64,000 nucleotides of DNA from Bradymonas sediminis (lineage in GTDB: Bacteria > Myxococcota_A > Bradymonadia > Bradymonadales > Bradymonadaceae), in NCBI RefSeq assembly GCF_003258315.1, contig NZ_CP030032.1, positions 3,846,501 to 3,910,500 of the forward strand, written 5' to 3'. Below are positions 1 through 64,000 of this stretch, piece after piece. Made by a program: the position numbers and the translations under genes. How positions within the stretch are numbered: the stretch's first letter is position 1; each line of letters opens with the position of its first letter. The notes beneath the pieces are model-generated. The model made no database searches. It had not been told where the DNA came from and saw nothing but the letters and a program-made list of their open reading frames with translations.

Positions 1-188
1 TCGAGAAACTCCTCCAAACGCGCTCGTCTAACTTCGTCGTTCTCGTCGAGATTGCGCAGCAGCCCTTCGACCACCTTCTTTGGCAGCGAGTCCGCCAGTC
101 GGTACGTGATCATTTGAGGATATTGGTCCGTGTCGAAATGCGGCAGATATCCTCGGCTATACCAGCCCTTGAATGTTTCGGCGGCCAT
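1..188 (-). CDS. REP-associated tyrosine transposase (RAYT), 3' end beyond window
   Basis: The first 62 codons of a protein starting MAAETFKGWYSRGYLPHFD and continuing with TYRLADSLPKKVVEG. The W-x-S-R-G-Y-L-P-H-F-D and F/Y-R-L-A-D-S-L-P stretches are typical of the N-terminus of REP-associated tyrosine transposases (IS200/IS605-like Y1 family, single-stranded DNA transposases that act on REP hairpins). The start is supported by GGAGAG upstream. The HUH and catalytic Tyr motifs would lie past the window edge, so activity cannot be judged. Three REP-like hairpins lie just upstream of the gene, which supports the call. Confidence 0.8.
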   Translation of the reverse strand, partial: MAAETFKGWYSRGYLPHFDTDQYPQMITYRLADSLPKKVVEGLLRNLDENDEVRRARLEEFL

Positions 189-281
189 CGTTTTCTCTCC
201 ATTAGCGGTATAATTTTGGAAAAACTACAACGCGAGGCATCAAAACGACGGCACGTGGTACAAGTAATCAAATTATAATAT

Positions 282-372
282 GCGGGCGAGCCGCCCGCGC
301 GCCTTCCATACTATGCGAGCGAGCCGCCCGCGCTCCATCACCTCTTTTATGGACCGCGGACGGCCCGTCCGC
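282..372. repeat. Cluster of three REP-like hairpins next to the RAYT gene
   Basis: Three hairpins with the same geometry, a 7-bp stem and 3-nt loop, lie within 91 bp. They are 282-298 (GCGGGCG/CGCCCGC, loop AGC), 315-331 (GCGAGCG/CGCCCGC, one mismatch, loop AGC) and 356-372 (GCGGACG/CGTCCGC, loop GCC). The first two share the downstream GCGC context. They sit between the RAYT 5' end and the 3' end of putA, as expected for REP elements mobilised by the adjacent transposase. They could also help end putA transcription, but no T-run follows. Confidence 0.7.
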
Positions 373-383
373 CCGCACTCCCA

Positions 384-3353
384 TCACTCCGGCGCAAAAC
401 CCCGCCGCATCGTATTCTCGGTCATCGAGCGCGGCTCCATAAATTGCACCAGATAATCCGGCCCGCCGGCCTTCGCACCCACCCCCGACATCTTGAACCC
501 ACCAAACGGCTGGCGATACACCAGCGCCCCTGTACACTTCTGGTTGATATACAGATTGCCGACCCGAAACTCGCGGCGCGCCCGGTCGATATTGAGCGGG
601 CTTCGGCTATAAACGCCGCCGGTGAGCGCGAAGCGGGTGCCGTTGGCGACGTCGAGCGCCTGGCCAAAATCATCAACCTTGATGAGCGCCAGCACCGGGC
701 CGAAGATCTCTTCTTGCATCAAGCGGCTGGCGGGGTCGCGGACCTCGAAAATCGTGGGCCCCACGAAATAGCCGTCGGCCGGGGTTTCGCGCTCGATGAG
801 CAGGGTCTCCTCGGCTTTGGCGTAGTCGATATAGCCGCGGATTTTATCGCGCGCGGCGGCGTCGACCACCGGGCCGATGGCGTGGGCCGGGTCGTCGGCG
901 GCGCCCAAAATAAGCGAGCGCGTCGCCTCGACCAGGCGCGTTTTGAACTCCTCATAACAAGCGGCGTGGACGATAGCGCGGCTACACGCCGAGCATTTTT
1001 GCCCCTGGAACCCGAACGCCGCCTGCAACACGCCCTGCACGGCCTCGTCGAGGTCGGCGTCGGCGTCGACGATGATGGCGTTTTTGCCGCCCATCTCGCA
1101 CACCACTTTTTTAACATGCTGCTGGGCGCGCGGGTCGGTGTGGGCGGCTTTGCGCAGAATCTCCAAGCCCACGTCCATGCTGCCGGTAAACGCGATCAGA
1201 TGCGTCTTCGGACTCTGCACCAGGTGCTCGCCGACCTCTTCGCCAAGACCCGGCAGATAATTGATAACCCCGGGCGGGAACGCCGCCTCGCGCGTGAGCG
1301 CCATGAGCTTGGCCGCGATCACCGAGGATTGCTCAGCGGGCTTCATAATCACCGTATTGCCCGTGACCGCCGCGGCGACCGTCATGCCGCAGAGGATGGC
1401 CAGCGGGAAATTCCACGGCGCGATCACCGCCGCGACCCCGCGCGGCTGGTAGAACATCAGGTTGAGCTCACCGGGCAGACTCCCCAGGCGCTGCGGGGTG
1501 TCCAGGCGCAGCATCTCGCGGGCATAATACTCGCAAAAGTCGATGGCCTCGCACACATCGCCGTCGGCCTCGCGCCAATTTTTACCGACCTCAAAGACCA
1601 TCCAGCCGGCCAGGTGGTCGCGCCATTTGCGCATCTGCTCGGCCAAAGCAAAGAGATATTTTGCGCGCTCCGACGCCGGCAATTTTGCCCACCCCGGCCC
1701 GGCCGCCTCCGCCGCCCGCAGCGCCGCCTCGGCATCTTCCGCCGTCGCCCGCGCCACCACGCCCACCACCTCGTCGGGCCGGCTCGGGTTCACGCTCACG
1801 ATCGTCTCTTGGGTCTCAATCTCCTCGCCGCCAATCACCAGCGGATATCGCATGCCCAGGCGCGAGCGCACCGTGGCGATGGCCTCGCGAAAATGCGCGC
1901 GAACCGGCGCCTGGCTAAAATCGCGCATCGGCTCATTTCGAAAGCCCTCTTTATTGAGCGGGGCGCGCGCGGCCGGGCGCTCAGAAGACGCCGAAGCAGC
2001 AGTTTTTTCGGGCTTGGCCAGCAATTCTTCCAGGCTCTTGCCGTCGGCAAACGACATGCGCAGCCAGGACTCATTCGACGTATTCTCCAACAGACGCCGC
2101 ACCAGATACCCCATGCCCGGGATAATCTCGCCGACCGGCACATAATCGCGCAGCCGGTAGCCCATCGAGGTCACCGCCGCCTTCATCGGCTCGGCCATCC
2201 CGAAGAGCATCTGGAACTCAAGGTCGCGCTTATCCAGGCGCTTCGCCTCGGCGTAGGCCATCGCGTGGGCGATGCTTCGCACATTATGAGACGCAAAGGC
2301 CGCGTGGATATATTTGTGGTGGTCGAGCAGAATCTCGGTGCAGCGCTCATAGGATTGGTCGGTCTGCCATTTTTGCCCAAACACCGGGCTCTCCCAGCCC
2401 TCCTGAGCGCTATGAATCGTCTCATAATCCCAATAGGCGCCCTTCACCAGCCGAACGGTCACCGGCGTTTTTCGCCGCTTCGCCCACTTGCATAGCTCCA
2501 GAATATCGGCCTCGGCCTCCTTCAAATACGCCTGAATCACCAGCCCCGCGTGGGCGAAATCGGCGAACTCATCCTCTTCCAGAAGGCTCTTAAAGGTCGC
2601 GATGGTCAGGTCTTTATCCTTATAGGATTCCATGTCGATATTGAGGAATAGCCCATGCGCTTTGGCCTTGCGAAATAGCGGTCGAAGACGCGTTTTGACG
2701 CCCTCAATGCTCCCCTCAAAATCAATGGCGTCCAATTGGCTATACAGGCTCGAGATCTTCACCGACACATTCGCCCGCGGCACCACGCCCCAGGGCGCGC
2801 GGTCGAGCTCGGGGCGCGCCGGCCAGTCGGCGGTGGCCGCGATCAGCGCGTCAAAGATCGCATCGTAGCGGCGCAGATAATCCGCGGCTTCGGCCTCGCT
2901 AAGCGTCGCCTCGCCGAGCAAATCAAGGGTAAAACAAAGCCCCGCATCCCACATCTGGCGCAGCGTCCCCATCGCCTCGGGCGCGTCCTCGCCGGCGATA
3001 AATTTCGACGCCATCCCCAAAATTTGCTTCTCGATCTGGTCGGCCGCCTTCTTGGCCACCCAGCTATCGGGTTTGACCCGGGCGAGCCCCCACTGAAAAG
3101 AGGAGGGGAAGTCCTGGCCGGGGCGGCAAAAATACTCCTGCAGATGCTCCGCGACCTGCACGTGGTCATTGAGCGAGGGGAAGACGTCGACGAAGCGGAA
3201 CATCTCGACCTTAAAGGCCTCGTCCTTCATCGACCAATCCATGACCTTGCCGCTCCACCAATCCTTGCGAAAGACCGACGGCGCCTCACCCTTCATGCGC
3301 CGAAATATCTCATTCCCAAGCTCGACAATCCGCTTCTCAGCCGCACGTGCCAT
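384..3353 (-). CDS. putA: Bifunctional proline dehydrogenase / L-glutamate gamma-semialdehyde dehydrogenase
   Basis: Oxidises proline to glutamate in two steps: a flavin-dependent proline dehydrogenase, then an NAD-dependent aldehyde dehydrogenase. Residues about 130-435 carry PRODH motifs (FTLDLLGEA, VRLVKGAYWDYE, FASHNVRSI, ENTSNESWLR). Residues about 500-980 are an aldehyde dehydrogenase with APWNFP, the general base Glu753 in EMGGKN and the nucleophile Cys787 in GQKCSACSR. At 989 aa it is the short PutA type: it has no N-terminal ribbon-helix-helix DNA-binding domain as in E. coli PutA, so it should not repress itself. The ATG is preceded by AGGGAA. It is transcribed away from the secreted-protein gene at 3583, and the 229-bp gap between them probably holds both promoters. 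Confidence 0.95.
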   Translation of the reverse strand: MARAAEKRIVELGNEIFRRMKGEAPSVFRKDWWSGKVMDWSMKDEAFKVEMFRFVDVFPSLNDHVQVAEHLQEYFCRPGQDFPSSFQWGLARVKPDSWVAKKAADQIEKQILGMASKFIAGEDAPEAMGTLRQMWDAGLCFTLDLLGEATLSEAEAADYLRRYDAIFDALIAATADWPARPELDRAPWGVVPRANVSVKISSLYSQLDAIDFEGSIEGVKTRLRPLFRKAKAHGLFLNIDMESYKDKDLTIATFKSLLEEDEFADFAHAGLVIQAYLKEAEADILELCKWAKRRKTPVTVRLVKGAYWDYETIHSAQEGWESPVFGQKWQTDQSYERCTEILLDHHKYIHAAFASHNVRSIAHAMAYAEAKRLDKRDLEFQMLFGMAEPMKAAVTSMGYRLRDYVPVGEIIPGMGYLVRRLLENTSNESWLRMSFADGKSLEELLAKPEKTAASASSERPAARAPLNKEGFRNEPMRDFSQAPVRAHFREAIATVRSRLGMRYPLVIGGEEIETQETIVSVNPSRPDEVVGVVARATAEDAEAALRAAEAAGPGWAKLPASERAKYLFALAEQMRKWRDHLAGWMVFEVGKNWREADGDVCEAIDFCEYYAREMLRLDTPQRLGSLPGELNLMFYQPRGVAAVIAPWNFPLAILCGMTVAAAVTGNTVIMKPAEQSSVIAAKLMALTREAAFPPGVINYLPGLGEEVGEHLVQSPKTHLIAFTGSMDVGLEILRKAAHTDPRAQQHVKKVVCEMGGKNAIIVDADADLDEAVQGVLQAAFGFQGQKCSACSRAIVHAACYEEFKTRLVEATRSLILGAADDPAHAIGPVVDAAARDKIRGYIDYAKAEETLLIERETPADGYFVGPTIFEVRDPASRLMQEEIFGPVLALIKVDDFGQALDVANGTRFALTGGVYSRSPLNIDRARREFRVGNLYINQKCTGALVYRQPFGGFKMSGVGAKAGGPDYLVQFMEPRSMTENTMRRGFAPE

Positions 3354-3488
3354 GACGTTCCCTATCCGAAGTTTCCCGACAATCTCTTGTCTTCGATAAA
3401 CTGATGGCTATGTATTAATCAGCCCAATGCTTATCAGATCGAATTCGGAACCGTAAACCCCGAAAGCCCCCTAAGTGACTGATAATAT

Positions 3489-3503
3489 TGACGCATCGCG
3501 TCA
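3489..3503. promoter_or_regulatory. Inverted repeat between divergent genes, candidate operator
   Basis: TGACGC-ATC-GCGTCA is a perfect 6-bp inverted repeat with a 3-nt spacer in the divergent region between putA and the secreted-protein gene. It overlaps a TTGACG hexamer that could be a -35 box for the rightward gene, but no convincing -10 follows at the right spacing. This is an operator candidate by shape only. Confidence 0.3.
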
Positions 3504-3582
3504 TTTACTGAATGCGTTATCCGCCCGATAAACCCAGCGCGGCCTGATGTTATGGACCGAGCATCCTGACAGAGGAATGACA

Positions 3583-4245
3583 ATGTTTAGACACACCACG
3601 CGCCTCGCGATGATCGCTTTGCTCAGCACCACCGCCCTCTTTCACATCTCCTGCGGCGAGGACGCCGCAGACGATAACGCGACCGGGGGCGCAGACCTCG
3701 CCCCCTCAGTCACCGGGAGCGCCGAAATCCGCACCCTATCTGCCGCCGATAAGACCACCCTCTGCGCCGAAGTCGAGCGCTATACCCGCGGCCAAATCCC
3801 CGACAACCGCGACAAGGTCTGCACCATCGTCGCCAGTGTCATAACCTCGCAACAAGAGCCCCCGTCGAACGAATGGGCCCAGCAGAGCTGCGCCAGAACA
3901 CGCAGCGAATGCCTGGACACCGACAACCACTTTATCGACGATGACTGCCTCGAAGACCTCACGACCAACTGCAGCGCGACCGTCAACGAATACGCCGCCT
4001 GCGTCAGGGCCCGCACCCAACAGCTCAAAGCACTCTTCAAAAAAATCCGCACCTGCCCGGACCTCAACCTCAACTACCTGGCCAGCGACTTCGCCGCCGA
4101 GTTCCCCCAATTGCCCCCCGAGTGCGGCATCATCAAAACGGTCTGCCCGGGCGCGCTTGAGGACGGCGATATTTTCGACGATGCGCTATATGCGGATTAT
4201 GAACTCTTTGGGTCGGACGACTCCCAAGAAGCCGAGACCAATTAG
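3583..4245 (+). CDS. Secreted Cys-rich protein, probable lipoprotein, unknown function
   Basis: A 220-aa protein with N-terminus MFRHTTRLAMIALLSTTAL and a hydrophobic core ending at Cys (HISC, a weak lipobox). An acidic low-complexity stretch follows, then a domain of about 170 aa with many Cys residues likely to form disulfides. The ATG at 3583 has GAGG seven bases upstream, better than the in-frame ATGs at 3547 and 3577. No family is recognised. Its stop codon overlaps the stop of the convergent gene at 4242. Confidence 0.75.
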   Translation: MFRHTTRLAMIALLSTTALFHISCGEDAADDNATGGADLAPSVTGSAEIRTLSAADKTTLCAEVERYTRGQIPDNRDKVCTIVASVITSQQEPPSNEWAQQSCARTRSECLDTDNHFIDDDCLEDLTTNCSATVNEYAACVRARTQQLKALFKKIRTCPDLNLNYLASDFAAEFPQLPPECGIIKTVCPGALEDGDIFDDALYADYELFGSDDSQEAETN

Positions 4246-5558
4246 AGCAGGCGCAATCGCTCACCGTTTTCGGGCACATCGATCTGGCCGCTAAACCCGG
4301 CCTTTTCGATGGCTCTCTTAAGCGAAAAAAGCTGCGAGCGATGGCCGTGGACCAGCAGCAGGCGCGCCGGATTCACGGCGAGCACGGCGTCGATGAGTTG
4401 GCGGCGCGGGGCGTGGTTGGGCAGGAGGAAATGCGCGATTTGCGCGCGCACCTCCTGCTTCCCGAGCCTAAATTGGGGCACCTTTGACGCCTTCGACGCC
4501 TTCAAGAGCTTCCCTGCCACCGACTTGGGATAGGCGCGGTTTAGCAGAATCACCGTCGCCTCGGGCTTCTCGACCACGCCCTGAAGCAGGCGCCCGGCTG
4601 GCGTGCCGCGACCGAATTGCTCACCCGGTGCCACTACCGCCTCGCCCGCCAGCAGAGCCCGCGCACACCCGCGCTCGCCGACGAAGCGAAGCCGCGACAG
4701 GTCTTCGGCGCGCCCGGCCGCCTTAAACGCAATCCGGGTAATCTCCTCGAGCGCCTCGTGGACCAGATGCGCGACGCCTGCGTCGAGCAGCCCCGCGACC
4801 ACCTCGGCCCCGCACCCCAGCCGTGCCACGCCGACCAGCGCCGGCCGCCCCGCTGCTCGCCCAACCACCTCGCAAAGCCCGGCCATCTGCGCCGCATAAT
4901 CCACCGCATCCTGCGCCTTTTGAGTGGCGAGCACGCCCTCCATCAGCATGATATCAATGGGGAAATCCGCGCTCCCCCGCGGGAAGAGCGCCCCGCTTCG
5001 GAGGACTTGGTCGTGACCGCAAAAATCCCCCGTATAGAGGATGCGAAACGGACGCGCGCCCCCCTGATCAACCTCGAGCAAGAGCAGCTCGGCCCCGGCG
5101 ATATGCCCGGCCGGAAAGCTCATCGCCCGGAACTTCACCCTTTCCCCGCTGTCTGCACCAGAGGACGCCGTAGGCATCGAAAATCGCAGCGGGTCGAAAT
5201 ATTCGCGCGACACGATTGTATTTAACTGAGTGGCCAGCGCCGCGTCGCGCGCCCTGCCGCGCTTGAGCGCGACCTTTGCGAGCTGGCGGGTGCTGGGCGC
5301 GCAAAAGCATGGCAGCCGCGGGAAGCGCGCCTTCAGGGCGCTAAGCCCCCCGAGGTGGTCCCAATGCGCGTGGCTTATCCAGCAGGCATCCGGCGCCTCA
5401 ATCTTTTGAACCCATTCAGGCGCGGGGGGAGTTTTCGCTTTGCCCGGCTCACGCGCACCGGCGTCCAATAGGATGCGCCGACCGCCCGCCGCGATAAGAT
5501 AGGCGTTCGCGCCGATCTCACTGGCGCCAGAGAGGGCTTCGAAGGTGACCTGTTTCAT
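4242..5558 (-). CDS. Metallo-beta-lactamase fold hydrolase, beta-CASP/CPSF-like
   Basis: A 438-aa protein. The zinc-binding motif H63-x-H65-x-D67-H68 (SHAHWDHLGG) follows an N-terminal beta-sandwich start. Later come a typical Asp loop (ILYTGDF) and a C-terminal LLVHGHRSQL that fits the last metal-binding His of the beta-CASP group. The middle (about 190-320) resembles a beta-CASP insert. Family members are mostly RNA endo/exonucleases related to CPSF73, so RNA processing is likely but the substrate is inferred. The gene converges on the preceding secreted-protein gene with overlapping stop codons. Confidence 0.8.
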   Translation of the reverse strand: MKQVTFEALSGASEIGANAYLIAAGGRRILLDAGAREPGKAKTPPAPEWVQKIEAPDACWISHAHWDHLGGLSALKARFPRLPCFCAPSTRQLAKVALKRGRARDAALATQLNTIVSREYFDPLRFSMPTASSGADSGERVKFRAMSFPAGHIAGAELLLLEVDQGGARPFRILYTGDFCGHDQVLRSGALFPRGSADFPIDIMLMEGVLATQKAQDAVDYAAQMAGLCEVVGRAAGRPALVGVARLGCGAEVVAGLLDAGVAHLVHEALEEITRIAFKAAGRAEDLSRLRFVGERGCARALLAGEAVVAPGEQFGRGTPAGRLLQGVVEKPEATVILLNRAYPKSVAGKLLKASKASKVPQFRLGKQEVRAQIAHFLLPNHAPRRQLIDAVLAVNPARLLLVHGHRSQLFSLKRAIEKAGFSGQIDVPENGERLRLL

Positions 5559-5623
5559 GATGTTTCGACACGCAGAAATTTAAGGTATAAGAGGCGCGCA
5601 ATTTTTTACGGAGATTCAAACCT

Positions 5624-6265
5624 ATGACGGCCCCCAACAAACGCGGAATTCAACTAAGTTGGCAGCGCGGACTGCTCCCGATGAGCCTGCTCATCCTCTT
5701 CGTGCTGCGCTTTGGCCTCGGCGCACCGCTCTGGGTTATCTCGATTTTCCTGCTCTGGATTCCCATCTTCTATATCGTGCTGCCGATGCTCGTGCGACGC
5801 AAATGGGCCCGGTTTGACAAGGAGTTCGCGCGCCAATTCCAAAAGGGCGAATATAAGGCGCTGTTGATCTACTATCGGGACCAGTGGTTTTTGCGAAAAT
5901 TCGGCCCCAAGGCCGAAATGCTCGGAAAACTCGGGCTGATCTACTCGGCGATGCACCAATATCGCGAGGCCGAAGACGCCCTGGAAAAAGCAATCGACCA
6001 CTCCCACAAATCGCAGCGGGACAAATTATATTTCAACCTGGCCGGGGTGAAATACGAGTTGGGGCGCTATGAGGACGCGGAGCAAATCTTAAAATCGCTG
6101 CGCGTTAACTCTCCCTACGGCCATTCAGCCAAGACTCAACTCGCCCTGATCGACCTGCGCCGCGGGCGGCGCACCCAAGCGGCGCGCGCGTTTTTGGAGA
6201 AAAAACTCCCCCGCACCAACGGTGAAGTCAAAATCAGAATCGAGCGCGCGCTGGCAGAATGTTGA
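5624..6265 (+). CDS. Inner-membrane protein with cytosolic TPR-like tail
   Basis: A 213-aa protein with two adjacent hydrophobic helices near the N-terminus (LLPMSLLILFVLRFGL and VISIFLLWIPIFYIVLPML), then about 150 aa with tetratricopeptide-type spacing (MLGKLGLIYSAMHQYREAED, LYFNLAGVKYELGRYEDAEQ). It is probably a membrane-tethered protein-interaction scaffold; partner unknown. Start supported by GGAG ten bases upstream. Confidence 0.7.
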   Translation: MTAPNKRGIQLSWQRGLLPMSLLILFVLRFGLGAPLWVISIFLLWIPIFYIVLPMLVRRKWARFDKEFARQFQKGEYKALLIYYRDQWFLRKFGPKAEMLGKLGLIYSAMHQYREAEDALEKAIDHSHKSQRDKLYFNLAGVKYELGRYEDAEQILKSLRVNSPYGHSAKTQLALIDLRRGRRTQAARAFLEKKLPRTNGEVKIRIERALAEC

Positions 6266-6493
6266 TCGGGCAAACCCCGCTGGGCTTGCCAAGTCGCCCC
6301 GAGCACGTATATTTGGCCGCGCACGGGTGCGCAACCTCCCAAAGATGGGGGCTAAACCCGCCTGGAACACCCGAAAATCGCAGCGAAATGACACGCTTCA
6401 ATCGGTCATCTCGGCATTTTTGATAGCGCGCAGGCCGCACCAAAGACACCAAATTCACTAAAGCTTATAACCACTTAGCTCCTGGAGCCTATT

Positions 6494-6691
6494 ATGATGA
6501 ACGCCAATAAACGAGACCGCCTATTTGACCTTCGCACCGTCGAGCGCAATATCGAGCACGGCTTGATTACGCGCGAAGACTACCTGGCCCACCTCGAAGG
6601 TCTCGAAGACGCGACCGACAAAGGTCTGCCGGTCGAAGCCTCCTTCAAAGCGGGCGTCCTCGAAGACGACGCCATGGACGAAGAAGAATAA
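6494..6691 (+). CDS. Small acidic hypothetical protein, 65 aa
   Basis: Starts MMNANKRDRLFDLRTVERN and ends in an acidic tail (LEDDAMDEEE). TGGAGC lies 8 bases before the ATG pair. It is charged, has no Cys or hydrophobic segment, and is likely cytosolic and helical. It is the first gene of a co-directional trio with the DUF1844 gene (53 bp downstream) and the HtrA protease. Family not recognised; reality rests on the ribosome-binding site, codon pattern and context. Confidence 0.65.
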   Translation: MMNANKRDRLFDLRTVERNIEHGLITREDYLAHLEGLEDATDKGLPVEASFKAGVLEDDAMDEEE

Positions 6692-6744
6692 CCCCGCGGG
6701 GGCTCATTCGCGTACTCTCTAACGATGCAATGGAGCTTGGCAAA

Positions 6745-7149
6745 ATGAGTGACGACACGACCGACCAAAAATCAGCGAAGCACTCGGAATCAGCGAAGCA
6801 GCAATCGGCTGCGGATAACGCGGACGCGACCGTTCTTGGAGATAACGCGGGGGTGCATATCCCCTCTCAATCCAAAAAGGCCAACGACCCGCGGCATGTG
6901 CCCGCTGATTTTGGCAGCTTTGTGGTGAGCCTTGGCACCAATTGCATGATTCATCTCGGGCATATTCCACACCCCGAGACCCAGCAAAAGGCCAAGGATA
7001 TGGCCTCGGCCAAGCACACCATCGACCTGCTTCAGATGCTGCGCGAGAAAACCGAGGGCAACCTGGTCGACGAAGAGATTAAGCTAATCAATAGCCTTAT
7101 CTACGATCTCAAGACTGCCTATGTGCAGGAGAAGAAGGCTAAGAATTAA
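6745..7149 (+). CDS. DUF1844 domain protein
   Basis: A 134-aa protein. Residues about 55-130 contain SFVVSLGTNCMIHLGHIPHP, then IDLLQMLREKTEGNL and a final IYDLKTAYV, the layout of DUF1844, a short helical domain common in Myxococcota and other deltaproteobacteria with no established function. The N-terminal 50 residues are polar and low complexity. The ATG at 6745 is preferred over 6730 because GGAG lies ten bases before it. It is followed 23 bp later by the HtrA gene, so co-transcription is likely. Confidence 0.85.
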   Translation: MSDDTTDQKSAKHSESAKQQSAADNADATVLGDNAGVHIPSQSKKANDPRHVPADFGSFVVSLGTNCMIHLGHIPHPETQQKAKDMASAKHTIDLLQMLREKTEGNLVDEEIKLINSLIYDLKTAYVQEKKAKN

Positions 7150-7172
7150 TCGTTGTTATGTGGAGACAAAAG

Positions 7173-8396
7173 ATGAGCAGCACGCAAGGTCGACCGAAGT
7201 TGGCGCGATGCTTCGCCGCACATCTGACGCCTAACGCACCTTTGGCGGCGCTGCTCTCTGGCGCACTCCTGGCAAGCGCCCTCTTCGTCGGCGGGTGCGA
7301 CACCCCCGGCGCGGATTCAGCGTCCAGCGCTCCGGCCGAAGAGGCCACCGCGGCGCCCACCCCGGCACAACCAGCCCCAGCCCAAACAGCACAGAATCGC
7401 CCCCAGCCAGCGCTCCCCGCAGCGACGCGCCCGGCGAGCTTCGCCGATCTCGTCGCCGAAGTCCGCCCGGCGGTGGTCAATATTTACACCCGCCAGGAGA
7501 TCCGCACGCCCGGGCGATTCAACCCATTCTCGGGCTCCCGCATCGTGCCACAACGGCGCGTCGCCGAGAGCCTGGGCTCCGGCTTCATCATCGACGCCGG
7601 CGGCCAGGTCCTCACCAATTATCATGTCATCAAAGACGCCACCGAGATCGGCGTGCGCCTCTTTGACAACCGGCTATTTAAGGCCGAAGTCATCGGCACC
7701 GACCCCAAGACCGACGTCGCGCTGCTCCAGATTATCGGGGCCAAAAGCGACCTGCCGACCATCAAATTAGGGGACGCCAAAGATCTTCGCGTCGGGGATT
7801 GGGTCGTGGCGATCGGCAACCCGCTCGGCCTCACGAGCACCGTCACCGCCGGCATCGCCAGCGCCATCGGCCGCCATAACCTGCCCCTGGGCGGCGCGAT
7901 GAGCTACCAGGACTTCATCCAGACCGACGCCTCCATCAACCCCGGAAACTCCGGCGGCCCCCTGATCAACACCCAGGGCGAGGTCGTGGGGATCAACACC
8001 GCCGTGAGCGCCGAAGGCCAGGGCATCGGCTTCGCCACGCCGATCAATATGGCGGTCGAGATCTTGGAACAACTCCAGACAAACGGCCGCGTGGAGCGCA
8101 GTTGGCTGGGCATCTACGCCGACGACGTACCGCGGCGCGTGCGCGAGGAGTTGGGGCTGCCCGACGATATATCGGGCGCGCTTGTCACCAACGTGGTCGC
8201 CGGCGGCCCGGCCGAAAAGGTCGGCCTCAAGCGCGGCGATATCCTGCTGCGCATCAACTCACAGCCCATCAACGACGCCAAGCACCTCGCCTGGATGGCG
8301 AGCAACCTGGGCATTGGCAAGACGGTGGAGCTCGAGTTCTGGCATTACGACGCCATCAAACGCACCCAACTCACCCTCGGTGCGCTGCCGAATTAG
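7173..8396 (+). CDS. HtrA/DegP-family serine protease, lipoprotein with one PDZ domain
   Basis: A 407-aa envelope quality-control protease. A signal peptide ends in FVGGC with a predicted lipidated Cys42, followed by an Ala/Pro-rich tether of about 45 residues. The trypsin-like domain has the catalytic triad His151 (TNYHVIKD), Asp181 (DPKTDVAL) and Ser260 (NPGNSGGPL). A single C-terminal PDZ (about 300-400) starts at WLGIYADDVP. One PDZ domain makes it DegS-like in layout, but lipid anchoring differs from DegS. GGAGA precedes the ATG at 7173; an in-frame ATG at 7158 is less likely. It is the last gene of the trio with the 65-aa and DUF1844 proteins. Confidence 0.92.
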   Translation: MSSTQGRPKLARCFAAHLTPNAPLAALLSGALLASALFVGGCDTPGADSASSAPAEEATAAPTPAQPAPAQTAQNRPQPALPAATRPASFADLVAEVRPAVVNIYTRQEIRTPGRFNPFSGSRIVPQRRVAESLGSGFIIDAGGQVLTNYHVIKDATEIGVRLFDNRLFKAEVIGTDPKTDVALLQIIGAKSDLPTIKLGDAKDLRVGDWVVAIGNPLGLTSTVTAGIASAIGRHNLPLGGAMSYQDFIQTDASINPGNSGGPLINTQGEVVGINTAVSAEGQGIGFATPINMAVEILEQLQTNGRVERSWLGIYADDVPRRVREELGLPDDISGALVTNVVAGGPAEKVGLKRGDILLRINSQPINDAKHLAWMASNLGIGKTVELEFWHYDAIKRTQLTLGALPN

Positions 8397-8489
8397 GCAG
8401 CCCCAGCCAGCCCACAATTTAATTGTCGCATAGCAACTTTAAGTCGCAACTATGGGCATTTCGTGCTACCGACGTCTCGTGAAAAGACG

Positions 8490-8512
8490 CACCCATCTAC
8501 TCTAAAATCTTG
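8490..8512 (+). promoter_or_regulatory. Leader element shared with copy 2 of the protease module, possible -10
   Basis: CACCC followed by a pyrimidine-rich stretch and TCTAAAATCTT lies about 40 bp before the first module. A similar element (CACCC, then TCTAATTATCTT) occurs at the same distance before the second module at 10954-10976. TCTAAAAT could serve as a -10 box. The match may instead reflect shared ancestry of the duplicated segment. Confidence 0.3.
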
Positions 8513-8540
8513 TATGTATTTCCCTCTAGGAGTATTGGCT

Positions 8541-9206
8541 ATGCCTCAGCCTCATCCTTTCGGTCCTCGCATGTTGGCTCTGCGCTTCAAGCGCTCACTG
8601 CTCGCCCTGTCGATGCTTTCGCTGGTCTTCTCCATCAGCCTCATCGCCTCGACCGCGTCAGCGACCGTGATGAAGTACGTCGGCCTTGAAGAGCTTATCG
8701 AGATCTCGGACATCATCGTCGAGGGCTCGGTCGCTGAGCAGAAGGTCTATTTTGACGAAGCCCAGGGGCGCGTCGTCACCGACACGACCTTCAAAGTTAA
8801 GCGAAACTTCATGGGCAAGGCCGACGATACGGTCACCATCCAGCAATGGAAAGGCACCCATAAGGGCATCACCAGCCAGATCCCGGGGGACCCCAAATTC
8901 GAAAAGGGCGAGTCGGTCATCGTCTTCTTGCACCGCGGCGCCGACGGCGTCGTGGCGCTGTCAGCGATGGCACAGTCGAAATTTTCGCTCTTCCCCTCCG
9001 CTCAGGGAAAACTGGTCTCGCGAAACTTCAGCGACCTGTCGATTTTGCTCGACGATGCCGCGCTTAAAAAACTCGCTGCCCCCTCGGCGATGGCACCGTC
9101 GGCTGGCCAACTCGTAAAACTCCCGAAAGAAACCCGCTCCTACGAGTCCTTCGTCGCCGAGTTGGAGTCTTTGATCGCCGGCATTAAGGGAGGCTCCAAT
9201 GATTAA
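8541..9206 (+). CDS. Secreted cysteine-free partner protein of matrixin, copy 1
   Basis: A 221-aa protein. A signal peptide with core LLALSMLSLVFSISLIAS ends at TASA, leaving a mature protein with no Cys. The mature start (ELIEISDIIVEGSV) is followed by beta-rich sequence with an F-K-V-K-R strand, a short KGxxD-type turn, a TVTIQQW strand, then PKFEKGESVIVFL, a layout like small OB-fold NTR/TIMP domains (my inference). A helical C-terminus follows (YESFVAELESLIAGI). AGGAG lies 8 bases before the ATG. The last 8 bp overlap the matrixin start, so translation is coupled. The gene at 11010 encodes a close paralog of identical length. Confidence 0.8.
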   Translation: MPQPHPFGPRMLALRFKRSLLALSMLSLVFSISLIASTASATVMKYVGLEELIEISDIIVEGSVAEQKVYFDEAQGRVVTDTTFKVKRNFMGKADDTVTIQQWKGTHKGITSQIPGDPKFEKGESVIVFLHRGADGVVALSAMAQSKFSLFPSAQGKLVSRNFSDLSILLDDAALKKLAAPSAMAPSAGQLVKLPKETRSYESFVAELESLIAGIKGGSND

Positions 9207-10791
9207 GAACTCACCCATGAATTATCTTCGCCACATCCTGGCCCTGTGCACCGTGCTCGCCTGCCTGATGGTCGCCCCCAGCGCATTTGCCTATCAATTT
9301 ATGGCCAGCGACCGCTGCCCCAACGGCGCTACCTGGTCATCAAACCGCCAGCCGCTTAATTATTATATCAACCAAAACGGCGTGAGCACGGTTCCGATGA
9401 CCAGCTTGTCGCGGATCATCCAAGACTCCTTCAACGCCTGGAGCGAGCCTTGCTGCTCGGGATTCTCGGCCAACTACCGCGGCACAACCCACCTGGGCTC
9501 GCCCAATAGCAACCGCGAGATGGTGCTCACTTTCGAGGAGAATAATTGGCCCGCCCAGATGGGCAACGTCAACGTGACCGTCGCGGTCACGCTTTTCCAG
9601 GCGAGCAACGACTGCTCCATCTATGCGGCGCCGATCCTTTATAACGCCGTTAAGTTCGACTTTTGCACCAGCGGCAACAATTGCACCGACCTTCAGAGCA
9701 TCACGACCCACGAAATCGGGCATAGCTTAGGCCTGAACCACAGCAACCACGCCGACGCCACGATGTATTACGCCTATACAGGCGGCACGAGCGCGCGCAC
9801 GCTCTCCCCAGACGACATCGCGGGGGTCTGCACACTGTACCCTGACAATAGCTGCAACTGCGCCACGGATCGCGATTGCGACAGCGGCGAGGTTTGTAAT
9901 AACGGGCAATGCGAAAAAATGCGCTGCACAAGCGACCTGATGTGCCCATACGGACAGGCATGTAACGTCGCCAGCGGCGACTGCGTGCAGCCCACTTGTG
10001 CCGCAGACTACCAATGCGTCGACGGGTTCAACTGCGAAAACAATCGCTGCGTTTCGTCGTGCCCGACCTGCCGCGAGTGCAGAACACACGCCGAATGCGG
10101 CAGCAACGCATGGTGCGCGATGCTCACGGCAGGCTCCAATGTCGGCAGCTGCATGAATTTTTGCGCTCAGGACGGCAGTTGCCCCGGCGACTCCAGATGC
10201 TTCCGCACCCCCTTCGCGTTGAGCAGCAGCGGCGCGTGCAACCCGGGCTCATGCCAGCCTGGTGAGGAATGCGTCCCCGACACCGACAATGGCTATACCT
10301 GTGTGACCAAGTGCAACACGAACGCAGACTGTGGGACCAACCAACTATGCATGGATATGGGCATGAAAGTCTGCATCGAAACCAGCCTGCTCTGCCTGAA
10401 CCCCGACGCCGCCGAAACCGGCGCGATTTGCCCCGACCAATATACCTGCATGCCGGGGAGTGGCGGCGGCACGGCGAACTCGCCGGAGCCCGTCCCGGCG
10501 ATCATCCCCGGGTCGGCGCCCCCTCCGCCCGGGACGATTCCCGACGCCGGCCCCACCCCCGATATTGGCGAAGAGAATAATTTCGGCGGTGATACCGGAG
10601 TCACGCCTGATATTGGGGGCGAGCGCGACGCTGACGATGCGCTCAATGACCCGAATCAAATCGACGCCGAATTCCATGAACTTCACGGAGGATGCGGCTG
10701 CTCCAGCACCCCACTCCAAGATGAAGTCCCCGGCAGCTTGATGCTCCTGGGCGCGTTTGGTCTCGGCATCCTGTGGAAGCGCAAGCGCTAA
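9199..10791 (+). CDS. Matrixin-type zinc metalloprotease with MYXO-CTERM anchor, copy 1
   Basis: A 530-aa secreted protease. A signal peptide ends near SAFA. The catalytic domain begins at once (YQFMASDRCPNG) and holds the zinc motif HEIGHSLGLNH (171-181) and Met-turn Met189. No propeptide or cysteine switch is visible. Residues about 215-430 are Cys-rich, disulfide-knot-like repeats (CATDRDCDSGEVCNNGQCE type), then a Pro/Gly/Asp linker. The C-terminus has GCGC, a hydrophobic helix and WKRKR, a MYXO-CTERM sorting signal for surface anchoring by a myxosortase. The start overlaps the partner gene by 8 bp, with GGGAGG six bases upstream of the ATG. Confidence 0.9.
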   Translation: MIKNSPMNYLRHILALCTVLACLMVAPSAFAYQFMASDRCPNGATWSSNRQPLNYYINQNGVSTVPMTSLSRIIQDSFNAWSEPCCSGFSANYRGTTHLGSPNSNREMVLTFEENNWPAQMGNVNVTVAVTLFQASNDCSIYAAPILYNAVKFDFCTSGNNCTDLQSITTHEIGHSLGLNHSNHADATMYYAYTGGTSARTLSPDDIAGVCTLYPDNSCNCATDRDCDSGEVCNNGQCEKMRCTSDLMCPYGQACNVASGDCVQPTCAADYQCVDGFNCENNRCVSSCPTCRECRTHAECGSNAWCAMLTAGSNVGSCMNFCAQDGSCPGDSRCFRTPFALSSSGACNPGSCQPGEECVPDTDNGYTCVTKCNTNADCGTNQLCMDMGMKVCIETSLLCLNPDAAETGAICPDQYTCMPGSGGGTANSPEPVPAIIPGSAPPPPGTIPDAGPTPDIGEENNFGGDTGVTPDIGGERDADDALNDPNQIDAEFHELHGGCGCSSTPLQDEVPGSLMLLGAFGLGILWKRKR

Positions 10792-10817
10792 CGTAGGTTC
10801 CCGCGTGAGTATACAAA

Positions 10818-10850
10818 GGCTGCCGGCATTTGCCGGCGGCCTTTTTCTTT
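10818..10850 (+). terminator. Rho-independent terminator after module copy 1
   Basis: A GC-rich hairpin with arms GGCTGCCGGCA and TGCCGGCGGCC is followed by CTTTTTCTTTT, 27 bp after the matrixin stop codon. It separates copy 1 from copy 2, so the second module should have its own promoter. Confidence 0.85.
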
Positions 10851-10953
10851 TCGCCAGCAACCTCCCCCAGGCCCGCTCGACCCCACAAAACCAGCGTGTC
10901 CTCCCATCTTATTTACAAGCCCCACCCCGAATGGCACTATACCGCCGGGACAT

Positions 10954-10976
10954 CACCCCCCTCCATTCTAATTATC
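10954..10976 (+). promoter_or_regulatory. Leader element of module copy 2, possible -10
   Basis: CACCCCCC, then TCTAATTATCTT about 43 bp before the ATG. It matches the leader before copy 1 in order and distance, while the sequence between it and the preceding terminator is not obviously conserved. A possible shared promoter or untranslated leader; evidence limited to this comparison. Confidence 0.3.
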
Positions 10977-11009
10977 TTTATTCTCCTACGGCTCTGGGCA
11001 GCAATAATC

Positions 11010-11675
11010 ATGTCATACCAGCAACCCTCTACGCTTCACTCTCCGTCTTGTCGGCCCACGCGATCCCTGGTCGCGCTGGCGATGCTCGCGCTTGTCTTCG
11101 CCATCAGCCTCGTGGCATCGACCGCGTCGGCGACCGTCATGAAATACGCAGACCTTGAAGGGCTGATCGAGATCTCAGACATCATCGTCGAAGGCTCGGT
11201 CGCCGAGCAGAAGGTCTATTTCGACGAGGCCCAGGGCCGCGTCGTCACCGACACGACTTTTAAGATTGAGCGTAAATTCCTGGGCGAGGTCGACTCAAAA
11301 GTCACCATTCAGCAATGGCAGGGCACCCACAAAGGGATCACCACCCAGATCCCGGGCGACCCCAACTTCGACAAAGGCGAGTCGGTCATCGTCTTCTTGC
11401 ACCGCGGCCCCGACGGCGTCGTCGCGCTGTCGGCCATGGCCCAGTCGAAGTTCTCGATCTTCCCGACCGCCCAGGGAAAACTGGTCTCTCGTAACTTCAG
11501 CGACCTGTCGATTTTGCTCGATGACGCCGCGCTCAAAAAACTCGTAGCGCCCGCCAAAAACGAACCGTCAGCGGGCCAGATCGTAAAACTCCCGAAGGAG
11601 ACCCGCTCCTACGAATCATTCGTCGCGGAGCTGGAATCCCTGATCGCTGGTATCAAGGGAGGAACCAATGACTAA
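11010..11675 (+). CDS. Secreted cysteine-free partner protein of matrixin, copy 2
   Basis: A 221-aa paralog of the protein at 8541. The signal peptide differs (MSYQQPSTLHSPSCRPTRSL) but the mature part is nearly the same from ATVMKYADLEGLIEISDIIV to YESFVAELESLIAGIKGG. The mature protein again has no Cys. The ATG at 11010 gives exactly the same length as copy 1; an upstream in-frame extension to 10830 is rejected because it runs through the terminator of copy 1. Only a weak GGGCAG precedes the ATG. The final 8 bp overlap the next matrixin gene, as in copy 1. Confidence 0.8.
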   Translation: MSYQQPSTLHSPSCRPTRSLVALAMLALVFAISLVASTASATVMKYADLEGLIEISDIIVEGSVAEQKVYFDEAQGRVVTDTTFKIERKFLGEVDSKVTIQQWQGTHKGITTQIPGDPNFDKGESVIVFLHRGPDGVVALSAMAQSKFSIFPTAQGKLVSRNFSDLSILLDDAALKKLVAPAKNEPSAGQIVKLPKETRSYESFVAELESLIAGIKGGTND

Positions 11676-13488
11676 GAAGTCCACGCCCATGAATTATCTT
11701 CGCCACACCCTCGCCCTTTGCACCGTGCTCGCCGGCCTGATGGTCGCCCCCAGCGCGTTTAGCTACCAATTTATCAGCGCCGACCGCTGCCCCAACGGCG
11801 TCACCTGGAGCTCAAGCCGCCAGCCGCTCGATTATTATATCAATCGCAACGGCTCGAGCACCGTGCCGATGAACACGGTGACGCGGATCTTCGAGGACTC
11901 CTTCGACGCCTGGAGCGAGCCCTGCTGCTCGAGCTTCACCACCAATTACCGCGGAACGACGTCTCTGACGGCGCTCAATAGCGACGATGAAGTTGTCCTG
12001 TCCTTCCAGGAGAATAACTGGCCAACCCAGATGGGCAACGTCAACCAGACCATCGCGGTCACCCTCTTTCAGGGCTACTCGAATTGCACCATCTATTCGG
12101 CGCCGATTCTATTTAACGCGGTCGGTTTCGACTTCTGCTCCAGCGGCAGCGGCTGCACCGACCTGCAGAGCATCGCGACCCACGAGATCGGCCATAACTT
12201 AGGCCTGGACCACAGCAACCACTCCGACGCCACGATGTTTTACGCCTATAGCGGCGGCACCAGCGCGCGCACGCTCTCCGACGACGACGTCGCCGGGGTC
12301 TGCGCGCTGTATCCCGACACCTGCGCGTGCACTCGCGATAGCCAATGCAGCACCGGCCAGGTCTGCAATAACGGGCAATGCGAAAAAGCGCCCTGCACAA
12401 GTGACGCGATGTGCCCGGGCGGAAAGACCTGCGAGCGCTCCAGCGGCGAGTGCGTGGTGCCCACCTGTAGCACCGACAACGACTGCGCCAGCGGCTATAT
12501 ATGCGACGCCACCAACCACTGCGTCACCGAGTGTGAGATCTGCCGCGAGTGCACCTCTCAGGCCGACTGCGGCGGCGGCGGCGCGTATTGCGCGGCGGTC
12601 GACGAAGGCTCCGATGTCGGCAAATGCCTGGCGAGTTGTGGCCCCGACGGTAGCTGCCCCGGCGACTCCGAATGCTTCCTGGTGCCCAACTCCCCCGCCA
12701 GCAGCGGCTCCTGCGGCTCGGGCGTTTGTGAGTCCGGCGAAGAATGCGTCGGCGACGGCAACAACGGAACCATCTGCGTGACCATGTGTAGCTCGGACGG
12801 GGACTGCGGCAGCGACCAGCGCTGCATGGACCTGGGCATCAACGTCTGTGTCGACACCTACCAGCTCTGCCTGAACCCGGACGCCGGCACCACCGGCACC
12901 ATCTGCCCCGACGGCTATGAGTGCCACAGCGACTCCGGCGGCGGCTCCAACCCCGGCGCAGCCTGCAACGGATTGGGCAATTATTGCTCGACCAGCTCTG
13001 ACAATTGCACCACCGACAACGATGTCTGCGTCGGCACCTCGGCCACCGAGGGCTATTGCTCCTGCGTGTGCGAGCGCGACTCCGATTGCGGCGACGGGGC
13101 GACCTGCGAGACGCTTCAGAGCGGCACAAAGGCCTGCATTATCAACGACGAGGAGCCCACCGACCCATGTGACGGCGTAACCTGCCCCTCGGAACAGACC
13201 TGCAGCGGCGGAGTCTGCGTGGGCGGCGGAACCAACCCAAATGATCCCGACGCGGGCACCTCCCCCGACGTCGGCGTTGATGTGGGAATTACCCCCGATA
13301 TCGGCGGCGACAGCGACGCTGGCGATGAAGTCATCGACCAGAAGCAAGAGGAGGAACAGAATTATGCCAGCGACGACTCTGACTCCGGATGCGGCTGCTC
13401 GAGCACCCCGCTCCAGGATGACGTCCCCGGCAGCTTGATGCTGCTGGGCGCGTTTGGCCTCGGCATCCTGTGGAGGCGAAAGCGCTAA
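11668..13488 (+). CDS. Matrixin-type zinc metalloprotease with MYXO-CTERM anchor, copy 2
   Basis: A 606-aa paralog of the protease at 9199. It has a signal peptide ending SAFS, a catalytic domain with HEIGHNLGLDH (172-182) and Met-turn Met190, and no visible propeptide. Its Cys-rich stalk is longer than in copy 1: where copy 1 has a Pro-rich linker, this copy carries about 95 more residues of Cys-rich repeats (from CNGLGNYC to CSGGVCVGG). The C-terminal GCGC-helix-WRRKR tail is nearly identical. It overlaps its partner gene by 8 bp and is followed by a strong terminator. Confidence 0.9.
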   Translation: MTKKSTPMNYLRHTLALCTVLAGLMVAPSAFSYQFISADRCPNGVTWSSSRQPLDYYINRNGSSTVPMNTVTRIFEDSFDAWSEPCCSSFTTNYRGTTSLTALNSDDEVVLSFQENNWPTQMGNVNQTIAVTLFQGYSNCTIYSAPILFNAVGFDFCSSGSGCTDLQSIATHEIGHNLGLDHSNHSDATMFYAYSGGTSARTLSDDDVAGVCALYPDTCACTRDSQCSTGQVCNNGQCEKAPCTSDAMCPGGKTCERSSGECVVPTCSTDNDCASGYICDATNHCVTECEICRECTSQADCGGGGAYCAAVDEGSDVGKCLASCGPDGSCPGDSECFLVPNSPASSGSCGSGVCESGEECVGDGNNGTICVTMCSSDGDCGSDQRCMDLGINVCVDTYQLCLNPDAGTTGTICPDGYECHSDSGGGSNPGAACNGLGNYCSTSSDNCTTDNDVCVGTSATEGYCSCVCERDSDCGDGATCETLQSGTKACIINDEEPTDPCDGVTCPSEQTCSGGVCVGGGTNPNDPDAGTSPDVGVDVGITPDIGGDSDAGDEVIDQKQEEEQNYASDDSDSGCGCSSTPLQDDVPGSLMLLGAFGLGILWRRKR

Positions 13489-13510
13489 AGTAGCCTTAGC
13501 CAAACAATAA

Positions 13511-13540
13511 AAAAGCCGCCGGCATTCGCCGGCGGCTTTT
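13511..13540. terminator. Bidirectional terminator between matrixin copy 2 and clpB
   Basis: A perfect 9-bp stem (GCCGCCGGC at 13515-13523, its complement at 13528-13536, loop ATTC) has an A-run on the left and a T-run on the right. It can end transcription of both convergent genes. Confidence 0.85.
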
Positions 13541-13561
13541 CTATTTGAAGCGAGACTTCGC

Positions 13562-16174
13562 TCAGGCCTTCTCAACCCGATTAAACGTCAGCCCCTTTCC
13601 ATCTTCGGCGACGTCCACCTTGATCTCGTCGCCCTCGCCGAAGCGCCCCTCCAGAATCTCGGTCGACAGCGGGTCGTGGATGAATTTGCCGAAGGCGCGC
13701 TTGAGCGGGCGCGCGCCGTACTCCGGCTCGTAGCCCTCTTCGGCCAAAAAGTCGCGGGCGGCATCGCTCAGGCCGATCAAGATCTTTTGCTGGCCCAACA
13801 ACTTTCGCAGCCCGCGCTCCTGGATGTCGACGATGAGGCGAATCGACTCGCAGCTCAACGCCTGGAAGGTGATCGGGGCGTCGAGGCGGTTCAAGAACTC
13901 CGGCTTGAAATGATCCTTGAGAATCTCGCCGACGGCGTCGTTGAGCTCCTCCTGCTCGACCTTTCCGGTCAGGTCCATGATCTCGCGGCTGCCGACGTTC
14001 GAGGTCAAGATGATCAGCGTATTTGAGAAGTCGACCATGCGGCCCTGACTGTCGCTCAGGCGCCCCTCGTCCATGACCTGCAAGAGGATATTAAAGACGT
14101 CGGGGTGCGCTTTCTCAGCCTCGTCAAAGAGCACCACCGAATAGGGCTTCAGGCGCACGGCCTCGGTCAAAATACCGCCCGACTGGCTGCCCACATACCC
14201 GCGCGCCGAGCCGATGAGCGTGTTGACCTTCGACTGCTCCATATATTCGCTCATATCGATGCGAACCAGCGAGTCCTCGCTGTCGAAGAGGAACTCGCTG
14301 AGCGCCTTGGCCAGCTCGGTTTTCCCCACGCCGGTGGGGCCGACGAACATGAAGTTACCGATCGGGCGCCCCGCCGGTTTAAGCCCCGCGCGTGAGCGCC
14401 AGATAGCCTTGCAGATCGCCTCGATCGCGTGGTCCTGCCCGACGACCCGCTGACGCAGGCGATTGGGCATATTGAGCAACTTCTCACGCTCCGACTCCAA
14501 CATGCGCGAGGTCGGAATGCCGGTCCAGCTCGCGATGACCGCGGCGATGTCGGTCTCATCGACATAGTCTTTGAGCAGACGCTCATCTGCGTGGATCTCG
14601 TCGAGCTTCGCCTCGGCCTGGGCGATCTCCTTCTGGATGCGCGGGAGCACGCTATACTTAAGCTCGGCCGCGCGCCCCAACTCGCCCGCCCGCTGGGCCT
14701 CGAGGATCTCTTTCTCGCTCGTCTCAAGCGCCTCTTTATGCTCGGTCAACTCGTCGAGCGCGCCCTTCTCAAGCTCCCACCGCACGCGCAGGCGCGCGGC
14801 TTCTTCTTCCTGACTCTCAATCTCATTCTCCAGCCCATCGCGCGCCTCCACCGTCTCGGCGTCGGTCGCCTCGGCCAGCGACTCCCGCTCGACCTGAAGC
14901 TGCAAGATGCTGCGCTCGATGGCGTCGAGCTTCGCCGGCTTCGAGTCGATCTCGAGGCGCAAGCGGCTGCACGCCTCATCGATGGCGTCGATGGCCTTGT
15001 CCGGCAGCGCCCGGTCGCTCACGTAGCGGTCGGTGCCCTCGGCCGCCGCGATGAGCGCCTGGTCGCGGATCTGCACGCCGTGATGAATCTCGTATTGCTG
15101 CTTGATGCCGCGCAAAATCGACACGCACTCACCGATATCGACCTCGTCGACCAAGATCGACTGGAAGCGCCGCTCAAGCGCGGCGTCTTCCTCGATATAC
15201 TCGCGATACTCGTCGATGGTCGTGGTGCCCATGATGCTGATCTCACCGCGGGCCATCGCCGGCTTGAGCAGGTTCACCGCGCCGCCACTGCCCTCGCCCC
15301 CTGCACCCACGATCTGCTGGAGCTCGTCGATAAATAGAATAATATCGCCCTTGCTCTGCACGACCTCGTTGATGACCGCCTTCATGCGCTCCTCAAATTG
15401 ACCGCGAAGGCTCGTCCCGGCGACCAGCGCCCCGACGTCCAGGCTCATGATGCGCTTGCCCTGCAGGCCCGCGGGCACATCGCCGGCGACCACGCGCTGG
15501 GCCAACCCCTCGACGATGGCGGTCTTACCGACGCCGGGCTCACCGATGAGCACCGGGTTATTCTTGGTGCGCCGACACAAGACCTGCATCAACCGACGCA
15601 TCTCCCCGGAGCGCCCGATGACCGGGTCTAGCTCCCCGCGGCGCGCCCGCTCGGTGAGGTCCTCGGCGAATTTACCAAGGATCTCAGACACTTCGCCCTC
15701 GGCCTGCGCGACCTTTTTACCGCTGCGCCCCTCGGCCAGGGCGTCGCGCAACTTGTCGGCGCTCGCCCCGGTCGCGCGCAATTCGCGCCCGGTGTAGCTC
15801 TTGCGCTCGCGCGCAAATGCCAGCAGCAAATGCTCGGTGCTCACAAATTTATCGTCGAGCTTCTTGGCCTCTTCGGCCGCCACGTCGAGGGCCGAGAGCA
15901 GTTGCTTGTCGACAAAAACCTGGGCCTGACCGCGCTTATAATTGCGCGGCATCGTCTCTAACTCCGCAATGAGCCCGCGCCCCAGCGCGTTGGTATCGGC
16001 CCCCAGCTTCTTGAGCACCGTCTCCACCACGCTGTCGGACTGCTCGAGCATCGCCAGCATCGTGTGCTCGATGCCGACGTGACGGTGCTCAAGGTCGGTG
16101 GCCAGCTCCTGCGCCCGCGCCATCGCCTTGCGGGCCTTGCGCGTGAATTGGGACAAATCAAATTTGGTCGGCAT
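13562..16174 (-). CDS. clpB: ATP-dependent disaggregase ClpB
   Basis: A 870-aa AAA+ chaperone that solubilises protein aggregates together with the DnaK system. An N-terminal Clp repeat domain is followed by NBD1 with Walker A GEPGVGKT (about 211-218) and Walker B ILFIDEL, a coiled-coil middle domain (about 400-520), NBD2 with GPTGVGKTE and [12 protein letters not shown], and the D2-small domain with [10 protein letters not shown]. Length is normal for the family. I chose the ATG at 16174 ([10 protein letters not shown]); a GTG three codons upstream (16183) is also possible. The upstream gene on the same strand is a pseudokinase 76 bp away. No CIRCE element was seen. Confidence 0.95.
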
Positions 16175-16250
16175 AATATTCACTCATTTTATCAAAAGAA
16201 TTTGGCGCTCAATTCATCAACTCATCAACCAATCATCGCATCAAAATATT

Positions 16251-17501
16251 TTATATCGCGCCCAAAACAATCAACACGACGACCGAAACCACCCCGAGAC
16301 CCGCCGCCGCCAGGCTCCACGACAGCGGCATTCTATCGGCAAAAAACGACGCGCTGTCCGGGTCCTGTGCGGACTCCGACGCCCTCTCCGCCACTCTGTT
16401 ATTCGCATCAGGTTCGATACTAATTAACGGACCTGCCGATAATTTGCTATGCAGAGCGCGATTATTCTTGGGGTCTTCGACGCCCGAGAACGGAGCCGGC
16501 AGCAGAAGCATGCCGAAGCCCTTGGTCTGCATGGTGGGCAGGTTCTCGCGGGTGGCGTATTTCGCCAGGCGCTCCATGCGGGCGATGCGGTTCTTGCCGT
16601 GCGGCTGGATCAGGCGCGCGACCAAGAGCGAGAGCCCGGGCGGATCCAGGTTGCTCAGGCGCTCATAGGCCAGTTGACCCAGCGGGTTTTCGACCACGGT
16701 GCGCGGCTCCTCGCCGGTCAGGATAAAGCTGAGCAAGGCGCCGAGCGCGTAGCTGTCGGCGCCGGTGCGAAGCATCGTGCCGGAGCGATCGCCGCGGACC
16801 TCGGGGGCGACATAGGGCGACTCATTATAGTGGAATTTCGCCTGGTTCGGGCGCTCGGCGATGAGGGTCGCGTTGCCAAACCCCACCACCCGGGTCAGCG
16901 TCATCTTCGGGCTGCTCGCCTCGCCATCGACCGAATCGGCCGCGGCTTCGTCGGCCTCGCCCACGATAAAGTGGCGCGGGTCGAGGTCGCGAAACACATA
17001 GCCTGCGGTGTGGACGCTCTGCAAAAACGCGACCAATTCGCCCATCAAGTCGAGCGCCTGTTCGCTGGGTAATCCCTCGGGATGCTCGCGGCGAATCCAC
17101 TCGAAAATGGTCAGGCCGTCCTGCCAATCACAGACCAACACCGGCTCGACCTGGGGTTCGTCGGCCATCGACTCGGCGTCCTCGATCTCGGGCAGGTCTT
17201 CCGGGGCGATCCCGACGTTTAGCAGCGCAATCGGCGTGGGCAAAAGCGGGCTGTTCATCTTCTCTAAAAACGCCCACTCCTCGCGCACCGCCTCGCGGCG
17301 AATCCGCACATAGTCGGCGTCGGTGCTATAGCCGGTGTCATAGAGCACCGCGCGCGCGCAAAGCGTCTGCTCACTGGCGGTGTCGGCCTGGGTGTCCTCG
17401 ACCCCAACGATCTGGTAGCTGCGCCCATTGGCCAATAACCCGAGCACGCGAAAGCGCGCGCTGCCGCCCTCGGCATCGACTAGGAAATTCTGTTCTGACA
17501 T
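16251..17501 (-). CDS. Tail-anchored Ser/Thr kinase-like protein, probable pseudokinase
   Basis: A 416-aa protein with a kinase-like fold outline but altered catalytic residues. The HRDLKPxN loop reads FRDLDPRH (170-177), so the HRD His, catalytic-loop Lys and Asn are replaced. DFG reads GFG (207-209), losing the metal-binding Asp. No beta-3 AxK Lys is evident in the CARAVLY region. The activation segment end (YVAPEV) and a following helix (DSYALGALLSFILTG) are retained. The last 25 residues form one hydrophobic helix, giving a cytosolic domain fixed to the inner membrane. It lies upstream of clpB on the same strand. Confidence 0.75.
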   Translation of the reverse strand: MSEQNFLVDAEGGSARFRVLGLLANGRSYQIVGVEDTQADTASEQTLCARAVLYDTGYSTDADYVRIRREAVREEWAFLEKMNSPLLPTPIALLNVGIAPEDLPEIEDAESMADEPQVEPVLVCDWQDGLTIFEWIRREHPEGLPSEQALDLMGELVAFLQSVHTAGYVFRDLDPRHFIVGEADEAAADSVDGEASSPKMTLTRVVGFGNATLIAERPNQAKFHYNESPYVAPEVRGDRSGTMLRTGADSYALGALLSFILTGEEPRTVVENPLGQLAYERLSNLDPPGLSLLVARLIQPHGKNRIARMERLAKYATRENLPTMQTKGFGMLLLPAPFSGVEDPKNNRALHSKLSAGPLISIEPDANNRVAERASESAQDPDSASFFADRMPLSWSLAAAGLGVVSVVVLIVLGAI

Positions 17502-17733
17502 CTTCAGTACTCGCTATAATTTATTCCGACTTAAGCGGGTGAATTTTGAAATTCATTGCGCGAAAGCGATGCTAGCGCATTGCCCGGCGCACGTCGACAC
17601 GTGCGTATCAGCGCGAGCGCGCAGGTTCAACCACGCGAACCCGGCGCATATTTCGCGCCCGCCGAGTTCCCGGGCCATGCGCTAGCGTGTGCCAGTCAGA
17701 ACACCTGAATTTGACCGTGCCTCACCCGCTTTG

Positions 17734-18213
17734 TCAGATGCGCGCGTGCGGTGGCTCATCGCTTCCGAAATGGTCGACGGGAACCTCCACGGGCCACAGA
17801 TATTGGAAGGAATGCGGCAGCATGCCTCGCACCTGACGTATCTCACCGCCGCTCACCCGTCGGGAGAGCACCGCGAAGACGCGCGTGGCGATCAACTCCG
17901 GGTTGATACTCTGCCCGGGGGCAAAGCCCGCCCGAATTCCATCCAAGAAGTCATCCACATCTCTGCCTTTGACCGGCATCTGGGAGGGGCGAAAGCCCTC
18001 GTAAAAGACGCCCCGAAGTAACCCGGGGAGTTGGGCGGCGAAATCCGCCGCCTCATCGACGCTTAACCGGTCGCGCAACGCGTGCAGAGTCGCGACCAGG
18101 GCGTGATAAGTCTTTAGCGGATCCTGCCAGCCGAACTCATCATCGGTGTCGTGGATCCACTCCATGGCGACGTTGACCTGGCGATCTAATGGTCGAATAC
18201 CTGTAACGCTCAT
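17734..18213 (-). CDS. DUF2267 domain protein
   Basis: A 159-aa protein with the DUF2267 pattern: TYHALVATLHALRDRLSVDE, then AAQLPGLLRGVFYEGF, and a later helix pair. DUF2267 is a helical domain of unknown function found in many bacteria. The C-terminus (HSFQYLWPVEVPVDHFG) is extra. GGGAG lies six bases before the ATG. It has its own transcription unit by spacing (172 bp from the upstream permease gene, 232 bp to the next gene). Confidence 0.8.
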   Translation of the reverse strand: MSVTGIRPLDRQVNVAMEWIHDTDDEFGWQDPLKTYHALVATLHALRDRLSVDEAADFAAQLPGLLRGVFYEGFRPSQMPVKGRDVDDFLDGIRAGFAPGQSINPELIATRVFAVLSRRVSGGEIRQVRGMLPHSFQYLWPVEVPVDHFGSDEPPHARI

Positions 18214-18385
18214 AACCGCTCCCTTGCCCCGAATTTTTTATGAACTTCTCGCTGGGTTTGACGGCCCAGGGACCTCGGCCGCGTAGTGTATACCTAAGCA
18301 CTCAAACAGCCGGCTCAAGCACCCGCGCCCGACCGACGCCCTGCGCTGCGCATCGGCGCCGGATCTTTGAGAAAACCACCGCCTT

Positions 18386-20182
18386 TTAGATGCCCCAGAT
18401 ATAATCGATCCCCATCACGGTCACGACCGAGAGGAGCAATTGCAGCGGCGCGCCGATGCGAATGAAGTCGCGCACACAATACCCGCCGGGACCGTATACG
18501 AACAGATTGGTCTGATAGCCCACCGGCCCCAGAAACGCGGTGCTCGCCGCAAACATCACCGCCAGCACAAACGCAAATTCATTCGCCCCGATCTGCGTGG
18601 CGGTCGCCGCCGCCACCGGGATCATCAACAGCACCGCCGCGTTATTACTGATAAATTCGGTGATCAAACCCGTCGAGATATAGAAGAGCCACAGGACCAC
18701 GATCGCCGGCAGATACTCACCGCTTCCGGCCAACGCGCTCCCCAAAAATTGCGCCGTGCCGGTTTGCTCCAACGCAATCCCCAGCGGGATGATGCCGGCC
18801 AGCATAAAGATCACCCGCCAATCGACGTCCTTATACATCTCCGAGGAGCGCACCACGCCGGTCAAGAGCATCGCCACCACCCCGGCCAGCGCGCTCACCA
18901 TAATCGGCAGAACGTCAAAGGCCGCCAGGCCCACCACGGCGAGCAGAATGGCGATGGCGACCGGGATCTTCTCGGGCCGATAGCCCTTTCGTTCACTGGC
19001 ATTCATCAGAATGACATCCGGACTCGCCGCCATCCTCTCCTGCCCCTTTCGGGTCGTCTGCAGCAGCACCGTATCGCCGCTTCGCAGCACCTGGTCGGCG
19101 AAGTCCTCGCGCCGCACCACGCTGCGGCTGCGATGCGCCAGCACATAGGCGTCGAAGCGCTCCGGGAAGTTGGTCGCCCGGATCGTGCGCCCCTCGAGCG
19201 CCGAGCCGGCGACCACGACGATCTGGGCGAGGCTATTAAAATCCCCCGAGATCATAATCTGGTCGGGGGTAAACTTTCGCGGCGGCAGCAGCTCAACCCC
19301 GCCGCCGTCTTCGAGCATCTTCAGGTATTTCTCGGTCGCGTGGACCAATAAAATATCTCCCTCCTGCAGCACCTGGTCACGGTCCGGGTGCTCGAACACC
19401 GCCTCGCCGCGGACGATGGCGAGCAGGGCAAGCTTGAGGTCCGAATTATCTAACCAATCGCGCAGCGACATCCCGAGCATCGGCGCATCCGCCCATAATT
19501 TTAGCTCACGCAAAAAACTGGCGACCTCAAAGTTCTCGAGCGTGCTGCCCCGCGGTTTTACATGCTCGGGCAATAAGATCGGCGCCGCAAAATACAGATA
19601 AACCGCGCCGACCCCCATCACGATCGCCCCCAGGCCGGTGATCTCAAACATCCCAATCTTATGGTCGAGCAAGCGCACCGAGATATCGGCGGCCAGGATA
19701 TTGGTCGAGGTACCGATGAGCGTGAGCATGCCGCCGAGCATCGAGATATAGGAGAGCGGCAGCAGCAGCTTAGAGGGCGAAACCCGCCCCTTATGCGCCA
19801 TCTCGGTGACCAGGGGCAGCAAAAGCGCGACGACCGGCGTATTATTCATAATACCCGACATCGGCCCCGCCATCGCGAAGGTCGCCAAAAGTTGCTTCTT
19901 CTCACTGCTGCCGACCATCTTGCTCAAATGACGCGCGATCCCCTGAATCATGCCGGTTCGGCGCACCCCGTCGCTTAAGATGAGCATCGACAACACGGTG
20001 AGCGTGGCTGGGTTTGAGAACCCCGAGACCGCATCCGCCGGCGTCACTTGCGTCCATTTACCCAGCAGCACCAATAAGACGAGCACCAACATCGCGGTGA
20101 CGTCCAGCGGAATCGGCTCCAGGATAAAGAGCAACACCGCCAACGCCGTGATCCCCAGCACAATGATCATCCCCAGGGTCAT
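18386..20182 (-). CDS. SLC13/DASS-family anion permease with TrkA-C domains
   Basis: A 598-aa inner-membrane transporter. Hydrophobic helices at about 1-215 and 400-598 flank a soluble insert with two TrkA-C-like repeats (about 225-300 and 310-390). NNTPVVALLLP and NNAAVLLMIPVAAA match the two conserved SNT-type hairpin motifs of the divalent-anion sodium symporter family. Substrate (sulfate, dicarboxylate or other) cannot be told from sequence. Its ATG overlaps the stop of the glucosidase gene as ATGA, so the two are translationally coupled. Confidence 0.9.
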   Translation of the reverse strand: MTLGMIIVLGITALAVLLFILEPIPLDVTAMLVLVLLVLLGKWTQVTPADAVSGFSNPATLTVLSMLILSDGVRRTGMIQGIARHLSKMVGSSEKKQLLATFAMAGPMSGIMNNTPVVALLLPLVTEMAHKGRVSPSKLLLPLSYISMLGGMLTLIGTSTNILAADISVRLLDHKIGMFEITGLGAIVMGVGAVYLYFAAPILLPEHVKPRGSTLENFEVASFLRELKLWADAPMLGMSLRDWLDNSDLKLALLAIVRGEAVFEHPDRDQVLQEGDILLVHATEKYLKMLEDGGGVELLPPRKFTPDQIMISGDFNSLAQIVVVAGSALEGRTIRATNFPERFDAYVLAHRSRSVVRREDFADQVLRSGDTVLLQTTRKGQERMAASPDVILMNASERKGYRPEKIPVAIAILLAVVGLAAFDVLPIMVSALAGVVAMLLTGVVRSSEMYKDVDWRVIFMLAGIIPLGIALEQTGTAQFLGSALAGSGEYLPAIVVLWLFYISTGLITEFISNNAAVLLMIPVAAATATQIGANEFAFVLAVMFAASTAFLGPVGYQTNLFVYGPGGYCVRDFIRIGAPLQLLLSVVTVMGIDYIWGI

Positions 20183-22569
20183 TTGACCACCATGACTTCT
20201 ACCTTGCCGCGACGCTTTAGAATCTGCACGCCGACGTCGTTTCGATAGCGCTTGAGTTCGATGTCGACCATGGCGTCGCCCACCTGGACGCGGCGGATGC
20301 GCAGCGTGTCCAAAAAGTCGGGCAGACGCGGGTTATGAAATTTGACCAGCCCCTGGCGCCCGTCGACGTAGAGCCCAAGCGCCGCGTCGAGCAGCAGGAA
20401 GACGCCGCCGGCCGCCCAGGCCTGCGGCGCACACGCCACCGGGTAGAGCGTCGGGCCCTCGCTGGGGCGGCGCTCAAACCCGCAGAAGAGCTCGGGCATT
20501 CGGTTCAGCTCAAAATAGCGCGACGCGTGGTACAGCCCGGCCATAATCCGCAGCGCCTCGTCCTTAAGACCGTAGCGCGCCAGGCCCATCGCGATCATCG
20601 TATTATCGTGCGGCCAGACCGACCCGTTATGATAGGAGATCGGATTATAGCGCACCTGCCCCAGCGGCATCGTGCGCACCCCCCAACCGTTGAAGAAGTC
20701 GTCCTCCAGGAGTTGTTTGCCGACCTGTTGGGCGCGCTCCAGCGTGGCGATGCCGCTAAAGAGGCAATGCCCGGCGTTCGAGGAGCGCACCCGACACGCG
20801 CGCTTCGCGCCGTCGAGCGCCAGCACATAGGTGCCGAGCGCTTCGTCCCAAAAGTCTCGCTGAAATCGCTCCTTTAGCTCCATCGCCTGGCGGCGCTGCG
20901 CGCGCGCGTACTCCTCCTCGCCCAGCGCCTCGGCTATCTGCGCGGCGGCGCGCCGCGCGGCGAACACATAGCCCTGGACCTCGCACAGCGCGATCGGCGC
21001 GTCCGCCAGCGTCCCATCGGCGTGGTAGACCGAATCATCGGAATCCTTCCACCCCTGCTGGCGCAAACCCTGCGCGGTGCGCCGGCCGTATTCGACATAG
21101 CCGTCGCCGTCGCGGTCCCCGTAGACGTCGATCCACTCGATGGCTTTGACGATCATCGGCCAGATCGATTTGATAAACTCCAGGTCCCCGCTTCGGCGCA
21201 GATACGCCCCGGCCAACGCGACGAAGAGCGGCGTCGAGTCGATGCTGCCGTAATAATAGCTAAACGGAACCTCGCCCGTGTTGGCCATCTCGTCGTGGCG
21301 AATCTCGTGGAGGATCTTGCCGGGCTCGGCGTCGCGCTCGTCGCTAAATTCAGCGGCCTGATGCGCGGCCAGATAGCCCAGCACACCCCGCGAAATCTCC
21401 GGGCGAATATTCAATACCTGGTACGCACAGATCAGCCCATCCCTGCCAAAAACCGTGTTAAACCAGGGGGTTCCGGCGTAGGGGTAGAGGCCGTGTTCCG
21501 TCTCCGTCGCCAACATCTGCAGGTCGGCGTCGGCGCGCCCGAGCATCAAATTATAGAAGACATTGGAGGAGTCGAACCGACAGCGCGCCGTGTGCGCGGC
21601 CCGCATGCGCTCGCTCATCTGGGCGTAGGCCTGGCGGTAGCCTGCCGCGCGCCCAAAGCCCAGGCGCGCCAACGCCTGCGGGTCCCCCGAGTCCAGGCCG
21701 TTCTCCGAGGCCTCCGCAGGGGCATCGTGGGCCAACTCCTTGATCGCGCACTCCACCGAATACGTCAGCTCACGCCGCTGGCCCGGCCCAATCTCGAACT
21801 CAAAACGCGCCTCATTCGCGCTCAAGCTGTCGGGGCGCTGCACGAAGGCGACGCGGGTCTCCCGCTGCACATGGTCCAGGCCGATATACCCAAAGCGCAC
21901 GCTCACGTCCGTGACCGTGGTCTCCAAAAACTCCCCGCACTCATCGCGCGGCGTGCCCCGAACCTCGAACATATCGATAAAGTCGGCCTCAAAGCGCACC
22001 ACGATCGGCACCGTCAGCGTGGCCTCGCCGTAGTTATGCATCCGAATTTTCTCGTGCGCGGTGTCTTCGGTCACAAATTTGCTGCGATGGATATGCAGGG
22101 TATCCGACAAGATGCGCGTCAGGCGCACCGGCTCCCCCTGGTCCTCATCGCCCTCGTCCGACCGCGCTGCCCCCTGGTCTCCAGGCGCGTCGCCCTGCTC
22201 CACCACCACCGACGCCCCGCCGGTCTGCGTCCCGGCGACCAACTTCTCCCGCCGAGATTTAGAGGTGCGCTCAAGCTTCTTCTGCGTCTCGGTTTCGATC
22301 AACTCCGGGTTGGTCAGGTCGACGGTGAGCAGCGAGTTATCCTCGACAATGGTCGAGCTTAGGAGCACCGGCTTTTGCTCCCACAGGCGAAACTCAAGCA
22401 TCGATAGATGGCGCATATCGTTCATATAGAGGCCGTGGGAGCCCCCGCCTTCCGACGAGATATCCCCGTCTTCATCGTAGACGACGAAGAGGTTGGCCTG
22501 CTTGAGCACCCGCGTGCGCCCGGCGTTGATCATGCTCGTGGTCAGGATATGGAAGTCAGTATCAGTCAT
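20179..22569 (-). CDS. Glycogen-debranching-type amylo-alpha-1,6-glucosidase
   Basis: A 796-aa protein. An N-terminal beta-sandwich (about 1-290) matches the bacterial glycogen debranching N-terminal domain, starting with KQANLFVVYDEDGDISSEG. The C-terminal (alpha/alpha)6-barrel holds GTPWFNTVFGRDGLICAY, YYYGSIDSTPLFVALAGAY and YHNGSVWPHDNTMIAMGLA, hallmarks of amylo-alpha-1,6-glucosidases. It would hydrolyse alpha-1,6 branches or related alpha-glucans in the cytosol. It lies 99 bp downstream of a GT4 glycosyltransferase and is coupled to the SLC13 permease. Confidence 0.88.
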   Translation of the reverse strand: MTDTDFHILTTSMINAGRTRVLKQANLFVVYDEDGDISSEGGGSHGLYMNDMRHLSMLEFRLWEQKPVLLSSTIVEDNSLLTVDLTNPELIETETQKKLERTSKSRREKLVAGTQTGGASVVVEQGDAPGDQGAARSDEGDEDQGEPVRLTRILSDTLHIHRSKFVTEDTAHEKIRMHNYGEATLTVPIVVRFEADFIDMFEVRGTPRDECGEFLETTVTDVSVRFGYIGLDHVQRETRVAFVQRPDSLSANEARFEFEIGPGQRRELTYSVECAIKELAHDAPAEASENGLDSGDPQALARLGFGRAAGYRQAYAQMSERMRAAHTARCRFDSSNVFYNLMLGRADADLQMLATETEHGLYPYAGTPWFNTVFGRDGLICAYQVLNIRPEISRGVLGYLAAHQAAEFSDERDAEPGKILHEIRHDEMANTGEVPFSYYYGSIDSTPLFVALAGAYLRRSGDLEFIKSIWPMIVKAIEWIDVYGDRDGDGYVEYGRRTAQGLRQQGWKDSDDSVYHADGTLADAPIALCEVQGYVFAARRAAAQIAEALGEEEYARAQRRQAMELKERFQRDFWDEALGTYVLALDGAKRACRVRSSNAGHCLFSGIATLERAQQVGKQLLEDDFFNGWGVRTMPLGQVRYNPISYHNGSVWPHDNTMIAMGLARYGLKDEALRIMAGLYHASRYFELNRMPELFCGFERRPSEGPTLYPVACAPQAWAAGGVFLLLDAALGLYVDGRQGLVKFHNPRLPDFLDTLRIRRVQVGDAMVDIELKRYRNDVGVQILKRRGKVEVMVVK

Positions 22570-22668
22570 CGTCCGGGCCTATTTTTTACGGGTTCGATTG
22601 TTCCCTGGGCGTCATCGAGACGCCTGGATTTCCCAAGCCCCCGACATGGCTTCGGCCTTCGTCCCCCT

Positions 22669-23781
22669 TCAAGTCGGGCGGCGACGTACCGTGTCGTCGC
22701 CGGCGATGCCCATGTCCCAGATATCACTCAGACCGGCACGATAGTGGTTGAGCATCTGGTCTCGGTAGGCGAGCACATAGTCACGCGCCATGCGCGCGGC
22801 GGAGAAGCGGCGCTCGAAGGTCTGGCGCACGATCCCGCGGTCCAGGTTATCGAGCGCCCCGACCGCCTCGACCGCCTGGGTGAGGTTGTCGCACACGAAG
22901 CCGGTGACCCCATGGTCGACCACCTCGGGGATCGAGCCGCAGCGCCGCGCGATCACCGGCGTGCCGCAGGCCATCGCCTCGATCATCGCCAGGCCGAAGG
23001 GCTCAGGCCAGTCGACCATAAACAGAAACGCGCGCGCGCCTTTGAGAAGAGCGGTCTTTTCGGCCTCCCCTACTTCCCCAATAAAATCAACGAGTTCATG
23101 ACCCAAAAGCGGCTCAATCACCGCCTCAAAATACGCGCGCTCGCTCGGGTCGACCTTCGCCGCGATCTTAATCGGCACCCCGGCCCGAACCGCCACCTCG
23201 ATCGCGTCATCGACGCGCTTCTCGGGCGACATGCGCCCCACAAACGCCAGATAATCCCCGCCCTCGCCGGCCGAATAGAGCCCGCGCGGCAGCCCGTGAT
23301 AGATGGTGTCGACCCAGGGCGCCGCCGGCAGCGGGCGCCGCTGGGCGTAGGAAATCGACACCAACGCCATATCCCGAAACTCGTCATAGAGCGGCCGGTA
23401 CTCCGGCAAATCCATGCGCCCATGCATCGTACTGAGCATGGGCTTGCCGAGCCGACGCATCATCGAATAGGGCAAATAGTCGACATGCGAGTGAATGATA
23501 TCGAAGTCATCGACGCGCTGATAGAGCTTCTCGAGCATCAGCATATACCAGCCCATCGGCACCCCGGCGGTGCCCGCTTCGCCCCGAAGCGCCTGCGGGG
23601 CGCCGACGACTAACTCCGCCTGGGTATGCGAATCCGCGCTCGCAAAGAGCGTGACCTGGTGTTGCTGGGCGACCAATTCCTCGCACAAATACGACACCAC
23701 CCGCTCCGTGCCCCCGTACCCCCGGGGCGGCACGCTCTCGGCCAGTGGCGCGATCAACGCGATGCGCAATTGGGATGCCAT
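22669..23781 (-). CDS. GT4-family glycosyltransferase
   Basis: A 370-aa GT-B fold enzyme. The N-terminal motif PPRGYGGTERVVSYLCEEL binds the acceptor/donor loop, GRMSPEKRVDDAIEVA opens the second Rossmann domain, and EPFGLAMIEAMACGTPVIA carries the E-x7-E donor-sugar motif. The ATG at 23781 (MASQLRIALIAPL) has GGAG nine bases upstream; the open frame continues to 23883 but lacks a ribosome site. Neighbouring a debranching enzyme, it may act in glycan or glycoside synthesis; product unknown. Confidence 0.88.
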   Translation of the reverse strand: MASQLRIALIAPLAESVPPRGYGGTERVVSYLCEELVAQQHQVTLFASADSHTQAELVVGAPQALRGEAGTAGVPMGWYMLMLEKLYQRVDDFDIIHSHVDYLPYSMMRRLGKPMLSTMHGRMDLPEYRPLYDEFRDMALVSISYAQRRPLPAAPWVDTIYHGLPRGLYSAGEGGDYLAFVGRMSPEKRVDDAIEVAVRAGVPIKIAAKVDPSERAYFEAVIEPLLGHELVDFIGEVGEAEKTALLKGARAFLFMVDWPEPFGLAMIEAMACGTPVIARRCGSIPEVVDHGVTGFVCDNLTQAVEAVGALDNLDRGIVRQTFERRFSAARMARDYVLAYRDQMLNHYRAGLSDIWDMGIAGDDTVRRRPT

Positions 23782-23925
23782 AAGTACTGCTCCGAAAAGA
23801 AGAATAACCCCGCGAAAACTCAACGTTCCCGGGTCACGCTCGAAGCTAAGCACTTGTTTTGTTGAATACAGAAAATCGGTCATTGAGGGGCAAATTCACG
23901 GCACGCCCCCCCGACCGCACGACGC

Positions 23926-26900
23926 CTAACCCAACGCCTGTTTCAAGCGCTTGATGTGGATGGAGAGTTCCGCGAGGCCCTCGTACCAGCCGATCTCCTC
24001 GGCGATGGCGCGGGCGCGGGTGAAGAAGGTTTTGCTGGCCTCCAGGTCGTTGGCCTGCAGGGCGGTGATGCCCTGGTTGGTGAGGATGCGGCTTTGATTG
24101 AGCAGGTCGCCCACGCCCTGGGCAGCCTTGCAGGCGTTGTCGAAATAGACCTGGGCGCGCTTGACGTCGCGCATGCCCAGGCAGAGCGCGCCGAGGTTCG
24201 ACAGGATCCGGGCCAGGCCGCGGTGGTCCGAGATGTGCTGGGCGCGCTGAAGCGAAGCGTTGAGAAATTTCTGCGCCTTTTGGAAGTCTTTTTGCCGGAT
24301 AAATAGCGTGCCGAGCTGATTATACGCGGTCCAATAGAGTTTGCGCTCGTCCGGGTTCGACAGGTCGAGCTGGCCAAGCGCTTCGACCTTCTCGGGGACC
24401 GTCATCAGCACGTCGGCGGCGCGGCCGAGTTGGTTCTGCTTCTCAAAGAGCTGCGCCTGGGCCAACAGCGCGCGCACCTCGGTCTTGAGGTCGCCGGTCT
24501 CCACCGCGGCCAGGCGCAACTTCTCAAGCGCGACCTGGCTTTGTTCCATGCCGCCGGACTCCATCGTCGTGAGGCCGACCTCGTAGAGCAGCGCCGCGCG
24601 CACGCCCGGCTCCAGCGCGTCAACATCGCCCAGCCCATCGACCACGCGCTGGGCGTCTTCGATGCGCCCCGACTCGCGCAGCGCCACCAGAAGACGCGTC
24701 TGCACCGACACCCGGACTTCGGAATTCGCCGCGACATTGGCCTGCTTGAGCAGGTCGAGCGCGTCTTCGAAATGCGCGATCGCGCCGGCGTAATCATAGA
24801 GGTCGAGCAAGCCCGCCCCGCCCTCGCCCAGATAATACGCCGCGCCTTCGAAGCCGCCCACGGAACGATAATGAAAGGCGAGCATCAACGGGATATCGAT
24901 GGGGTCGACGGCCGCGATCTCGGGGGCGCTCTCCAGGAATTCAATGACGCGGGTATGAATCTCGACGCGCGCCTTGTCGGGCAGGCGGTCGTAGACGAGC
25001 TTTCGCAGCGCGCGCGGCTCAAACGCCAGGCTCACCCGCCCGACGGCGTCGTATTGCGCGACGATCATCTGGTGCTCAACGAGCACCGCGAGGTTCTCGC
25101 GCGGGTTAAGATGCGAGGGCGTGATCTGGAAGAACCAGGCCTCGCCGAAGCTCTCGCCGAGCACGGAGGCCAGCCGAAGCAGGTCGCGCAGCTCTTCGTC
25201 GAGCTCGTCAACGCGCGCCGCCAGCAGCTCGTGCAGGCTCTGCGGCACGCCGGCGCCGGCGAGCAATTCGGCGTTCATCAGCCCTTCTTGGCCGCGGTTG
25301 CGCCGAATCGAGCGCACCAATTCGTGCAAGAAGACCGGGTTGCCGCTCGAGCGCATCTGGAGTTGCTCGACCACCGCGATCGGCGGGGTCTGCCCGAGGA
25401 TCTGCGCCACAAATTGGCGCGACTCTTCGCGGGTAAACCCGCGCACTTCGAGGATGTCGAGGCTGCCCGGCAGGCCGTGGTCACGGGTCGCCGCCGAGAT
25501 GCGCCGGCTCACCACGATCATCACAGGCAGCTTGCGAGTGCGCGCCAGGAGCGCGTCCAAAAACTCGATCATCGGCGGGTCTTCGACCGGAATATCGTCG
25601 ACAGCCAGGAGCACCGGGCCGGTCTTGAGCGCAAAGCGCAGCAATTTATGGAGCAAGGCGGCGCTAAAATGCGAGAACTCCTGCTGCGAGGTCCACGGCA
25701 GATTCTGCGCCTGGGCGGCGGCATCGGCGTCGAGCGGGCCTTCGCGAAGATAGAGCGCGACCACCGCTTCGACATGCTGCGTGAGCCCCAGGCTGCGACA
25801 TGCCTTCTGGAGCAACTCGGCCGGCGCCCGGTAGGTCTGGGCGATCTGGCGAATCCACACGCGCACCGCCGAGAGGCTCTGGGCGCGCGGTTGGTCGGCG
25901 GCGCTTACGAAAAAGGCCTGCCATTTCTTGGGCTTGGTGCCCTCGGCGCCGGCGATCTTCGTATCCTGGCGCGACTCCACAAATTTCGTCAGGAATTTTG
26001 TCTTGCCCACGCCCATCTCACCGAGCAGCGCCACCCCGGCCCCGTGGCCTTTTTGCACGTCGGCGGCGACGCGCGACAGGGACTCAAAGAGTTGAACCCG
26101 CGGCACATACAGGTCGAGCTGGTCGAGCTCGGTCGGCTGGCCGGCGTCCCCGATGGTGTCGCGGCTTATTTTGAGGACCTCGCTGACCTCTTTACCGCCG
26201 ACGAGCCGCGCCTCATCGAAGCGCACCCGGCCGCGCGTGGTCTCGGCGAGGCTTTCATCGGCCAACACCACCGCCTCTCGCGACGCGCCAGAGACCGCGA
26301 CCGCCCGGTCAATCGCCTCGCCGTAGGCATGCGAGCCTTCGGCGCGCGACAGCGAGACTTCGCCGTAGACCAGGCCAAAGCCCAGGTGGTCGGCGCCGTG
26401 AGGCAGTTGGCGCATCGTCTTCTGCAATTGAAGCGCACATTCTACGGCACGATAGTTATCGCCAACATGGGCGCGCCTCGCCCCAAAGAGGATGACGAAA
26501 GTACCGCCCAAAAAGCTGTCGATTTCGCCGCCAAAATGCGCGACGATCTGGCGAATCGCGGCCTTTTCGACGTTGCTTCGCCGGGCGATCTCGCTGGCGT
26601 CGACGCCATCTTTAACCCGCGAGCGCTGCCGCACCGCGAGCACCGCGACTTTGCGCTTTTCGCCGAGCAGGCTGCCCTTTAACTCTTCGACGCTGAAGGT
26701 CTGGTCGAGCACCGAGGTGCCCGAGGCGACGTGGGTGCCGGAGCGGCTCGGGTCGCCGAAATTTCCCGAACGCGTATACAGCGCGCCAATCCCGGAGTCG
26801 CCGATGCCCGTCGGTCCCGAGCGCGAAATCCGGTGCGGCGCGGAGCCCGAGAGATTCCCCGACTCATCGCGCACCAGACCGCTCTCGGCCAGCGATCCGC

Positions 26901-27990
26901 TGCGCCGCCCGGTCAGGCTCGGCCCCGGGACCGCCCCGGCCGGGGCGCCGCTGGGGTTCTCCTCGAACCAGCGCGCTGCTTTTTGGAGGGCGCTGCGCAT
27001 CTCGGCGGCGGAGCCAAAGCGGTCGTTGAGGTTTCGCTCCATCGCCTTCATCACGATGCGGTCCAGGAGCACAGGGACCCCGGGGACCAGCGACGACGGC
27101 GGCTGCACCGGCATCTGCATGACGCGCCCGATGATGCTCACCGCCTCCTTATCGTGGAAGACCCGCTTGCGCGTGAGCATCTCGTACAAGATGACCCCCA
27201 GCGACCAGAGGTCGCTTCGCCCGTCGAGATCCTTGCGCATGATCTGCTCGGGACTCATATAGTCGAAGGTCCCGACGATATTGCCCTGCTGGGTGTACGG
27301 GCCGGCCTTCATGCCGGTCTCTTTGACCTTGGCGATGCCGAAGTCGAGCACCTTGGCGAAGTCATTTTGCCCGGCGACCTGCTCGACCATGATATTGGCC
27401 GGCTTCAGGTCGCAGTGGACGATGCCAGCGGCGTGGGCGCTCTCCAGGGCGCTGAGCACCTGAATGGCGATCTCACAGATGCGCAGCGGTTGAATCGGGA
27501 ACTCTTTTTTGATGACGCGTTCGAGGGTCTGGCCGGGCAGATACTCCATCACCAAAAAGAGCGCGTCGGTCGCGGCGTCTTTGCCGTAATCGAGCACGCT
27601 GATGATGTTGGGGTGGCGAAGCATATTGATCGCCTTCACCTCGCGCATAAAATAATGCTCGCCCTCCGGATTGGTCTCGCTGGGTTTGAGGATTTTGATG
27701 GCGACTTTGCGCTCAAGCGGGAATTGCGTCGCCTGATACACGTTGCCCATGCCGCCTTCGCCGATCTTGCGCTCAAGGCGATAATTGCCGTTGAGCATCG
27801 TCCCGATCAGCGGGTCGGGCTTTTTGCTCTTGCCCTTCTTCTTGCCAGCCGCCGCGCCGTCGCCCTTCTTGGCGACCTGGGACTCGCGCAAGGACACCGA
27901 GCGCGCCTGCGCGTCGTCAGGCGCGACTTCGCCCTCTTCCAGCGGCTGCAGATTACCACTGAGATCTGGAATATTGTTTTCGTCGCTCAT
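23926..27990 (-). CDS. Multidomain Ser/Thr kinase with cyclase-like, ATPase and TPR domains
   Basis: A 1354-aa signalling protein. The kinase (about 70-345) has G-loop GEGGMG, Lys99 in VAIKIL, catalytic loop HCDLKPAN (192-199; Cys replaces the usual Arg, so non-RD type) and DFG 216-218. A degenerate nucleotide-cyclase-like domain follows (FGGEIDSFLGGTFVILFG, then YGEAIDRAVAVSGA). An AAA/STAND-type ATPase has P-loop GEMGVGKT. The C-terminal third is TPR-like repeats (GLARILSNLGALCLGM). No transmembrane helix, so likely cytosolic. Such architectures are typical of myxobacterial signalling. A lipoprotein gene ends 11 bp upstream. Confidence 0.9.
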   Translation of the reverse strand: MSDENNIPDLSGNLQPLEEGEVAPDDAQARSVSLRESQVAKKGDGAAAGKKKGKSKKPDPLIGTMLNGNYRLERKIGEGGMGNVYQATQFPLERKVAIKILKPSETNPEGEHYFMREVKAINMLRHPNIISVLDYGKDAATDALFLVMEYLPGQTLERVIKKEFPIQPLRICEIAIQVLSALESAHAAGIVHCDLKPANIMVEQVAGQNDFAKVLDFGIAKVKETGMKAGPYTQQGNIVGTFDYMSPEQIMRKDLDGRSDLWSLGVILYEMLTRKRVFHDKEAVSIIGRVMQMPVQPPSSLVPGVPVLLDRIVMKAMERNLNDRFGSAAEMRSALQKAARWFEENPSGAPAGAVPGPSLTGRRSGSLAESGLVRDESGNLSGSAPHRISRSGPTGIGDSGIGALYTRSGNFGDPSRSGTHVASGTSVLDQTFSVEELKGSLLGEKRKVAVLAVRQRSRVKDGVDASEIARRSNVEKAAIRQIVAHFGGEIDSFLGGTFVILFGARRAHVGDNYRAVECALQLQKTMRQLPHGADHLGFGLVYGEVSLSRAEGSHAYGEAIDRAVAVSGASREAVVLADESLAETTRGRVRFDEARLVGGKEVSEVLKISRDTIGDAGQPTELDQLDLYVPRVQLFESLSRVAADVQKGHGAGVALLGEMGVGKTKFLTKFVESRQDTKIAGAEGTKPKKWQAFFVSAADQPRAQSLSAVRVWIRQIAQTYRAPAELLQKACRSLGLTQHVEAVVALYLREGPLDADAAAQAQNLPWTSQQEFSHFSAALLHKLLRFALKTGPVLLAVDDIPVEDPPMIEFLDALLARTRKLPVMIVVSRRISAATRDHGLPGSLDILEVRGFTREESRQFVAQILGQTPPIAVVEQLQMRSSGNPVFLHELVRSIRRNRGQEGLMNAELLAGAGVPQSLHELLAARVDELDEELRDLLRLASVLGESFGEAWFFQITPSHLNPRENLAVLVEHQMIVAQYDAVGRVSLAFEPRALRKLVYDRLPDKARVEIHTRVIEFLESAPEIAAVDPIDIPLMLAFHYRSVGGFEGAAYYLGEGGAGLLDLYDYAGAIAHFEDALDLLKQANVAANSEVRVSVQTRLLVALRESGRIEDAQRVVDGLGDVDALEPGVRAALLYEVGLTTMESGGMEQSQVALEKLRLAAVETGDLKTEVRALLAQAQLFEKQNQLGRAADVLMTVPEKVEALGQLDLSNPDERKLYWTAYNQLGTLFIRQKDFQKAQKFLNASLQRAQHISDHRGLARILSNLGALCLGMRDVKRAQVYFDNACKAAQGVGDLLNQSRILTNQGITALQANDLEASKTFFTRARAIAEEIGWYEGLAELSIHIKRLKQALG

Positions 27991-28001
27991 GCCCGGGAAG
28001 C

Positions 28002-28742
28002 CTAGTCAGCTTTTGGTTTCATCAATTCGGCGATGATCGCTTCGCGCTTCTCGCGCTGCTCCGCGACCAAATCCTCGACGGTTTGCTGGAGCGCCGACTC
28101 ATTATGACCGAGCCAACCCAGCGAATTCTCTATACTTTTGGAGGTCTCAGACTCCATCAGCATAATATGCCATTGTTCGGATTTTTTGTCGCGGTCCAAC
28201 AGATAGACTTGCTTCGCGCGGGTCGAAATTCGCGCGGCAGTGCTGTCCTTATTGACCTCCAACTCGTCGATATCGGTGCCGATGCGAATCGCCTCATCCT
28301 CGGCGAATTTCTGGGACTGAAAGAGCTTCAAAAACAGGCCCTTTCCGTCTTTCACCTCGTCGAGCAAGACCGCGCCGGATTGCTGGCGCGCGATGCGGTG
28401 GTCGGTAAGGGGCAAAAATTGCTCGATGGTCTCGTCCATCTCTACCAGATGCTCGTAGCGATCCTGGAAATAGACGTGGGTGGCCTGGTCGCTATACTTC
28501 CACACGCCTTCGCCGTCGCCGGCCAAGAGCGCGTCGCGGAAGAGATAATACGCGCCGTCGGGCTCGGTCGGGTCGAGCTCAGAACTACACCCGGGGGCCC
28601 AGGCGAGCATCATAAGCATCGTCAGCGCCCACAGGGCTGCGCGCGCGGCGCGACGCCGGTTCTTTGAGCCAAATTTCGCACAAGCGCTCGCGACGGTTTT
28701 CACCGCGGCGGGCGCGCGTTTCACAGTGTTTTGAGGATTCAA
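28002..28742 (-). CDS. Predicted lipoprotein, unknown function
   Basis: A 246-aa protein with a long basic N-terminus, hydrophobic core (ALWALTMLMMLAWAPGC) and predicted lipidated Cys52. The mature part begins DPTEPDGAYYLFRDALLAGD, a layout seen in small periplasmic NTF2-like folds (weak inference), and ends in a charged helix (VEDLVAEQREKREAIIAEL). It lies 11 bp upstream of the giant kinase gene in the same orientation, so the two are probably one operon and this protein may be an envelope input or target of that kinase (inference). Confidence 0.7.
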   Translation of the reverse strand: MNPQNTVKRAPAAVKTVASACAKFGSKNRRRAARAALWALTMLMMLAWAPGCSSELDPTEPDGAYYLFRDALLAGDGEGVWKYSDQATHVYFQDRYEHLVEMDETIEQFLPLTDHRIARQQSGAVLLDEVKDGKGLFLKLFQSQKFAEDEAIRIGTDIDELEVNKDSTAARISTRAKQVYLLDRDKKSEQWHIMLMESETSKSIENSLGWLGHNESALQQTVEDLVAEQREKREAIIAELMKPKAD

Positions 28743-28886
28743 TTCAGACGCTCAGCACAAGGTAAATCAAAAAATTTCACACTTGAAAACACTACTATCT
28801 CCCACCGGATATGTAAACTAATGGCGCTCGAGGAGCGCGTCCTCAACCGGTGCCCCCCCGGAGGCCCGGGGCGAGCGCGATTTGGA

Positions 28887-30848
28887 CTATTTCAGGGTCG
28901 ACAGCTCCGCGGGAATCGGCGGCGCCCCCAGGCGTTTCCAGCGCCGCTCAAACCATCGGCGCCAATAGAAATTAGCGTCCTCCTTCGACCAAGACAGGCT
29001 CGCGGGCTCGCGCTTTGACAGCCGCATCAAAATGCGCTGCGCGTTATAGCTGAGGTGGTCATCGTCGGCGACCGCCCGGCACAGGTCCCACACCTCGCGC
29101 ACGCTGAGGCGCTCGACCGAATAGCCGGCCGCGCGAAACCCACCGGCGAGCCACTCATCGCGCCCCATCGCGCGGTGCTCGGCGTACCAATTTTGCCACA
29201 GCTCGGCGATCTCAGCCGGCGTAAGCTCCTCGCCCTCGACCTTTTGCGCCTCGGCACGCTGCAGCACCTCCCCGGGCGAGACGACCGCGCGCTCACGAAT
29301 CGAAGCGCCGTCGGCGTCGGGCGTTTGGGCGCGCGGGACCATCCGATAATTGGTCAGGATCCGCAGCGCGCTCAACGCGCTTTGGCGCACGCCGTCATGC
29401 TCCGAGTTCAGCATCGCGATGAGCGCCGGCACCGGACGCGCGCTCTCGGTATAGACGAGCGCCTGGGCGACAAAGATCCGCGCGTCGGTCATCTCGGCGC
29501 CGGTGACCTGCGCCGCGTCAGGCATCCCGCTGGGAAGTTGAATCGGGCGCGCGACGCCCAGCGCGGCCACCAACGCGTCGACCGCATCGCGGTCGGCGAT
29601 GCTCCCAAGCGCGCTGATCATCTCGACCAGCGCCTGGGGGTCTTCTTCGGCGACGAGCTGCTTTGCCAGGGCATCAGAGCCGACCCCAAACTCCCCGAGC
29701 GCGCGCGCCGCGGCGGCGCGCACCCGCGCGTCCGAATCGGCGAGCGCCCCAATCACCGCGTCCCGCTCTCCGCTGGCGTCGAGCATATGCAGGCGACGCA
29801 CCGCCGCCAGGCGCACGTCAGCCTCGGCGTCGCCCGTCAACTTGGCCGCCTTCTTGATAATATTTCGACGCGCTCCGGCGTGGGACTTATACCCGCGGAC
29901 CTTGCGACCCACGTCCACACAGCCGGACTCGGCGTCGGTCTTCGAGCAGTAGATCCGAAGATGAAAATGATTGTCGTGGGGCAGCGCGCCGCCCGGCTGG
30001 TGCAGCAGCACACTCGCCTTCTGAACCACGTCGCGCTTGGCGCCCTGCTTTCGCGCCTCCTTGAGCAAGATTCGCTTCAGCGGATTGGAGATGAAGATAT
30101 ATTGCAGGGTCGCCGAATCGGCTTGAATCAACCCCTCGACCAACGCCCAATTGCGGGGCGCGTCGAAATAATAATGCTGGATTTCGCCATCTTCTCCGAC
30201 CACCTCGGCGTAGCCATTTGCGTCCAGAGAGACGAGGTTATCCGGCGTGGCAGGCTGCCCCTCCGAGTCCAACACAAAGAACCCCAGATCGGCATCTCGC
30301 CCCGAATTATGCGAGAAAGAATAGGGGATATCACCGCCACCCTCGGCGCTGAAATTCCCCAGCGGAACCACAGACTCCGGGAACTTCTTAACCACATGCG
30401 CCCCGGCCTGCTCCACCAGGGCGAGCATCGCGTCGGAGGTAAAGTTTAACCCGCGCGTATGTTGCACCCGGAGCTGCTGCAGGTAGGGGTGCGGCTGCGG
30501 GATGCGGCGCGCGTTCGCCAGCCAGCCGTGTGTGACGCTGCCCACCGAGCGACTTTCGCTCGACGACTCCTCCGGGAGCAGCGGAAAATCTGGCGAGCGT
30601 GTGCCGATGTCCGGCATCGTCCAATGCTCCTCTGAGGCCGGGGGCGGCCCGATAAAGGGCGGCGGCTGGGGGGGCGGGATAAGCTCGGGAGCAGGCTTCG
30701 CCTCGGCGCTTAGCCCACCTTCGACGGCCGGAATGCTTGACGTGGTTGCGCAGGCTGCCCAAGAAAAAGGCAGCCCAACGAAGGCGAACGCAGCCAAAAG
30801 AACGGGCCATCGCGTCGGCATCAGGGCCCGCGGGGTACGCGTTTCCAT
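28887..30848 (-). CDS. Murein endopeptidase (peptidase M74, MepA-like) fused to HEAT repeats, lipoprotein
   Basis: A 653-aa protein. The signal peptide ends SWAAC (lipobox). After a Pro-rich linker, the M74 domain (about 100-310) has SHNSGRDADLGFF with His180 and Asp185, and PHDNHFHLRIYC with His291, His294 and His296, the zinc-binding pattern of penicillin-insensitive murein endopeptidases that cut D-Ala-mDAP crosslinks. From about 330 on are HEAT-type repeats (ADVRLAAVRRLHMLD, ARVRAAAARALGEFG). The ATG at 30848 has GAGG ten bases upstream. The frame stays open 96 codons further upstream; see 30849-31240. Confidence 0.85.
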   Translation of the reverse strand: METRTPRALMPTRWPVLLAAFAFVGLPFSWAACATTSSIPAVEGGLSAEAKPAPELIPPPQPPPFIGPPPASEEHWTMPDIGTRSPDFPLLPEESSSESRSVGSVTHGWLANARRIPQPHPYLQQLRVQHTRGLNFTSDAMLALVEQAGAHVVKKFPESVVPLGNFSAEGGGDIPYSFSHNSGRDADLGFFVLDSEGQPATPDNLVSLDANGYAEVVGEDGEIQHYYFDAPRNWALVEGLIQADSATLQYIFISNPLKRILLKEARKQGAKRDVVQKASVLLHQPGGALPHDNHFHLRIYCSKTDAESGCVDVGRKVRGYKSHAGARRNIIKKAAKLTGDAEADVRLAAVRRLHMLDASGERDAVIGALADSDARVRAAAARALGEFGVGSDALAKQLVAEEDPQALVEMISALGSIADRDAVDALVAALGVARPIQLPSGMPDAAQVTGAEMTDARIFVAQALVYTESARPVPALIAMLNSEHDGVRQSALSALRILTNYRMVPRAQTPDADGASIRERAVVSPGEVLQRAEAQKVEGEELTPAEIAELWQNWYAEHRAMGRDEWLAGGFRAAGYSVERLSVREVWDLCRAVADDDHLSYNAQRILMRLSKREPASLSWSKEDANFYWRRWFERRWKRLGAPPIPAELSTLK

Positions 30849-31240
30849 GTCGGATTTTTCCTCAGGCATGCTCATATATGAATTAGCAGCGCCAAAAAAC
30901 GGGGGGTGGGATGACTTATCTTCGACGCCGTCGCGGGGCGACGGCGCCACCAGGTAGGAATCGACGGAGCGTCGATAGAATCTCCTAGCATCATCGACCG
31001 GGGTTTTGATAATTCTAGCGAAGCCCTTGAAATTAAACAACAAAGACAGAATGATAGAAGCCCCGAGCGCACCAAGCCAACAAGCAACGCCGGCGAGAAT
31101 TCCAATAATTTGGCATATCGCGGGCAAAAAAAACACAGCATCTTCGCCGTCAGACCCGATAAAACCCTTGAGTCGATGGCCTTATCGTTCTAAAAGCAGC
31201 GGGTATTAAATCACCGCAATCACCGACCAAGAGGTGGCAA
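30849..31240. other. Divergent intergenic region with an in-frame hydrophobic extension
   Basis: This region separates the murein endopeptidase gene (leftward) from yebC (rightward). The endopeptidase frame stays open to a GTG at 31136, encoding a hydrophobic stretch (GVACWLGALGASIILSLLF) and a polar linker before the lipoprotein signal. No ribosome site precedes that GTG and a second signal peptide follows, so I treat it as non-coding or a separate remnant. The extra 96 codons could still be real. A promoter for yebC must lie within about 100 bp of 31241. Confidence 0.4.
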
Positions 31241-31999
31241 ATGGCTGGACATAGTAAATGGGCGAATATTAAGCATAAAAAGGGCCGCGAAGACGCAAAG
31301 CGCGGCAAAATTTTCAGCAAATTGGTCAAAAAAATCACCGCGGCGGCGCGGCGCGGTGGTGGCGATATCGACGTCAATAACGAGCTTCGGCTGTATGTCG
31401 ATAAGGCCAAAGCCGCGAATATGCCCAAAGACAATATCGAGCGCGCCATCAAGAAGGGCACCGGCGAGCTTGAGGGCGTCTCCTATGACGCGTTCAACTA
31501 CGAGGGTTACGGCCCCGGCGGCGTCGCGATTTATCTGACCGGCGCGACCGACAACCGCAACCGAATCGTCGCCGATTTGCGCCATCACTTTAACAAAAAC
31601 AATGGCAACCTGGGCGAAGACGGCTGCGTCAACTGGATGTTCAAGGACCGCGGCATCTTCAGCATCAGCGAAGACCAGATCGAGGACGTCGACGAGCTGA
31701 TGATGTTCGCGCTGGAGAACGGCGCGGTCGACGTCGAGCACGAAGACGGCGTGGTCACCATCCTATGCGAGTACAGCGACTTCATGGCGCTTCGCGGCGC
31801 GCTTGAGGAAGCCGGCTATAACGAGTTCATCACCGACGAGCTCACCAAATTGGCCGACGTCTTCGTCACCCCGGACGTCGACATCGCGCGCCAAAACCTG
31901 CGCCTCTTCGAGATCCTCGAGGACGAAGACGACGTCGAGAACGTGTACCACAACCTCGAGTTGAGCGACGAAGTCGCCGCGGAGCTCGCGGCGGAATAA
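31241..31999 (+). CDS. yebC: YebC/PmpR family protein
   Basis: A 252-aa protein with the family start AGHSKWANIKHKKGREDAKR, the KAANMPKDNIERAIKKGTG motif and the acidic C-terminal domain. Members were described as DNA-binding transcriptional regulators; some YebC proteins also help ribosomes at proline-rich stretches, so the exact role is open. Full length. GAGGTGG precedes the ATG. It converges on the RCC1-like gene with 16 bp between the stops. Confidence 0.95.
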   Translation: MAGHSKWANIKHKKGREDAKRGKIFSKLVKKITAAARRGGGDIDVNNELRLYVDKAKAANMPKDNIERAIKKGTGELEGVSYDAFNYEGYGPGGVAIYLTGATDNRNRIVADLRHHFNKNNGNLGEDGCVNWMFKDRGIFSISEDQIEDVDELMMFALENGAVDVEHEDGVVTILCEYSDFMALRGALEEAGYNEFITDELTKLADVFVTPDVDIARQNLRLFEILEDEDDVENVYHNLELSDEVAAELAAE

Positions 32000-32015
32000 G
32001 TGCGCGTCGGCCTGG

Positions 32016-33827
32016 CTAAAATGTATGAATCCGCTGCGCCACCGGCTCGCATGTCCTGGGATAGCTGGGGTCTTCCGTATGCCGAGGGAGACCCCAACAC
32101 CAGATATCGCCGCCTTCGGTCAATACACAGTTAATGCTCTGGGTTTCCCAATCTTGCGGAATCCCTTCGACCGGTTGTTGCGGCTGAAAATATGGATCCG
32201 GCAAAGTTCCGCTCGTCGCAGAATGTCGCCCGAGCTTGCAGCCCGCATTATTACCCCAACATCGAATCTCGTGATCAACGGTCACACCACAAAAGCCGTC
32301 ATAGAGTTCGCTGATATCTACGATGGGAATATCCCAGGCGGTTCGTTCAGGCACATCATGTATTCTGGCCGCGCCCGGATCAATCGGTTGCCCAAACTCG
32401 CCACGTATGCTCTTCCCCCAGCACCAAATCTGCTGCTGGGTATCAACCCCACAAATGGCAGCACCGCCGCCAAAATTTGGTGCCGCCGCAAGCGACGTAA
32501 ATACACTCGGCGCGGCGACCGCCACAAAGTCGTCTTGGTTGACGCGTCCGCCATTGCCCAATTCCCCCTTCACTCCCTGCCCCATGCAATGCCAGGTTCG
32601 CTCTTTTCGGGTCTGCGCACATAGCGACTGGCCCGACATAATAAACTGACTGAATTGACGCGCATCCATCAGCACCGGTATTGATGAATAACTCGCATCA
32701 TCCGCGCCTGGAATTGGAAGACTACTTTTTATTGAGAGATTTCCCCAACAAAATAGCGCTCCGTCGAAGGTAAGCCCACAGGTCGTGGTGCTCCCCACCC
32801 CCAAGGTTTCGAATCGAAGTTCTGTATTGACCGCAGTTGGCGACTCAATACGTGCCGTAAAACGGTCTCCACCGAGCCTCTGATAAGTATTATTCCCCCA
32901 ACAATAAGCGCGATCGTCCATCGAGAGCGCACAAAAATGCTCTTCGCCGAATTTTTGTCGATACACGGATTTGAAACGAATATCACCGTCGACTTCAACA
33001 GGTTTAAACACTGGTATCGACAACCCCTCGGTAATCTGCTCCGAATCACCAGGGCCCATCGAATACAATTTTCCATCGGTGGAGACAGCTAGGCAGTCGT
33101 ACGCCGAGCAATCCAGCGCATCAAATTTTAGTTCGACCCGAAATTGCGCCTGCGCCTCTAGCTCTCCCAGCCGCGCTTGAATTCTCACCTCGCCGGGTTC
33201 GAGCCCGACGAGACTCCCCTGGGCGTCGATACTTGCGGTCTCGGGGGCATCGCTCTGCCAATCAACCTGCAGATTTCTAAATTTTGTATTATCCCCGGTA
33301 TAACCTTTAACGTTTAGCGCCAGGCGTTCGCCGACACCGATCTCTTCTTGCGCCGGGAAGATTTCGATGCGCTCGATCACATCGATCGGCAGCACCGTCA
33401 CCTCGACCGACTCCTCAGCATCCCCGCTGGTTGCTAAAAGATTCGTCTCGCCGGCCTCGAGCGCGCTGAGCAACCCCGACTCATCCACCGCCGCGACCTG
33501 TGTGTCTTCGATACGCCAGGTAACGATCTGATCTTCGAGTTGGTGCCCTTCGGCGTCATACGCCCGAAAAGTCATCGGGATGGCCTGCAGTTCGACGGCT
33601 TCCACTGGGTTGGGTGAAACGACCAATATGGCAGCCCGCGTCGGCTCGTATGTATCCGCCTCAACAGCATCGTGCACCGAGTCAGGCATCGAGTCCTGCG
33701 TGGCCGCGTCGGGATTTATTCTATTAGTGCCCTTATCCGACGAACAGGCAGTGCCGAATAGCGCTTGACATACTAACAGACACGGAACGGCATACAAAAA
33801 ACGAAAAATATGTCTCTTATGCCCCAT
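32016..33827 (-). CDS. RCC1-repeat lipoprotein with bacterial Ig-like domain
   Basis: A 603-aa secreted protein. Signal peptide ends FGTACSS (lipobox). Residues about 55-130 form a BIG2-type Ig-like domain (VTWRIEDTQVAAVDESGLLSA), and a second similar segment follows (VDWQSDAPETASIDAQG). The C-terminal half has about six RCC1-like blades marked by CWG (YCWGNN, FCWGNL, IWCWGKS, IRCWGNN, IWCWGL), giving a beta-propeller. The ATG at 33827 has AAGGA before it and suits the signal peptide. Probable surface display or adhesion protein; ligand unknown. Confidence 0.82.
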   Translation of the reverse strand: MGHKRHIFRFLYAVPCLLVCQALFGTACSSDKGTNRINPDAATQDSMPDSVHDAVEADTYEPTRAAILVVSPNPVEAVELQAIPMTFRAYDAEGHQLEDQIVTWRIEDTQVAAVDESGLLSALEAGETNLLATSGDAEESVEVTVLPIDVIERIEIFPAQEEIGVGERLALNVKGYTGDNTKFRNLQVDWQSDAPETASIDAQGSLVGLEPGEVRIQARLGELEAQAQFRVELKFDALDCSAYDCLAVSTDGKLYSMGPGDSEQITEGLSIPVFKPVEVDGDIRFKSVYRQKFGEEHFCALSMDDRAYCWGNNTYQRLGGDRFTARIESPTAVNTELRFETLGVGSTTTCGLTFDGALFCWGNLSIKSSLPIPGADDASYSSIPVLMDARQFSQFIMSGQSLCAQTRKERTWHCMGQGVKGELGNGGRVNQDDFVAVAAPSVFTSLAAAPNFGGGAAICGVDTQQQIWCWGKSIRGEFGQPIDPGAARIHDVPERTAWDIPIVDISELYDGFCGVTVDHEIRCWGNNAGCKLGRHSATSGTLPDPYFQPQQPVEGIPQDWETQSINCVLTEGGDIWCWGLPRHTEDPSYPRTCEPVAQRIHTF

Positions 33828-34143
33828 AATCCTTCTCAAATTAGTCGTTACTATATTCACAAAACGAAAGAAGCGTTCAGTGAGCAATTACTACAGCGTG
33901 AGCGGAAGTTGAGGAGCATTTGGGGCGGCCTGATTAAATCTTATTGCCCTGGAAGTGGGCTTGCACCAGGTAGGGACGCCGTCAGTTTAGGCTCACAATA
34001 TAGTAAGATATACCCATAATTGGATATCAAACCGCTCGCATTAAAGACGCAGAAAGGAAGGCATTATTTTGAGGTGCTAGACACTCAGATAGCAGCAAGG
34101 CCGGGTCGAATATCTCGACCCGGCCTTGCCCTTTGTCTATAGT
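33828..34143. other. Intergenic region, AT-richer than flanks
   Basis: It lies upstream of the RCC1 lipoprotein gene and downstream of the SDR gene, so it should hold the RCC1 promoter. Apart from the long hairpin at 34095-34129, I see no gene or clear repeat. Base composition is lower in GC than the surrounding genes. Confidence 0.5.
34095..34129 (-). terminator. Long perfect hairpin after the SDR gene, probable terminator
   Basis: A 15-bp perfect stem (arm GCAAGGCCGGGTCGA at 34095-34109) with a 5-nt loop, just past the SDR stop codon. No T-run follows on either strand, so it may act as an mRNA 3' stabiliser or a Rho-independent terminator of atypical form. Confidence 0.55.
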
Positions 34144-34992
34144 CTATTCCGCCTTGAATTTCGGGTCGAAGATCATCGCCGACAGCGGCGGCGGCTCGTG
34201 CCCCTCAACGATCTGGTATTTCGAGAAGTCGGTGACCCCCGCCTCGCGCAGGACGTCTTCGTCGTAGAAGGCGTTGCCGGTGCAGGTGCGCGGCTCGCGG
34301 GTCACGATCTCAAGGACCGTGTCACTCAGGATATAGGGGGAGCGCCAGGTCTCAGGGGTGCCCAGGTTGAAGTGGATGGTCGCCTGGGTCTGGATGGCGG
34401 CGACCGGCCAGAAGGCGTTGACGCCGATGTTATGCTCGCGCATCTCTTCGGCCAGCGACTGCGCCAAAAAGGTCATGCCGAGCTTGGAGAGCGCGTAGGC
34501 GGCCTTATTCGGGGCGCGGTCGATCGCGATGGGCGGCGAGGCCATCAGGATATGGCCGTAATTGCGCTCGATCATATGCGGCAGCGCATAATAGCTGCAG
34601 GCGTAGGCGGCGCGGGCGTTGATGCCCATCATCAGGTCGAAACGCTTGGGCGGGGTCTGGAGCGCCGGCTTCATATTGATCGCGCCGGCGTTGTTGATCA
34701 GGATATCCAGGCGCCCCCACTTGTCGATCGTCTGGTTGATGGCCGACTCAATCTGATCGTCGTAGCGCACGTCAAGCTTGAGCGGCAGCGCCTCGGCCCC
34801 GGCGGCTTCGACGTCCGCGGCGGTGGTATGAATCGTGCCCGGCAGCTGCGGATGCGGCTCGTCGGTCTTGCCGGTGACCACGATATTGCAGCCCTCTTTG
34901 GCCAGCGCGATGGCGATGTCGCGGCCAATCCCGCGGGTCGAACCGGTGATAAAGGCAACCTGGCCTTCGAGTCTCTTCGCTGAGTTCCCCAT
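34144..34992 (-). CDS. SDR-family NAD(P)-dependent oxidoreductase
   Basis: A 282-aa short-chain dehydrogenase. Cofactor motif TGSTRGIG (16-23), NNAG (100-103), catalytic Ser152 and the Tyr166-x3-Lys170 pair (YALSK) are all present. Overall it resembles the hydroxysteroid-dehydrogenase-like (HSDL2-type) group by its long C-terminal part with WPVAAIQTQAT; substrate not predictable. The ATG at 34992 has AGGGAGAG upstream. It appears to be a single-gene unit. Confidence 0.88.
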   Translation of the reverse strand: MGNSAKRLEGQVAFITGSTRGIGRDIAIALAKEGCNIVVTGKTDEPHPQLPGTIHTTAADVEAAGAEALPLKLDVRYDDQIESAINQTIDKWGRLDILINNAGAINMKPALQTPPKRFDLMMGINARAAYACSYYALPHMIERNYGHILMASPPIAIDRAPNKAAYALSKLGMTFLAQSLAEEMREHNIGVNAFWPVAAIQTQATIHFNLGTPETWRSPYILSDTVLEIVTREPRTCTGNAFYDEDVLREAGVTDFSKYQIVEGHEPPPLSAMIFDPKFKAE

Positions 34993-35077
34993 AATTTTCT
35001 CTCCCTTCAAATCAGTTCATTGATCGGAATAATCACTCAACTGCATTGAGCCCTGCGTCTGCGCAACAGCCCACGCC

Positions 35078-37447
35078 TTACGGACATCTCGGCGCGCCCC
35101 CGGGGGCGTTGGAATCATCGGCACAGATCGTCAATTGCAAGTCGCCGATGCGCCCGGCCTTCGCCTCGGCGTAGAGCTCGGTATATTCGGGCGGCGTGAT
35201 AATTTTCATGAAGCGCAGATTCGACAGTATATGCTCAATCTTCTCCAGACGCGAGGAGGCAAGATAACCGTTGAGCACCTGGCGCCCGAAGATCGACGGG
35301 CCGGGCAAAATCGCGCCGAGCAGCGCGGTCTGCGCGATGCTCAACTCCTCGGCGGGCACCTTAAAATAGCGCTGCGCCGCGGCGCGAATCCCCTGAAACC
35401 CCGGCCCCCACTCGACCATATTGACGTAGAGCTCCAGGATGCGCTCCTTGCTCAACTCCCGCTCAAGCCGCCAGGTGACGTAGGCCTCCTGGAGCTTTCG
35501 GGCCAGGGTGCGCTCGCGGTCCAAAAACAGGTTTTTGGAGAGCTGCTGGCTCAGCGTCGAGCCGCCGCGCTTGAGCGCGCCCTGCTCGATATTAAAGGCA
35601 ATCGCGCGGCGAAGCCCCGCCCAGTCGAATCCCTCATGCTTAAAAAACTTGGCGTCTTCGGCCGCGGCGAGCACCAGGGGAACCCGCATCGGCAACGCCT
35701 CATAATCCACCCAATCCTCGAGCGCGATCGCATTCACCAGCGTGCCCGGCAGGTCGATGGAGGGCGGCCCGGTGCCCGCCAGCACCAGGACATCGGCGCG
35801 GCGCGAGTCTCCCAGCACCGACACATCGCCCTCAAAGCCCACCGACAACGCGATGTCCGCGGGGAATCGCGTATGCCCGGAGGTCGCGATCTCGAAGCCA
35901 AATTCGCCCTCAAAATTGCTCCCGCGCGCGAGCTTGCTCAGCGACAGCGGCATCGCGTCGCGCAGCGCCTGCGGATGAAGATTCTCGGCGGCCAATGAGA
36001 TATCGAAGATGAACCCCGCCCCGGCGTCCACCGCGTAGCCATCCAGGCGCACCGGTCCCGCCTGGCCTAGCGTCGCCGCACCGCGGTTCACGCTGAGCGT
36101 GCGCGCCATCGGCTGAAAAAGGGCGTCCAGCTCAAGGCCGAGCTGCGCGAACTCCAGCGGCTCATCGTTGACCAGCGGCAGCGACACGACGAGGTCACGC
36201 GAGTCCACGTCGAGCGAGAACTCGACCAGGTCCAGCGCCGGCTCATAGCTGAGCTCGACCTCGCCGGAATGCACCCCGCGCGCCACCGCGTGGCCGAGCC
36301 CCAGGGTCTTGGACGCCGGCGCGCTCTGAAAGTCTTTGAGCAAAATATGGCTGGTCAACACCCCCCAGGTCGAGGACCAATTCGCGCTAAATGACGCCAC
36401 GCCCGACTGACCGTCCTCAACCTCGCCCTGCACAATCGTGGTCCGCGCAAGGGCGTCGTATTGCAACTCGAAATTCGCGAGTTCGTAGGGAAAAACCACG
36501 CTGCCTTCACCGTCGACCACGGACACCGTGGCGAGGTTCAGGCGGACCTCATTTTTCCCGGCGCTCAGCGACATTAAATCCGAGCGCGCCCGAACGCCAT
36601 GGCCGGCCGCGAACTCAACTTCCTTGAGCGCGAAGACCGCCGGCGAGCATTGGGGGCATAGGGTCATCGACTCGGTCGACACCGCGAAGGGCAAGTGAAT
36701 ATTGAACCAGCGGTCGATCCGGGTGGGCTCGCGCGGCTGAATCAGATAGGTGGCCGCCTCGTTGCCTGCGTCCGCAACTTCCTTAATCGCAAAGGAGGTC
36801 CCATCGGGCATCTGGCCGTAGGCGTGGCGAAACTCGACCGGGGTCGGGCGGCCGGGGGCGATCAAAAAATCGGCGCGCTGCACCCACAGAGGGCGCTGCA
36901 TCGCCGGCAGCGGCGCGAAGTCCACGCTCATCCGAACATCGTGCACGATGGTCAACAACGGCAGCGGCGCGCTGGGCTTTGCGGGCTTCGACGCCGGGGG
37001 CGTTTCTTGTGATTTAGTCGATTTGGCGGGGGTGGCCGAAGTTGACTCGGGCGGCGGCTCAGGGGTGCGCGCTGCCACGCCGGGTTGGCGCGTCAGGCGG
37101 ATATCGCCGCCGTGGACCTCAACCTCACCGGGGTAGACCTCGCCACGGGTAAAGAGCGCCTGCATCGAGACGCGCACGTCGACCTCGTCGAGGTCGGCTT
37201 CGAGCAAATAATCACCGCGGCGCGCTCGGACTTCGACGCCCTCAAAGCGCAGACCGGTGAGCCCCAGGGGTTGATAGGTTTTGACCCGCAGGTTCACCCG
37301 ATGGCGCCGGGCAAAACGCTCCATTTCGGCGGCGACAAGGTCGCCGCCGAGGACCGGAAGGCGCGCGGCATAGCCGGCGAGCATGGCCAACGCCAAAAGC
37401 CCCACGCAAAGCGCCATCGTCAGGCGCGTCGGCACACCAAGACTCAC
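35078..37447 (-). CDS. GT51 peptidoglycan glycosyltransferase with large AsmA-like N-terminal region
   Basis: A 789-aa protein. One N-terminal membrane helix, then about 520 periplasmic residues with repeated beta-rich AsmA/DUF-like pattern (LTGLRFEGVEVRARRGDYLL). The C-terminal GT51 domain (about 575-770) has AAEDAKFFKHEGFDW with the catalytic Glu, GGSTLSQQLSKNLFL and ELYVNMVEWGPGFQGI. There is no transpeptidase domain, so it polymerises glycan only, like MtgA, but with a large extension. GTG start at 37447 overlaps the upstream stop as GTGA, indicating translational coupling. Confidence 0.85.
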   Translation of the reverse strand: MSLGVPTRLTMALCVGLLALAMLAGYAARLPVLGGDLVAAEMERFARRHRVNLRVKTYQPLGLTGLRFEGVEVRARRGDYLLEADLDEVDVRVSMQALFTRGEVYPGEVEVHGGDIRLTRQPGVAARTPEPPPESTSATPAKSTKSQETPPASKPAKPSAPLPLLTIVHDVRMSVDFAPLPAMQRPLWVQRADFLIAPGRPTPVEFRHAYGQMPDGTSFAIKEVADAGNEAATYLIQPREPTRIDRWFNIHLPFAVSTESMTLCPQCSPAVFALKEVEFAAGHGVRARSDLMSLSAGKNEVRLNLATVSVVDGEGSVVFPYELANFELQYDALARTTIVQGEVEDGQSGVASFSANWSSTWGVLTSHILLKDFQSAPASKTLGLGHAVARGVHSGEVELSYEPALDLVEFSLDVDSRDLVVSLPLVNDEPLEFAQLGLELDALFQPMARTLSVNRGAATLGQAGPVRLDGYAVDAGAGFIFDISLAAENLHPQALRDAMPLSLSKLARGSNFEGEFGFEIATSGHTRFPADIALSVGFEGDVSVLGDSRRADVLVLAGTGPPSIDLPGTLVNAIALEDWVDYEALPMRVPLVLAAAEDAKFFKHEGFDWAGLRRAIAFNIEQGALKRGGSTLSQQLSKNLFLDRERTLARKLQEAYVTWRLERELSKERILELYVNMVEWGPGFQGIRAAAQRYFKVPAEELSIAQTALLGAILPGPSIFGRQVLNGYLASSRLEKIEHILSNLRFMKIITPPEYTELYAEAKAGRIGDLQLTICADDSNAPGGAPRCP

Positions 37448-39753
37448 TCGCTCAGGTTGATCCCGAGCTCATCTAATAACTCATTGAGTTCTTCTTCATG
37501 CCCGCGTTTGATCGCGAAAGCCGTCTCGCCCAGGCGGCGCTCGATCAGCGGCTCGCACTCAGGGATATCGACGAAGCGGTCGGCGATCTGCTTATTCTGC
37601 AGCACGATGACGGTGACCTCGCGCGAGATAATCGCCTCGAGCGGCTTGTCGAGCAGGCCGCGAAATTTGAGCTCCTGAGCCGGCGGCAAGCCGCCTTCTG
37701 TGCGCGGGCCGAAGAACTCGCGCACGCCTTTGAGCGGGTTGTCGGGCCAGCGGGCGCGAATCTTGTCGACATTAAGCTCATAGAAGCGCTGGCGAGCGGT
37801 GCTATCCTCGAGGCGATCCGCGATCTTCTCAAGCTCGCTGAGCGTGACGATATCGGTCTCCATCGGGTCGATCATGACCTCGAGGATGTCGACGAAATAC
37901 ACGCTCGGCGGGATCTCGCCCAGGTAATCAATCAGCAGGCCATCCTGCTGCTCGACCAGCTTCTCGAGTCCGGGCGGATGGTCACAGGCCAAGAAGGCGG
38001 ACTCCGGCCCAAGACGATACGATTGAAAGGTATCATTGCCCTTGTCGTCTCGCTGCGCGTGGCGCAACTGACCGAGCAAAAGGTCGAGCTTATCGGGGTC
38101 CGGATGACGCACCAGCACGCCGTTTGCGAAGAGCTGCAGCTTGCGATGCACGCGCTCCCAATCGCGGATTTGGAAGGCCACCGAGTCGGGCACCGGAGCG
38201 TGGCTATAGGTGCCCAGCGTGGTGACGATCTCATCGGCCGTCAGGCCCATGCCCAACCCGCGCTGAACGCTCTCGGCGCTGAGGTGGAAGTTCGCGACGC
38301 GCTCGGACAATTTGGTGCGCTGGCCGACCTCATAGAGGCGGTAGACAACCTCAAGCGGCGCCGGGTCCAAAAAGAGCATCACCTCGAAGTTCGGCTGCAC
38401 GACCATGCACCCATGCTGCTCGGCGTTGGGGTCTTTGGCGTTCGGGTCTTTCTCGACCTTCATCCCGAGGAATTGCGCGCCCCGCGGGGTCACGCGCATC
38501 ATCTCGACCTGGTCATCGCTATAACCGAATTCGATCACGCCCAGCCAGATCAAGCCGTGGCGAAGCACCGCGTCGATATGACGGCGCGGATCTACCGGCG
38601 GCTCAACCTTGCTGAGCGCGCGCGGCAGGTAATTTTTATCGAGCTGCTCGCAGAGATCGATCATCGCCTTGACGGCCGTCCACTGCGTCACACGGGCACG
38701 CTTAAGCACCGACAGGACGTAGCCACGCGCGCCGATCAGCGGCTCACCGGTCGGCTCGAATTGCGAGAAATGGCGCTCGGAGTCGGCGGGTCCGCCCGCG
38801 CGCGACAGCGAGAGGCTCTCGATCTCACTCCAATATTTCAGGCCGCGGAAGGCCGCCGACAATTGGCGGTTGCGCGCCTCTACCTTGGCAAGGAAGAACT
38901 CTTCGGTCTGCTTGACCGACCCGGCGATCGACTGGTCACGCGTCTCAACGAAGCCCAACTCGAGGCTAAGCGCGAGCAAAAAGGTCAGATAATCGAGCTG
39001 GAAGACATCATTAAGGTCGAGCGAATCCCCGGCCTCACCGGCCTGTTGGGACGCGGCGGGATCTTCGGGGCTCACCGTGATCGGGAAGCTGATGCCGCGA
39101 CCAAATCGCGCGAGACTTCGCCGATTGGGCGTGCCGTCAATATTGAGGCGCAGCGTTTCCTGCTGAAGCTGGCTGGCGAGGTGGAGCAGGTTGAGCTCCA
39201 GGGTGTCGATGCTGGTGGTGTCAAGCAGTTGAATATCGCCCGACCAGGCATCGATCGCCTCGGGCCCGAGCATCTCGGCCTCGTCGCTGAGCAGCTCTTT
39301 GAGCGGCACCGGCAGCGCGAGATCACGCTGCAAAAAGGAGTCCATTTCGAGCAGGGCTTCGATGTCCAGCTCGCTCTCGCCCGGGTTGGGCAGCGGGATC
39401 AGCAATAGCTCTTCCACCAGCGCACGAAGCACCGGGTCGGTGTCCCCAAACCCGCGCAGCAGCAGGTCGCGTCGCAGATTCTCACCGCGCATGCGCCCAC
39501 CGCTGGCGGCGACCTGGCTCATGGTGACGCGCTGCAATTTGGTCACCTTGGCCAACCGCTCCTTGGACACCTCGGGCTTATTCACCTGGGCGGCGACCAC
39601 GTCATAATCGCTCTCGGGCGCGACGCCCCAGGTCTCGGCCAAGAATCGCTTCGAAGAGAGGCTATAACCACGCTCGAAGAGCCGGTGCAACTCGTCGGTC
39701 TCCAAAGGACCGCCGACGGTTCCCCGCGATCTATCTGTTCGTTGTCCTCTCAC
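37444..39753 (-). CDS. Helicase-associated (XPB N-terminal-like) domain protein
   Basis: A 769-aa soluble protein without helicase motifs of its own. Around residues 440-560 it shows the helicase_C_3/XPB-Ssl2 N-terminal pattern: MVVQPNFEVMLFLDPAPLEV, then FHLSAESVQRGLGMGLTADE and a YSHAPVPDSV stretch. In other bacteria this domain sits beside or in XPB-type helicases. The rest is helical and unrecognised. It starts with GTG overlapping the previous stop (GTGA) and ends overlapping the GT51 gene the same way, so three genes are coupled. Confidence 0.65.
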   Translation of the reverse strand: MRGQRTDRSRGTVGGPLETDELHRLFERGYSLSSKRFLAETWGVAPESDYDVVAAQVNKPEVSKERLAKVTKLQRVTMSQVAASGGRMRGENLRRDLLLRGFGDTDPVLRALVEELLLIPLPNPGESELDIEALLEMDSFLQRDLALPVPLKELLSDEAEMLGPEAIDAWSGDIQLLDTTSIDTLELNLLHLASQLQQETLRLNIDGTPNRRSLARFGRGISFPITVSPEDPAASQQAGEAGDSLDLNDVFQLDYLTFLLALSLELGFVETRDQSIAGSVKQTEEFFLAKVEARNRQLSAAFRGLKYWSEIESLSLSRAGGPADSERHFSQFEPTGEPLIGARGYVLSVLKRARVTQWTAVKAMIDLCEQLDKNYLPRALSKVEPPVDPRRHIDAVLRHGLIWLGVIEFGYSDDQVEMMRVTPRGAQFLGMKVEKDPNAKDPNAEQHGCMVVQPNFEVMLFLDPAPLEVVYRLYEVGQRTKLSERVANFHLSAESVQRGLGMGLTADEIVTTLGTYSHAPVPDSVAFQIRDWERVHRKLQLFANGVLVRHPDPDKLDLLLGQLRHAQRDDKGNDTFQSYRLGPESAFLACDHPPGLEKLVEQQDGLLIDYLGEIPPSVYFVDILEVMIDPMETDIVTLSELEKIADRLEDSTARQRFYELNVDKIRARWPDNPLKGVREFFGPRTEGGLPPAQELKFRGLLDKPLEAIISREVTVIVLQNKQIADRFVDIPECEPLIERRLGETAFAIKRGHEEELNELLDELGINLSE

Positions 39754-40085
39754 GCGGACTCCTCTTTACTATCGGGTTGACTTGAGTCGGAAGACTCGGC
39801 GGCTTCGGCGGCCAGGCGTTCGGCCTCGGCCTGGGCGGCCTGCTCCTCAAAATAATTGGGGCTGATGATATCCCCGACTAATTTTGGAAACATGCCACGC
39901 TCCTGAAGAGCCTGGCGAATGGGCTGGAGCTGATACGCAGGGGCGACAATCGCTCGCCCACCGATACGTTGGATATCCAGGTCGCTGATGTCGATTGAAA
40001 TCAGCGTTTCCTCAAGTATCGCTGCGTTTTCGCAGACCATAAGGGCTACGCCACGATGAATGATCGACTTTGCATCGGATGCCAC
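39750..40085 (-). CDS. Small hypothetical protein, first gene of GTGA-coupled operon
   Basis: 111 aa from a GTG at 40085 with GAGG seven bases upstream; a GTG at 40142 and an ATG at 40040 are alternatives. The core (ETLISIDISDLDIQRIGGR, then AYQLQPIRQALQERGMFPK) is followed by an acidic Ala/Glu/Ser tail. Family not recognised. Its TGA overlaps the GTG of the helicase-associated-domain gene, and that tight coupling is the main clue to its role. Confidence 0.6.
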   Translation of the reverse strand: MASDAKSIIHRGVALMVCENAAILEETLISIDISDLDIQRIGGRAIVAPAYQLQPIRQALQERGMFPKLVGDIISPNYFEEQAAQAEAERLAAEAAESSDSSQPDSKEESA

Positions 40086-40553
40086 AGGGGGACCTCGCGG
40101 TGGGATGAGCGCAGGCGAGGCGACGAAAATAGCTGCCCGCACAGGTTGACGCAGAATAGTTTTTTAGGCCCTAAAATGTCAACCAAGCCCATAAAAGATT
40201 GTTCCCTGTTGCGGCTGGCGCTCAGCGAACGCCGGCGAAGCATGCCTGGGCGCCCTGCGGATACCGCGAGAAAATTAGGATTCAAATTCCGACAGTGTTG
40301 CAACTGAAGGCAAATTCCGGCATATACACTGGCTTGAATGGCTTCGATTCGGGAAGTTGGCTCTAGGAGGTGCCACCGGAATCGAAGGTTTTTGATTCTT
40401 ACCGTCTTCGAAAATATCTGCACCCTGCCAAGCTCTTGGCCATTTATTTGAATTCGTCCTGAGAATCTGGAACCATAGCATCTCGTTCAGGCGATTCTGC
40501 TGAACAGTCTATTTCATAAAACCTCCCCTTTATTTATTTTGGAGCATTTGAAG
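40086..40553. other. Intergenic region between divergent genes, no gene seen
   Basis: About 470 bp, AT-richer than the flanks, between the GTGA-coupled operon and the Cys-rich lipoprotein gene. A minus-strand open frame (40046-40423) lacks a ribosome site and protein-like composition. Promoters for both sides must lie here; I could not place them. Confidence 0.5.
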
Positions 40554-41777
40554 ATGAAACTTTCGACCTTAGTAAACGCAACCGGCCGAGCCCGCTTCTT
40601 GGCGCTGCTTATCACCCTCCTTATGGCATTCAGTGTCGTCGCCTGTGGTGATGACGATAAGCCGGCGGACAACAACAACAACACCGCTGACGTCGTCGAC
40701 GAAGACACCACCAGCGATCCGGACACCACCACCGAGCCCGACACCACCGAGCCCGACACCACCGAGCCCGATACCACCGAGCCCGACACCGGCAGCAACG
40801 ACACGCCCGTTCCGGATCACAGCGACAAGAGCACCGAGGGTTCGACCTGCGAAGAACTCGCCACCTGCCAAGACTTGTGTGAGCCGACCGATACCGGTTG
40901 CAATGACACATGCGTCAACGCCGCCTCCGAACTCGCCCTCGCGCAGATGAACGACGTCATCCAGTGCGTCACCGACAACTGCTCGGGCGCTGCCGATCAG
41001 CTCGCATGCATCAATGAGTATTGCTTCAGCATCTTCACCGCATGCTTCACTACGGCCGACGGCGTCTGCCTTGCGGACTGCGATGCCACCAACCCGAACG
41101 ACCCGGTTTGCGGCACCGAGAATCAGTGCGTCGCAATTGGCCAGGGCGGCGCATGCGCCGGTGAGGGCGGCACGATCCCTGCGGGCGCTGGCGAATGCTA
41201 CGGCGGCGTTGGTTGCGCTACCGGCGAAAGCTGCTACGGCGTCACCGGCGGCGGCGGCTCCGGTCAAACCGACTGCAGCCTCTTCCCCGACAATAGTGCC
41301 CCCTGCACCACCGAAGGTGAAACATGCTACCGCACCGGCAACGGTGACGATACCGCTTGCTTCCCCTACGATGACACTGCAGCAATTGGCAGCGAATGCA
41401 CGGCTCCGAACCACTGCAACATCAACCAGCTCTGCATGGGCTCGGGCGATGTCGGCACCTGCGAGCAGGCCTGTGACACCTCGAACCCGACCACCTGTGG
41501 CGAAGGCGAAGGTTGCGCTCCGCTCAGCGGCGGTGGCGAAAACCTCGGCATCTGCATCACCTTCAACGCCGACGCCGAAATCGGCGCGCCTTGCCAAGGT
41601 CCTGAACAGTGCAGCGAAGTCCAAGCTTGCCTGTATGACGACAACACTCAAACCACGGCATCTTGCCAGCAGCTTTGCGATACCACCGAGACCGAGAGCA
41701 GCTGCCCGGAAGCCCACTCCTGCGAGTCGCTGAACATCGAAGGAGAGCCGACCCTCGGCACATGCAACCCGGTCTAA
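40554..41777 (+). CDS. Cys-rich surface lipoprotein with Thr/Glu/Pro/Asp repeat linker
   Basis: A 407-aa protein. The signal peptide ends FSVVAC (lipidated Cys). A flexible linker of repeated EPDTT units follows, then about 320 residues with regularly spaced Cys pairs (CGTENQCVAIGQGGAC, CTAPNHCNINQLCMG), giving disulfide-bonded surface repeats like those of myxobacterial surface proteins. GGAG lies nine bases before the ATG. Two hairpins follow the stop. Function unknown; placement on the cell surface is inferred. Confidence 0.82.
   Translation: MKLSTLVNATGRARFLALLITLLMAFSVVACGDDDKPADNNNNTADVVDEDTTSDPDTTTEPDTTEPDTTEPDTTEPDTGSNDTPVPDHSDKSTEGSTCEELATCQDLCEPTDTGCNDTCVNAASELALAQMNDVIQCVTDNCSGAADQLACINEYCFSIFTACFTTADGVCLADCDATNPNDPVCGTENQCVAIGQGGACAGEGGTIPAGAGECYGGVGCATGESCYGVTGGGGSGQTDCSLFPDNSAPCTTEGETCYRTGNGDDTACFPYDDTAAIGSECTAPNHCNINQLCMGSGDVGTCEQACDTSNPTTCGEGEGCAPLSGGGENLGICITFNADAEIGAPCQGPEQCSEVQACLYDDNTQTTASCQQLCDTTETESSCPEAHSCESLNIEGEPTLGTCNPV
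40731..40790 (+). repeat. Four tandem 15-bp repeats inside the lipoprotein gene
   Basis: The unit ACCGAGCCCGACACC occurs four times in a row (third copy has one C-to-T change), encoding the EPDTT linker repeats. The unit is a multiple of three, so gain or loss would change linker length without a frameshift. Confidence 0.9.
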
Positions 41778-41814
41778 TTGAGCGAAACGCTGCAGCATGA
41801 GCGGCTCACGCAAC

Positions 41815-41848
41815 GTGTTTAGCGCCATCTCTCATCGGCGCTAAACAC
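41815..41848. repeat. 12-bp inverted repeat downstream of the lipoprotein gene
   Basis: GTGTTTAGCGCC and its exact complement are separated by a 10-nt loop. No T-run follows. It sits just before a true terminator and may stabilise the mRNA 3' end. Confidence 0.55.
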
Positions 41849-41858
41849 ATCGCAAAAA

Positions 41859-41895
41859 AGAAGCCCCTATCTTCACAGATAGGGGCTTCTTTTTG
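41859..41895. terminator. Strong bidirectional terminator
   Basis: A perfect 14-bp stem (arm AGAAGCCCCTATCT at 41859-41872, loop TCAC) with an A-run to the left and TTTTT to the right. It ends the lipoprotein transcript and can also stop leftward transcripts from the tRNA region. Confidence 0.9.
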
Positions 41896-41994
41896 TCATC
41901 AGCGATGCATCGGCTGCCGAGTCCGCTCCGAGTTGCGTCGCAACGAACAAGCCAACGACGATAGCCCGGGCCAGGCAAACCCATCTCCCAAACG

Positions 41995-42034
41995 CAAAAA
42001 AACCTCGCAAGCCAGATGGCCTGCGAGGGTTTCT
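41995..42034 (-). terminator. Terminator of the leftward tRNA-Val gene (copy at 42040)
   Basis: Read on the minus strand, a stem starting AACCCTCGCAGGCC with a short loop is followed by seven T residues, directly after the tRNA 3' end. Confidence 0.85.
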
Positions 42035-42039
42035 CGATA

Positions 42040-42111
42040 TGGGCGTGACAGGATTTGAACCTGTGACTTCCACCGTGTCGGGGTGGCACTCTTCCGCTGA
42101 GTTACACGCCC
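42040..42111 (-). tRNA. tRNA-Val (anticodon GAC), copy 1 of two
   Basis: 72 nt, cloverleaf complete: acceptor GGGCGTG/CACGCCC, D-arm ACTC/GAGT, anticodon stem CCACC/GGTGG with loop CCGACAC (anticodon GAC), T-arm ACAGG/CCTGT with loop TTCAAAT, discriminator A. CCA is not encoded. Position 33 is C instead of the near-universal U. It matches E. coli tRNA-Val(GAC) in the anticodon stem, which supports the isotype. The identical copy at 42234 lies 122 bp upstream on the same strand, and each has its own terminator. Confidence 0.9.
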
Positions 42112-42190
42112 CAGCGACGGACCTTATACATAGCAATTCGGGGTTTGGCAATGGCTTTTTTCAAGCCTGCGGGCCAGGCTCCTTAAACGC

Positions 42191-42229
42191 TAAAAACCCC
42201 CGCGAGCCATCTGGCCGGCGGGGGTTTTT
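42191..42229 (-). terminator. Terminator of the tRNA-Val gene at 42234
   Basis: On the minus strand, a hairpin with arms rich in C then G (AACCCCCGC and GCGGGGGTT) closes a smaller inner stem and is followed by a T-run. It means the two tRNAs are mostly transcribed separately. Confidence 0.85.
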
Positions 42230-42233
42230 GATA

Positions 42234-42305
42234 TGGGCGTGACAGGATTTGAACCTGTGACTTCCACCGTGTCGGGGTGGCACTCTTCCGCTGAGTTACA
42301 CGCCC
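42234..42305 (-). tRNA. tRNA-Val (anticodon GAC), copy 2 of two
   Basis: Sequence identical to the 42040-42111 copy over all 72 nt, including C33 and the A discriminator without encoded CCA. The upstream flank differs from that of the other copy, so the duplication covers the tRNA and a terminator-like tail rather than a whole promoter region. Confidence 0.9.
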
Positions 42306-42392
42306 CAGCGAGATGCGTTTATATAGAGCGCATCTCGCTTTGGCAAGGAGAAATTTGCCAATTGGGCAAGATATTTTCAAATCACCGCGCGA

Positions 42393-42926
42393 TCAGTCCT
42401 GAGCGGCGAAATATTTCTCGATTCCGCGGTTCACGTCCTTGAGATTCGGCGTGATCATCTTGACCACGAACTTCTCAACCGCGCTGCCGACCTTGCCGGC
42501 GATCAAACGCGGCACGCCAGGAATCTTGCTCGCGTCCACCCCGAGCACGCCGTCGATGACGATGCCGGTGCTGTCGCCGTCCTCTGAATAGCGATTTACG
42601 CCCTTGGCGGTGATGGCGTCGGTCAAAAAGCCAACCTCCATCTCCCACTCACAGCTGAAGTCATTGGGGTTCCAGGTCGCGGTGTCGGTCCACTGAAGCA
42701 TCTCGGGTTTGATGAATTTACGGGCCGCGCTGGGAATCTCTTCCGGCCGCGCGCGCCAAACGCGCACGATGCGGGTGCGGCCGTCATCGAGATCTTCGCG
42801 ACTCTCGGTCACGATCGACTCGATATCGGGCAAAAACTCGTCCAGCTCGTCGAGCTTGTCGCGAAAGGTCGCGAATACAACGTCTCGTGGCGAGCTAACC
42901 GAATCTTGAACACTAATTTTTGCCAT
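42393..42926 (-). CDS. SRPBCC/START-like ligand-binding fold protein
   Basis: A 177-aa protein. It starts AKISVQDSVSSPRDVVFATF, the beta-strand then helix opening of START/SRPBCC domains, continues with beta strands (WTDTATWNPNDFSCEWEME) and ends with a long helix (IAGKVGSAVEKFVVKMITPN), consistent with a helix-grip fold that binds lipids or other hydrophobic ligands. No signal peptide. AGGGAG precedes the ATG at 42926. The pattern also recalls PRELI proteins, but I cannot decide between subfamilies. Confidence 0.65.
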   Translation of the reverse strand: MAKISVQDSVSSPRDVVFATFRDKLDELDEFLPDIESIVTESREDLDDGRTRIVRVWRARPEEIPSAARKFIKPEMLQWTDTATWNPNDFSCEWEMEVGFLTDAITAKGVNRYSEDGDSTGIVIDGVLGVDASKIPGVPRLIAGKVGSAVEKFVVKMITPNLKDVNRGIEKYFAAQD

Positions 42927-43168
42927 CGTGATACTCCCTGAAGCATATGAATAAAAAAATTTGGACTCACGCAAAACCATCTCCGCCCTCAACGCTCGAG
43001 GCGCCCCTTAACCGAAGCGCTCGTACCAGGCGTGCCGATATTGGCATAATCCGCGAGATAACAGAATTCAAAAAGAACGCGCCGACACCACAATAAACAC
43101 CGGCGTCGACTGCAAGAGGCTACCCGAAGTTACGATCTCCGTCATCCGGCCCCCGAAGAAATTATTGA

Positions 43169-43180
43169 GTGAGCGCTCAC
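43169..43180. promoter_or_regulatory. Perfect palindrome GTGAGCGCTCAC, candidate TetR-type operator
   Basis: A 12-bp perfect palindrome lies between the FIST gene and the START-like gene, about 245 bp upstream of the latter. Its shape is like operators of TetR-family lipid regulators. No TetR gene is in the window. Confidence 0.3.
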
Positions 43181-43204
43181 CCCATTCCGGCGCGACACGA
43201 GCGC

Positions 43205-44386
43205 TTACCTGGCGCTGCCAAACGCGACGCCGGCCATGGAGTGGTTCAGGTGCATCGTGGCGAATTGCTCGCCGTTGCTATTGAGCCCGCATACCGGCCC
43301 CTGGCACAGCGCGGTGGCCAGCGCATCCACGTGCCCGGTTGAGCTCGCCTCAATATGCCTGAATCGGCAATTGACGATGAGCAGCGCGTCGAGGGAAGGC
43401 GTCGGCGTGGACGCCGCGCTGACACGCTCAACCACCCCTTCGATGCAGCGATGCGACGACGCCACCAGGTCCTGAGCGTCCAGGATATGCAGAATCTGGC
43501 CGGCCTGGACGGTATTGGCGACCCTTAGACTTCCGTCGGGGCTAAGCTGACCAATCGAGATAGGGAAAGGTTGCCCGCGGAACCGATACCCGAGCGGGTG
43601 GGTCGCCAACACCGAGGAGGTGACCTCCTCGGGCGCCAATCCGAGGGCTTCGGCATAGGCTTCGAGCGCCGATTTGCCGTCGAGCTGTACAATATGGCGC
43701 CCGTCGCGTCGCACCCGCGTCACCTCAAGGCGCCGAGGCGTCATGGCGACATGGGTATTGTGAAACGCCTCGAAAGGTCCATCGTATTCGAGCAAGATCG
43801 TGACCGCCGCATCCCGGTACACCCGCCCATCATGGACCAATCGCGCGCCTGCGATATTGCCGTCGTCCGCCAGCGTCGCGCCGACCAGGTTCACCCGGGG
43901 CGCGGCGTTCATAAAGAACGGCGTGAGCAGATCTTCTTTTCCGGACTGCCCGTTAAACAGAAAGAGCCAGAGATGGCGCTTGGGGTGCAGCTCGCTCTTC
44001 TTTCGCCCGATGCCCCGGCAGAGCTTGCCGGGAAGGTGCACCACCGGAATCAACGACAGCTCTTTGAGTTGCGGGAGCAACTCCACCGACGCGCGCACCC
44101 CGCTGCCATGGAAGCTGATCCCGGTCATCGTATTGGCGGCGAACCCCGCGCTGTTGATCTCCCCGGCGGTGGTCCCCGCGACCCCGCGCGCCCCGGTCAC
44201 CGGCTCGAGCGTGTGCGCGATCACCTGGTCGTCGTGGCAGGCCCCGTAAAAAATCAGCGTCAACGCGGCGTTGGCCGCGTCAAGCTCATCGAGGATCTCG
44301 TCGATCGCCACTTGCGTGTCGGGATGTGCGTTGCTCGCGACCTGAACCGAAGCCGATCCTAGTTGCTCAGCGACCGGCCGCTTCAT
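43205..44386 (-). CDS. FIST-domain sensor protein
   Basis: A 393-aa cytosolic protein with FIST_N (about 20-225; LTLIFYGACHDDQVIAHTL, GVAGTTAGEINSAGF) and FIST_C (about 230-380; LDALLIVNCRFRHIEA, GLNSNGEQFATMHLNHSMAG). FIST domains are predicted small-ligand (amino acid) sensors usually found in signalling systems; here it is free-standing, so its output partner is unknown. Start ATG at 44386 chosen; a GTG at 44413 gives nine more residues but no ribosome site. Confidence 0.85.
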   Translation of the reverse strand: MKRPVAEQLGSASVQVASNAHPDTQVAIDEILDELDAANAALTLIFYGACHDDQVIAHTLEPVTGARGVAGTTAGEINSAGFAANTMTGISFHGSGVRASVELLPQLKELSLIPVVHLPGKLCRGIGRKKSELHPKRHLWLFLFNGQSGKEDLLTPFFMNAAPRVNLVGATLADDGNIAGARLVHDGRVYRDAAVTILLEYDGPFEAFHNTHVAMTPRRLEVTRVRRDGRHIVQLDGKSALEAYAEALGLAPEEVTSSVLATHPLGYRFRGQPFPISIGQLSPDGSLRVANTVQAGQILHILDAQDLVASSHRCIEGVVERVSAASTPTPSLDALLIVNCRFRHIEASSTGHVDALATALCQGPVCGLNSNGEQFATMHLNHSMAGVAFGSAR

Positions 44387-44780
44387 GGCTGTATATCTCG
44401 CATAGGTTTGCACTTTTCAACTCGCCAAAATTGCGACGCCCTTCCCGCGTTCAATACGCAAGCGGAGTGTCGATGGAGTGTCCAGGCAGCCGCGCTTACG
44501 TCACGCGCCAATAGGCGGTAAAGAGTTCACCGGATCTAACAAGCGTCCTGATATTATTATTCGTTTATCCGGCATGGAGACTAACAATGTCAAGACAAGC
44601 ACTTCATTTCATTTATTTCGCGGCCGATTTCTGCCGATCTTGATGGCCGCCGGGAGGTCGGCTAGGCTCCGCATAATTGGCGAGCAACCCCGCCTCTCCC
44701 CCACCCAATCTCAGGGCCTAGGTAGCGCGCGTTTCGGCGCGCTCGAGCGGGCAGAAATCCTCCAGCAATAGAGAACAACG
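44387..44780. other. Divergent intergenic region, no gene seen
   Basis: About 390 bp between the FIST gene and the aminotransferase. Open frames here are short and lack ribosome sites. It should contain promoters for both genes; none stood out. Confidence 0.5.
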
Positions 44781-46226
44781 ATGCCTGAATCTAATCGCGA
44801 AAACGCCGACTTTGGCCAAGCCCAACCTCGCCTCGTGACGCCGGTGCCCGGCCCCAAATCCGTGGCGATGGTCAGCGAGTTGGCGCGCACCGAGTGCCCG
44901 GCCATCACCGCACGCCGCGCGCGCCGTCAGCGCGAAAGCGGCGTCGGACAGGACCCGATCGTGTGGGAGCGCTCCCTGGGCGCAAATATCGAGGACGTCG
45001 ACGGCAACGTCTATGTCGACCTCACCGGCGCCTTCGCCGTGTGCGGACTCGGGCATAATCCGCCGGCGGTCGTCGACGCCGCGCGTGAGCAGGTCGGCCG
45101 GCTGACCCACGCGATGGGCGATGTCTACCCGAGCCGGGTGAAGATCGAATTGGGCGTGCTGCTCTCAAAGATCGCCCCGGGTGACCTCGACCAATCGATC
45201 TTTGGGCTCTCGGGGGGTGACGCGATTCAGGCGGCGCTTAAAACCGCCGCGGTCCACACCGGAAAGCCCGGCGTTATCGCCTTCTGGGGCGGCTACCACG
45301 GCCTGTCCTACGGCGCGCTGAGCGCCACGGCCTATCGCAAAGAATTCCGCGAACCCTTCCTCGGCCAACTTAACTCGACGATCCAACATATCCCCTACCC
45401 CGACCCCTACCGCCCGCCCTTCGGCATGCCGGTGGACACGCCGCCCGAGGCCATCTCGCGCGCCGTGCTCGCCCACCTTCGCCAGATGCTGGAGCACCCG
45501 GCCAGCGGGGCCGAGGGGCTCGGCGCGATCCTGGTCGAGCCCATCCAGGGGCGCGGCGGCGAGGTCGTGCCGCCGGCCGGGTTCCTGCAGGGATTGCGCG
45601 ATATCTGCGATGAGTTCGGCCTGGTGCTGATCTTCGATGAGATCTTCACCGGCCTGGGGCGCACCGGCGACCTCTTCGCCTGCCAGCACGAGGGCGTCGT
45701 CCCCGACATTTTATGCGTCGGAAAATCGATGGGCGGCGGCTTCCCAATCTCGGCGGCCATCGGACGCCCCTCGGTGATGAACTCCTGGGGCGCGTCCTCC
45801 GGCGAAGCGATTCACACCTCGACCTTTTTGGGCAATCCGCTCGGCTGCGCGATGGCCAGCGCCGCGATCCGCACCCTGATCGCCGAAGACTGGCCCCAAA
45901 AGGTACAAAAACGCGGTGACGCATGGCTAAAAAAATTAGAGGCCCTTCGCCAGCGTTTTCCAAAGATGATCGGCGATGTGCGCGGGCGCGGGTTGATGCT
46001 CGGCATCGACCTGGTCAAAGACACCGACACCCACGAGCCGGCCGGGCACCTGGCGCTCGCGCTCACCGACTATTGTCGCCAACGCGGCTATCTGGTGCTG
46101 CCGTCGGGGATTCACGGCAATGTGCTCGCCCTTAGCCCGCCCTTCGTCATCACCGACGCCCAGGCCGACGGCTTCTTTGAGGCCCTCGCCGACGGGCTTG
46201 AGTCCCTTCAAACCACGGCGCCCTGA
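44781..46226 (+). CDS. PLP-dependent class III aminotransferase
   Basis: A 481-aa fold-type I enzyme moving an omega-amino group, for example from GABA, ornithine, putrescine or a diamine, to an alpha-keto acid. The Schiff-base Lys is Lys315 (CVGKSMGGGFP), Asp286 (LIFDEIFTGLGRTG) pairs with the PLP pyridine nitrogen, and the GDAIQAALKTA loop binds phosphate. Length is normal. Substrate specificity cannot be read from sequence. Weak ribosome site (GAGAA). Confidence 0.88.
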   Translation: MPESNRENADFGQAQPRLVTPVPGPKSVAMVSELARTECPAITARRARRQRESGVGQDPIVWERSLGANIEDVDGNVYVDLTGAFAVCGLGHNPPAVVDAAREQVGRLTHAMGDVYPSRVKIELGVLLSKIAPGDLDQSIFGLSGGDAIQAALKTAAVHTGKPGVIAFWGGYHGLSYGALSATAYRKEFREPFLGQLNSTIQHIPYPDPYRPPFGMPVDTPPEAISRAVLAHLRQMLEHPASGAEGLGAILVEPIQGRGGEVVPPAGFLQGLRDICDEFGLVLIFDEIFTGLGRTGDLFACQHEGVVPDILCVGKSMGGGFPISAAIGRPSVMNSWGASSGEAIHTSTFLGNPLGCAMASAAIRTLIAEDWPQKVQKRGDAWLKKLEALRQRFPKMIGDVRGRGLMLGIDLVKDTDTHEPAGHLALALTDYCRQRGYLVLPSGIHGNVLALSPPFVITDAQADGFFEALADGLESLQTTAP

Positions 46227-46329
46227 GCGCCCCGCCAACGCCCTCGCCGGTGCGCGTTTGAGCCCCATCGCGACGCGCACCGGGCCCCAGCAAACTTGAC
46301 CTTTCGAAGCCTACACCGTACTCACAAGA

Positions 46330-46343
46330 GGTTAAGTTTAACC
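46330..46343. promoter_or_regulatory. Palindrome GGTTAAGTTTAACC upstream of the Nudix gene
   Basis: A perfect 6-bp inverted repeat with a 2-nt spacer, 37 bp before the Nudix ATG. A candidate operator; no supporting motif nearby. Confidence 0.3.
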
Positions 46344-46380
46344 CCCAATCACCCGCATTTCTTTTTGTACTTATCTGCAT

Positions 46381-46896
46381 ATGTCAACCCATTTGGGCTC
46401 AACGCAAAACGAAGTAGAACACTCCTCCGGCGGCGTGTTGATTCGTCAATATCAGGGAGAGAACGAAATCTGCCTGGTCCAGATCCCTACGCGCGGCGGC
46501 AACCCGAGTTGGCGTCTTCCCAAAGGCGGCATCGAGGCCGGTGAGACCTCCGAGCAGGCCGCGCTGCGCGAGACCCGCGAAGAGACCGGCTGCCACGGGG
46601 AGGTCCTCTCCGAGCTCAGCCCCCTCGAATATTGGTATACCCGCCGCGATGACGACACCGGCGAGCGCATTCGGGTGCGCAAATTGGTCGACTTCTTCCT
46701 GATGAAATACACCCACGGCGACACCGGTGACCACGATCACGAGGTCGATGAGTCAAAGTGGTTCACGTTCTCACAGGCGCTTGAAACGATCAGCTACGAC
46801 GCCGAGCGCCGCGTCTTCCAGGAGGCGATTCACGCCTGGGACGCGTATCTTTACCGCCAGAGCTTCGAAGAAGAAGGCGCCGGAACGAGCCTCTAA
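46381..46896 (+). CDS. Nudix hydrolase
   Basis: A 171-aa protein with a complete Nudix box at about 49-71: GG-x5-E, then RETREETG, which binds metal and cleaves nucleoside diphosphates linked to another moiety. It also has WRLPKGG before the box and a C-terminal helix common in (di)nucleoside polyphosphate hydrolases. The exact substrate is unknown. The ATG lacks an obvious ribosome site. Confidence 0.85.
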   Translation: MSTHLGSTQNEVEHSSGGVLIRQYQGENEICLVQIPTRGGNPSWRLPKGGIEAGETSEQAALRETREETGCHGEVLSELSPLEYWYTRRDDDTGERIRVRKLVDFFLMKYTHGDTGDHDHEVDESKWFTFSQALETISYDAERRVFQEAIHAWDAYLYRQSFEEEGAGTSL

Positions 46897-46927
46897 CCCC
46901 CTAATATCTATACAGATTCAACGGAAC

Positions 46928-47527
46928 TCAGCCGGCTTTTCGCTCAGCGTAGAGCAATACACGCGACGCCAGGGCGATGGGCATCGCCTCGTCGACCTCA
47001 AGCTCATGGTCCGACGGAAGCTCCTCGTATTGGGAGGCCTCCGCCCGCGTGATCTGGGTCTCCAGCACAAAGCGTTTACCCTGGCCCTCGACCTTTAGAT
47101 ACACAGTCGAGGGCGCGTCGGAGGGCTTGTCCTCCAGGGAGAGCCCGGGCGCCGCCACGATCTCATAGGTGGGCTGCTCAATCTCGAGCAGAACGCCCGC
47201 GTTCTCGCGCCAGCGAAAGAGCGCTTCACCCGCTAAAATCGCGCGGTGCACCTCCAACTCGACCATCCCCTGACGCACAAAAAACTTGCCCATCAGCCCC
47301 ACCAAAATCGTCCAGGCGAGAACCACCAGGGCCGAGATAATCAACGCCTGAGTGGGCGCCTTTTTGACGCCCTCAAACGCGCTCCCCATCGCGAAGAGCA
47401 CCACGCAAATACCGCCCAAGAACCCGCTCAGCACCGAATGCGTCCCGATCCAAACGAAGAGCCGCGCCAACGCGGTGGTGCGCGGTCTTTCGATGATCTT
47501 CTTATAGGCAAATTCGGTGCTGGTCAT
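46928..47527 (-). CDS. Membrane protein with two helices, unknown function
   Basis: A 199-aa protein with helices at about 28-48 (SGFLGGICVVLFAMGSAF) and 62-82 (ALIISALVVLAWTILVGLMG), then a soluble C-terminal beta-rich part of about 110 residues. It lies 33 bp downstream of thiI on the same strand, so it may share that transcript. No known family recognised. Confidence 0.65.
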   Translation of the reverse strand: MTSTEFAYKKIIERPRTTALARLFVWIGTHSVLSGFLGGICVVLFAMGSAFEGVKKAPTQALIISALVVLAWTILVGLMGKFFVRQGMVELEVHRAILAGEALFRWRENAGVLLEIEQPTYEIVAAPGLSLEDKPSDAPSTVYLKVEGQGKRFVLETQITRAEASQYEELPSDHELEVDEAMPIALASRVLLYAERKAG

Positions 47528-47560
47528 GCGTAGACTCGCTCAATAAGGAACCCGGTTGGT

Positions 47561-49048
47561 TCAGGCGGCCATCGTCTCGAGATGACGGCGAAGCGCGCGC
47601 GTGCCGCGGCGGAAGCTATGCGCCTTAAAGCCCATCTTGCGCATCATATCAGCCAGGAACGCGCTCTTAAGCCCGACGTCACACAGCAGCAAATAGGTCG
47701 CCTCTTTGGGCAGATACGCGACGTTGCCCACCGCGGTGTCAAAGTCCATCTCGACCGCGTCCGGGACTTTCCATTTCGAGCGCGCCGCGCTGGTGCGAAG
47801 GTCGATCATCACCGCCCCCTCGACCAGGGAGTCGACCTCGAGATCGGACTCGAGCATATCGGCGCCGCCGCGCATCTCGCAGACCTTCAGGGTCTTGCGA
47901 TGCTCCACCAGCGACTCGAGCAGCTTGCGGCTCACCCGCTCTTCCTCGCGGTCGAGGCGCTTCGCGCTGCCGTTGGTGACCGGGCGACCGCCGTCAAGCG
48001 CGCAGAACTCGGGGACATCCGCCGAGAGGTCGTGGGTCCCGATGATTCGGGCCAGCGCGATGATATCTTCCTTATTGAGCCCCACCAGCGGGCGCAAAAT
48101 CGGGGTCAGCACCGAGGTCTGGATCGCGGCCAGGTTCATCAGCGTTTGCGAGGACACCTGCCCCGCCGATTCGCCGGTGATCATCGCCGGATAGCCCTCT
48201 TCCTCGCAGATCATATGCGAGGCGCGCATCATCAGGCGCTTGAGCAACAGCTGCCAATAGCTGCCGCTGACGTTGTCTTTCATATCGGCGACGATCGGGC
48301 GCAAATCGACGATATGGAATTTGGCCTGGTAGCCGTTCGACCAACGCTCGCAGAGCATCTTGGTCACATCCCGAACGCCGCGCTCATGGGCCGGCCCGCC
48401 GAGGTTAAAGAAGATAAAGTCCAGGTCGATGCCGCGTTTCTGCATCATATACGCCGCGACCGCCGAGTCGAACCCCCCGCTCATCAGCGCCACCGCTTTG
48501 CCCTCCGAGCCCATCGGCAGACCGCCGGGCCCCACGAGCTCGTCGTCGAGGAAAAACACATTATTTTCGCGCACTTCCACGCCCACCACGACCTCGGGGT
48601 TATCGAGGTCGACCCCGGCGCTCTGGGCGTGCAGGCTCGACCCGAGCGCGCGCCCCAGGTCCATCGAGGCGAACGGAATATTGCCGCGGTTACCCACGCG
48701 TTTGCTGCGCACCGCGAACGTCTTTCCGACCACCTTCTCGCGATAGAGTCGCTCGCCAATTTCGACGATATCCTCCAGGGTCTCCCACGGATACGCGTAG
48801 GCCGGAATCACGCCCTGAATGCCGTAGACACGCGCCAAAATCTCGGGCGCGCGCGGGTCGTTGACCTCGACGTCCATGCGCGACCAATGCCGGATTAACT
48901 TATATTCGGTGATCCCCGCGTTCTCCAAAGCCATGCGGATATTGTGGAGGAGTCGGTCCTGAAAACGTCGACGAACTTGCGGGGATTTGATGCATAACTC
49001 GCCCGAGAGCCGAAGAATAATAGTGCGATATGTGTCCGTACTGACCAC
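47561..49048 (-). CDS. thiI: tRNA 4-thiouridine synthase ThiI, with rhodanese domain
   Basis: A 495-aa sulfurtransferase making s4U at tRNA position 8 and supplying sulfur for thiamine thiazole. An N-terminal THUMP region, PP-loop SGGFDS (190-195), Cys349 in PEFCALDGGRPVT (like the E. coli Cys344 site) and Cys456 in LLLCDVGLKS, the active rhodanese Cys, are all present. The GTG start at 49048 has GGAG eight bases upstream. It is followed by the 199-aa membrane protein. Confidence 0.92.
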   Translation of the reverse strand: MVSTDTYRTIILRLSGELCIKSPQVRRRFQDRLLHNIRMALENAGITEYKLIRHWSRMDVEVNDPRAPEILARVYGIQGVIPAYAYPWETLEDIVEIGERLYREKVVGKTFAVRSKRVGNRGNIPFASMDLGRALGSSLHAQSAGVDLDNPEVVVGVEVRENNVFFLDDELVGPGGLPMGSEGKAVALMSGGFDSAVAAYMMQKRGIDLDFIFFNLGGPAHERGVRDVTKMLCERWSNGYQAKFHIVDLRPIVADMKDNVSGSYWQLLLKRLMMRASHMICEEEGYPAMITGESAGQVSSQTLMNLAAIQTSVLTPILRPLVGLNKEDIIALARIIGTHDLSADVPEFCALDGGRPVTNGSAKRLDREEERVSRKLLESLVEHRKTLKVCEMRGGADMLESDLEVDSLVEGAVMIDLRTSAARSKWKVPDAVEMDFDTAVGNVAYLPKEATYLLLCDVGLKSAFLADMMRKMGFKAHSFRRGTRALRRHLETMAA

Positions 49049-49256
49049 GATAAACTCCGCGTTGGATATATTGGGGGCGCAAAGATTGAAGGTATGGGGA
49101 TGGGCCCGTGCCTAGAAACCACCGTGAGGGCCCGCGCATTTCATGGACAACCTCGCCGCCTATGTCAAGGCGTGGGCCGAAATACGCCGCGCAAAAAGAA
49201 CGCCTCGGCGGTCGTTCGGCGGGGAGAAACGCGCAATTTTCGCTCGCCCAAGGACG

Positions 49257-49285
49257 CAGAAAAGGCGCGCAAGATGCGCGCCCTT
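49257..49285 (-). terminator. Rho-independent terminator of the ridA-like gene
   Basis: On the minus strand, an 8-bp stem (GGCGCGCA with TGCGCGCC) and a 3-nt loop are followed by TTTTCT, about 30 bases after the stop codon of the RidA gene. Confidence 0.75.
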
Positions 49286-49315
49286 TCCGTTCAATTCAAA
49301 CCGCGCCCCTCAGGC

Positions 49316-49813
49316 TTACTCTTCTTCGGGCGACGCCGCGGCGGAATTCGCCTCGACATCTTCAGCAGCCTCGGGTGCTGCGGCTTCAGCAGCCACTTCG
49401 GGCTCGGGCTCCGGCGCCGGAGCCGGCTCGGGCACCGCCGCGATCATGTCGATCTCGACGAGCACATCTTTGGGAAGGCGCGAGACCTCCACCGCCACCC
49501 GCGCCGGCGGGTTGCGGTCAAAGAAGCGCCCGTACATCTCGTTGACCTTGGCATAGTCGGTCATATTCTTGAGATAAATCGTCGTGCGAAGCGCGTGGGT
49601 AAAGTCCAATCCGCGCGCGTCGAGCACCGCGGCCAGGTTCGCCATCACCCGCGCGGTCTGCGCCTCGACGCCGCCCTGGATGACCTCATTGGTCTCCGGA
49701 TCGATCGGAATCTGGCCGGAGCAAAACAACAGCCCGCCATAACCCACCGCTTGCGAGTAGGGGCCGAGCGCCTTGGGAGCCTTGTCGGTATCAACGATCA
49801 CTTTCGAATCCAT
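49316..49813 (-). CDS. RidA/YjgF family protein with acidic C-terminal tail
   Basis: A 165-aa protein. The first 122 residues are a RidA domain (ALGPYSQAV, LFCSGQIPIDPET, PPARVAVEVSRLPKDVLVEI), with the conserved Arg in PPARVAVEV that binds the enamine/imine substrate's carboxylate. RidA deaminates reactive imines from PLP enzymes. A tail of about 40 residues rich in Pro, Glu and Ala follows (PEPAPAPEPEPEVAAEAAA), unusual for this family of usually 125-130 aa. GGAGAG lies before the ATG at 49813. Confidence 0.88.
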   Translation of the reverse strand: MDSKVIVDTDKAPKALGPYSQAVGYGGLLFCSGQIPIDPETNEVIQGGVEAQTARVMANLAAVLDARGLDFTHALRTTIYLKNMTDYAKVNEMYGRFFDRNPPARVAVEVSRLPKDVLVEIDMIAAVPEPAPAPEPEPEVAAEAAAPEAAEDVEANSAAASPEEE

Positions 49814-50095
49814 GATTCTCTCCAATTCTATAAGCTCTATTTATAATGACTTCCAACCCATCCAGGCGACTAACCTAGCATCTTTTTCGCCCGTGCACTC
49901 TCGCCCAAAATCCAGGCGGCGAAGATCAAATCTGATGCGCCGATAATTAGATGAATCCGCACGAATGAGTAAAGGATCATTTTGTCTGCGCCGCGCCGTG
50001 TCCATCTTCGAGTGGAGCGGGCGGGCGTTGCCAAAGCGCCAAAGCCCCGCTCGGGACACAGTTCACCTTGCTTCACACTTCGCCTGGAGGTTTCA

Positions 50096-50974
50096 ATGGC
50101 GACCCACCCACAGGGGCGCGCGCAGCCGCGCGCCATCGCAGCGAAGCTGATCGAGTTGGCCCACGCCCGCGTCGACGAGCGCGGTCGCTGGAGCAGCGCG
50201 GCGCGCGTGCTCGAATTCCAACGCACCATGCGGCTCCTGGGAGAGCAGATTCAGCCGCGCAGCCGCCTGCTCGAATTAGGCGCCACCTCCACCCTCTACA
50301 CCACCGCTCTGGCGCGGCGCGGGCACCGGATGACCGTGGTCAGCACGCGCCAGGCATATCTGCAAAAGGCGCGCCGCGAGCTCAACGAGCACGCCCTCGC
50401 CGATCAGGTGCGCCTGATCTTTCTGCCCACCCTCGGCGCGCTCCCCATGCAGACCCTCGCCCACTTCGACGCCGTGCTGATCTTCGAGCCGCTATTGCAC
50501 CTCCTCGACGACGACGAGCGCCGGCGCATGGCCGGCGAGGCGGTGCGATTGCTGCGCAATGATGGGCATATTATCGTGCACTTCTTCCCGCCGGCCAGTG
50601 GCTATATCCGGGCGCTCAAGCTCGCCGAGACCCACCCCGATCAGATCGATGAAGCGACCATCGATCGGGTATTTGAGTCGCATATCTTGAGCAGCGAGGA
50701 CACCGCAGGCGCGCTCCAATTCGAGGCAGAGGTCTATCTATCACTCGACGAGGTCACCGAACTCTTCGCCTCGCTGGGCGTTGAATTCCAGGACGCCCAG
50801 TCGCTCAACGGCATCGCGGCGCGGCGCGAAGCCGAGTTCCTAGAGCTGGGCGACGAAAGCCCGCGCCTCTTCGAGGTCTGCCGTGACCTGTTGGAGCAAT
50901 CCTCGCGGGACCCCGAGATCATCGCCACCGGTGACCGCGCCGCCTGGGTCGGGCGCAAAGTGAGGCGCCATTAG
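50096..50974 (+). CDS. SAM-dependent class I methyltransferase
   Basis: A 292-aa protein. Motif I-like RLLELGATSTLYTTALARRG begins the SAM-binding Rossmann fold, then FDAVLIFEPLLHLLDDDERR fits motif IV/post-IV of class I methyltransferases. Substrate not predictable. The ATG at 50096 has TGGAGG seven bases upstream and lies inside a longer open frame. Ends 8 bp before the convergent HhH gene. Confidence 0.75.
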   Translation: MATHPQGRAQPRAIAAKLIELAHARVDERGRWSSAARVLEFQRTMRLLGEQIQPRSRLLELGATSTLYTTALARRGHRMTVVSTRQAYLQKARRELNEHALADQVRLIFLPTLGALPMQTLAHFDAVLIFEPLLHLLDDDERRRMAGEAVRLLRNDGHIIVHFFPPASGYIRALKLAETHPDQIDEATIDRVFESHILSSEDTAGALQFEAEVYLSLDEVTELFASLGVEFQDAQSLNGIAARREAEFLELGDESPRLFEVCRDLLEQSSRDPEIIATGDRAAWVGRKVRRH

Positions 50975-50982
50975 ATGAGCGC

Positions 50983-51951
50983 TCAACCGTGCTCGGCGGC
51001 CTTGGACTCCATCAACCAATGGTAAAAAAGATAGTGCCAAACCGGCGCCTCAAAGCCTCGCCAATTCGCGCGGATCTTCTCGTAGGCCTCCTCGGTCACC
51101 GCGTCCGGGTCGTGGGGATCGATGCCGTATATCGAGAAGAGCCAGCGTCGATAGCCGACCTCCTGGCCACGGTTCTTCGACGATGTTGAGCGCTGCGCCA
51201 TAAAGTTGGAGTCGGCGCGGTTTCGCCGAAACATCAACGCCTGCGCGGTCGCCGGCCCAATGCCGCGAATCCCATTGACCACCTCCCAAAATTCCTCGGC
51301 GCTCATCTTCTCAAGCGCGTCCTGGTCAATCTCACCGGAGGCGATCGACGCGGCCAAACCCACCACGTATTCGCCCTTTCGCGCCGATATTCCGAACGCC
51401 CGAAAGTCCTCGGGGTCGACAGCCGCCAGCACTTCCGGGCGCGGATAGCTATAATATTGGCGCCCCTGCCACTCAAAACCGGTGCCCCAGGCCTTGCGAA
51501 TATCCTGCACCATGCGCCGGCGCGTCGGGTCATGCGAGATCCGGGTGCGCACGATATGGCGCATCGCGTCCTCAAAAAAACAGGAGCGCGCCAGGCGCTT
51601 AAACCCGTAGTGCTCCTCGACGATCGGCCCGAGCACCGGGTCGTCTGCGACCGCCGCCTCGAACGCCGTCAGGTCGATCTTCGAGCCCACGATACGCCCG
51701 ACCAACCGCTCAATCTCGGCTTCTTCGGCCTTCGTGGGGCTATCCTGCTCAGGCAGCTCCACCTCAAAGACCGGCTCGACCGGGTTCTGATTATAGCGAA
51801 TCACCGCCAACACGCTGCGATCGCTCAGGTTGAGCCCACGCACCAACCCCCGCTCGGCGATCTCAATGGGGTCGTCTTCGGCCTCAAAATATTCGTCGAC
51901 ATCCAGCGTAAGAAAGAAGTCGTGGGGCGGCTGCGAAGAAATACGGATCAT
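50983..51951 (-). CDS. AlkA-like HhH-GPD DNA glycosylase family protein
   Basis: A 322-aa protein. The N-terminal domain (about 1-110) looks like AlkA's first domain, followed by FFEDAMRHIVRTRISHDPTRR and the HhH motif GIRGIGPATAQALMFRR. In AlkA an Asp about 20 residues after the HhH (DD in FLPDDY) is catalytic; here the aligned region reads NRADSNFMAQRS, so that Asp is not in place. It may be a non-catalytic or differently acting member. The ATG at 51951 has GGAG eight bases upstream. The gene runs against the methyltransferase. Confidence 0.72.
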   Translation of the reverse strand: MIRISSQPPHDFFLTLDVDEYFEAEDDPIEIAERGLVRGLNLSDRSVLAVIRYNQNPVEPVFEVELPEQDSPTKAEEAEIERLVGRIVGSKIDLTAFEAAVADDPVLGPIVEEHYGFKRLARSCFFEDAMRHIVRTRISHDPTRRRMVQDIRKAWGTGFEWQGRQYYSYPRPEVLAAVDPEDFRAFGISARKGEYVVGLAASIASGEIDQDALEKMSAEEFWEVVNGIRGIGPATAQALMFRRNRADSNFMAQRSTSSKNRGQEVGYRRWLFSIYGIDPHDPDAVTEEAYEKIRANWRGFEAPVWHYLFYHWLMESKAAEHG

Positions 51952-52113
51952 GGAAGGACTCCAAAAGTAGGTGCGCGTGAGCTGCGAAATAATTCGGGCA
52001 GACAACCGGGTTCAGATTCTTTCAGACGATTAGACAATTCGATTCTTCGATAATCTGACCATGCGATCTAAACTGCTCGCGTCTAACCCATAGCATCTAA
52101 CAAAAGAATCCAT

Positions 52114-53265
52114 ATGTCAGAAGAGCCAAAAAATCCGCGCGCCGCGTTGGGCCAATATTATCAATCCCTCGACGAGCGCTGGGCGCTGAGCGATCGCGCG
52201 CGCCGCTGGCTGCCCTTTTCGTTTTTCGTGGGCGGCTTTCTTTTCGACGTGCTCACGCTCGGGCGCATGGTCACGATGCTCAACCTGGCCGTGGTCGCGC
52301 TTTACGCGCTCGGGGCGGGAGCTTTTTTGGTGCTCCTTGGACGCTTTAGCACCAGCGGCGCGGCGCTCTCCGAGGAGTCCCCCTCGGAGGCCCGCCTGCG
52401 GCTCGAAGGCGCCCCCGAGCCGACCCTACTCAAATGGCTGCGGTGGGCCGGCTTCGCGTTCAACTTCTGCCTCGGCTCCCTCTTTAGCGCACTGGTCGTG
52501 CTGTATTTTAAGAGCGCGGGGGAATGGCTGACCCTTTTAACGGTTCTTCTGCTATTTGGCGCGATGCTCTTTAACGAATTCGCGCGCCTCAAGGACTCCC
52601 AGCGCCACCTGTCGTGGGCGATCTATTGCGTCAGCCTGGTGATGCTCTTCAACTTTTTGGTGCCGCATCTAGTCGGCAGCATCTCGGCCTGGTGGTTTTA
52701 TATCAGCACCGCCCTCGCCCTGGCCGCGGTCTACGGGTTGTGCGTGCTGGCGGGGCACCGCTTCAAGATGGTGCGCATGGCGACCCTCGCCGCGGGTGGC
52801 CTGGTGGCCCTCTTCGCGCTGGGCCTGATTCCGCCGGTGCCGCTGGTGCTCAAAAACACATTGGTCGGGCGAGATTTTAAGAAAGTCGATAAACAATATA
52901 CCTGCATGGTCGACACGCAGGGACCGATGGTTCGACTCGGCCTGGCCGAGCCCACCGTGGCCTGGCAGCCCGGTGAGCGCGTCGACGTGCTCACCGCGAT
53001 CTTCGCGCCGCGCTCGGTCGAAGTTGATATGGAACATCGCTGGTTCCGTGAGGTCCAAGGGTCGTGGGAGCTCACCGACACCATCCCCTTTCATATGCGC
53101 GGTGGGCGCCAAAAAGGTTGGCGGATGCATTCGGCCAAACGCCACGTTGCTCCCGGCCGCTGGAAAGTCGAAACCGCGGTCGCCAACGGCACAGGACTTG
53201 GTTATAAGACCTTCACGATTGAAAAGACCGACGGGCCCCGCGAATGCGCGCGCCTTATTCTATAA
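52114..53265 (+). CDS. Membrane protein with C-terminal DUF2914 domain
   Basis: A 383-aa protein. About six hydrophobic helices occupy residues 30-260, then a soluble C-terminal domain (about 285-383) with HRWFREVQGSWELTDTIPFH, GGRQKGWRMHSAKRH and GRWKVETAVANGTGLGYKTF matches DUF2914. Family function unknown. A probable leftward terminator follows the stop. Confidence 0.82.
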   Translation: MSEEPKNPRAALGQYYQSLDERWALSDRARRWLPFSFFVGGFLFDVLTLGRMVTMLNLAVVALYALGAGAFLVLLGRFSTSGAALSEESPSEARLRLEGAPEPTLLKWLRWAGFAFNFCLGSLFSALVVLYFKSAGEWLTLLTVLLLFGAMLFNEFARLKDSQRHLSWAIYCVSLVMLFNFLVPHLVGSISAWWFYISTALALAAVYGLCVLAGHRFKMVRMATLAAGGLVALFALGLIPPVPLVLKNTLVGRDFKKVDKQYTCMVDTQGPMVRLGLAEPTVAWQPGERVDVLTAIFAPRSVEVDMEHRWFREVQGSWELTDTIPFHMRGGRQKGWRMHSAKRHVAPGRWKVETAVANGTGLGYKTFTIEKTDGPRECARLIL

Positions 53266-53287
53266 AAAAAAGCCGCCCCAGGCGGCT
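53264..53287 (-). terminator. Hairpin with T-run on the minus strand only
   Basis: A 7-bp stem (AGCCGCC/GGCGGCT, loop CCA) with eight T residues on the minus strand but no T-run on the plus strand. As drawn it would end leftward transcripts, though both neighbouring genes run rightward. Confidence 0.5.
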
Positions 53288-53414
53288 CAAAAGCAGCCCA
53301 ATATGAACGCCCGCGCATTTCCAGTTCCTCGCCCTTGCTGCTAAGATAGCCGCGCATGAGGACGAATTTAATTGAGCGCATTTCAACTCATCCCTATCGA
53401 ACGCAGAAGCATCT

Positions 53415-54242
53415 ATGGCGAATCATGGCACCGAAAACTCGGAGCAAAAACCGGAACTCAGCCCTCAAGAATCCGCTGAGGTAGACGCCGTATTCGAGCG
53501 TTTTGAGAAAAACGAACGTGCGCGCAAGATCAAAGTCTTCCTTCTGGCGCTGGCCGTAGTCGCGGCAGGCGCGGCGGTCTTTTTGACCTCCGTGGTCTTC
53601 CGCGAGAACCGCCTCACCGCCAATATCGATATGGAGGCCATCGACACCGAAGCCGCCGCCAAGACCAACGACCCCCAATGCCGCGATATGATCGCGCAGG
53701 TCGACGATCTCAGCGCCCGCTTCTTCAAGTTGGAGCCCCAGCTTGAGGAGCACCTGCTCGGCGATGATCCGGAAAAGATCAAAGCGTTGCGCGACGAGAT
53801 CGCCCGCATTCAACAGCGCATCGACGAGATCAACGAATACTCCTTAAAAGCCAACCTGCGCTTCGAGACCTCGCGCACCGAGCTCGACGAATGGTTCGAT
53901 TATGTGGCCTTGGAGTTCACCTTCGTCGACCGCCTGGGACGCGAGCAGCTCGAGCTTTTGAATAAGGCCGAAGCTGCCCAAAACGAGGCCGACGCCGGCG
54001 TGGAAGGCGAGCCCAAACCCGACGCCGACGTGGAGGGCGTCGTGGTCGCCGAGGGAAAGAAAAAGAGAAACAAAAAGGAAGCGCCCAAGAAGACCCCGCT
54101 GGAGCGCAAACAAGCCGCGCTGGTCGCCCTGCACGACTCCTTCCAGAACTTCCGCATCTGGCATACTGCGGCCGCCCACCCGTGCGGTGGCGCCGAAGAG
54201 GGCGAAACCGGCTGGGTCCCGGCCGAAAAAGACGCCAAATAA
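53415..54242 (+). CDS. Single-pass membrane protein with coiled-coil region, unknown
   Basis: A 275-aa protein. A charged N-terminus leads to one helix (VFLLALAVVAAGAAVFLTSVV, about 41-61), then a helical, partly coiled-coil domain (EKIKALRDEIARIQQRIDEI) and a basic Lys-rich segment (GKKKRNKKEAPKKT) near the end. No family recognised. Weak ribosome site. Confidence 0.6.
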   Translation: MANHGTENSEQKPELSPQESAEVDAVFERFEKNERARKIKVFLLALAVVAAGAAVFLTSVVFRENRLTANIDMEAIDTEAAAKTNDPQCRDMIAQVDDLSARFFKLEPQLEEHLLGDDPEKIKALRDEIARIQQRIDEINEYSLKANLRFETSRTELDEWFDYVALEFTFVDRLGREQLELLNKAEAAQNEADAGVEGEPKPDADVEGVVVAEGKKKRNKKEAPKKTPLERKQAALVALHDSFQNFRIWHTAAAHPCGGAEEGETGWVPAEKDAK

Positions 54243-54291
54243 TCAGGCCCGGCGTTCGTTGCCCTGAAAATGCGCATCCAATGAGATTTTC

Positions 54292-56370
54292 ATGAGTCCT
54301 AAATATCTATGCCACGCGCTGATTCTCTCGGCGCTTCTGCTATTGATGGGAAGCGGCTGCAGCGACAATAACCCGGGTGATTCCACCGCCGACACCAGCG
54401 TAAGCGACACGCCAGACGCCACCGACCCCGACACCAGCGAACCGGTCGCCTGCGAACCCAACGAACTCCTCCGCTGCACGGAGGAAAACACCCCGGGCAC
54501 CCTCCAATGCAACTCCAGCGGCGAGGGCACCCACGAGGCGCGCTGCCCGGAGGGTTCGGTCTGCCGCGACGCCGCCTGCGTCAGCGTCTTCTGCGTCCCG
54601 GGAAGCACCCGCTGCGACAGCCCGGAGCAATCCCAAATCTGCAATGAGGAAGGCACCGCCTGGGTCGACCGCGACACCTGCAGCGGCGGCGACCGCTGCG
54701 AAGCCGGCTATTGCCTGAATCGCTGCGAGGTCGCCAACGCCACCGGCAGCTATATCGGCTGCGAATATTGGGCGGTCGAGCTCGAGAACCACCTCCTCGA
54801 CGACAGCGGCCCGCCCGAGACCAATGACGAGCGCGCGCCCTTCGCCGTCGTATTGGCAAACACCTCCGAAACCTACGACGCCTACATCAGCGTCTATACC
54901 GGCCCCGATGAATTCGCCCAGGCCGTGGGCTCGCGCACCGTCGAGTCGCCCCAATTCAACGGCATCGATCTGGTGACCGTCCACTCCGAGGTCCTCGGCC
55001 CCAACGGAAACCGCCTCTACGGCCCAATCTCGGGCGATATCAACCGCCTCATCTTGCCGCGCGGAAGCCTGATGACCCTGCTGCTGCCGTACCGAAGCCT
55101 GGCCTTCGGCGAGAGCAGCCTTGGGCAAAAAGCGTACCGGGTGGAGTCGACCCAGCCGGTCGTCGCTTACCAATTCAACCCGATCTGCTGCAATTATAGT
55201 CACACCAATGACGCCAGCCTCCTGCTGCCGACCAGCGCGCTGACGCCCAATTATATGTTCCTGAGCTACTCGGTTCTCTCCAACGGAAACGAACCCTTCT
55301 CCTCGACGCTGACCGTCCTTGCCACCGAGCCCGATACCACGGTCACCATCAAGCTGCGCACGCCGAAGGGACGGCTGGGCGACCCCGACGAACCGCGCCC
55401 CTATAGCGAACTATATTATCCCTTCGACAGCGCAGCGGACGCGCGCGTCAACGGACCAAGCGCGACCGGACAATTCACCGTCACCATGCAACCCCACGAA
55501 GTCCTCAACCTCGCCGGAGCCGGGGTCTCGCCGGTCGAAGATCTCACCGGCGCGCTGATCGAAGCCAGCGCACCGATCGCCGTCTTCGGCGGCCACACCT
55601 GCGCCTACGCGCCCTTCTCCTCGCCGGCCTGCGACCACCTTGAGAGCCAGTTATTCCCCCTCGAAACCTGGGGCCAGCGCTTTATGATGGCGCCGCTGAA
55701 GTTGCGCCAATCCGCCGAACAGGCAGAGAACACGCGCGAAGGCACCTATTGGAAATTCCTCGCGCGCGCCAATAATACCGAGATCAACGTCGGCATCGAC
55801 ATCAATCGCCCCAACGTGCTGGGTCCGGCCGACGAAGGCGTGCGCGCCTGCAGTGAGTTCGCCCGCACCTCGGAGGCCGCCCGCGCGGGCACCTTTAACC
55901 TCAACGCCGGTGAGACCTGTGAGTTCGGCACCCGCGAACTCTTCGTCGCCGAGGCGAGCCATCCGATCATGATCGGGGCGTTCATCTCGGGCCAAAATAG
56001 CGTCACCAATAACGCTGATTGGGGCTCTCACGCCGGCGATCCCTCCTTTTATATGGTCCCGCCCGAAGAGCAATACCGCAGCTCCTACGCATTCTTAACT
56101 CCGGCGACCTACTTCCAGAGCTACGTCACCGTGACCACCTATCCCGGCAACCAGATCACCCTGGACGGCGAGGTCGTCGACCTGGAAAGCCACGACTATA
56201 GCCATAATACCGAGCGCGGCGTCCTTCGCGCACATATCCCAGTCGACCCCGGTCCCCACACGATCAAAGGCCAACTTCCTTTTGGCATCGTCGTCTACGG
56301 CTATGATGATTACGTCTCCTACACATTCACCGGCGGGTTGAACTTCAAAAAGCTCACCCCCTGGAATTGA
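54292..56370 (+). CDS. IgGFc-binding-like Cys-containing lipoprotein
   Basis: A 692-aa surface protein. Lipobox LMGSGC, an Asp/Thr linker, a short Cys-rich region (CVPGSTRCDSPEQSQIC), then a large beta-sheet domain (about 150-690) with the IgGFc-binding pattern: GCEYWAVELENHL, an AYRVESTQPVVAYQFNPI strand, TNDASLLLPTSAL, and APIAVFGGHTCAYAP. IgGFc-binding-like domains occur in mucin-like and myxobacterial surface proteins; ligand here unknown. Confidence 0.75.
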   Translation: MSPKYLCHALILSALLLLMGSGCSDNNPGDSTADTSVSDTPDATDPDTSEPVACEPNELLRCTEENTPGTLQCNSSGEGTHEARCPEGSVCRDAACVSVFCVPGSTRCDSPEQSQICNEEGTAWVDRDTCSGGDRCEAGYCLNRCEVANATGSYIGCEYWAVELENHLLDDSGPPETNDERAPFAVVLANTSETYDAYISVYTGPDEFAQAVGSRTVESPQFNGIDLVTVHSEVLGPNGNRLYGPISGDINRLILPRGSLMTLLLPYRSLAFGESSLGQKAYRVESTQPVVAYQFNPICCNYSHTNDASLLLPTSALTPNYMFLSYSVLSNGNEPFSSTLTVLATEPDTTVTIKLRTPKGRLGDPDEPRPYSELYYPFDSAADARVNGPSATGQFTVTMQPHEVLNLAGAGVSPVEDLTGALIEASAPIAVFGGHTCAYAPFSSPACDHLESQLFPLETWGQRFMMAPLKLRQSAEQAENTREGTYWKFLARANNTEINVGIDINRPNVLGPADEGVRACSEFARTSEAARAGTFNLNAGETCEFGTRELFVAEASHPIMIGAFISGQNSVTNNADWGSHAGDPSFYMVPPEEQYRSSYAFLTPATYFQSYVTVTTYPGNQITLDGEVVDLESHDYSHNTERGVLRAHIPVDPGPHTIKGQLPFGIVVYGYDDYVSYTFTGGLNFKKLTPWN

Positions 56371-56420
56371 TGTGTGCCCGGCGACGCGCCTAATTTTTCT
56401 CCCGATGACTGGAGCCCCGA

Positions 56421-57371
56421 ATGGATCTCGATGAGGCCATTGATTCTTTTATATTTCACCTAAAGGTCGAGCGCGGCCTGTCTAAAAACACCGTCGACGC
56501 CTACAGCCGCGACCTGCGCCAATTCACCCAATATTGCGGCGACCGACGCAGCAAACCCAGCAACAAAGGGGCCGACCAAGACGTCGCCCCGCCCCCGGTC
56601 GAAGTGACGAGCATCGACGCCCTCGAGATCTCGGGCTTCATGTCCGAGATGCTCGACGACGGCAATAAGACCCGCACCGTCGCCCGAAAACTCTCGTCAA
56701 TCCGCGGGCTCTTCGCCCATCTTCGCCGCATCGAAGTGCTCAAGGTCAACCCCGCCAGCAAGGTCGACGCGCCTAAATTCGGCCGCCGCGTCCCGCGCGT
56801 GCTCACCCTCGACGAGGTCGAGAAATTATTGGCCGCGCCCGACCGCATGACCCCCGAAGGCGTGCGCGACCACGCCATGCTCCACACCCTCTACGCCACC
56901 GGGCTGCGCGTCACCGAGCTCTGCGAGCTCATCCAACGCGAGGTCGACCTGCGCGCCGGCTACCTGCGCGTCATCGGCAAAGGAAACAAGCAACGCATCG
57001 TTCCCCTGGGCGAGTTGGCAGTCGACGCCCTGGACGAATACGTCAGTCATACCCGCGCTAAATTGCTGGCGAATCACGGCGGCCCGGGCTGCACGCCCTA
57101 CCTCTTCGTCACCCGCCGCGGCTCCTGCATGACCCGCCAGGCCTTCTGGAAGAATATCAAACGCTACGCGCTCAAGGCCGATATCGACACGCCGATCAAC
57201 CCCCATAAATTACGCCATAGCTTCGCGACACATCTGCTCGAGCGCGGCGCGGATCTTCGTATCGTCCAAACACTGCTGGGCCATAGCGATATCAACACCA
57301 CGCAGATCTACACCCACGTCGCCCAGGCGCGCCTGAAGAAGATCTTCGAAGAGCACCATCCGCGCGCGTAA
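56421..57371 (+). CDS. xerD: Tyrosine recombinase XerD
   Basis: A 316-aa site-specific recombinase resolving chromosome dimers at dif with XerC. An N-terminal SAM-like core-binding domain and catalytic residues Arg163 (GLRVTEL), His262-x2-Arg265 (HKLRH), His288 (LLGHSD) and nucleophile Tyr297 (TTQIYTHV) are in place. The MTRQAFWKNIK and C-terminal EEHHPRA motifs favour XerD over XerC. An insert of about 25 residues near 45-65 is unusual. GGAG precedes the ATG. Confidence 0.93.
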   Translation: MDLDEAIDSFIFHLKVERGLSKNTVDAYSRDLRQFTQYCGDRRSKPSNKGADQDVAPPPVEVTSIDALEISGFMSEMLDDGNKTRTVARKLSSIRGLFAHLRRIEVLKVNPASKVDAPKFGRRVPRVLTLDEVEKLLAAPDRMTPEGVRDHAMLHTLYATGLRVTELCELIQREVDLRAGYLRVIGKGNKQRIVPLGELAVDALDEYVSHTRAKLLANHGGPGCTPYLFVTRRGSCMTRQAFWKNIKRYALKADIDTPINPHKLRHSFATHLLERGADLRIVQTLLGHSDINTTQIYTHVAQARLKKIFEEHHPRA

Positions 57372-57417
57372 GCCGACACAACCCCACCCGCAATTTTCAT
57401 CTTTCGAGGCGACTGAA

Positions 57418-58101
57418 TTAGGCCTGACCGACCTTACCCATCATCATAAAGGTCATCGGGTCGACGCCGATCTCTTCGAGCGCGCGCGTCCAGCGATCCC
57501 TTGGCCGATTGTCGCGAATCAGCGAATCATCGAAGTCCGCCATCAGCCAGGAGCCCTCGCCGATTTCGGCCTCCAACTGCCCTGCGCTCCAGCCCGAATA
57601 CCCAAGCACGGGCATAAAATAATCTTCGGAATAGCCCATGGCGAACTCCTCAATGAGCTGGCCGGACGCCGATAAAACCCAATCTTTTCCGATCGGCGTC
57701 TCGTCGGGAGCGATGGGGCCCGGATTCCCGGCGAGTCCGCCGGCAAACGCGAGTCCGAATGCCTCGGGAAATACGCCGGGGGCAGGCTCCGCTTTGGGGC
57801 GCTCGGAGTCACTTCGCTTATACAGCACCCACATCTGCTCAAGCCTAACCGGACCGCCAAAATAGACCGCCTTTTTGAAGCGGTCCGCCACGATCTTGGG
57901 CTTAATTTCGGCATTGACGCTGCTGATCAGTGTGCCAAAATCCACGTCGACGGGCTTATTGATAATATAACCCATCGCGCCACCCGAATCGTGGTGCACC
58001 AGGAGGATGACCGCGCGCTCGAACGGGCTGCCGTCCAAACGAGGCGAGGCGACCAAAAATGAGGGACTCATCGCGCGCTCATTTGGCTTGGAATGAATCA
58101 T
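57418..58101 (-). CDS. YqgE/AlgH family protein
   Basis: A 227-aa protein with the family start SPSFLVASPRLDGSPFERAV, then GGAMGYIINKPVDVDF, VYFGGPVRLEQMWVLYK and LGYSGWSAGQLEAEI. The family is conserved but its biochemical role is not firmly known. The ATG at 58101 fits the usual AlgH N-terminus best; the frame runs upstream to 58218 without a ribosome site. It lies opposite the xerD gene's 3' end. Confidence 0.88.
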   Translation of the reverse strand: MIHSKPNERAMSPSFLVASPRLDGSPFERAVILLVHHDSGGAMGYIINKPVDVDFGTLISSVNAEIKPKIVADRFKKAVYFGGPVRLEQMWVLYKRSDSERPKAEPAPGVFPEAFGLAFAGGLAGNPGPIAPDETPIGKDWVLSASGQLIEEFAMGYSEDYFMPVLGYSGWSAGQLEAEIGEGSWLMADFDDSLIRDNRPRDRWTRALEEIGVDPMTFMMMGKVGQA

Positions 58102-58252
58102 GAGCATGAGCTCTTTATAAGGATTAACCAGAATAACGGGCACGCGCAGCTTTGCTTCGAAATGCGTGCTCAACGGGTACCGACTGGGGCGTTTATGCCC
58201 GCGCTTAGCCAGCACCATCCACTCATATTAACGAAAACTAAAAGGAAATCAC

Positions 58253-58567
58253 ATGAAACGCCTTACTTACGACAAGCTCGCCACCGACCCGGCCTACAAA
58301 AATATGCGCATTATCGATGTGCGGGAGCAAGATGAATACGATGAGGTCCACGTTAAAGGGGTGGAGTTATTCCCACTCTCACGATTTCAACAGGGAGAAC
58401 TCCCGACCCGCGACGATCGGGAAGTTGGGGTGATTTGCCGCTCAGGCGCGCGCAGCCAGCGGGCTTGCGAACTCCTCGAAGAGGCGGGATGGCCGGAGTG
58501 CACCAATATTGAGGGCGGTACACTCGCAGCGATCCAATTTGGCGCCGACCAGGTCGAGCACGGCTAA
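58253..58567 (+). CDS. Single-domain rhodanese-like protein
   Basis: A 104-aa protein with IIDVREQDEYDEVHVKG and the active loop CRSGARS holding the sulfur-carrying Cys, then ACELLEEAGW and NIEGGTLA. It is a GlpE/PspE-type sulfurtransferase, or a sulfur carrier for another protein. AAGGA precedes the ATG. Converges on rimO with 12 bp between the stops. Confidence 0.88.
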   Translation: MKRLTYDKLATDPAYKNMRIIDVREQDEYDEVHVKGVELFPLSRFQQGELPTRDDREVGVICRSGARSQRACELLEEAGWPECTNIEGGTLAAIQFGADQVEHG

Positions 58568-58579
58568 ACGCCGGCTTAA

Positions 58580-60004
58580 TTACGAGTCGACTGACAAGGA
58601 GGCGGTGCCGCCGTCCAGACGAATCGGTCCGTCGGCTCGTTTCTTCGGAATGACCACACCAGCCAGGTCATATTCGGTCGCCTGCGTAATCTCGACCTCG
58701 ACGATATCGCCCGGGGTCGGGAAGTCTCCGCCGCGGTCAAACGACAGATAGACCACGCCGTCGATATCCGGGGCCTGTCCGTAATGGCGCCCTTCCAAAA
58801 CCGCTTCGTGCTCCTCGCTGGCGCCGTCGACGATCACCTCGACAATATCTCCAATCCACTTCTGATTATTCTCCAGGCTGATATCGCGCTGCAGGGCCAT
58901 CAGCGCGTCGCGACGCTCGTCTTTGACCGACTGCGGAAGTTGGCCGTCCATCAAGGCCGAGGTGGTGCCTTCTTCCGGGCTGTAGGTAAAGACACCCACG
59001 CGGTCAAAGCGCACTTCCTTGACCCAATCGTAGAGCTCCTGGAACTCCGCGTCCGTCTCGCCGGGATACCCGACGATAAAGGTCGTGCGCAGCACCAGGT
59101 CGTCGATCGCGCGCAGCCGGTCGATAAGCTCGACCTGACGGTCGCGCTGAATATTGCGCTTCATGGACTTCAGGATGCGCTGGTTCACATGCTGCAGCGG
59201 CATGTCGACATAGGGCAGGATTCGGTCCGAATTCTGCATGATGTCGAGCAACTCATCGGTGAAATTCCAGGGGTACATATAGAGCAGGCGAATCCAATCG
59301 ACGTTGGTGGCCTCGGCCTCCAACGTGCGCAGCAGGCGCACCAGGTAGTCGCGGTTTTCGCGCGGGTCCAGGTCGATGCCGTAGCTGGTCATATCCTGGG
59401 CGACCAGGATGATCTCGTTGACGCCGCTCTTGCCCAGATTCTGCGCCTCGATCAACACGTCGTCGATGGTCCGACTGACCTGAGTGCCGCGAATCTTGGG
59501 GATGATGCAATAGCTGCAACTACGCGAGCAGCCCTCGGCGATCTTCAGATACGCGGTGCCGCCGCGCACCGTGTTGGTGCGGGTCACCTCGTTATCCATG
59601 ATGAAGCTGCCCGGCTGGATATAGGTCTTCTCGGCCAGCTTTCCTTTGAGCGCGTCATTGATATAGGTGAAGGTTTTGGTGCCCAAGATCGTGTCGACCT
59701 CGGGGATATCTACCTCGAGCTCCCCCGAATATCGCTGGGACAAGCAACCCGTCACCACCACCTTCTCGAGCAGGCCGACGTTCTTGCGCTGAACCATCTC
59801 CAGAATCGTGTTGATCGACTCCTCTTTGGCCGCGTCGATAAACCCGCAGGTATTCACGACGACGATGTCGGCCTGGTCCGCATCCGACACCATATCGAAC
59901 TCGCCATCCTCCTGAATAAGCCCCACCATAACCTCGGAATCGACCCTATTTTTAGGGCATCCAAGCGATATCATATGAACATTCTTACGCTGTGTTTCAG
60001 CCAT
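58580..60004 (-). CDS. rimO: Ribosomal protein S12 methylthiotransferase RimO
   Basis: A 474-aa radical SAM enzyme that adds a methylthio group to an Asp of ribosomal protein S12. The N-terminal MTTase 4Fe-4S cluster uses Cys16 (SLGCPKNRVDSE), Cys53 (NTCGFI) and Cys87 (TGCLSQRY). The radical SAM cluster is Cys159-x3-Cys163-x2-Cys166 (GCSRSCSYCIIP). A TRAM domain closes the protein. The S-L-G-C-P-K-N start is specific to RimO versus MiaB. Confidence 0.94.
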   Translation of the reverse strand: MAETQRKNVHMISLGCPKNRVDSEVMVGLIQEDGEFDMVSDADQADIVVVNTCGFIDAAKEESINTILEMVQRKNVGLLEKVVVTGCLSQRYSGELEVDIPEVDTILGTKTFTYINDALKGKLAEKTYIQPGSFIMDNEVTRTNTVRGGTAYLKIAEGCSRSCSYCIIPKIRGTQVSRTIDDVLIEAQNLGKSGVNEIILVAQDMTSYGIDLDPRENRDYLVRLLRTLEAEATNVDWIRLLYMYPWNFTDELLDIMQNSDRILPYVDMPLQHVNQRILKSMKRNIQRDRQVELIDRLRAIDDLVLRTTFIVGYPGETDAEFQELYDWVKEVRFDRVGVFTYSPEEGTTSALMDGQLPQSVKDERRDALMALQRDISLENNQKWIGDIVEVIVDGASEEHEAVLEGRHYGQAPDIDGVVYLSFDRGGDFPTPGDIVEVEITQATEYDLAGVVIPKKRADGPIRLDGGTASLSVDS

Positions 60005-60161
60005 GGTATCTTACTCTTTAAAAGCTGCGGGAGGTTTCGGCGAGATCGATGCCGATACGGTTTAGTTAAGACAAATGAGTCGGCCAGGCTCCAATGCATC
60101 GCGCAGATTATAGCGCCATGGATTAGAACGGGCCGACTTTGCATAAACATGGGTCGATTGT

Positions 60162-61400
60162 CTAGCCAAGCCCGCGCAAACTCTCGGCCAATCGGACGCG
60201 TTGGATCGCGCCAATAAACGCAGCGGTGCGCATCGAAACCTTATACTCAGCCATCAATTCGCGCAGATGCGCGTGCGCCCGGCGCATCGAATGCTCTAGC
60301 TCGCGGTTCACGCGCTCCTCGGGCCAGCGCAGGTTTTGCAGGTTCTGCACCCACTCAAAATAACTCACGGTGACGCCGCCGGCGTTGCAGAAGATATCCG
60401 GCAAGATCTGAATACCTCGCCCTTCCAATATCGAATGCGCCGCAAAGGACGTCGGTGAGTTGGCCGCTTCGGCGATATATTTCGCTTTGACCTCGGCCGC
60501 GTTCTGGCTCGTCAGCACGTGGTCAATCGCGGCCGGCACCAACACATCGCACTCAAGCAAGAGTAACTCTTCGTTGCTGATCGGCTCCCCGACCTCGAAG
60601 CTGCTGACCATCTGCGTGGCGTCGGCGTGGGCGATGACCGCCTCGGGGTCCAGCCCCTCGGCGTGGAAGATGCCGCCCTTGCTATCGCTGACCGCCAAGA
60701 TACGCGCGCCCATCTCGTGCAAAAGCCTCGCCGCCCAGCGCCCGGCGTTGCCGAACCCCTGCACGACCACCGAGATCCCATCGAGGGTGCGCCCCTCGCA
60801 TTTCAAGACCTCGCGAATCGCGAACATCGTGCCGCGACCGGTAGCCGCGTCGCGCCCCTCCGAGCCGTGCAAACCCAACGGCTTGCCGGTCACCACCCCG
60901 GGGCTAAAGCCGTTGCCCCGCGAATATTCATCGAAGATCCACGCCATGATCGACGCGTCGGTGTTGACGTCCGGCGCCGGGATGTCGACATGCGGGCCGA
61001 TAAACTCCTGAATTTGCTGGGTAAACCTACGGGTCAGTCGCTCCAACTCGGCCCGCGATAGCTTGCGCGGGTCGACCTGAATGCCGCCCTTCGCCCCACC
61101 CAGCGGCAGGTCCAGGAGCGCGGTCTTCCAGGTCATCAAACTCGCCAGCGACCGCACATGCTCCAGATCCGCGTGCGGATGGTAGCGCAACCCACCCTTA
61201 TACGGCCCCCGCGCGTTATTATGCTGGACCCGGTACCCGGTGAAGTTGCCAATGGACCCGTCGTCCATACGAATCGTCAGCGCCACTTCGAGCTCGCGAC
61301 TCGGCGTCTTAAGCGCGATTACTTCTTGCTCGCCAAGTCCGAGCGCTTCAAACGCCTGCTGTAAGAATAGGTTGGTCGTCTCGAAAGGGGTTTCGCTCAT
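60162..61400 (-). CDS. Glutamate (Glu/Leu/Phe/Val family) dehydrogenase
   Basis: A 412-aa enzyme. The substrate region has GGLRYHPHADLEHVRSLA and catalytic Lys in MTWKTALLDLPLGGAKGGI, then PAPDVNTD. The Rossmann domain has VVVQGFGNAGRWAA with Asp in AVSDSKGGI, which often indicates NAD preference. This is the hexameric GDH50 type that interconverts glutamate and 2-oxoglutarate plus ammonia; a branched-chain or Phe dehydrogenase cannot be excluded, but the residues fit glutamate. Confidence 0.9.
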   Translation of the reverse strand: MSETPFETTNLFLQQAFEALGLGEQEVIALKTPSRELEVALTIRMDDGSIGNFTGYRVQHNNARGPYKGGLRYHPHADLEHVRSLASLMTWKTALLDLPLGGAKGGIQVDPRKLSRAELERLTRRFTQQIQEFIGPHVDIPAPDVNTDASIMAWIFDEYSRGNGFSPGVVTGKPLGLHGSEGRDAATGRGTMFAIREVLKCEGRTLDGISVVVQGFGNAGRWAARLLHEMGARILAVSDSKGGIFHAEGLDPEAVIAHADATQMVSSFEVGEPISNEELLLLECDVLVPAAIDHVLTSQNAAEVKAKYIAEAANSPTSFAAHSILEGRGIQILPDIFCNAGGVTVSYFEWVQNLQNLRWPEERVNRELEHSMRRAHAHLRELMAEYKVSMRTAAFIGAIQRVRLAESLRGLG

Positions 61401-61505
61401 CTAAAATCCGTGTCTGGCAAAAATTTGCTTGCGGTGTATAGCGCAAACGTCCTTGTGATTCTATGACTTCGTGTAACTTTTTGCCGAAAAAGTTCTCGGC
61501 AACCC

Positions 61506-63545
61506 TCACGCTACCCCGAGCAAACGACTCTCGAGCTCGCGCATACGGTCGCGACAATTCGCCGCGTCCTCAAAGCGCAGGTCAGCCGCCGCCTCCTTCA
61601 TCTCGCGGCGCAACTCCAAGATGCGCTTCTCAATGCGCTCAGCGCTGTTGAGGTGCTCGACGTTATCCTTGGCCTTCTCGGCGCTCTTCTTCGCCGCGCT
61701 CGCCGTCTTCGTCGCTGTCTCCTCCTCGTCGGACTCGGCGGCGGGAACATGCTGCTCGATATCCGCGATCTTCTTGATAATCGTCTGCGGCGTAATCCCG
61801 TGCTCGAGGTTATAGGCGAGTTGGATTTCACGGCGGCGATTCGTCTCGCGCACCGCTTCTTCGATACTATTGGTGCTCTTGTCGGCGTAGAGAATGACCT
61901 TGCCGTTGGCGTTTCGCGCGGCGCGACCGATGGTCTGAATTAAACTGCGCGCGCTGCGCAGAAAGCCCTCCTTATCGGCGTCGAGAATCGCCACCAGGCT
62001 GACCTCGGGGATATCCAGCCCCTCGCGCAAGAGGTTGATGCCAACCAACACGTCATAGATACCTCTTCGCAGGTCGCGGATGATATTCATGCGCTCAATC
62101 GTGTCGATATCGCTATGCAAATAGGCCACCTTCACGCCGAGCTCGCGCAAATAGTCCGTCAAATCCTCCGACATGCGCTTAGTCAACGTCGTGATCAACA
62201 CCCGCTCGCCGGCGTCAATGCGCTTTCGCACCTCGCCGTAGACATCATCGACCTGCTCAAGCGCCGGACGAATCTCAACCTCCGGATCGATAAGACCGGT
62301 GGGCCGAATGATCTGCTCGGTGATCACGCCCTGGCTTCGCTCCAGCTCGAAGTCCCCCGGGGTCGCAGACACATAGATAATCTGGTGAAGCTTCTCCTCC
62401 CACTCGTCGAATTTAAGCGGCCGGTTGTCCAAGGCGCTCGGGAGTCGAAACCCGTGCTCGATAAGCGTCGTTTTGCGCGAGCGGTCCCCGCGGTACATGC
62501 CGCCAATTTGCGGCACCGTGACGTGGGACTCGTCGGCCACCAGCAGGAAATTCTCCGGCAGATAATCCAGCAAACACGGCGGCGCCTGGCCAGGCTTTCG
62601 CCCCGACATATGCCGCGAATAGTTCTCGATGCCGTTGCAAAACCCCGCGGTGATGATCATCTCAATATCGAATTGGGTGCGCTGCTCCAGGCGCTGCGCC
62701 TCGACCAGGCGTCCCTGGCTGATCATCTCAGCCAGCACCTCTTTGAGCTCGGCCTTGATCGAGTCGAGCGCGCTGCGCTTTCGCTCCGGCGGAATCACGT
62801 AGTGGCTATTGGGATAGATCGCGACTTTCTCGAGCTTTTCTAGACGCTTGCCGCGGAAGGGGTCGATGCGCCAGATGGCCTCAATCTCGTCGCCGAAGAA
62901 CTCGATGCGAATCGCTTCCTCTTCCTCATAGGGCGGGAAGACCTCGACAACGTCGCCGCGCACGCGAAACTTCCCGCGGAAAAAGTCGTGGTCATTTCGC
63001 TCGTATTGGATCTCGATCAGCTTCGCCAACAAGTCTTTTCGCCGGGCTTCCTGGCCCTGCTCCAGGTGGAGCAACATGCCATAATACGCCTCGCTGGAAC
63101 CCAGGCCGTAGATGCACGACACCGAGGCGACGATTATGACGTCATTGCGGTCGAGCAAGCTACGCGTCGCGGAGTGACGCATGCGGTCAATCGCGTCGTT
63201 AATCGCCGAGTCCTTCTCGATAAAGGTGTCCGTCGAGGGGATATAGGCTTCGGGCTGATAATAATCGTAATAGGAGACGAAATACTCGACGGCGTTATTC
63301 GGGAAGAGCTCCTTGAACTCGCTATAGAGCTGGGCCGCCAGCGTCTTATTCGGCGCCATGACCAGGGTCGGCCGGTTCGTGCGCTCGATGACGTTGGCAA
63401 TCGTGAAGGTCTTACCGGTGCCGGTCGCGCCCAGAAGCGTCTGGAATTTCAGACCCTCTTCGAGCCCCTCCGTCAGCTCAACAATCGCGTTGGGCTGGTC
63501 GCCGCGGGGTTCGTACTCGGTCACTAATTCAAATTTCTGAGTCAT
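61506..63545 (-). CDS. uvrB: Excinuclease ABC subunit B
   Basis: A 679-aa nucleotide excision repair helicase-like subunit that verifies damage and loads UvrC. It shows Walker A GATGTGKT (39-46), the beta-hairpin [12 protein letters not shown] that clamps DNA, helicase motifs with VADESHVT and GRAARN, and the C-terminal UVR domain ([19 protein letters not shown]) that contacts UvrC. Between the helicase core and the UVR domain lies a Lys/Ala-rich insert ([15 protein letters not shown]). No LexA-type box was found near the start. Confidence 0.96.
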
Positions 63546-63905
63546 GGCGTCTTTTGCGCTTGGGATGCGTTTTTAAGGGTAAAGAACTTAGCGGGCTGCC
63601 TGAACACGCGTTTAGCCCAGCTTGGTTCTAGGTACAAGCAACCACGGGGTCAAGTCATTGGCATTCGAAGAATCACGACAGCTTGGCGCGACGCCCTGGA
63701 GCATGCGCCAATGCTTCAAAACCAGCGGCGAAGGACCAGCATTCCGCGACCCTCGATTCATGGTGTTCGTTTCCTAACCTTCGCGGCGACTTTCTGTGTC
63801 TCGACGGCGCTTTATACAGCCAGGAGGCGACGGGAGGCCGATGGCAAGCTTCTTGCTAGTTGTATTAGTGGTCTTGATGAACTCATTATCTTTCGGTGAA
63901 ACTTT
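63546..63905. other. Divergent intergenic region, no gene seen
   Basis: About 360 bp between uvrB (leftward) and the lipoprotein gene at 63906 (rightward). It should contain both promoters. No repeat, RNA gene or recognised operator stands out. Confidence 0.5.
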
Positions 63906-64000
63906 ATGACACGACGTGCACTATATATCTTGGGTTGCCTGCTCTTATTGAGCAGCGCTTGTGGCAGTGGGGATTCGGAGCAGTCCAACTCGGAATTTGA
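63906..64000 (+). CDS. N-terminus of a predicted lipoprotein, cut by window end
   Basis: Starts MTRRALYILGCLLLLSSAC, a lipoprotein signal peptide with lipobox SSAC, followed by a Gly/Ser/Glu stretch. GGTGA lies about seven bases before the ATG. The rest is outside the window. Confidence 0.7.
   Translation, partial: MTRRALYILGCLLLLSSACGSGDSEQSNSEF

Follow-up and report, generated by a model that had tools for sequence, protein, structure and literature searches.

Why should a secreted bacterial protease be encoded together with a small secreted protein that contains no cysteine, and what might this companion do? The question is raised by a 64,000-nucleotide stretch of the Bradymonas sediminis genome (hereafter the window), in which we found two tandem copies of a two-gene module, each consisting of a gene for a secreted 221-aa partner followed by one for a MYXO-CTERM matrixin. 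A preliminary description of this DNA had reported the duplication, the size of the partner and an 8-bp overlap with the matrixin gene, and these features are borne out by the sequence and by matches to Pfam and TIGR03901 models (Table 1). The motifs that it named in the partner, i.e., DIIVEG, FKV/FKI, TVTIQQW and GESVIVFL, were all found, and the mature forms of both window copies are devoid of cysteine, as it had stated.

Organization and divergence of the module

Both matrixins of the window contain the HExxHxxGxxH motif and exceed the Pfam Peptidase_M10 cut-off of 24 bits, with 57.4 bits for matrixin 1 (residues 49 to 214) and 59.6 bits for matrixin 2. Their MYXO-CTERM signals score 22 and 28.3 bits, respectively, against a TIGR03901 cut-off of 20. 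Sequence searches identified karilysin as the closest solved relative (phmmer E value of 1e-7 with matrixin 1). Matrixin 1, whose signal peptide ends near residue 31, aligns from residue 43 onward to karilysin catalytic residues 5 to 162, and by this alignment an MMP-type N-terminal prodomain with a cysteine switch is absent from it. Such a prodomain is typical of MMPs and is not universal among bacterial matrixins.

Because a terminator-like hairpin separates the two copies, each module is probably a two-gene unit of its own. Directly upstream of the module lies a gene for a DegP/HtrA-like serine protease (7158-8396, + strand), and a gene for a ClpB-like AAA+ chaperone (13562-16183, - strand) is convergent to it. 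In a related genome (L032), too, the partner is preceded by a DegP/HtrA-like gene, and thus the neighbourhood is partly conserved.

Table 1 Features of the two modules, in window coordinates
Feature	Position	Strand	Remarks
Partner copy 1 gene	8541-9206	+	221 codons; stop codon 9204-9206
Partner copy 1, N-terminal region with signal peptide	8541-8663	+	Ends A39-S40-A41; hydrophobic segment and A-x-A site
Partner copy 1, mature NTR/TIMP-fold domain (predicted)	8664-9206	+	Thr42 is the predicted N-terminus
Start/stop overlap, module 1	9199-9206	+	8 bp, ATGATTAA
Matrixin copy 1	9199-10791	+	530 aa: signal peptide, catalytic domain, Cys-rich region, MYXO-CTERM
Zinc-binding motif HEIGHSLGLNH, matrixin 1	9709-9741	+	Motif at residue 171; Met-turn candidate M189
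MYXO-CTERM sorting signal, matrixin 1	10687-10770	+	Residues 497-524, TIGR03901 match
Terminator-like hairpin between modules	10815-10844	+	13-pair stem and T-rich tail; consensus match only
Partner copy 2 gene	11010-11675	+	221 codons
Partner copy 2, N-terminal region with signal peptide	11010-11132	+	Basis as for copy 1
Partner copy 2, mature NTR/TIMP-fold domain (predicted)	11133-11675	+	Mature part 86% identical to copy 1
Start/stop overlap, module 2	11668-11675	+	8 bp, ATGACTAA
Matrixin copy 2	11668-13488	+	606 aa; TIGR03901 match at residues 572-606
Zinc-binding motif HEIGHNLGLDH, matrixin 2	12181-12213	+	Motif at residue 172; Met-turn candidate M190

The two partner copies are 80% identical. 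Comparison of copy 1 with copy 2 gave a dN of 0.073 and a dS of 0.66 for the mature partner (dN/dS of about 0.11), 0.18 and 0.50 for the matrixin catalytic domain (dN/dS of 0.36), and 0.37 and 0.60 for the matrixin Cys-rich region. The mature partner is thus under strong purifying selection and is the most constrained part of the module, a short C-terminal tail excepted. Between the two matrixins, identity amounts to 54% in the Cys-rich region, 73% in the catalytic domain and 89% in the C-terminal tail; the faster divergence of the Cys-rich region after duplication suggests new substrate or surface contacts. Partner and matrixin types went together in all 36 comparisons made in nine two-copy genomes, a pattern in the sequences that would fit co-divergence or simple vertical descent. 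Distances among partners correlate with those among matrixins (Mantel r of 0.54), but we do not take this as proof of contact, because common descent would produce the same result.

Pairing of partner and matrixin across the phylum

Of 285 genomes drawn from across the phylum, 214 have a match to a profile of the partner family. The partner loci collected in relatives and in the phylum-wide sample were reduced to 123 distinct sequences; the 124 members referred to below also include L006, a re-sampled partial view of window copy 2 that was dropped from the 123. Six loci were ended by contig ends, leaving 117 with enough flank. At 113 of these 117 distinct loci the partner has an adjacent matrixin on the same strand, a rate that may be lower for remote partners, as the sample favours well-matching sequences. 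The matrixin is downstream at 102 loci, upstream at 6 (L127, L130 to L133 and L138) and fused to the partner at 4, and in one case (L134) the partner abuts a large ORF that ends in a matrixin motif. Four partners (L129, L135, L137 and L170) have no matrixin nearby. The survey of other genomes proposed in the preliminary description has thus been carried out, and it did not find the pairing lacking in relatives.

With six or seven matrixins in its 5.05 Mb, the B. sediminis genome offers a chance of about 1% that one lies within 4 kb of a random position. The pairing is therefore far beyond chance, and the phylum survey led us to reject a chance neighbourhood. A third, diverged partner (26% identical) is found elsewhere in the same genome, again directly upstream of a matrixin (L003). 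Overlaps are seen in 71 of the 96 partner-first pairs for which a plausible start codon was available, the starts being picked by a simple rule; the overlap measures exactly 4 nt in 51 pairs and 1 nt in 14. Given the diverged pair and the generality of the overlaps, a mis-called overlap or a merely local duplication was also rejected.

In-frame fusions of matrixin and partner occur in four genomes (L123, L124, L125 and L128, in G022, G024, G025 and G026). They comprise, in this order, the matrixin, a MYXO-CTERM-like segment with arginines, a hydrophobic segment ending in an A-x-A-type site, and the NTR domain. That site precedes the NTR domain, and thus even fused partners retain a signal peptidase site.

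In the reverse survey, 18 of the 29 top-scoring matrixins of the phylum sample adjoin a partner, 17 of them within 1.5 kb and the other slightly farther away (G026, at L131), and about 40% have none within 1.5 kb. The partner is tied to matrixins, yet not every matrixin has a partner. Altogether, the genetic coupling is strongly supported, and the pairing is real and old. A broad alignment of the family contained no segment of sufficient conservation for a search for related loci, and a narrower one returned nine loci only, several of them from delta-proteobacterial or Myxococcales-like MAGs; a Lujinxingiaceae MAG was among the nearest records by similarity, which points to Myxococcota as the phylum of the window. 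Plasmid and phage collections queried with one family member yielded no match.

Predicted fold and mature N-terminus of the partner

The preliminary description had likened the partner to the NTR OB fold of TIMPs. We predicted the structure of partner copy 1 with AlphaFold2 from an 11-sequence alignment, obtaining a mean pLDDT of 81, with most of the core above 90 and a low-confidence helix at residues 17 to 35. With this model, agrin NtA, TIMP-2, the PCOLCE NTR domain and TIMP-1 ranked first in Foldseek (best E value of 3.8e-4), and VIA-align placed the inhibitory N-domain of TIMP-3 first (Z of 11.6, rmsd of 2.5, 117 residues aligned). A second AlphaFold model, that of the mature form of L080, a partner 28% identical to copy 1, had TIMP-2 as its first Foldseek match (E value of 6.9e-5), and NtA (Z of 11.0) followed by TIMP-3 (Z of 10.6) in VIA-align. 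Z values against TIMPs ranged from 8.1 to 11.6 for copy 1 and from 8.4 to 10.6 for L080. The two models, which rest on related alignments and are not fully independent, thus both have TIMP-1, -2 or -3, agrin NtA and the PCOLCE NTR domain as top matches, and no confident fold other than OB emerged. These predictions strongly support a netrin-like (NTR) OB fold for the partner, as it is found in TIMPs and agrin NtA.

The likeness is much fainter in sequence. No Pfam TIMP or NTR profile matched partner copy 1 or the members of the family alignment, PDB sequence searches with the family returned nothing meaningful, and alignment of the family profile with TIMP-1 alone by hhalign was weak (E value of 0.011, probability of 4%). 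Among eukaryotic NTR families, agrin NtA alone gave a hint in Pfam sequence searches, with matches below the cut-off in two or three members (best E value of 5.7e-4). Ninety-nine of the 124 members have no cysteine at all, and Cys1-x-Cys3 and the conserved TIMP disulfides are absent. Without TIMP cysteines or a TIMP profile match, membership of the TIMP family by sequence was rejected. Matches to Pfam DUF4131 below its cut-off overlap the signal peptide and were not accepted as evidence. As the partner fails to reach the cut-off of any Pfam or NCBIfam model, this widespread family is currently unnamed in both collections.

In TIMPs, residue 1 chelates the zinc of the protease through its free amino group and its carbonyl, and the S1' pocket receives residue 2, a Thr or Ser. 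The corresponding end of the partner is conserved: at the A-x-A site of the 124 members, Ala occupies position -3 in 108 and position -1 in 116. The residue that follows is Thr in 88, Ala in 18 and Ser in 13 (119 of 124), and the second mature residue is T, V, I or S in 118. In the predicted model of copy 1, residue 42, immediately after the predicted cleavage site, superposes on TIMP residue 1 in VIA-align, and residues 2 and 3 of mature L080 align to TIMP residues 2 and 3 in its predicted model. The numbering of the mature partner is therefore in register with that of TIMPs in both models, although the register at residue 1 may partly follow from where the NTR domain begins. The models thus give the partners a predicted free end placed as in TIMPs, minus the cysteines.

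Candidate roles of the partner

On balance, we consider it most likely that the partner is a cognate, co-translated NTR OB-fold protein that would reversibly inhibit its secreted, surface-sorted matrixin. We infer binding, zinc chelation and inhibition, as well as the place and timing of action, as follows. Signal peptidase would cleave the partner between A41 and Thr42, and the freed amino end with the first residues (Thr-Val or Thr-Met/Val) would enter the active-site cleft of the matrixin. There the N-terminus would act as a chelator of the catalytic zinc in the manner of TIMP Cys1, and the matrixin would be kept silent in the periplasm until its arrival at the surface. The partner would most probably work like a TIMP without being one by sequence.

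The architecture of the proteases is consistent with such a role. The distance from the partner stop codon to HExxH has a median of 169 codons in 101 downstream pairs, which leaves no space for an MMP-type prodomain, because a prodomain of about 80 aa, a signal peptide and the roughly 120 residues that precede HExxH in MMP catalytic domains would take up more. A partner that supplies latency in trans would suit prodomain-less matrixins. A missing prodomain alone does not require a partner, as L009, a MYXO-CTERM-like matrixin near 251 kb in the same genome, has neither a prodomain nor a partner within its 1.5-kb flank. In favour of inhibition we count the pairing in its three arrangements, the overlaps, the two fold models with their N-terminal register, the small residues after A-x-A, the lack of prodomain room, the low dN/dS and the sub-threshold NtA matches. 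We count against it the four partners without a nearby matrixin, the top-scoring matrixins without a partner, L009 in the same genome, the weak profile alignment with TIMP-1 and the chance that the register partly follows from the start of the NTR domain.

Known systems resemble the module in part. Animal TIMPs have the NTR/OB fold predicted for the partner, whose predicted mature N-terminus is placed at TIMP residue 1 and followed by a small residue at position 2, and both are partners of matrixins, but the bacterial protein lacks the Cys1-x-Cys3 core and a Pfam TIMP match and is gene-coupled to one protease. Agrin NtA and the PCOLCE NTR domain have the fold predicted for the partner, but NtA binds laminin within a mosaic protein and has no protease partner in cis. 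Potempins are shorter lipoproteins, and PotA has an OB fold. In Tannerella forsythia these inhibitors are encoded just upstream of the KLIKK proteases (PMC7296668). The potempin A-karilysin pair is thus similar in that an inhibitor gene directly precedes that of a bacterial protease, and karilysin is the solved protease nearest in sequence to the window matrixin; karilysin differs by its C-terminal KLIKK/T9SS signal, where the window matrixins carry MYXO-CTERM. The partners are not potempin-type lipoproteins, as they have a conserved signal peptidase I-type A-x-A site, and the window copies have no lipobox cysteine. The list of the 50 best fold matches does not contain potempin A, which still leaves room for a likeness between the two.

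APRin, the inhibitor of the Pseudomonas alkaline protease, is likewise an endogenous bacterial inhibitor of a metzincin, but its fold is a small beta-barrel and not NTR, and its target is a serralysin, not a matrixin. Its N-terminal amine coordinates the metzincin zinc (cited in PMC8235301). The Mtz-Tim pair of Listeria monocytogenes likewise consists of adjacent genes, for a secreted metzincin and a secreted TIMP-like lipoprotein that is reported to be cleaved by the protease; its authors were aware of no earlier bacterial TIMP-like protein (PMC8235301). By its published description, Tim differs from the present partner in being a lipoprotein, encoded after the protease and phage-linked, with a likeness to TIMP drawn from Phyre2 only (PMC8235301). 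The claim that the module is a new bacterial protease-control pair therefore stands in part: the Listeria pair (PMC8235301) and the Tannerella inhibitor-protease genes (PMC7296668) preceded it, and we found no paper on the present partner family in the literature searched, which largely comprised papers outside subscription.

A broader proposal, which we make tentatively, is that Myxococcota may possess a prokaryotic equivalent of the animal MMP-TIMP system. In it, a family of cysteine-free inhibitors with the NTR fold, spread over the phylum, would block its co-encoded matrixin by TIMP-type N-terminal zinc chelation, and this family may be kin to the stock that gave rise to eukaryotic NTR inhibitors.

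Three other roles were weighed. The partner could be a trans-acting prodomain or secretion chaperone that binds the matrixin during or after export, aids its periplasmic folding and accompanies it as far as the outer membrane, any inhibition being secondary. The partner-first order with translational coupling, the matrixin without room for a prodomain in cis, the stronger conservation of the partner than of the protease domain between the window copies and the 1:1 dosage that fusions yield would all suit this role. We nevertheless regard it as unlikely, as NTR is not a known chaperone fold, the matrixin-first order is also found, and both the N-terminal register and the small residues after A-x-A are left unexplained.

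It is more doubtful still that the partner is a substrate or effector, cleaved or released by the matrixin, after which the NTR domain would target the envelope or the surroundings. NTR folds do serve without protease inhibition, as in complement C345C and in agrin NtA, which shows that the fold can be a binding module; this also counts against inhibition. So does the Listeria precedent, a TIMP-like protein reported as cleaved by its own metzincin and not as an inhibitor (PMC8235301). However, the A-x-A site of the partner is of the signal peptidase I type, and the window copies offer no lipobox cysteine from which to be released; the in-frame fusions and tight conservation suit a direct protease-partner complex at least equally. 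That the two proteins share operon and location only and never touch, the NTR domain binding lipid, glycan or peptide ligands on its own, would accommodate the unpaired matrixins and the few unpaired partners but is very improbable, as the pairing outlasts changes of order, fusion and phylum-scale divergence, and the types go together in the two-copy genomes, which shared descent explains in part.

Returning to inhibition as the preferred reading, control of MMPs by TIMPs is usually taught as an animal invention. A co-encoded pair across a phylum of soil and marine bacteria suggests that bacteria own a version of the protease-inhibitor pair that governs tissue remodelling in animals. If this is true, the origin of the pair could be tested with the help of a large, gene-coupled family from bacteria that combines the TIMP fold with the TIMP register, and the same family would provide small disulfide-free scaffolds for studies of metalloprotease inhibition. 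It would further reveal the way in which predatory and social Myxococcota keep their surface proteases inactive up to arrival at the surface.
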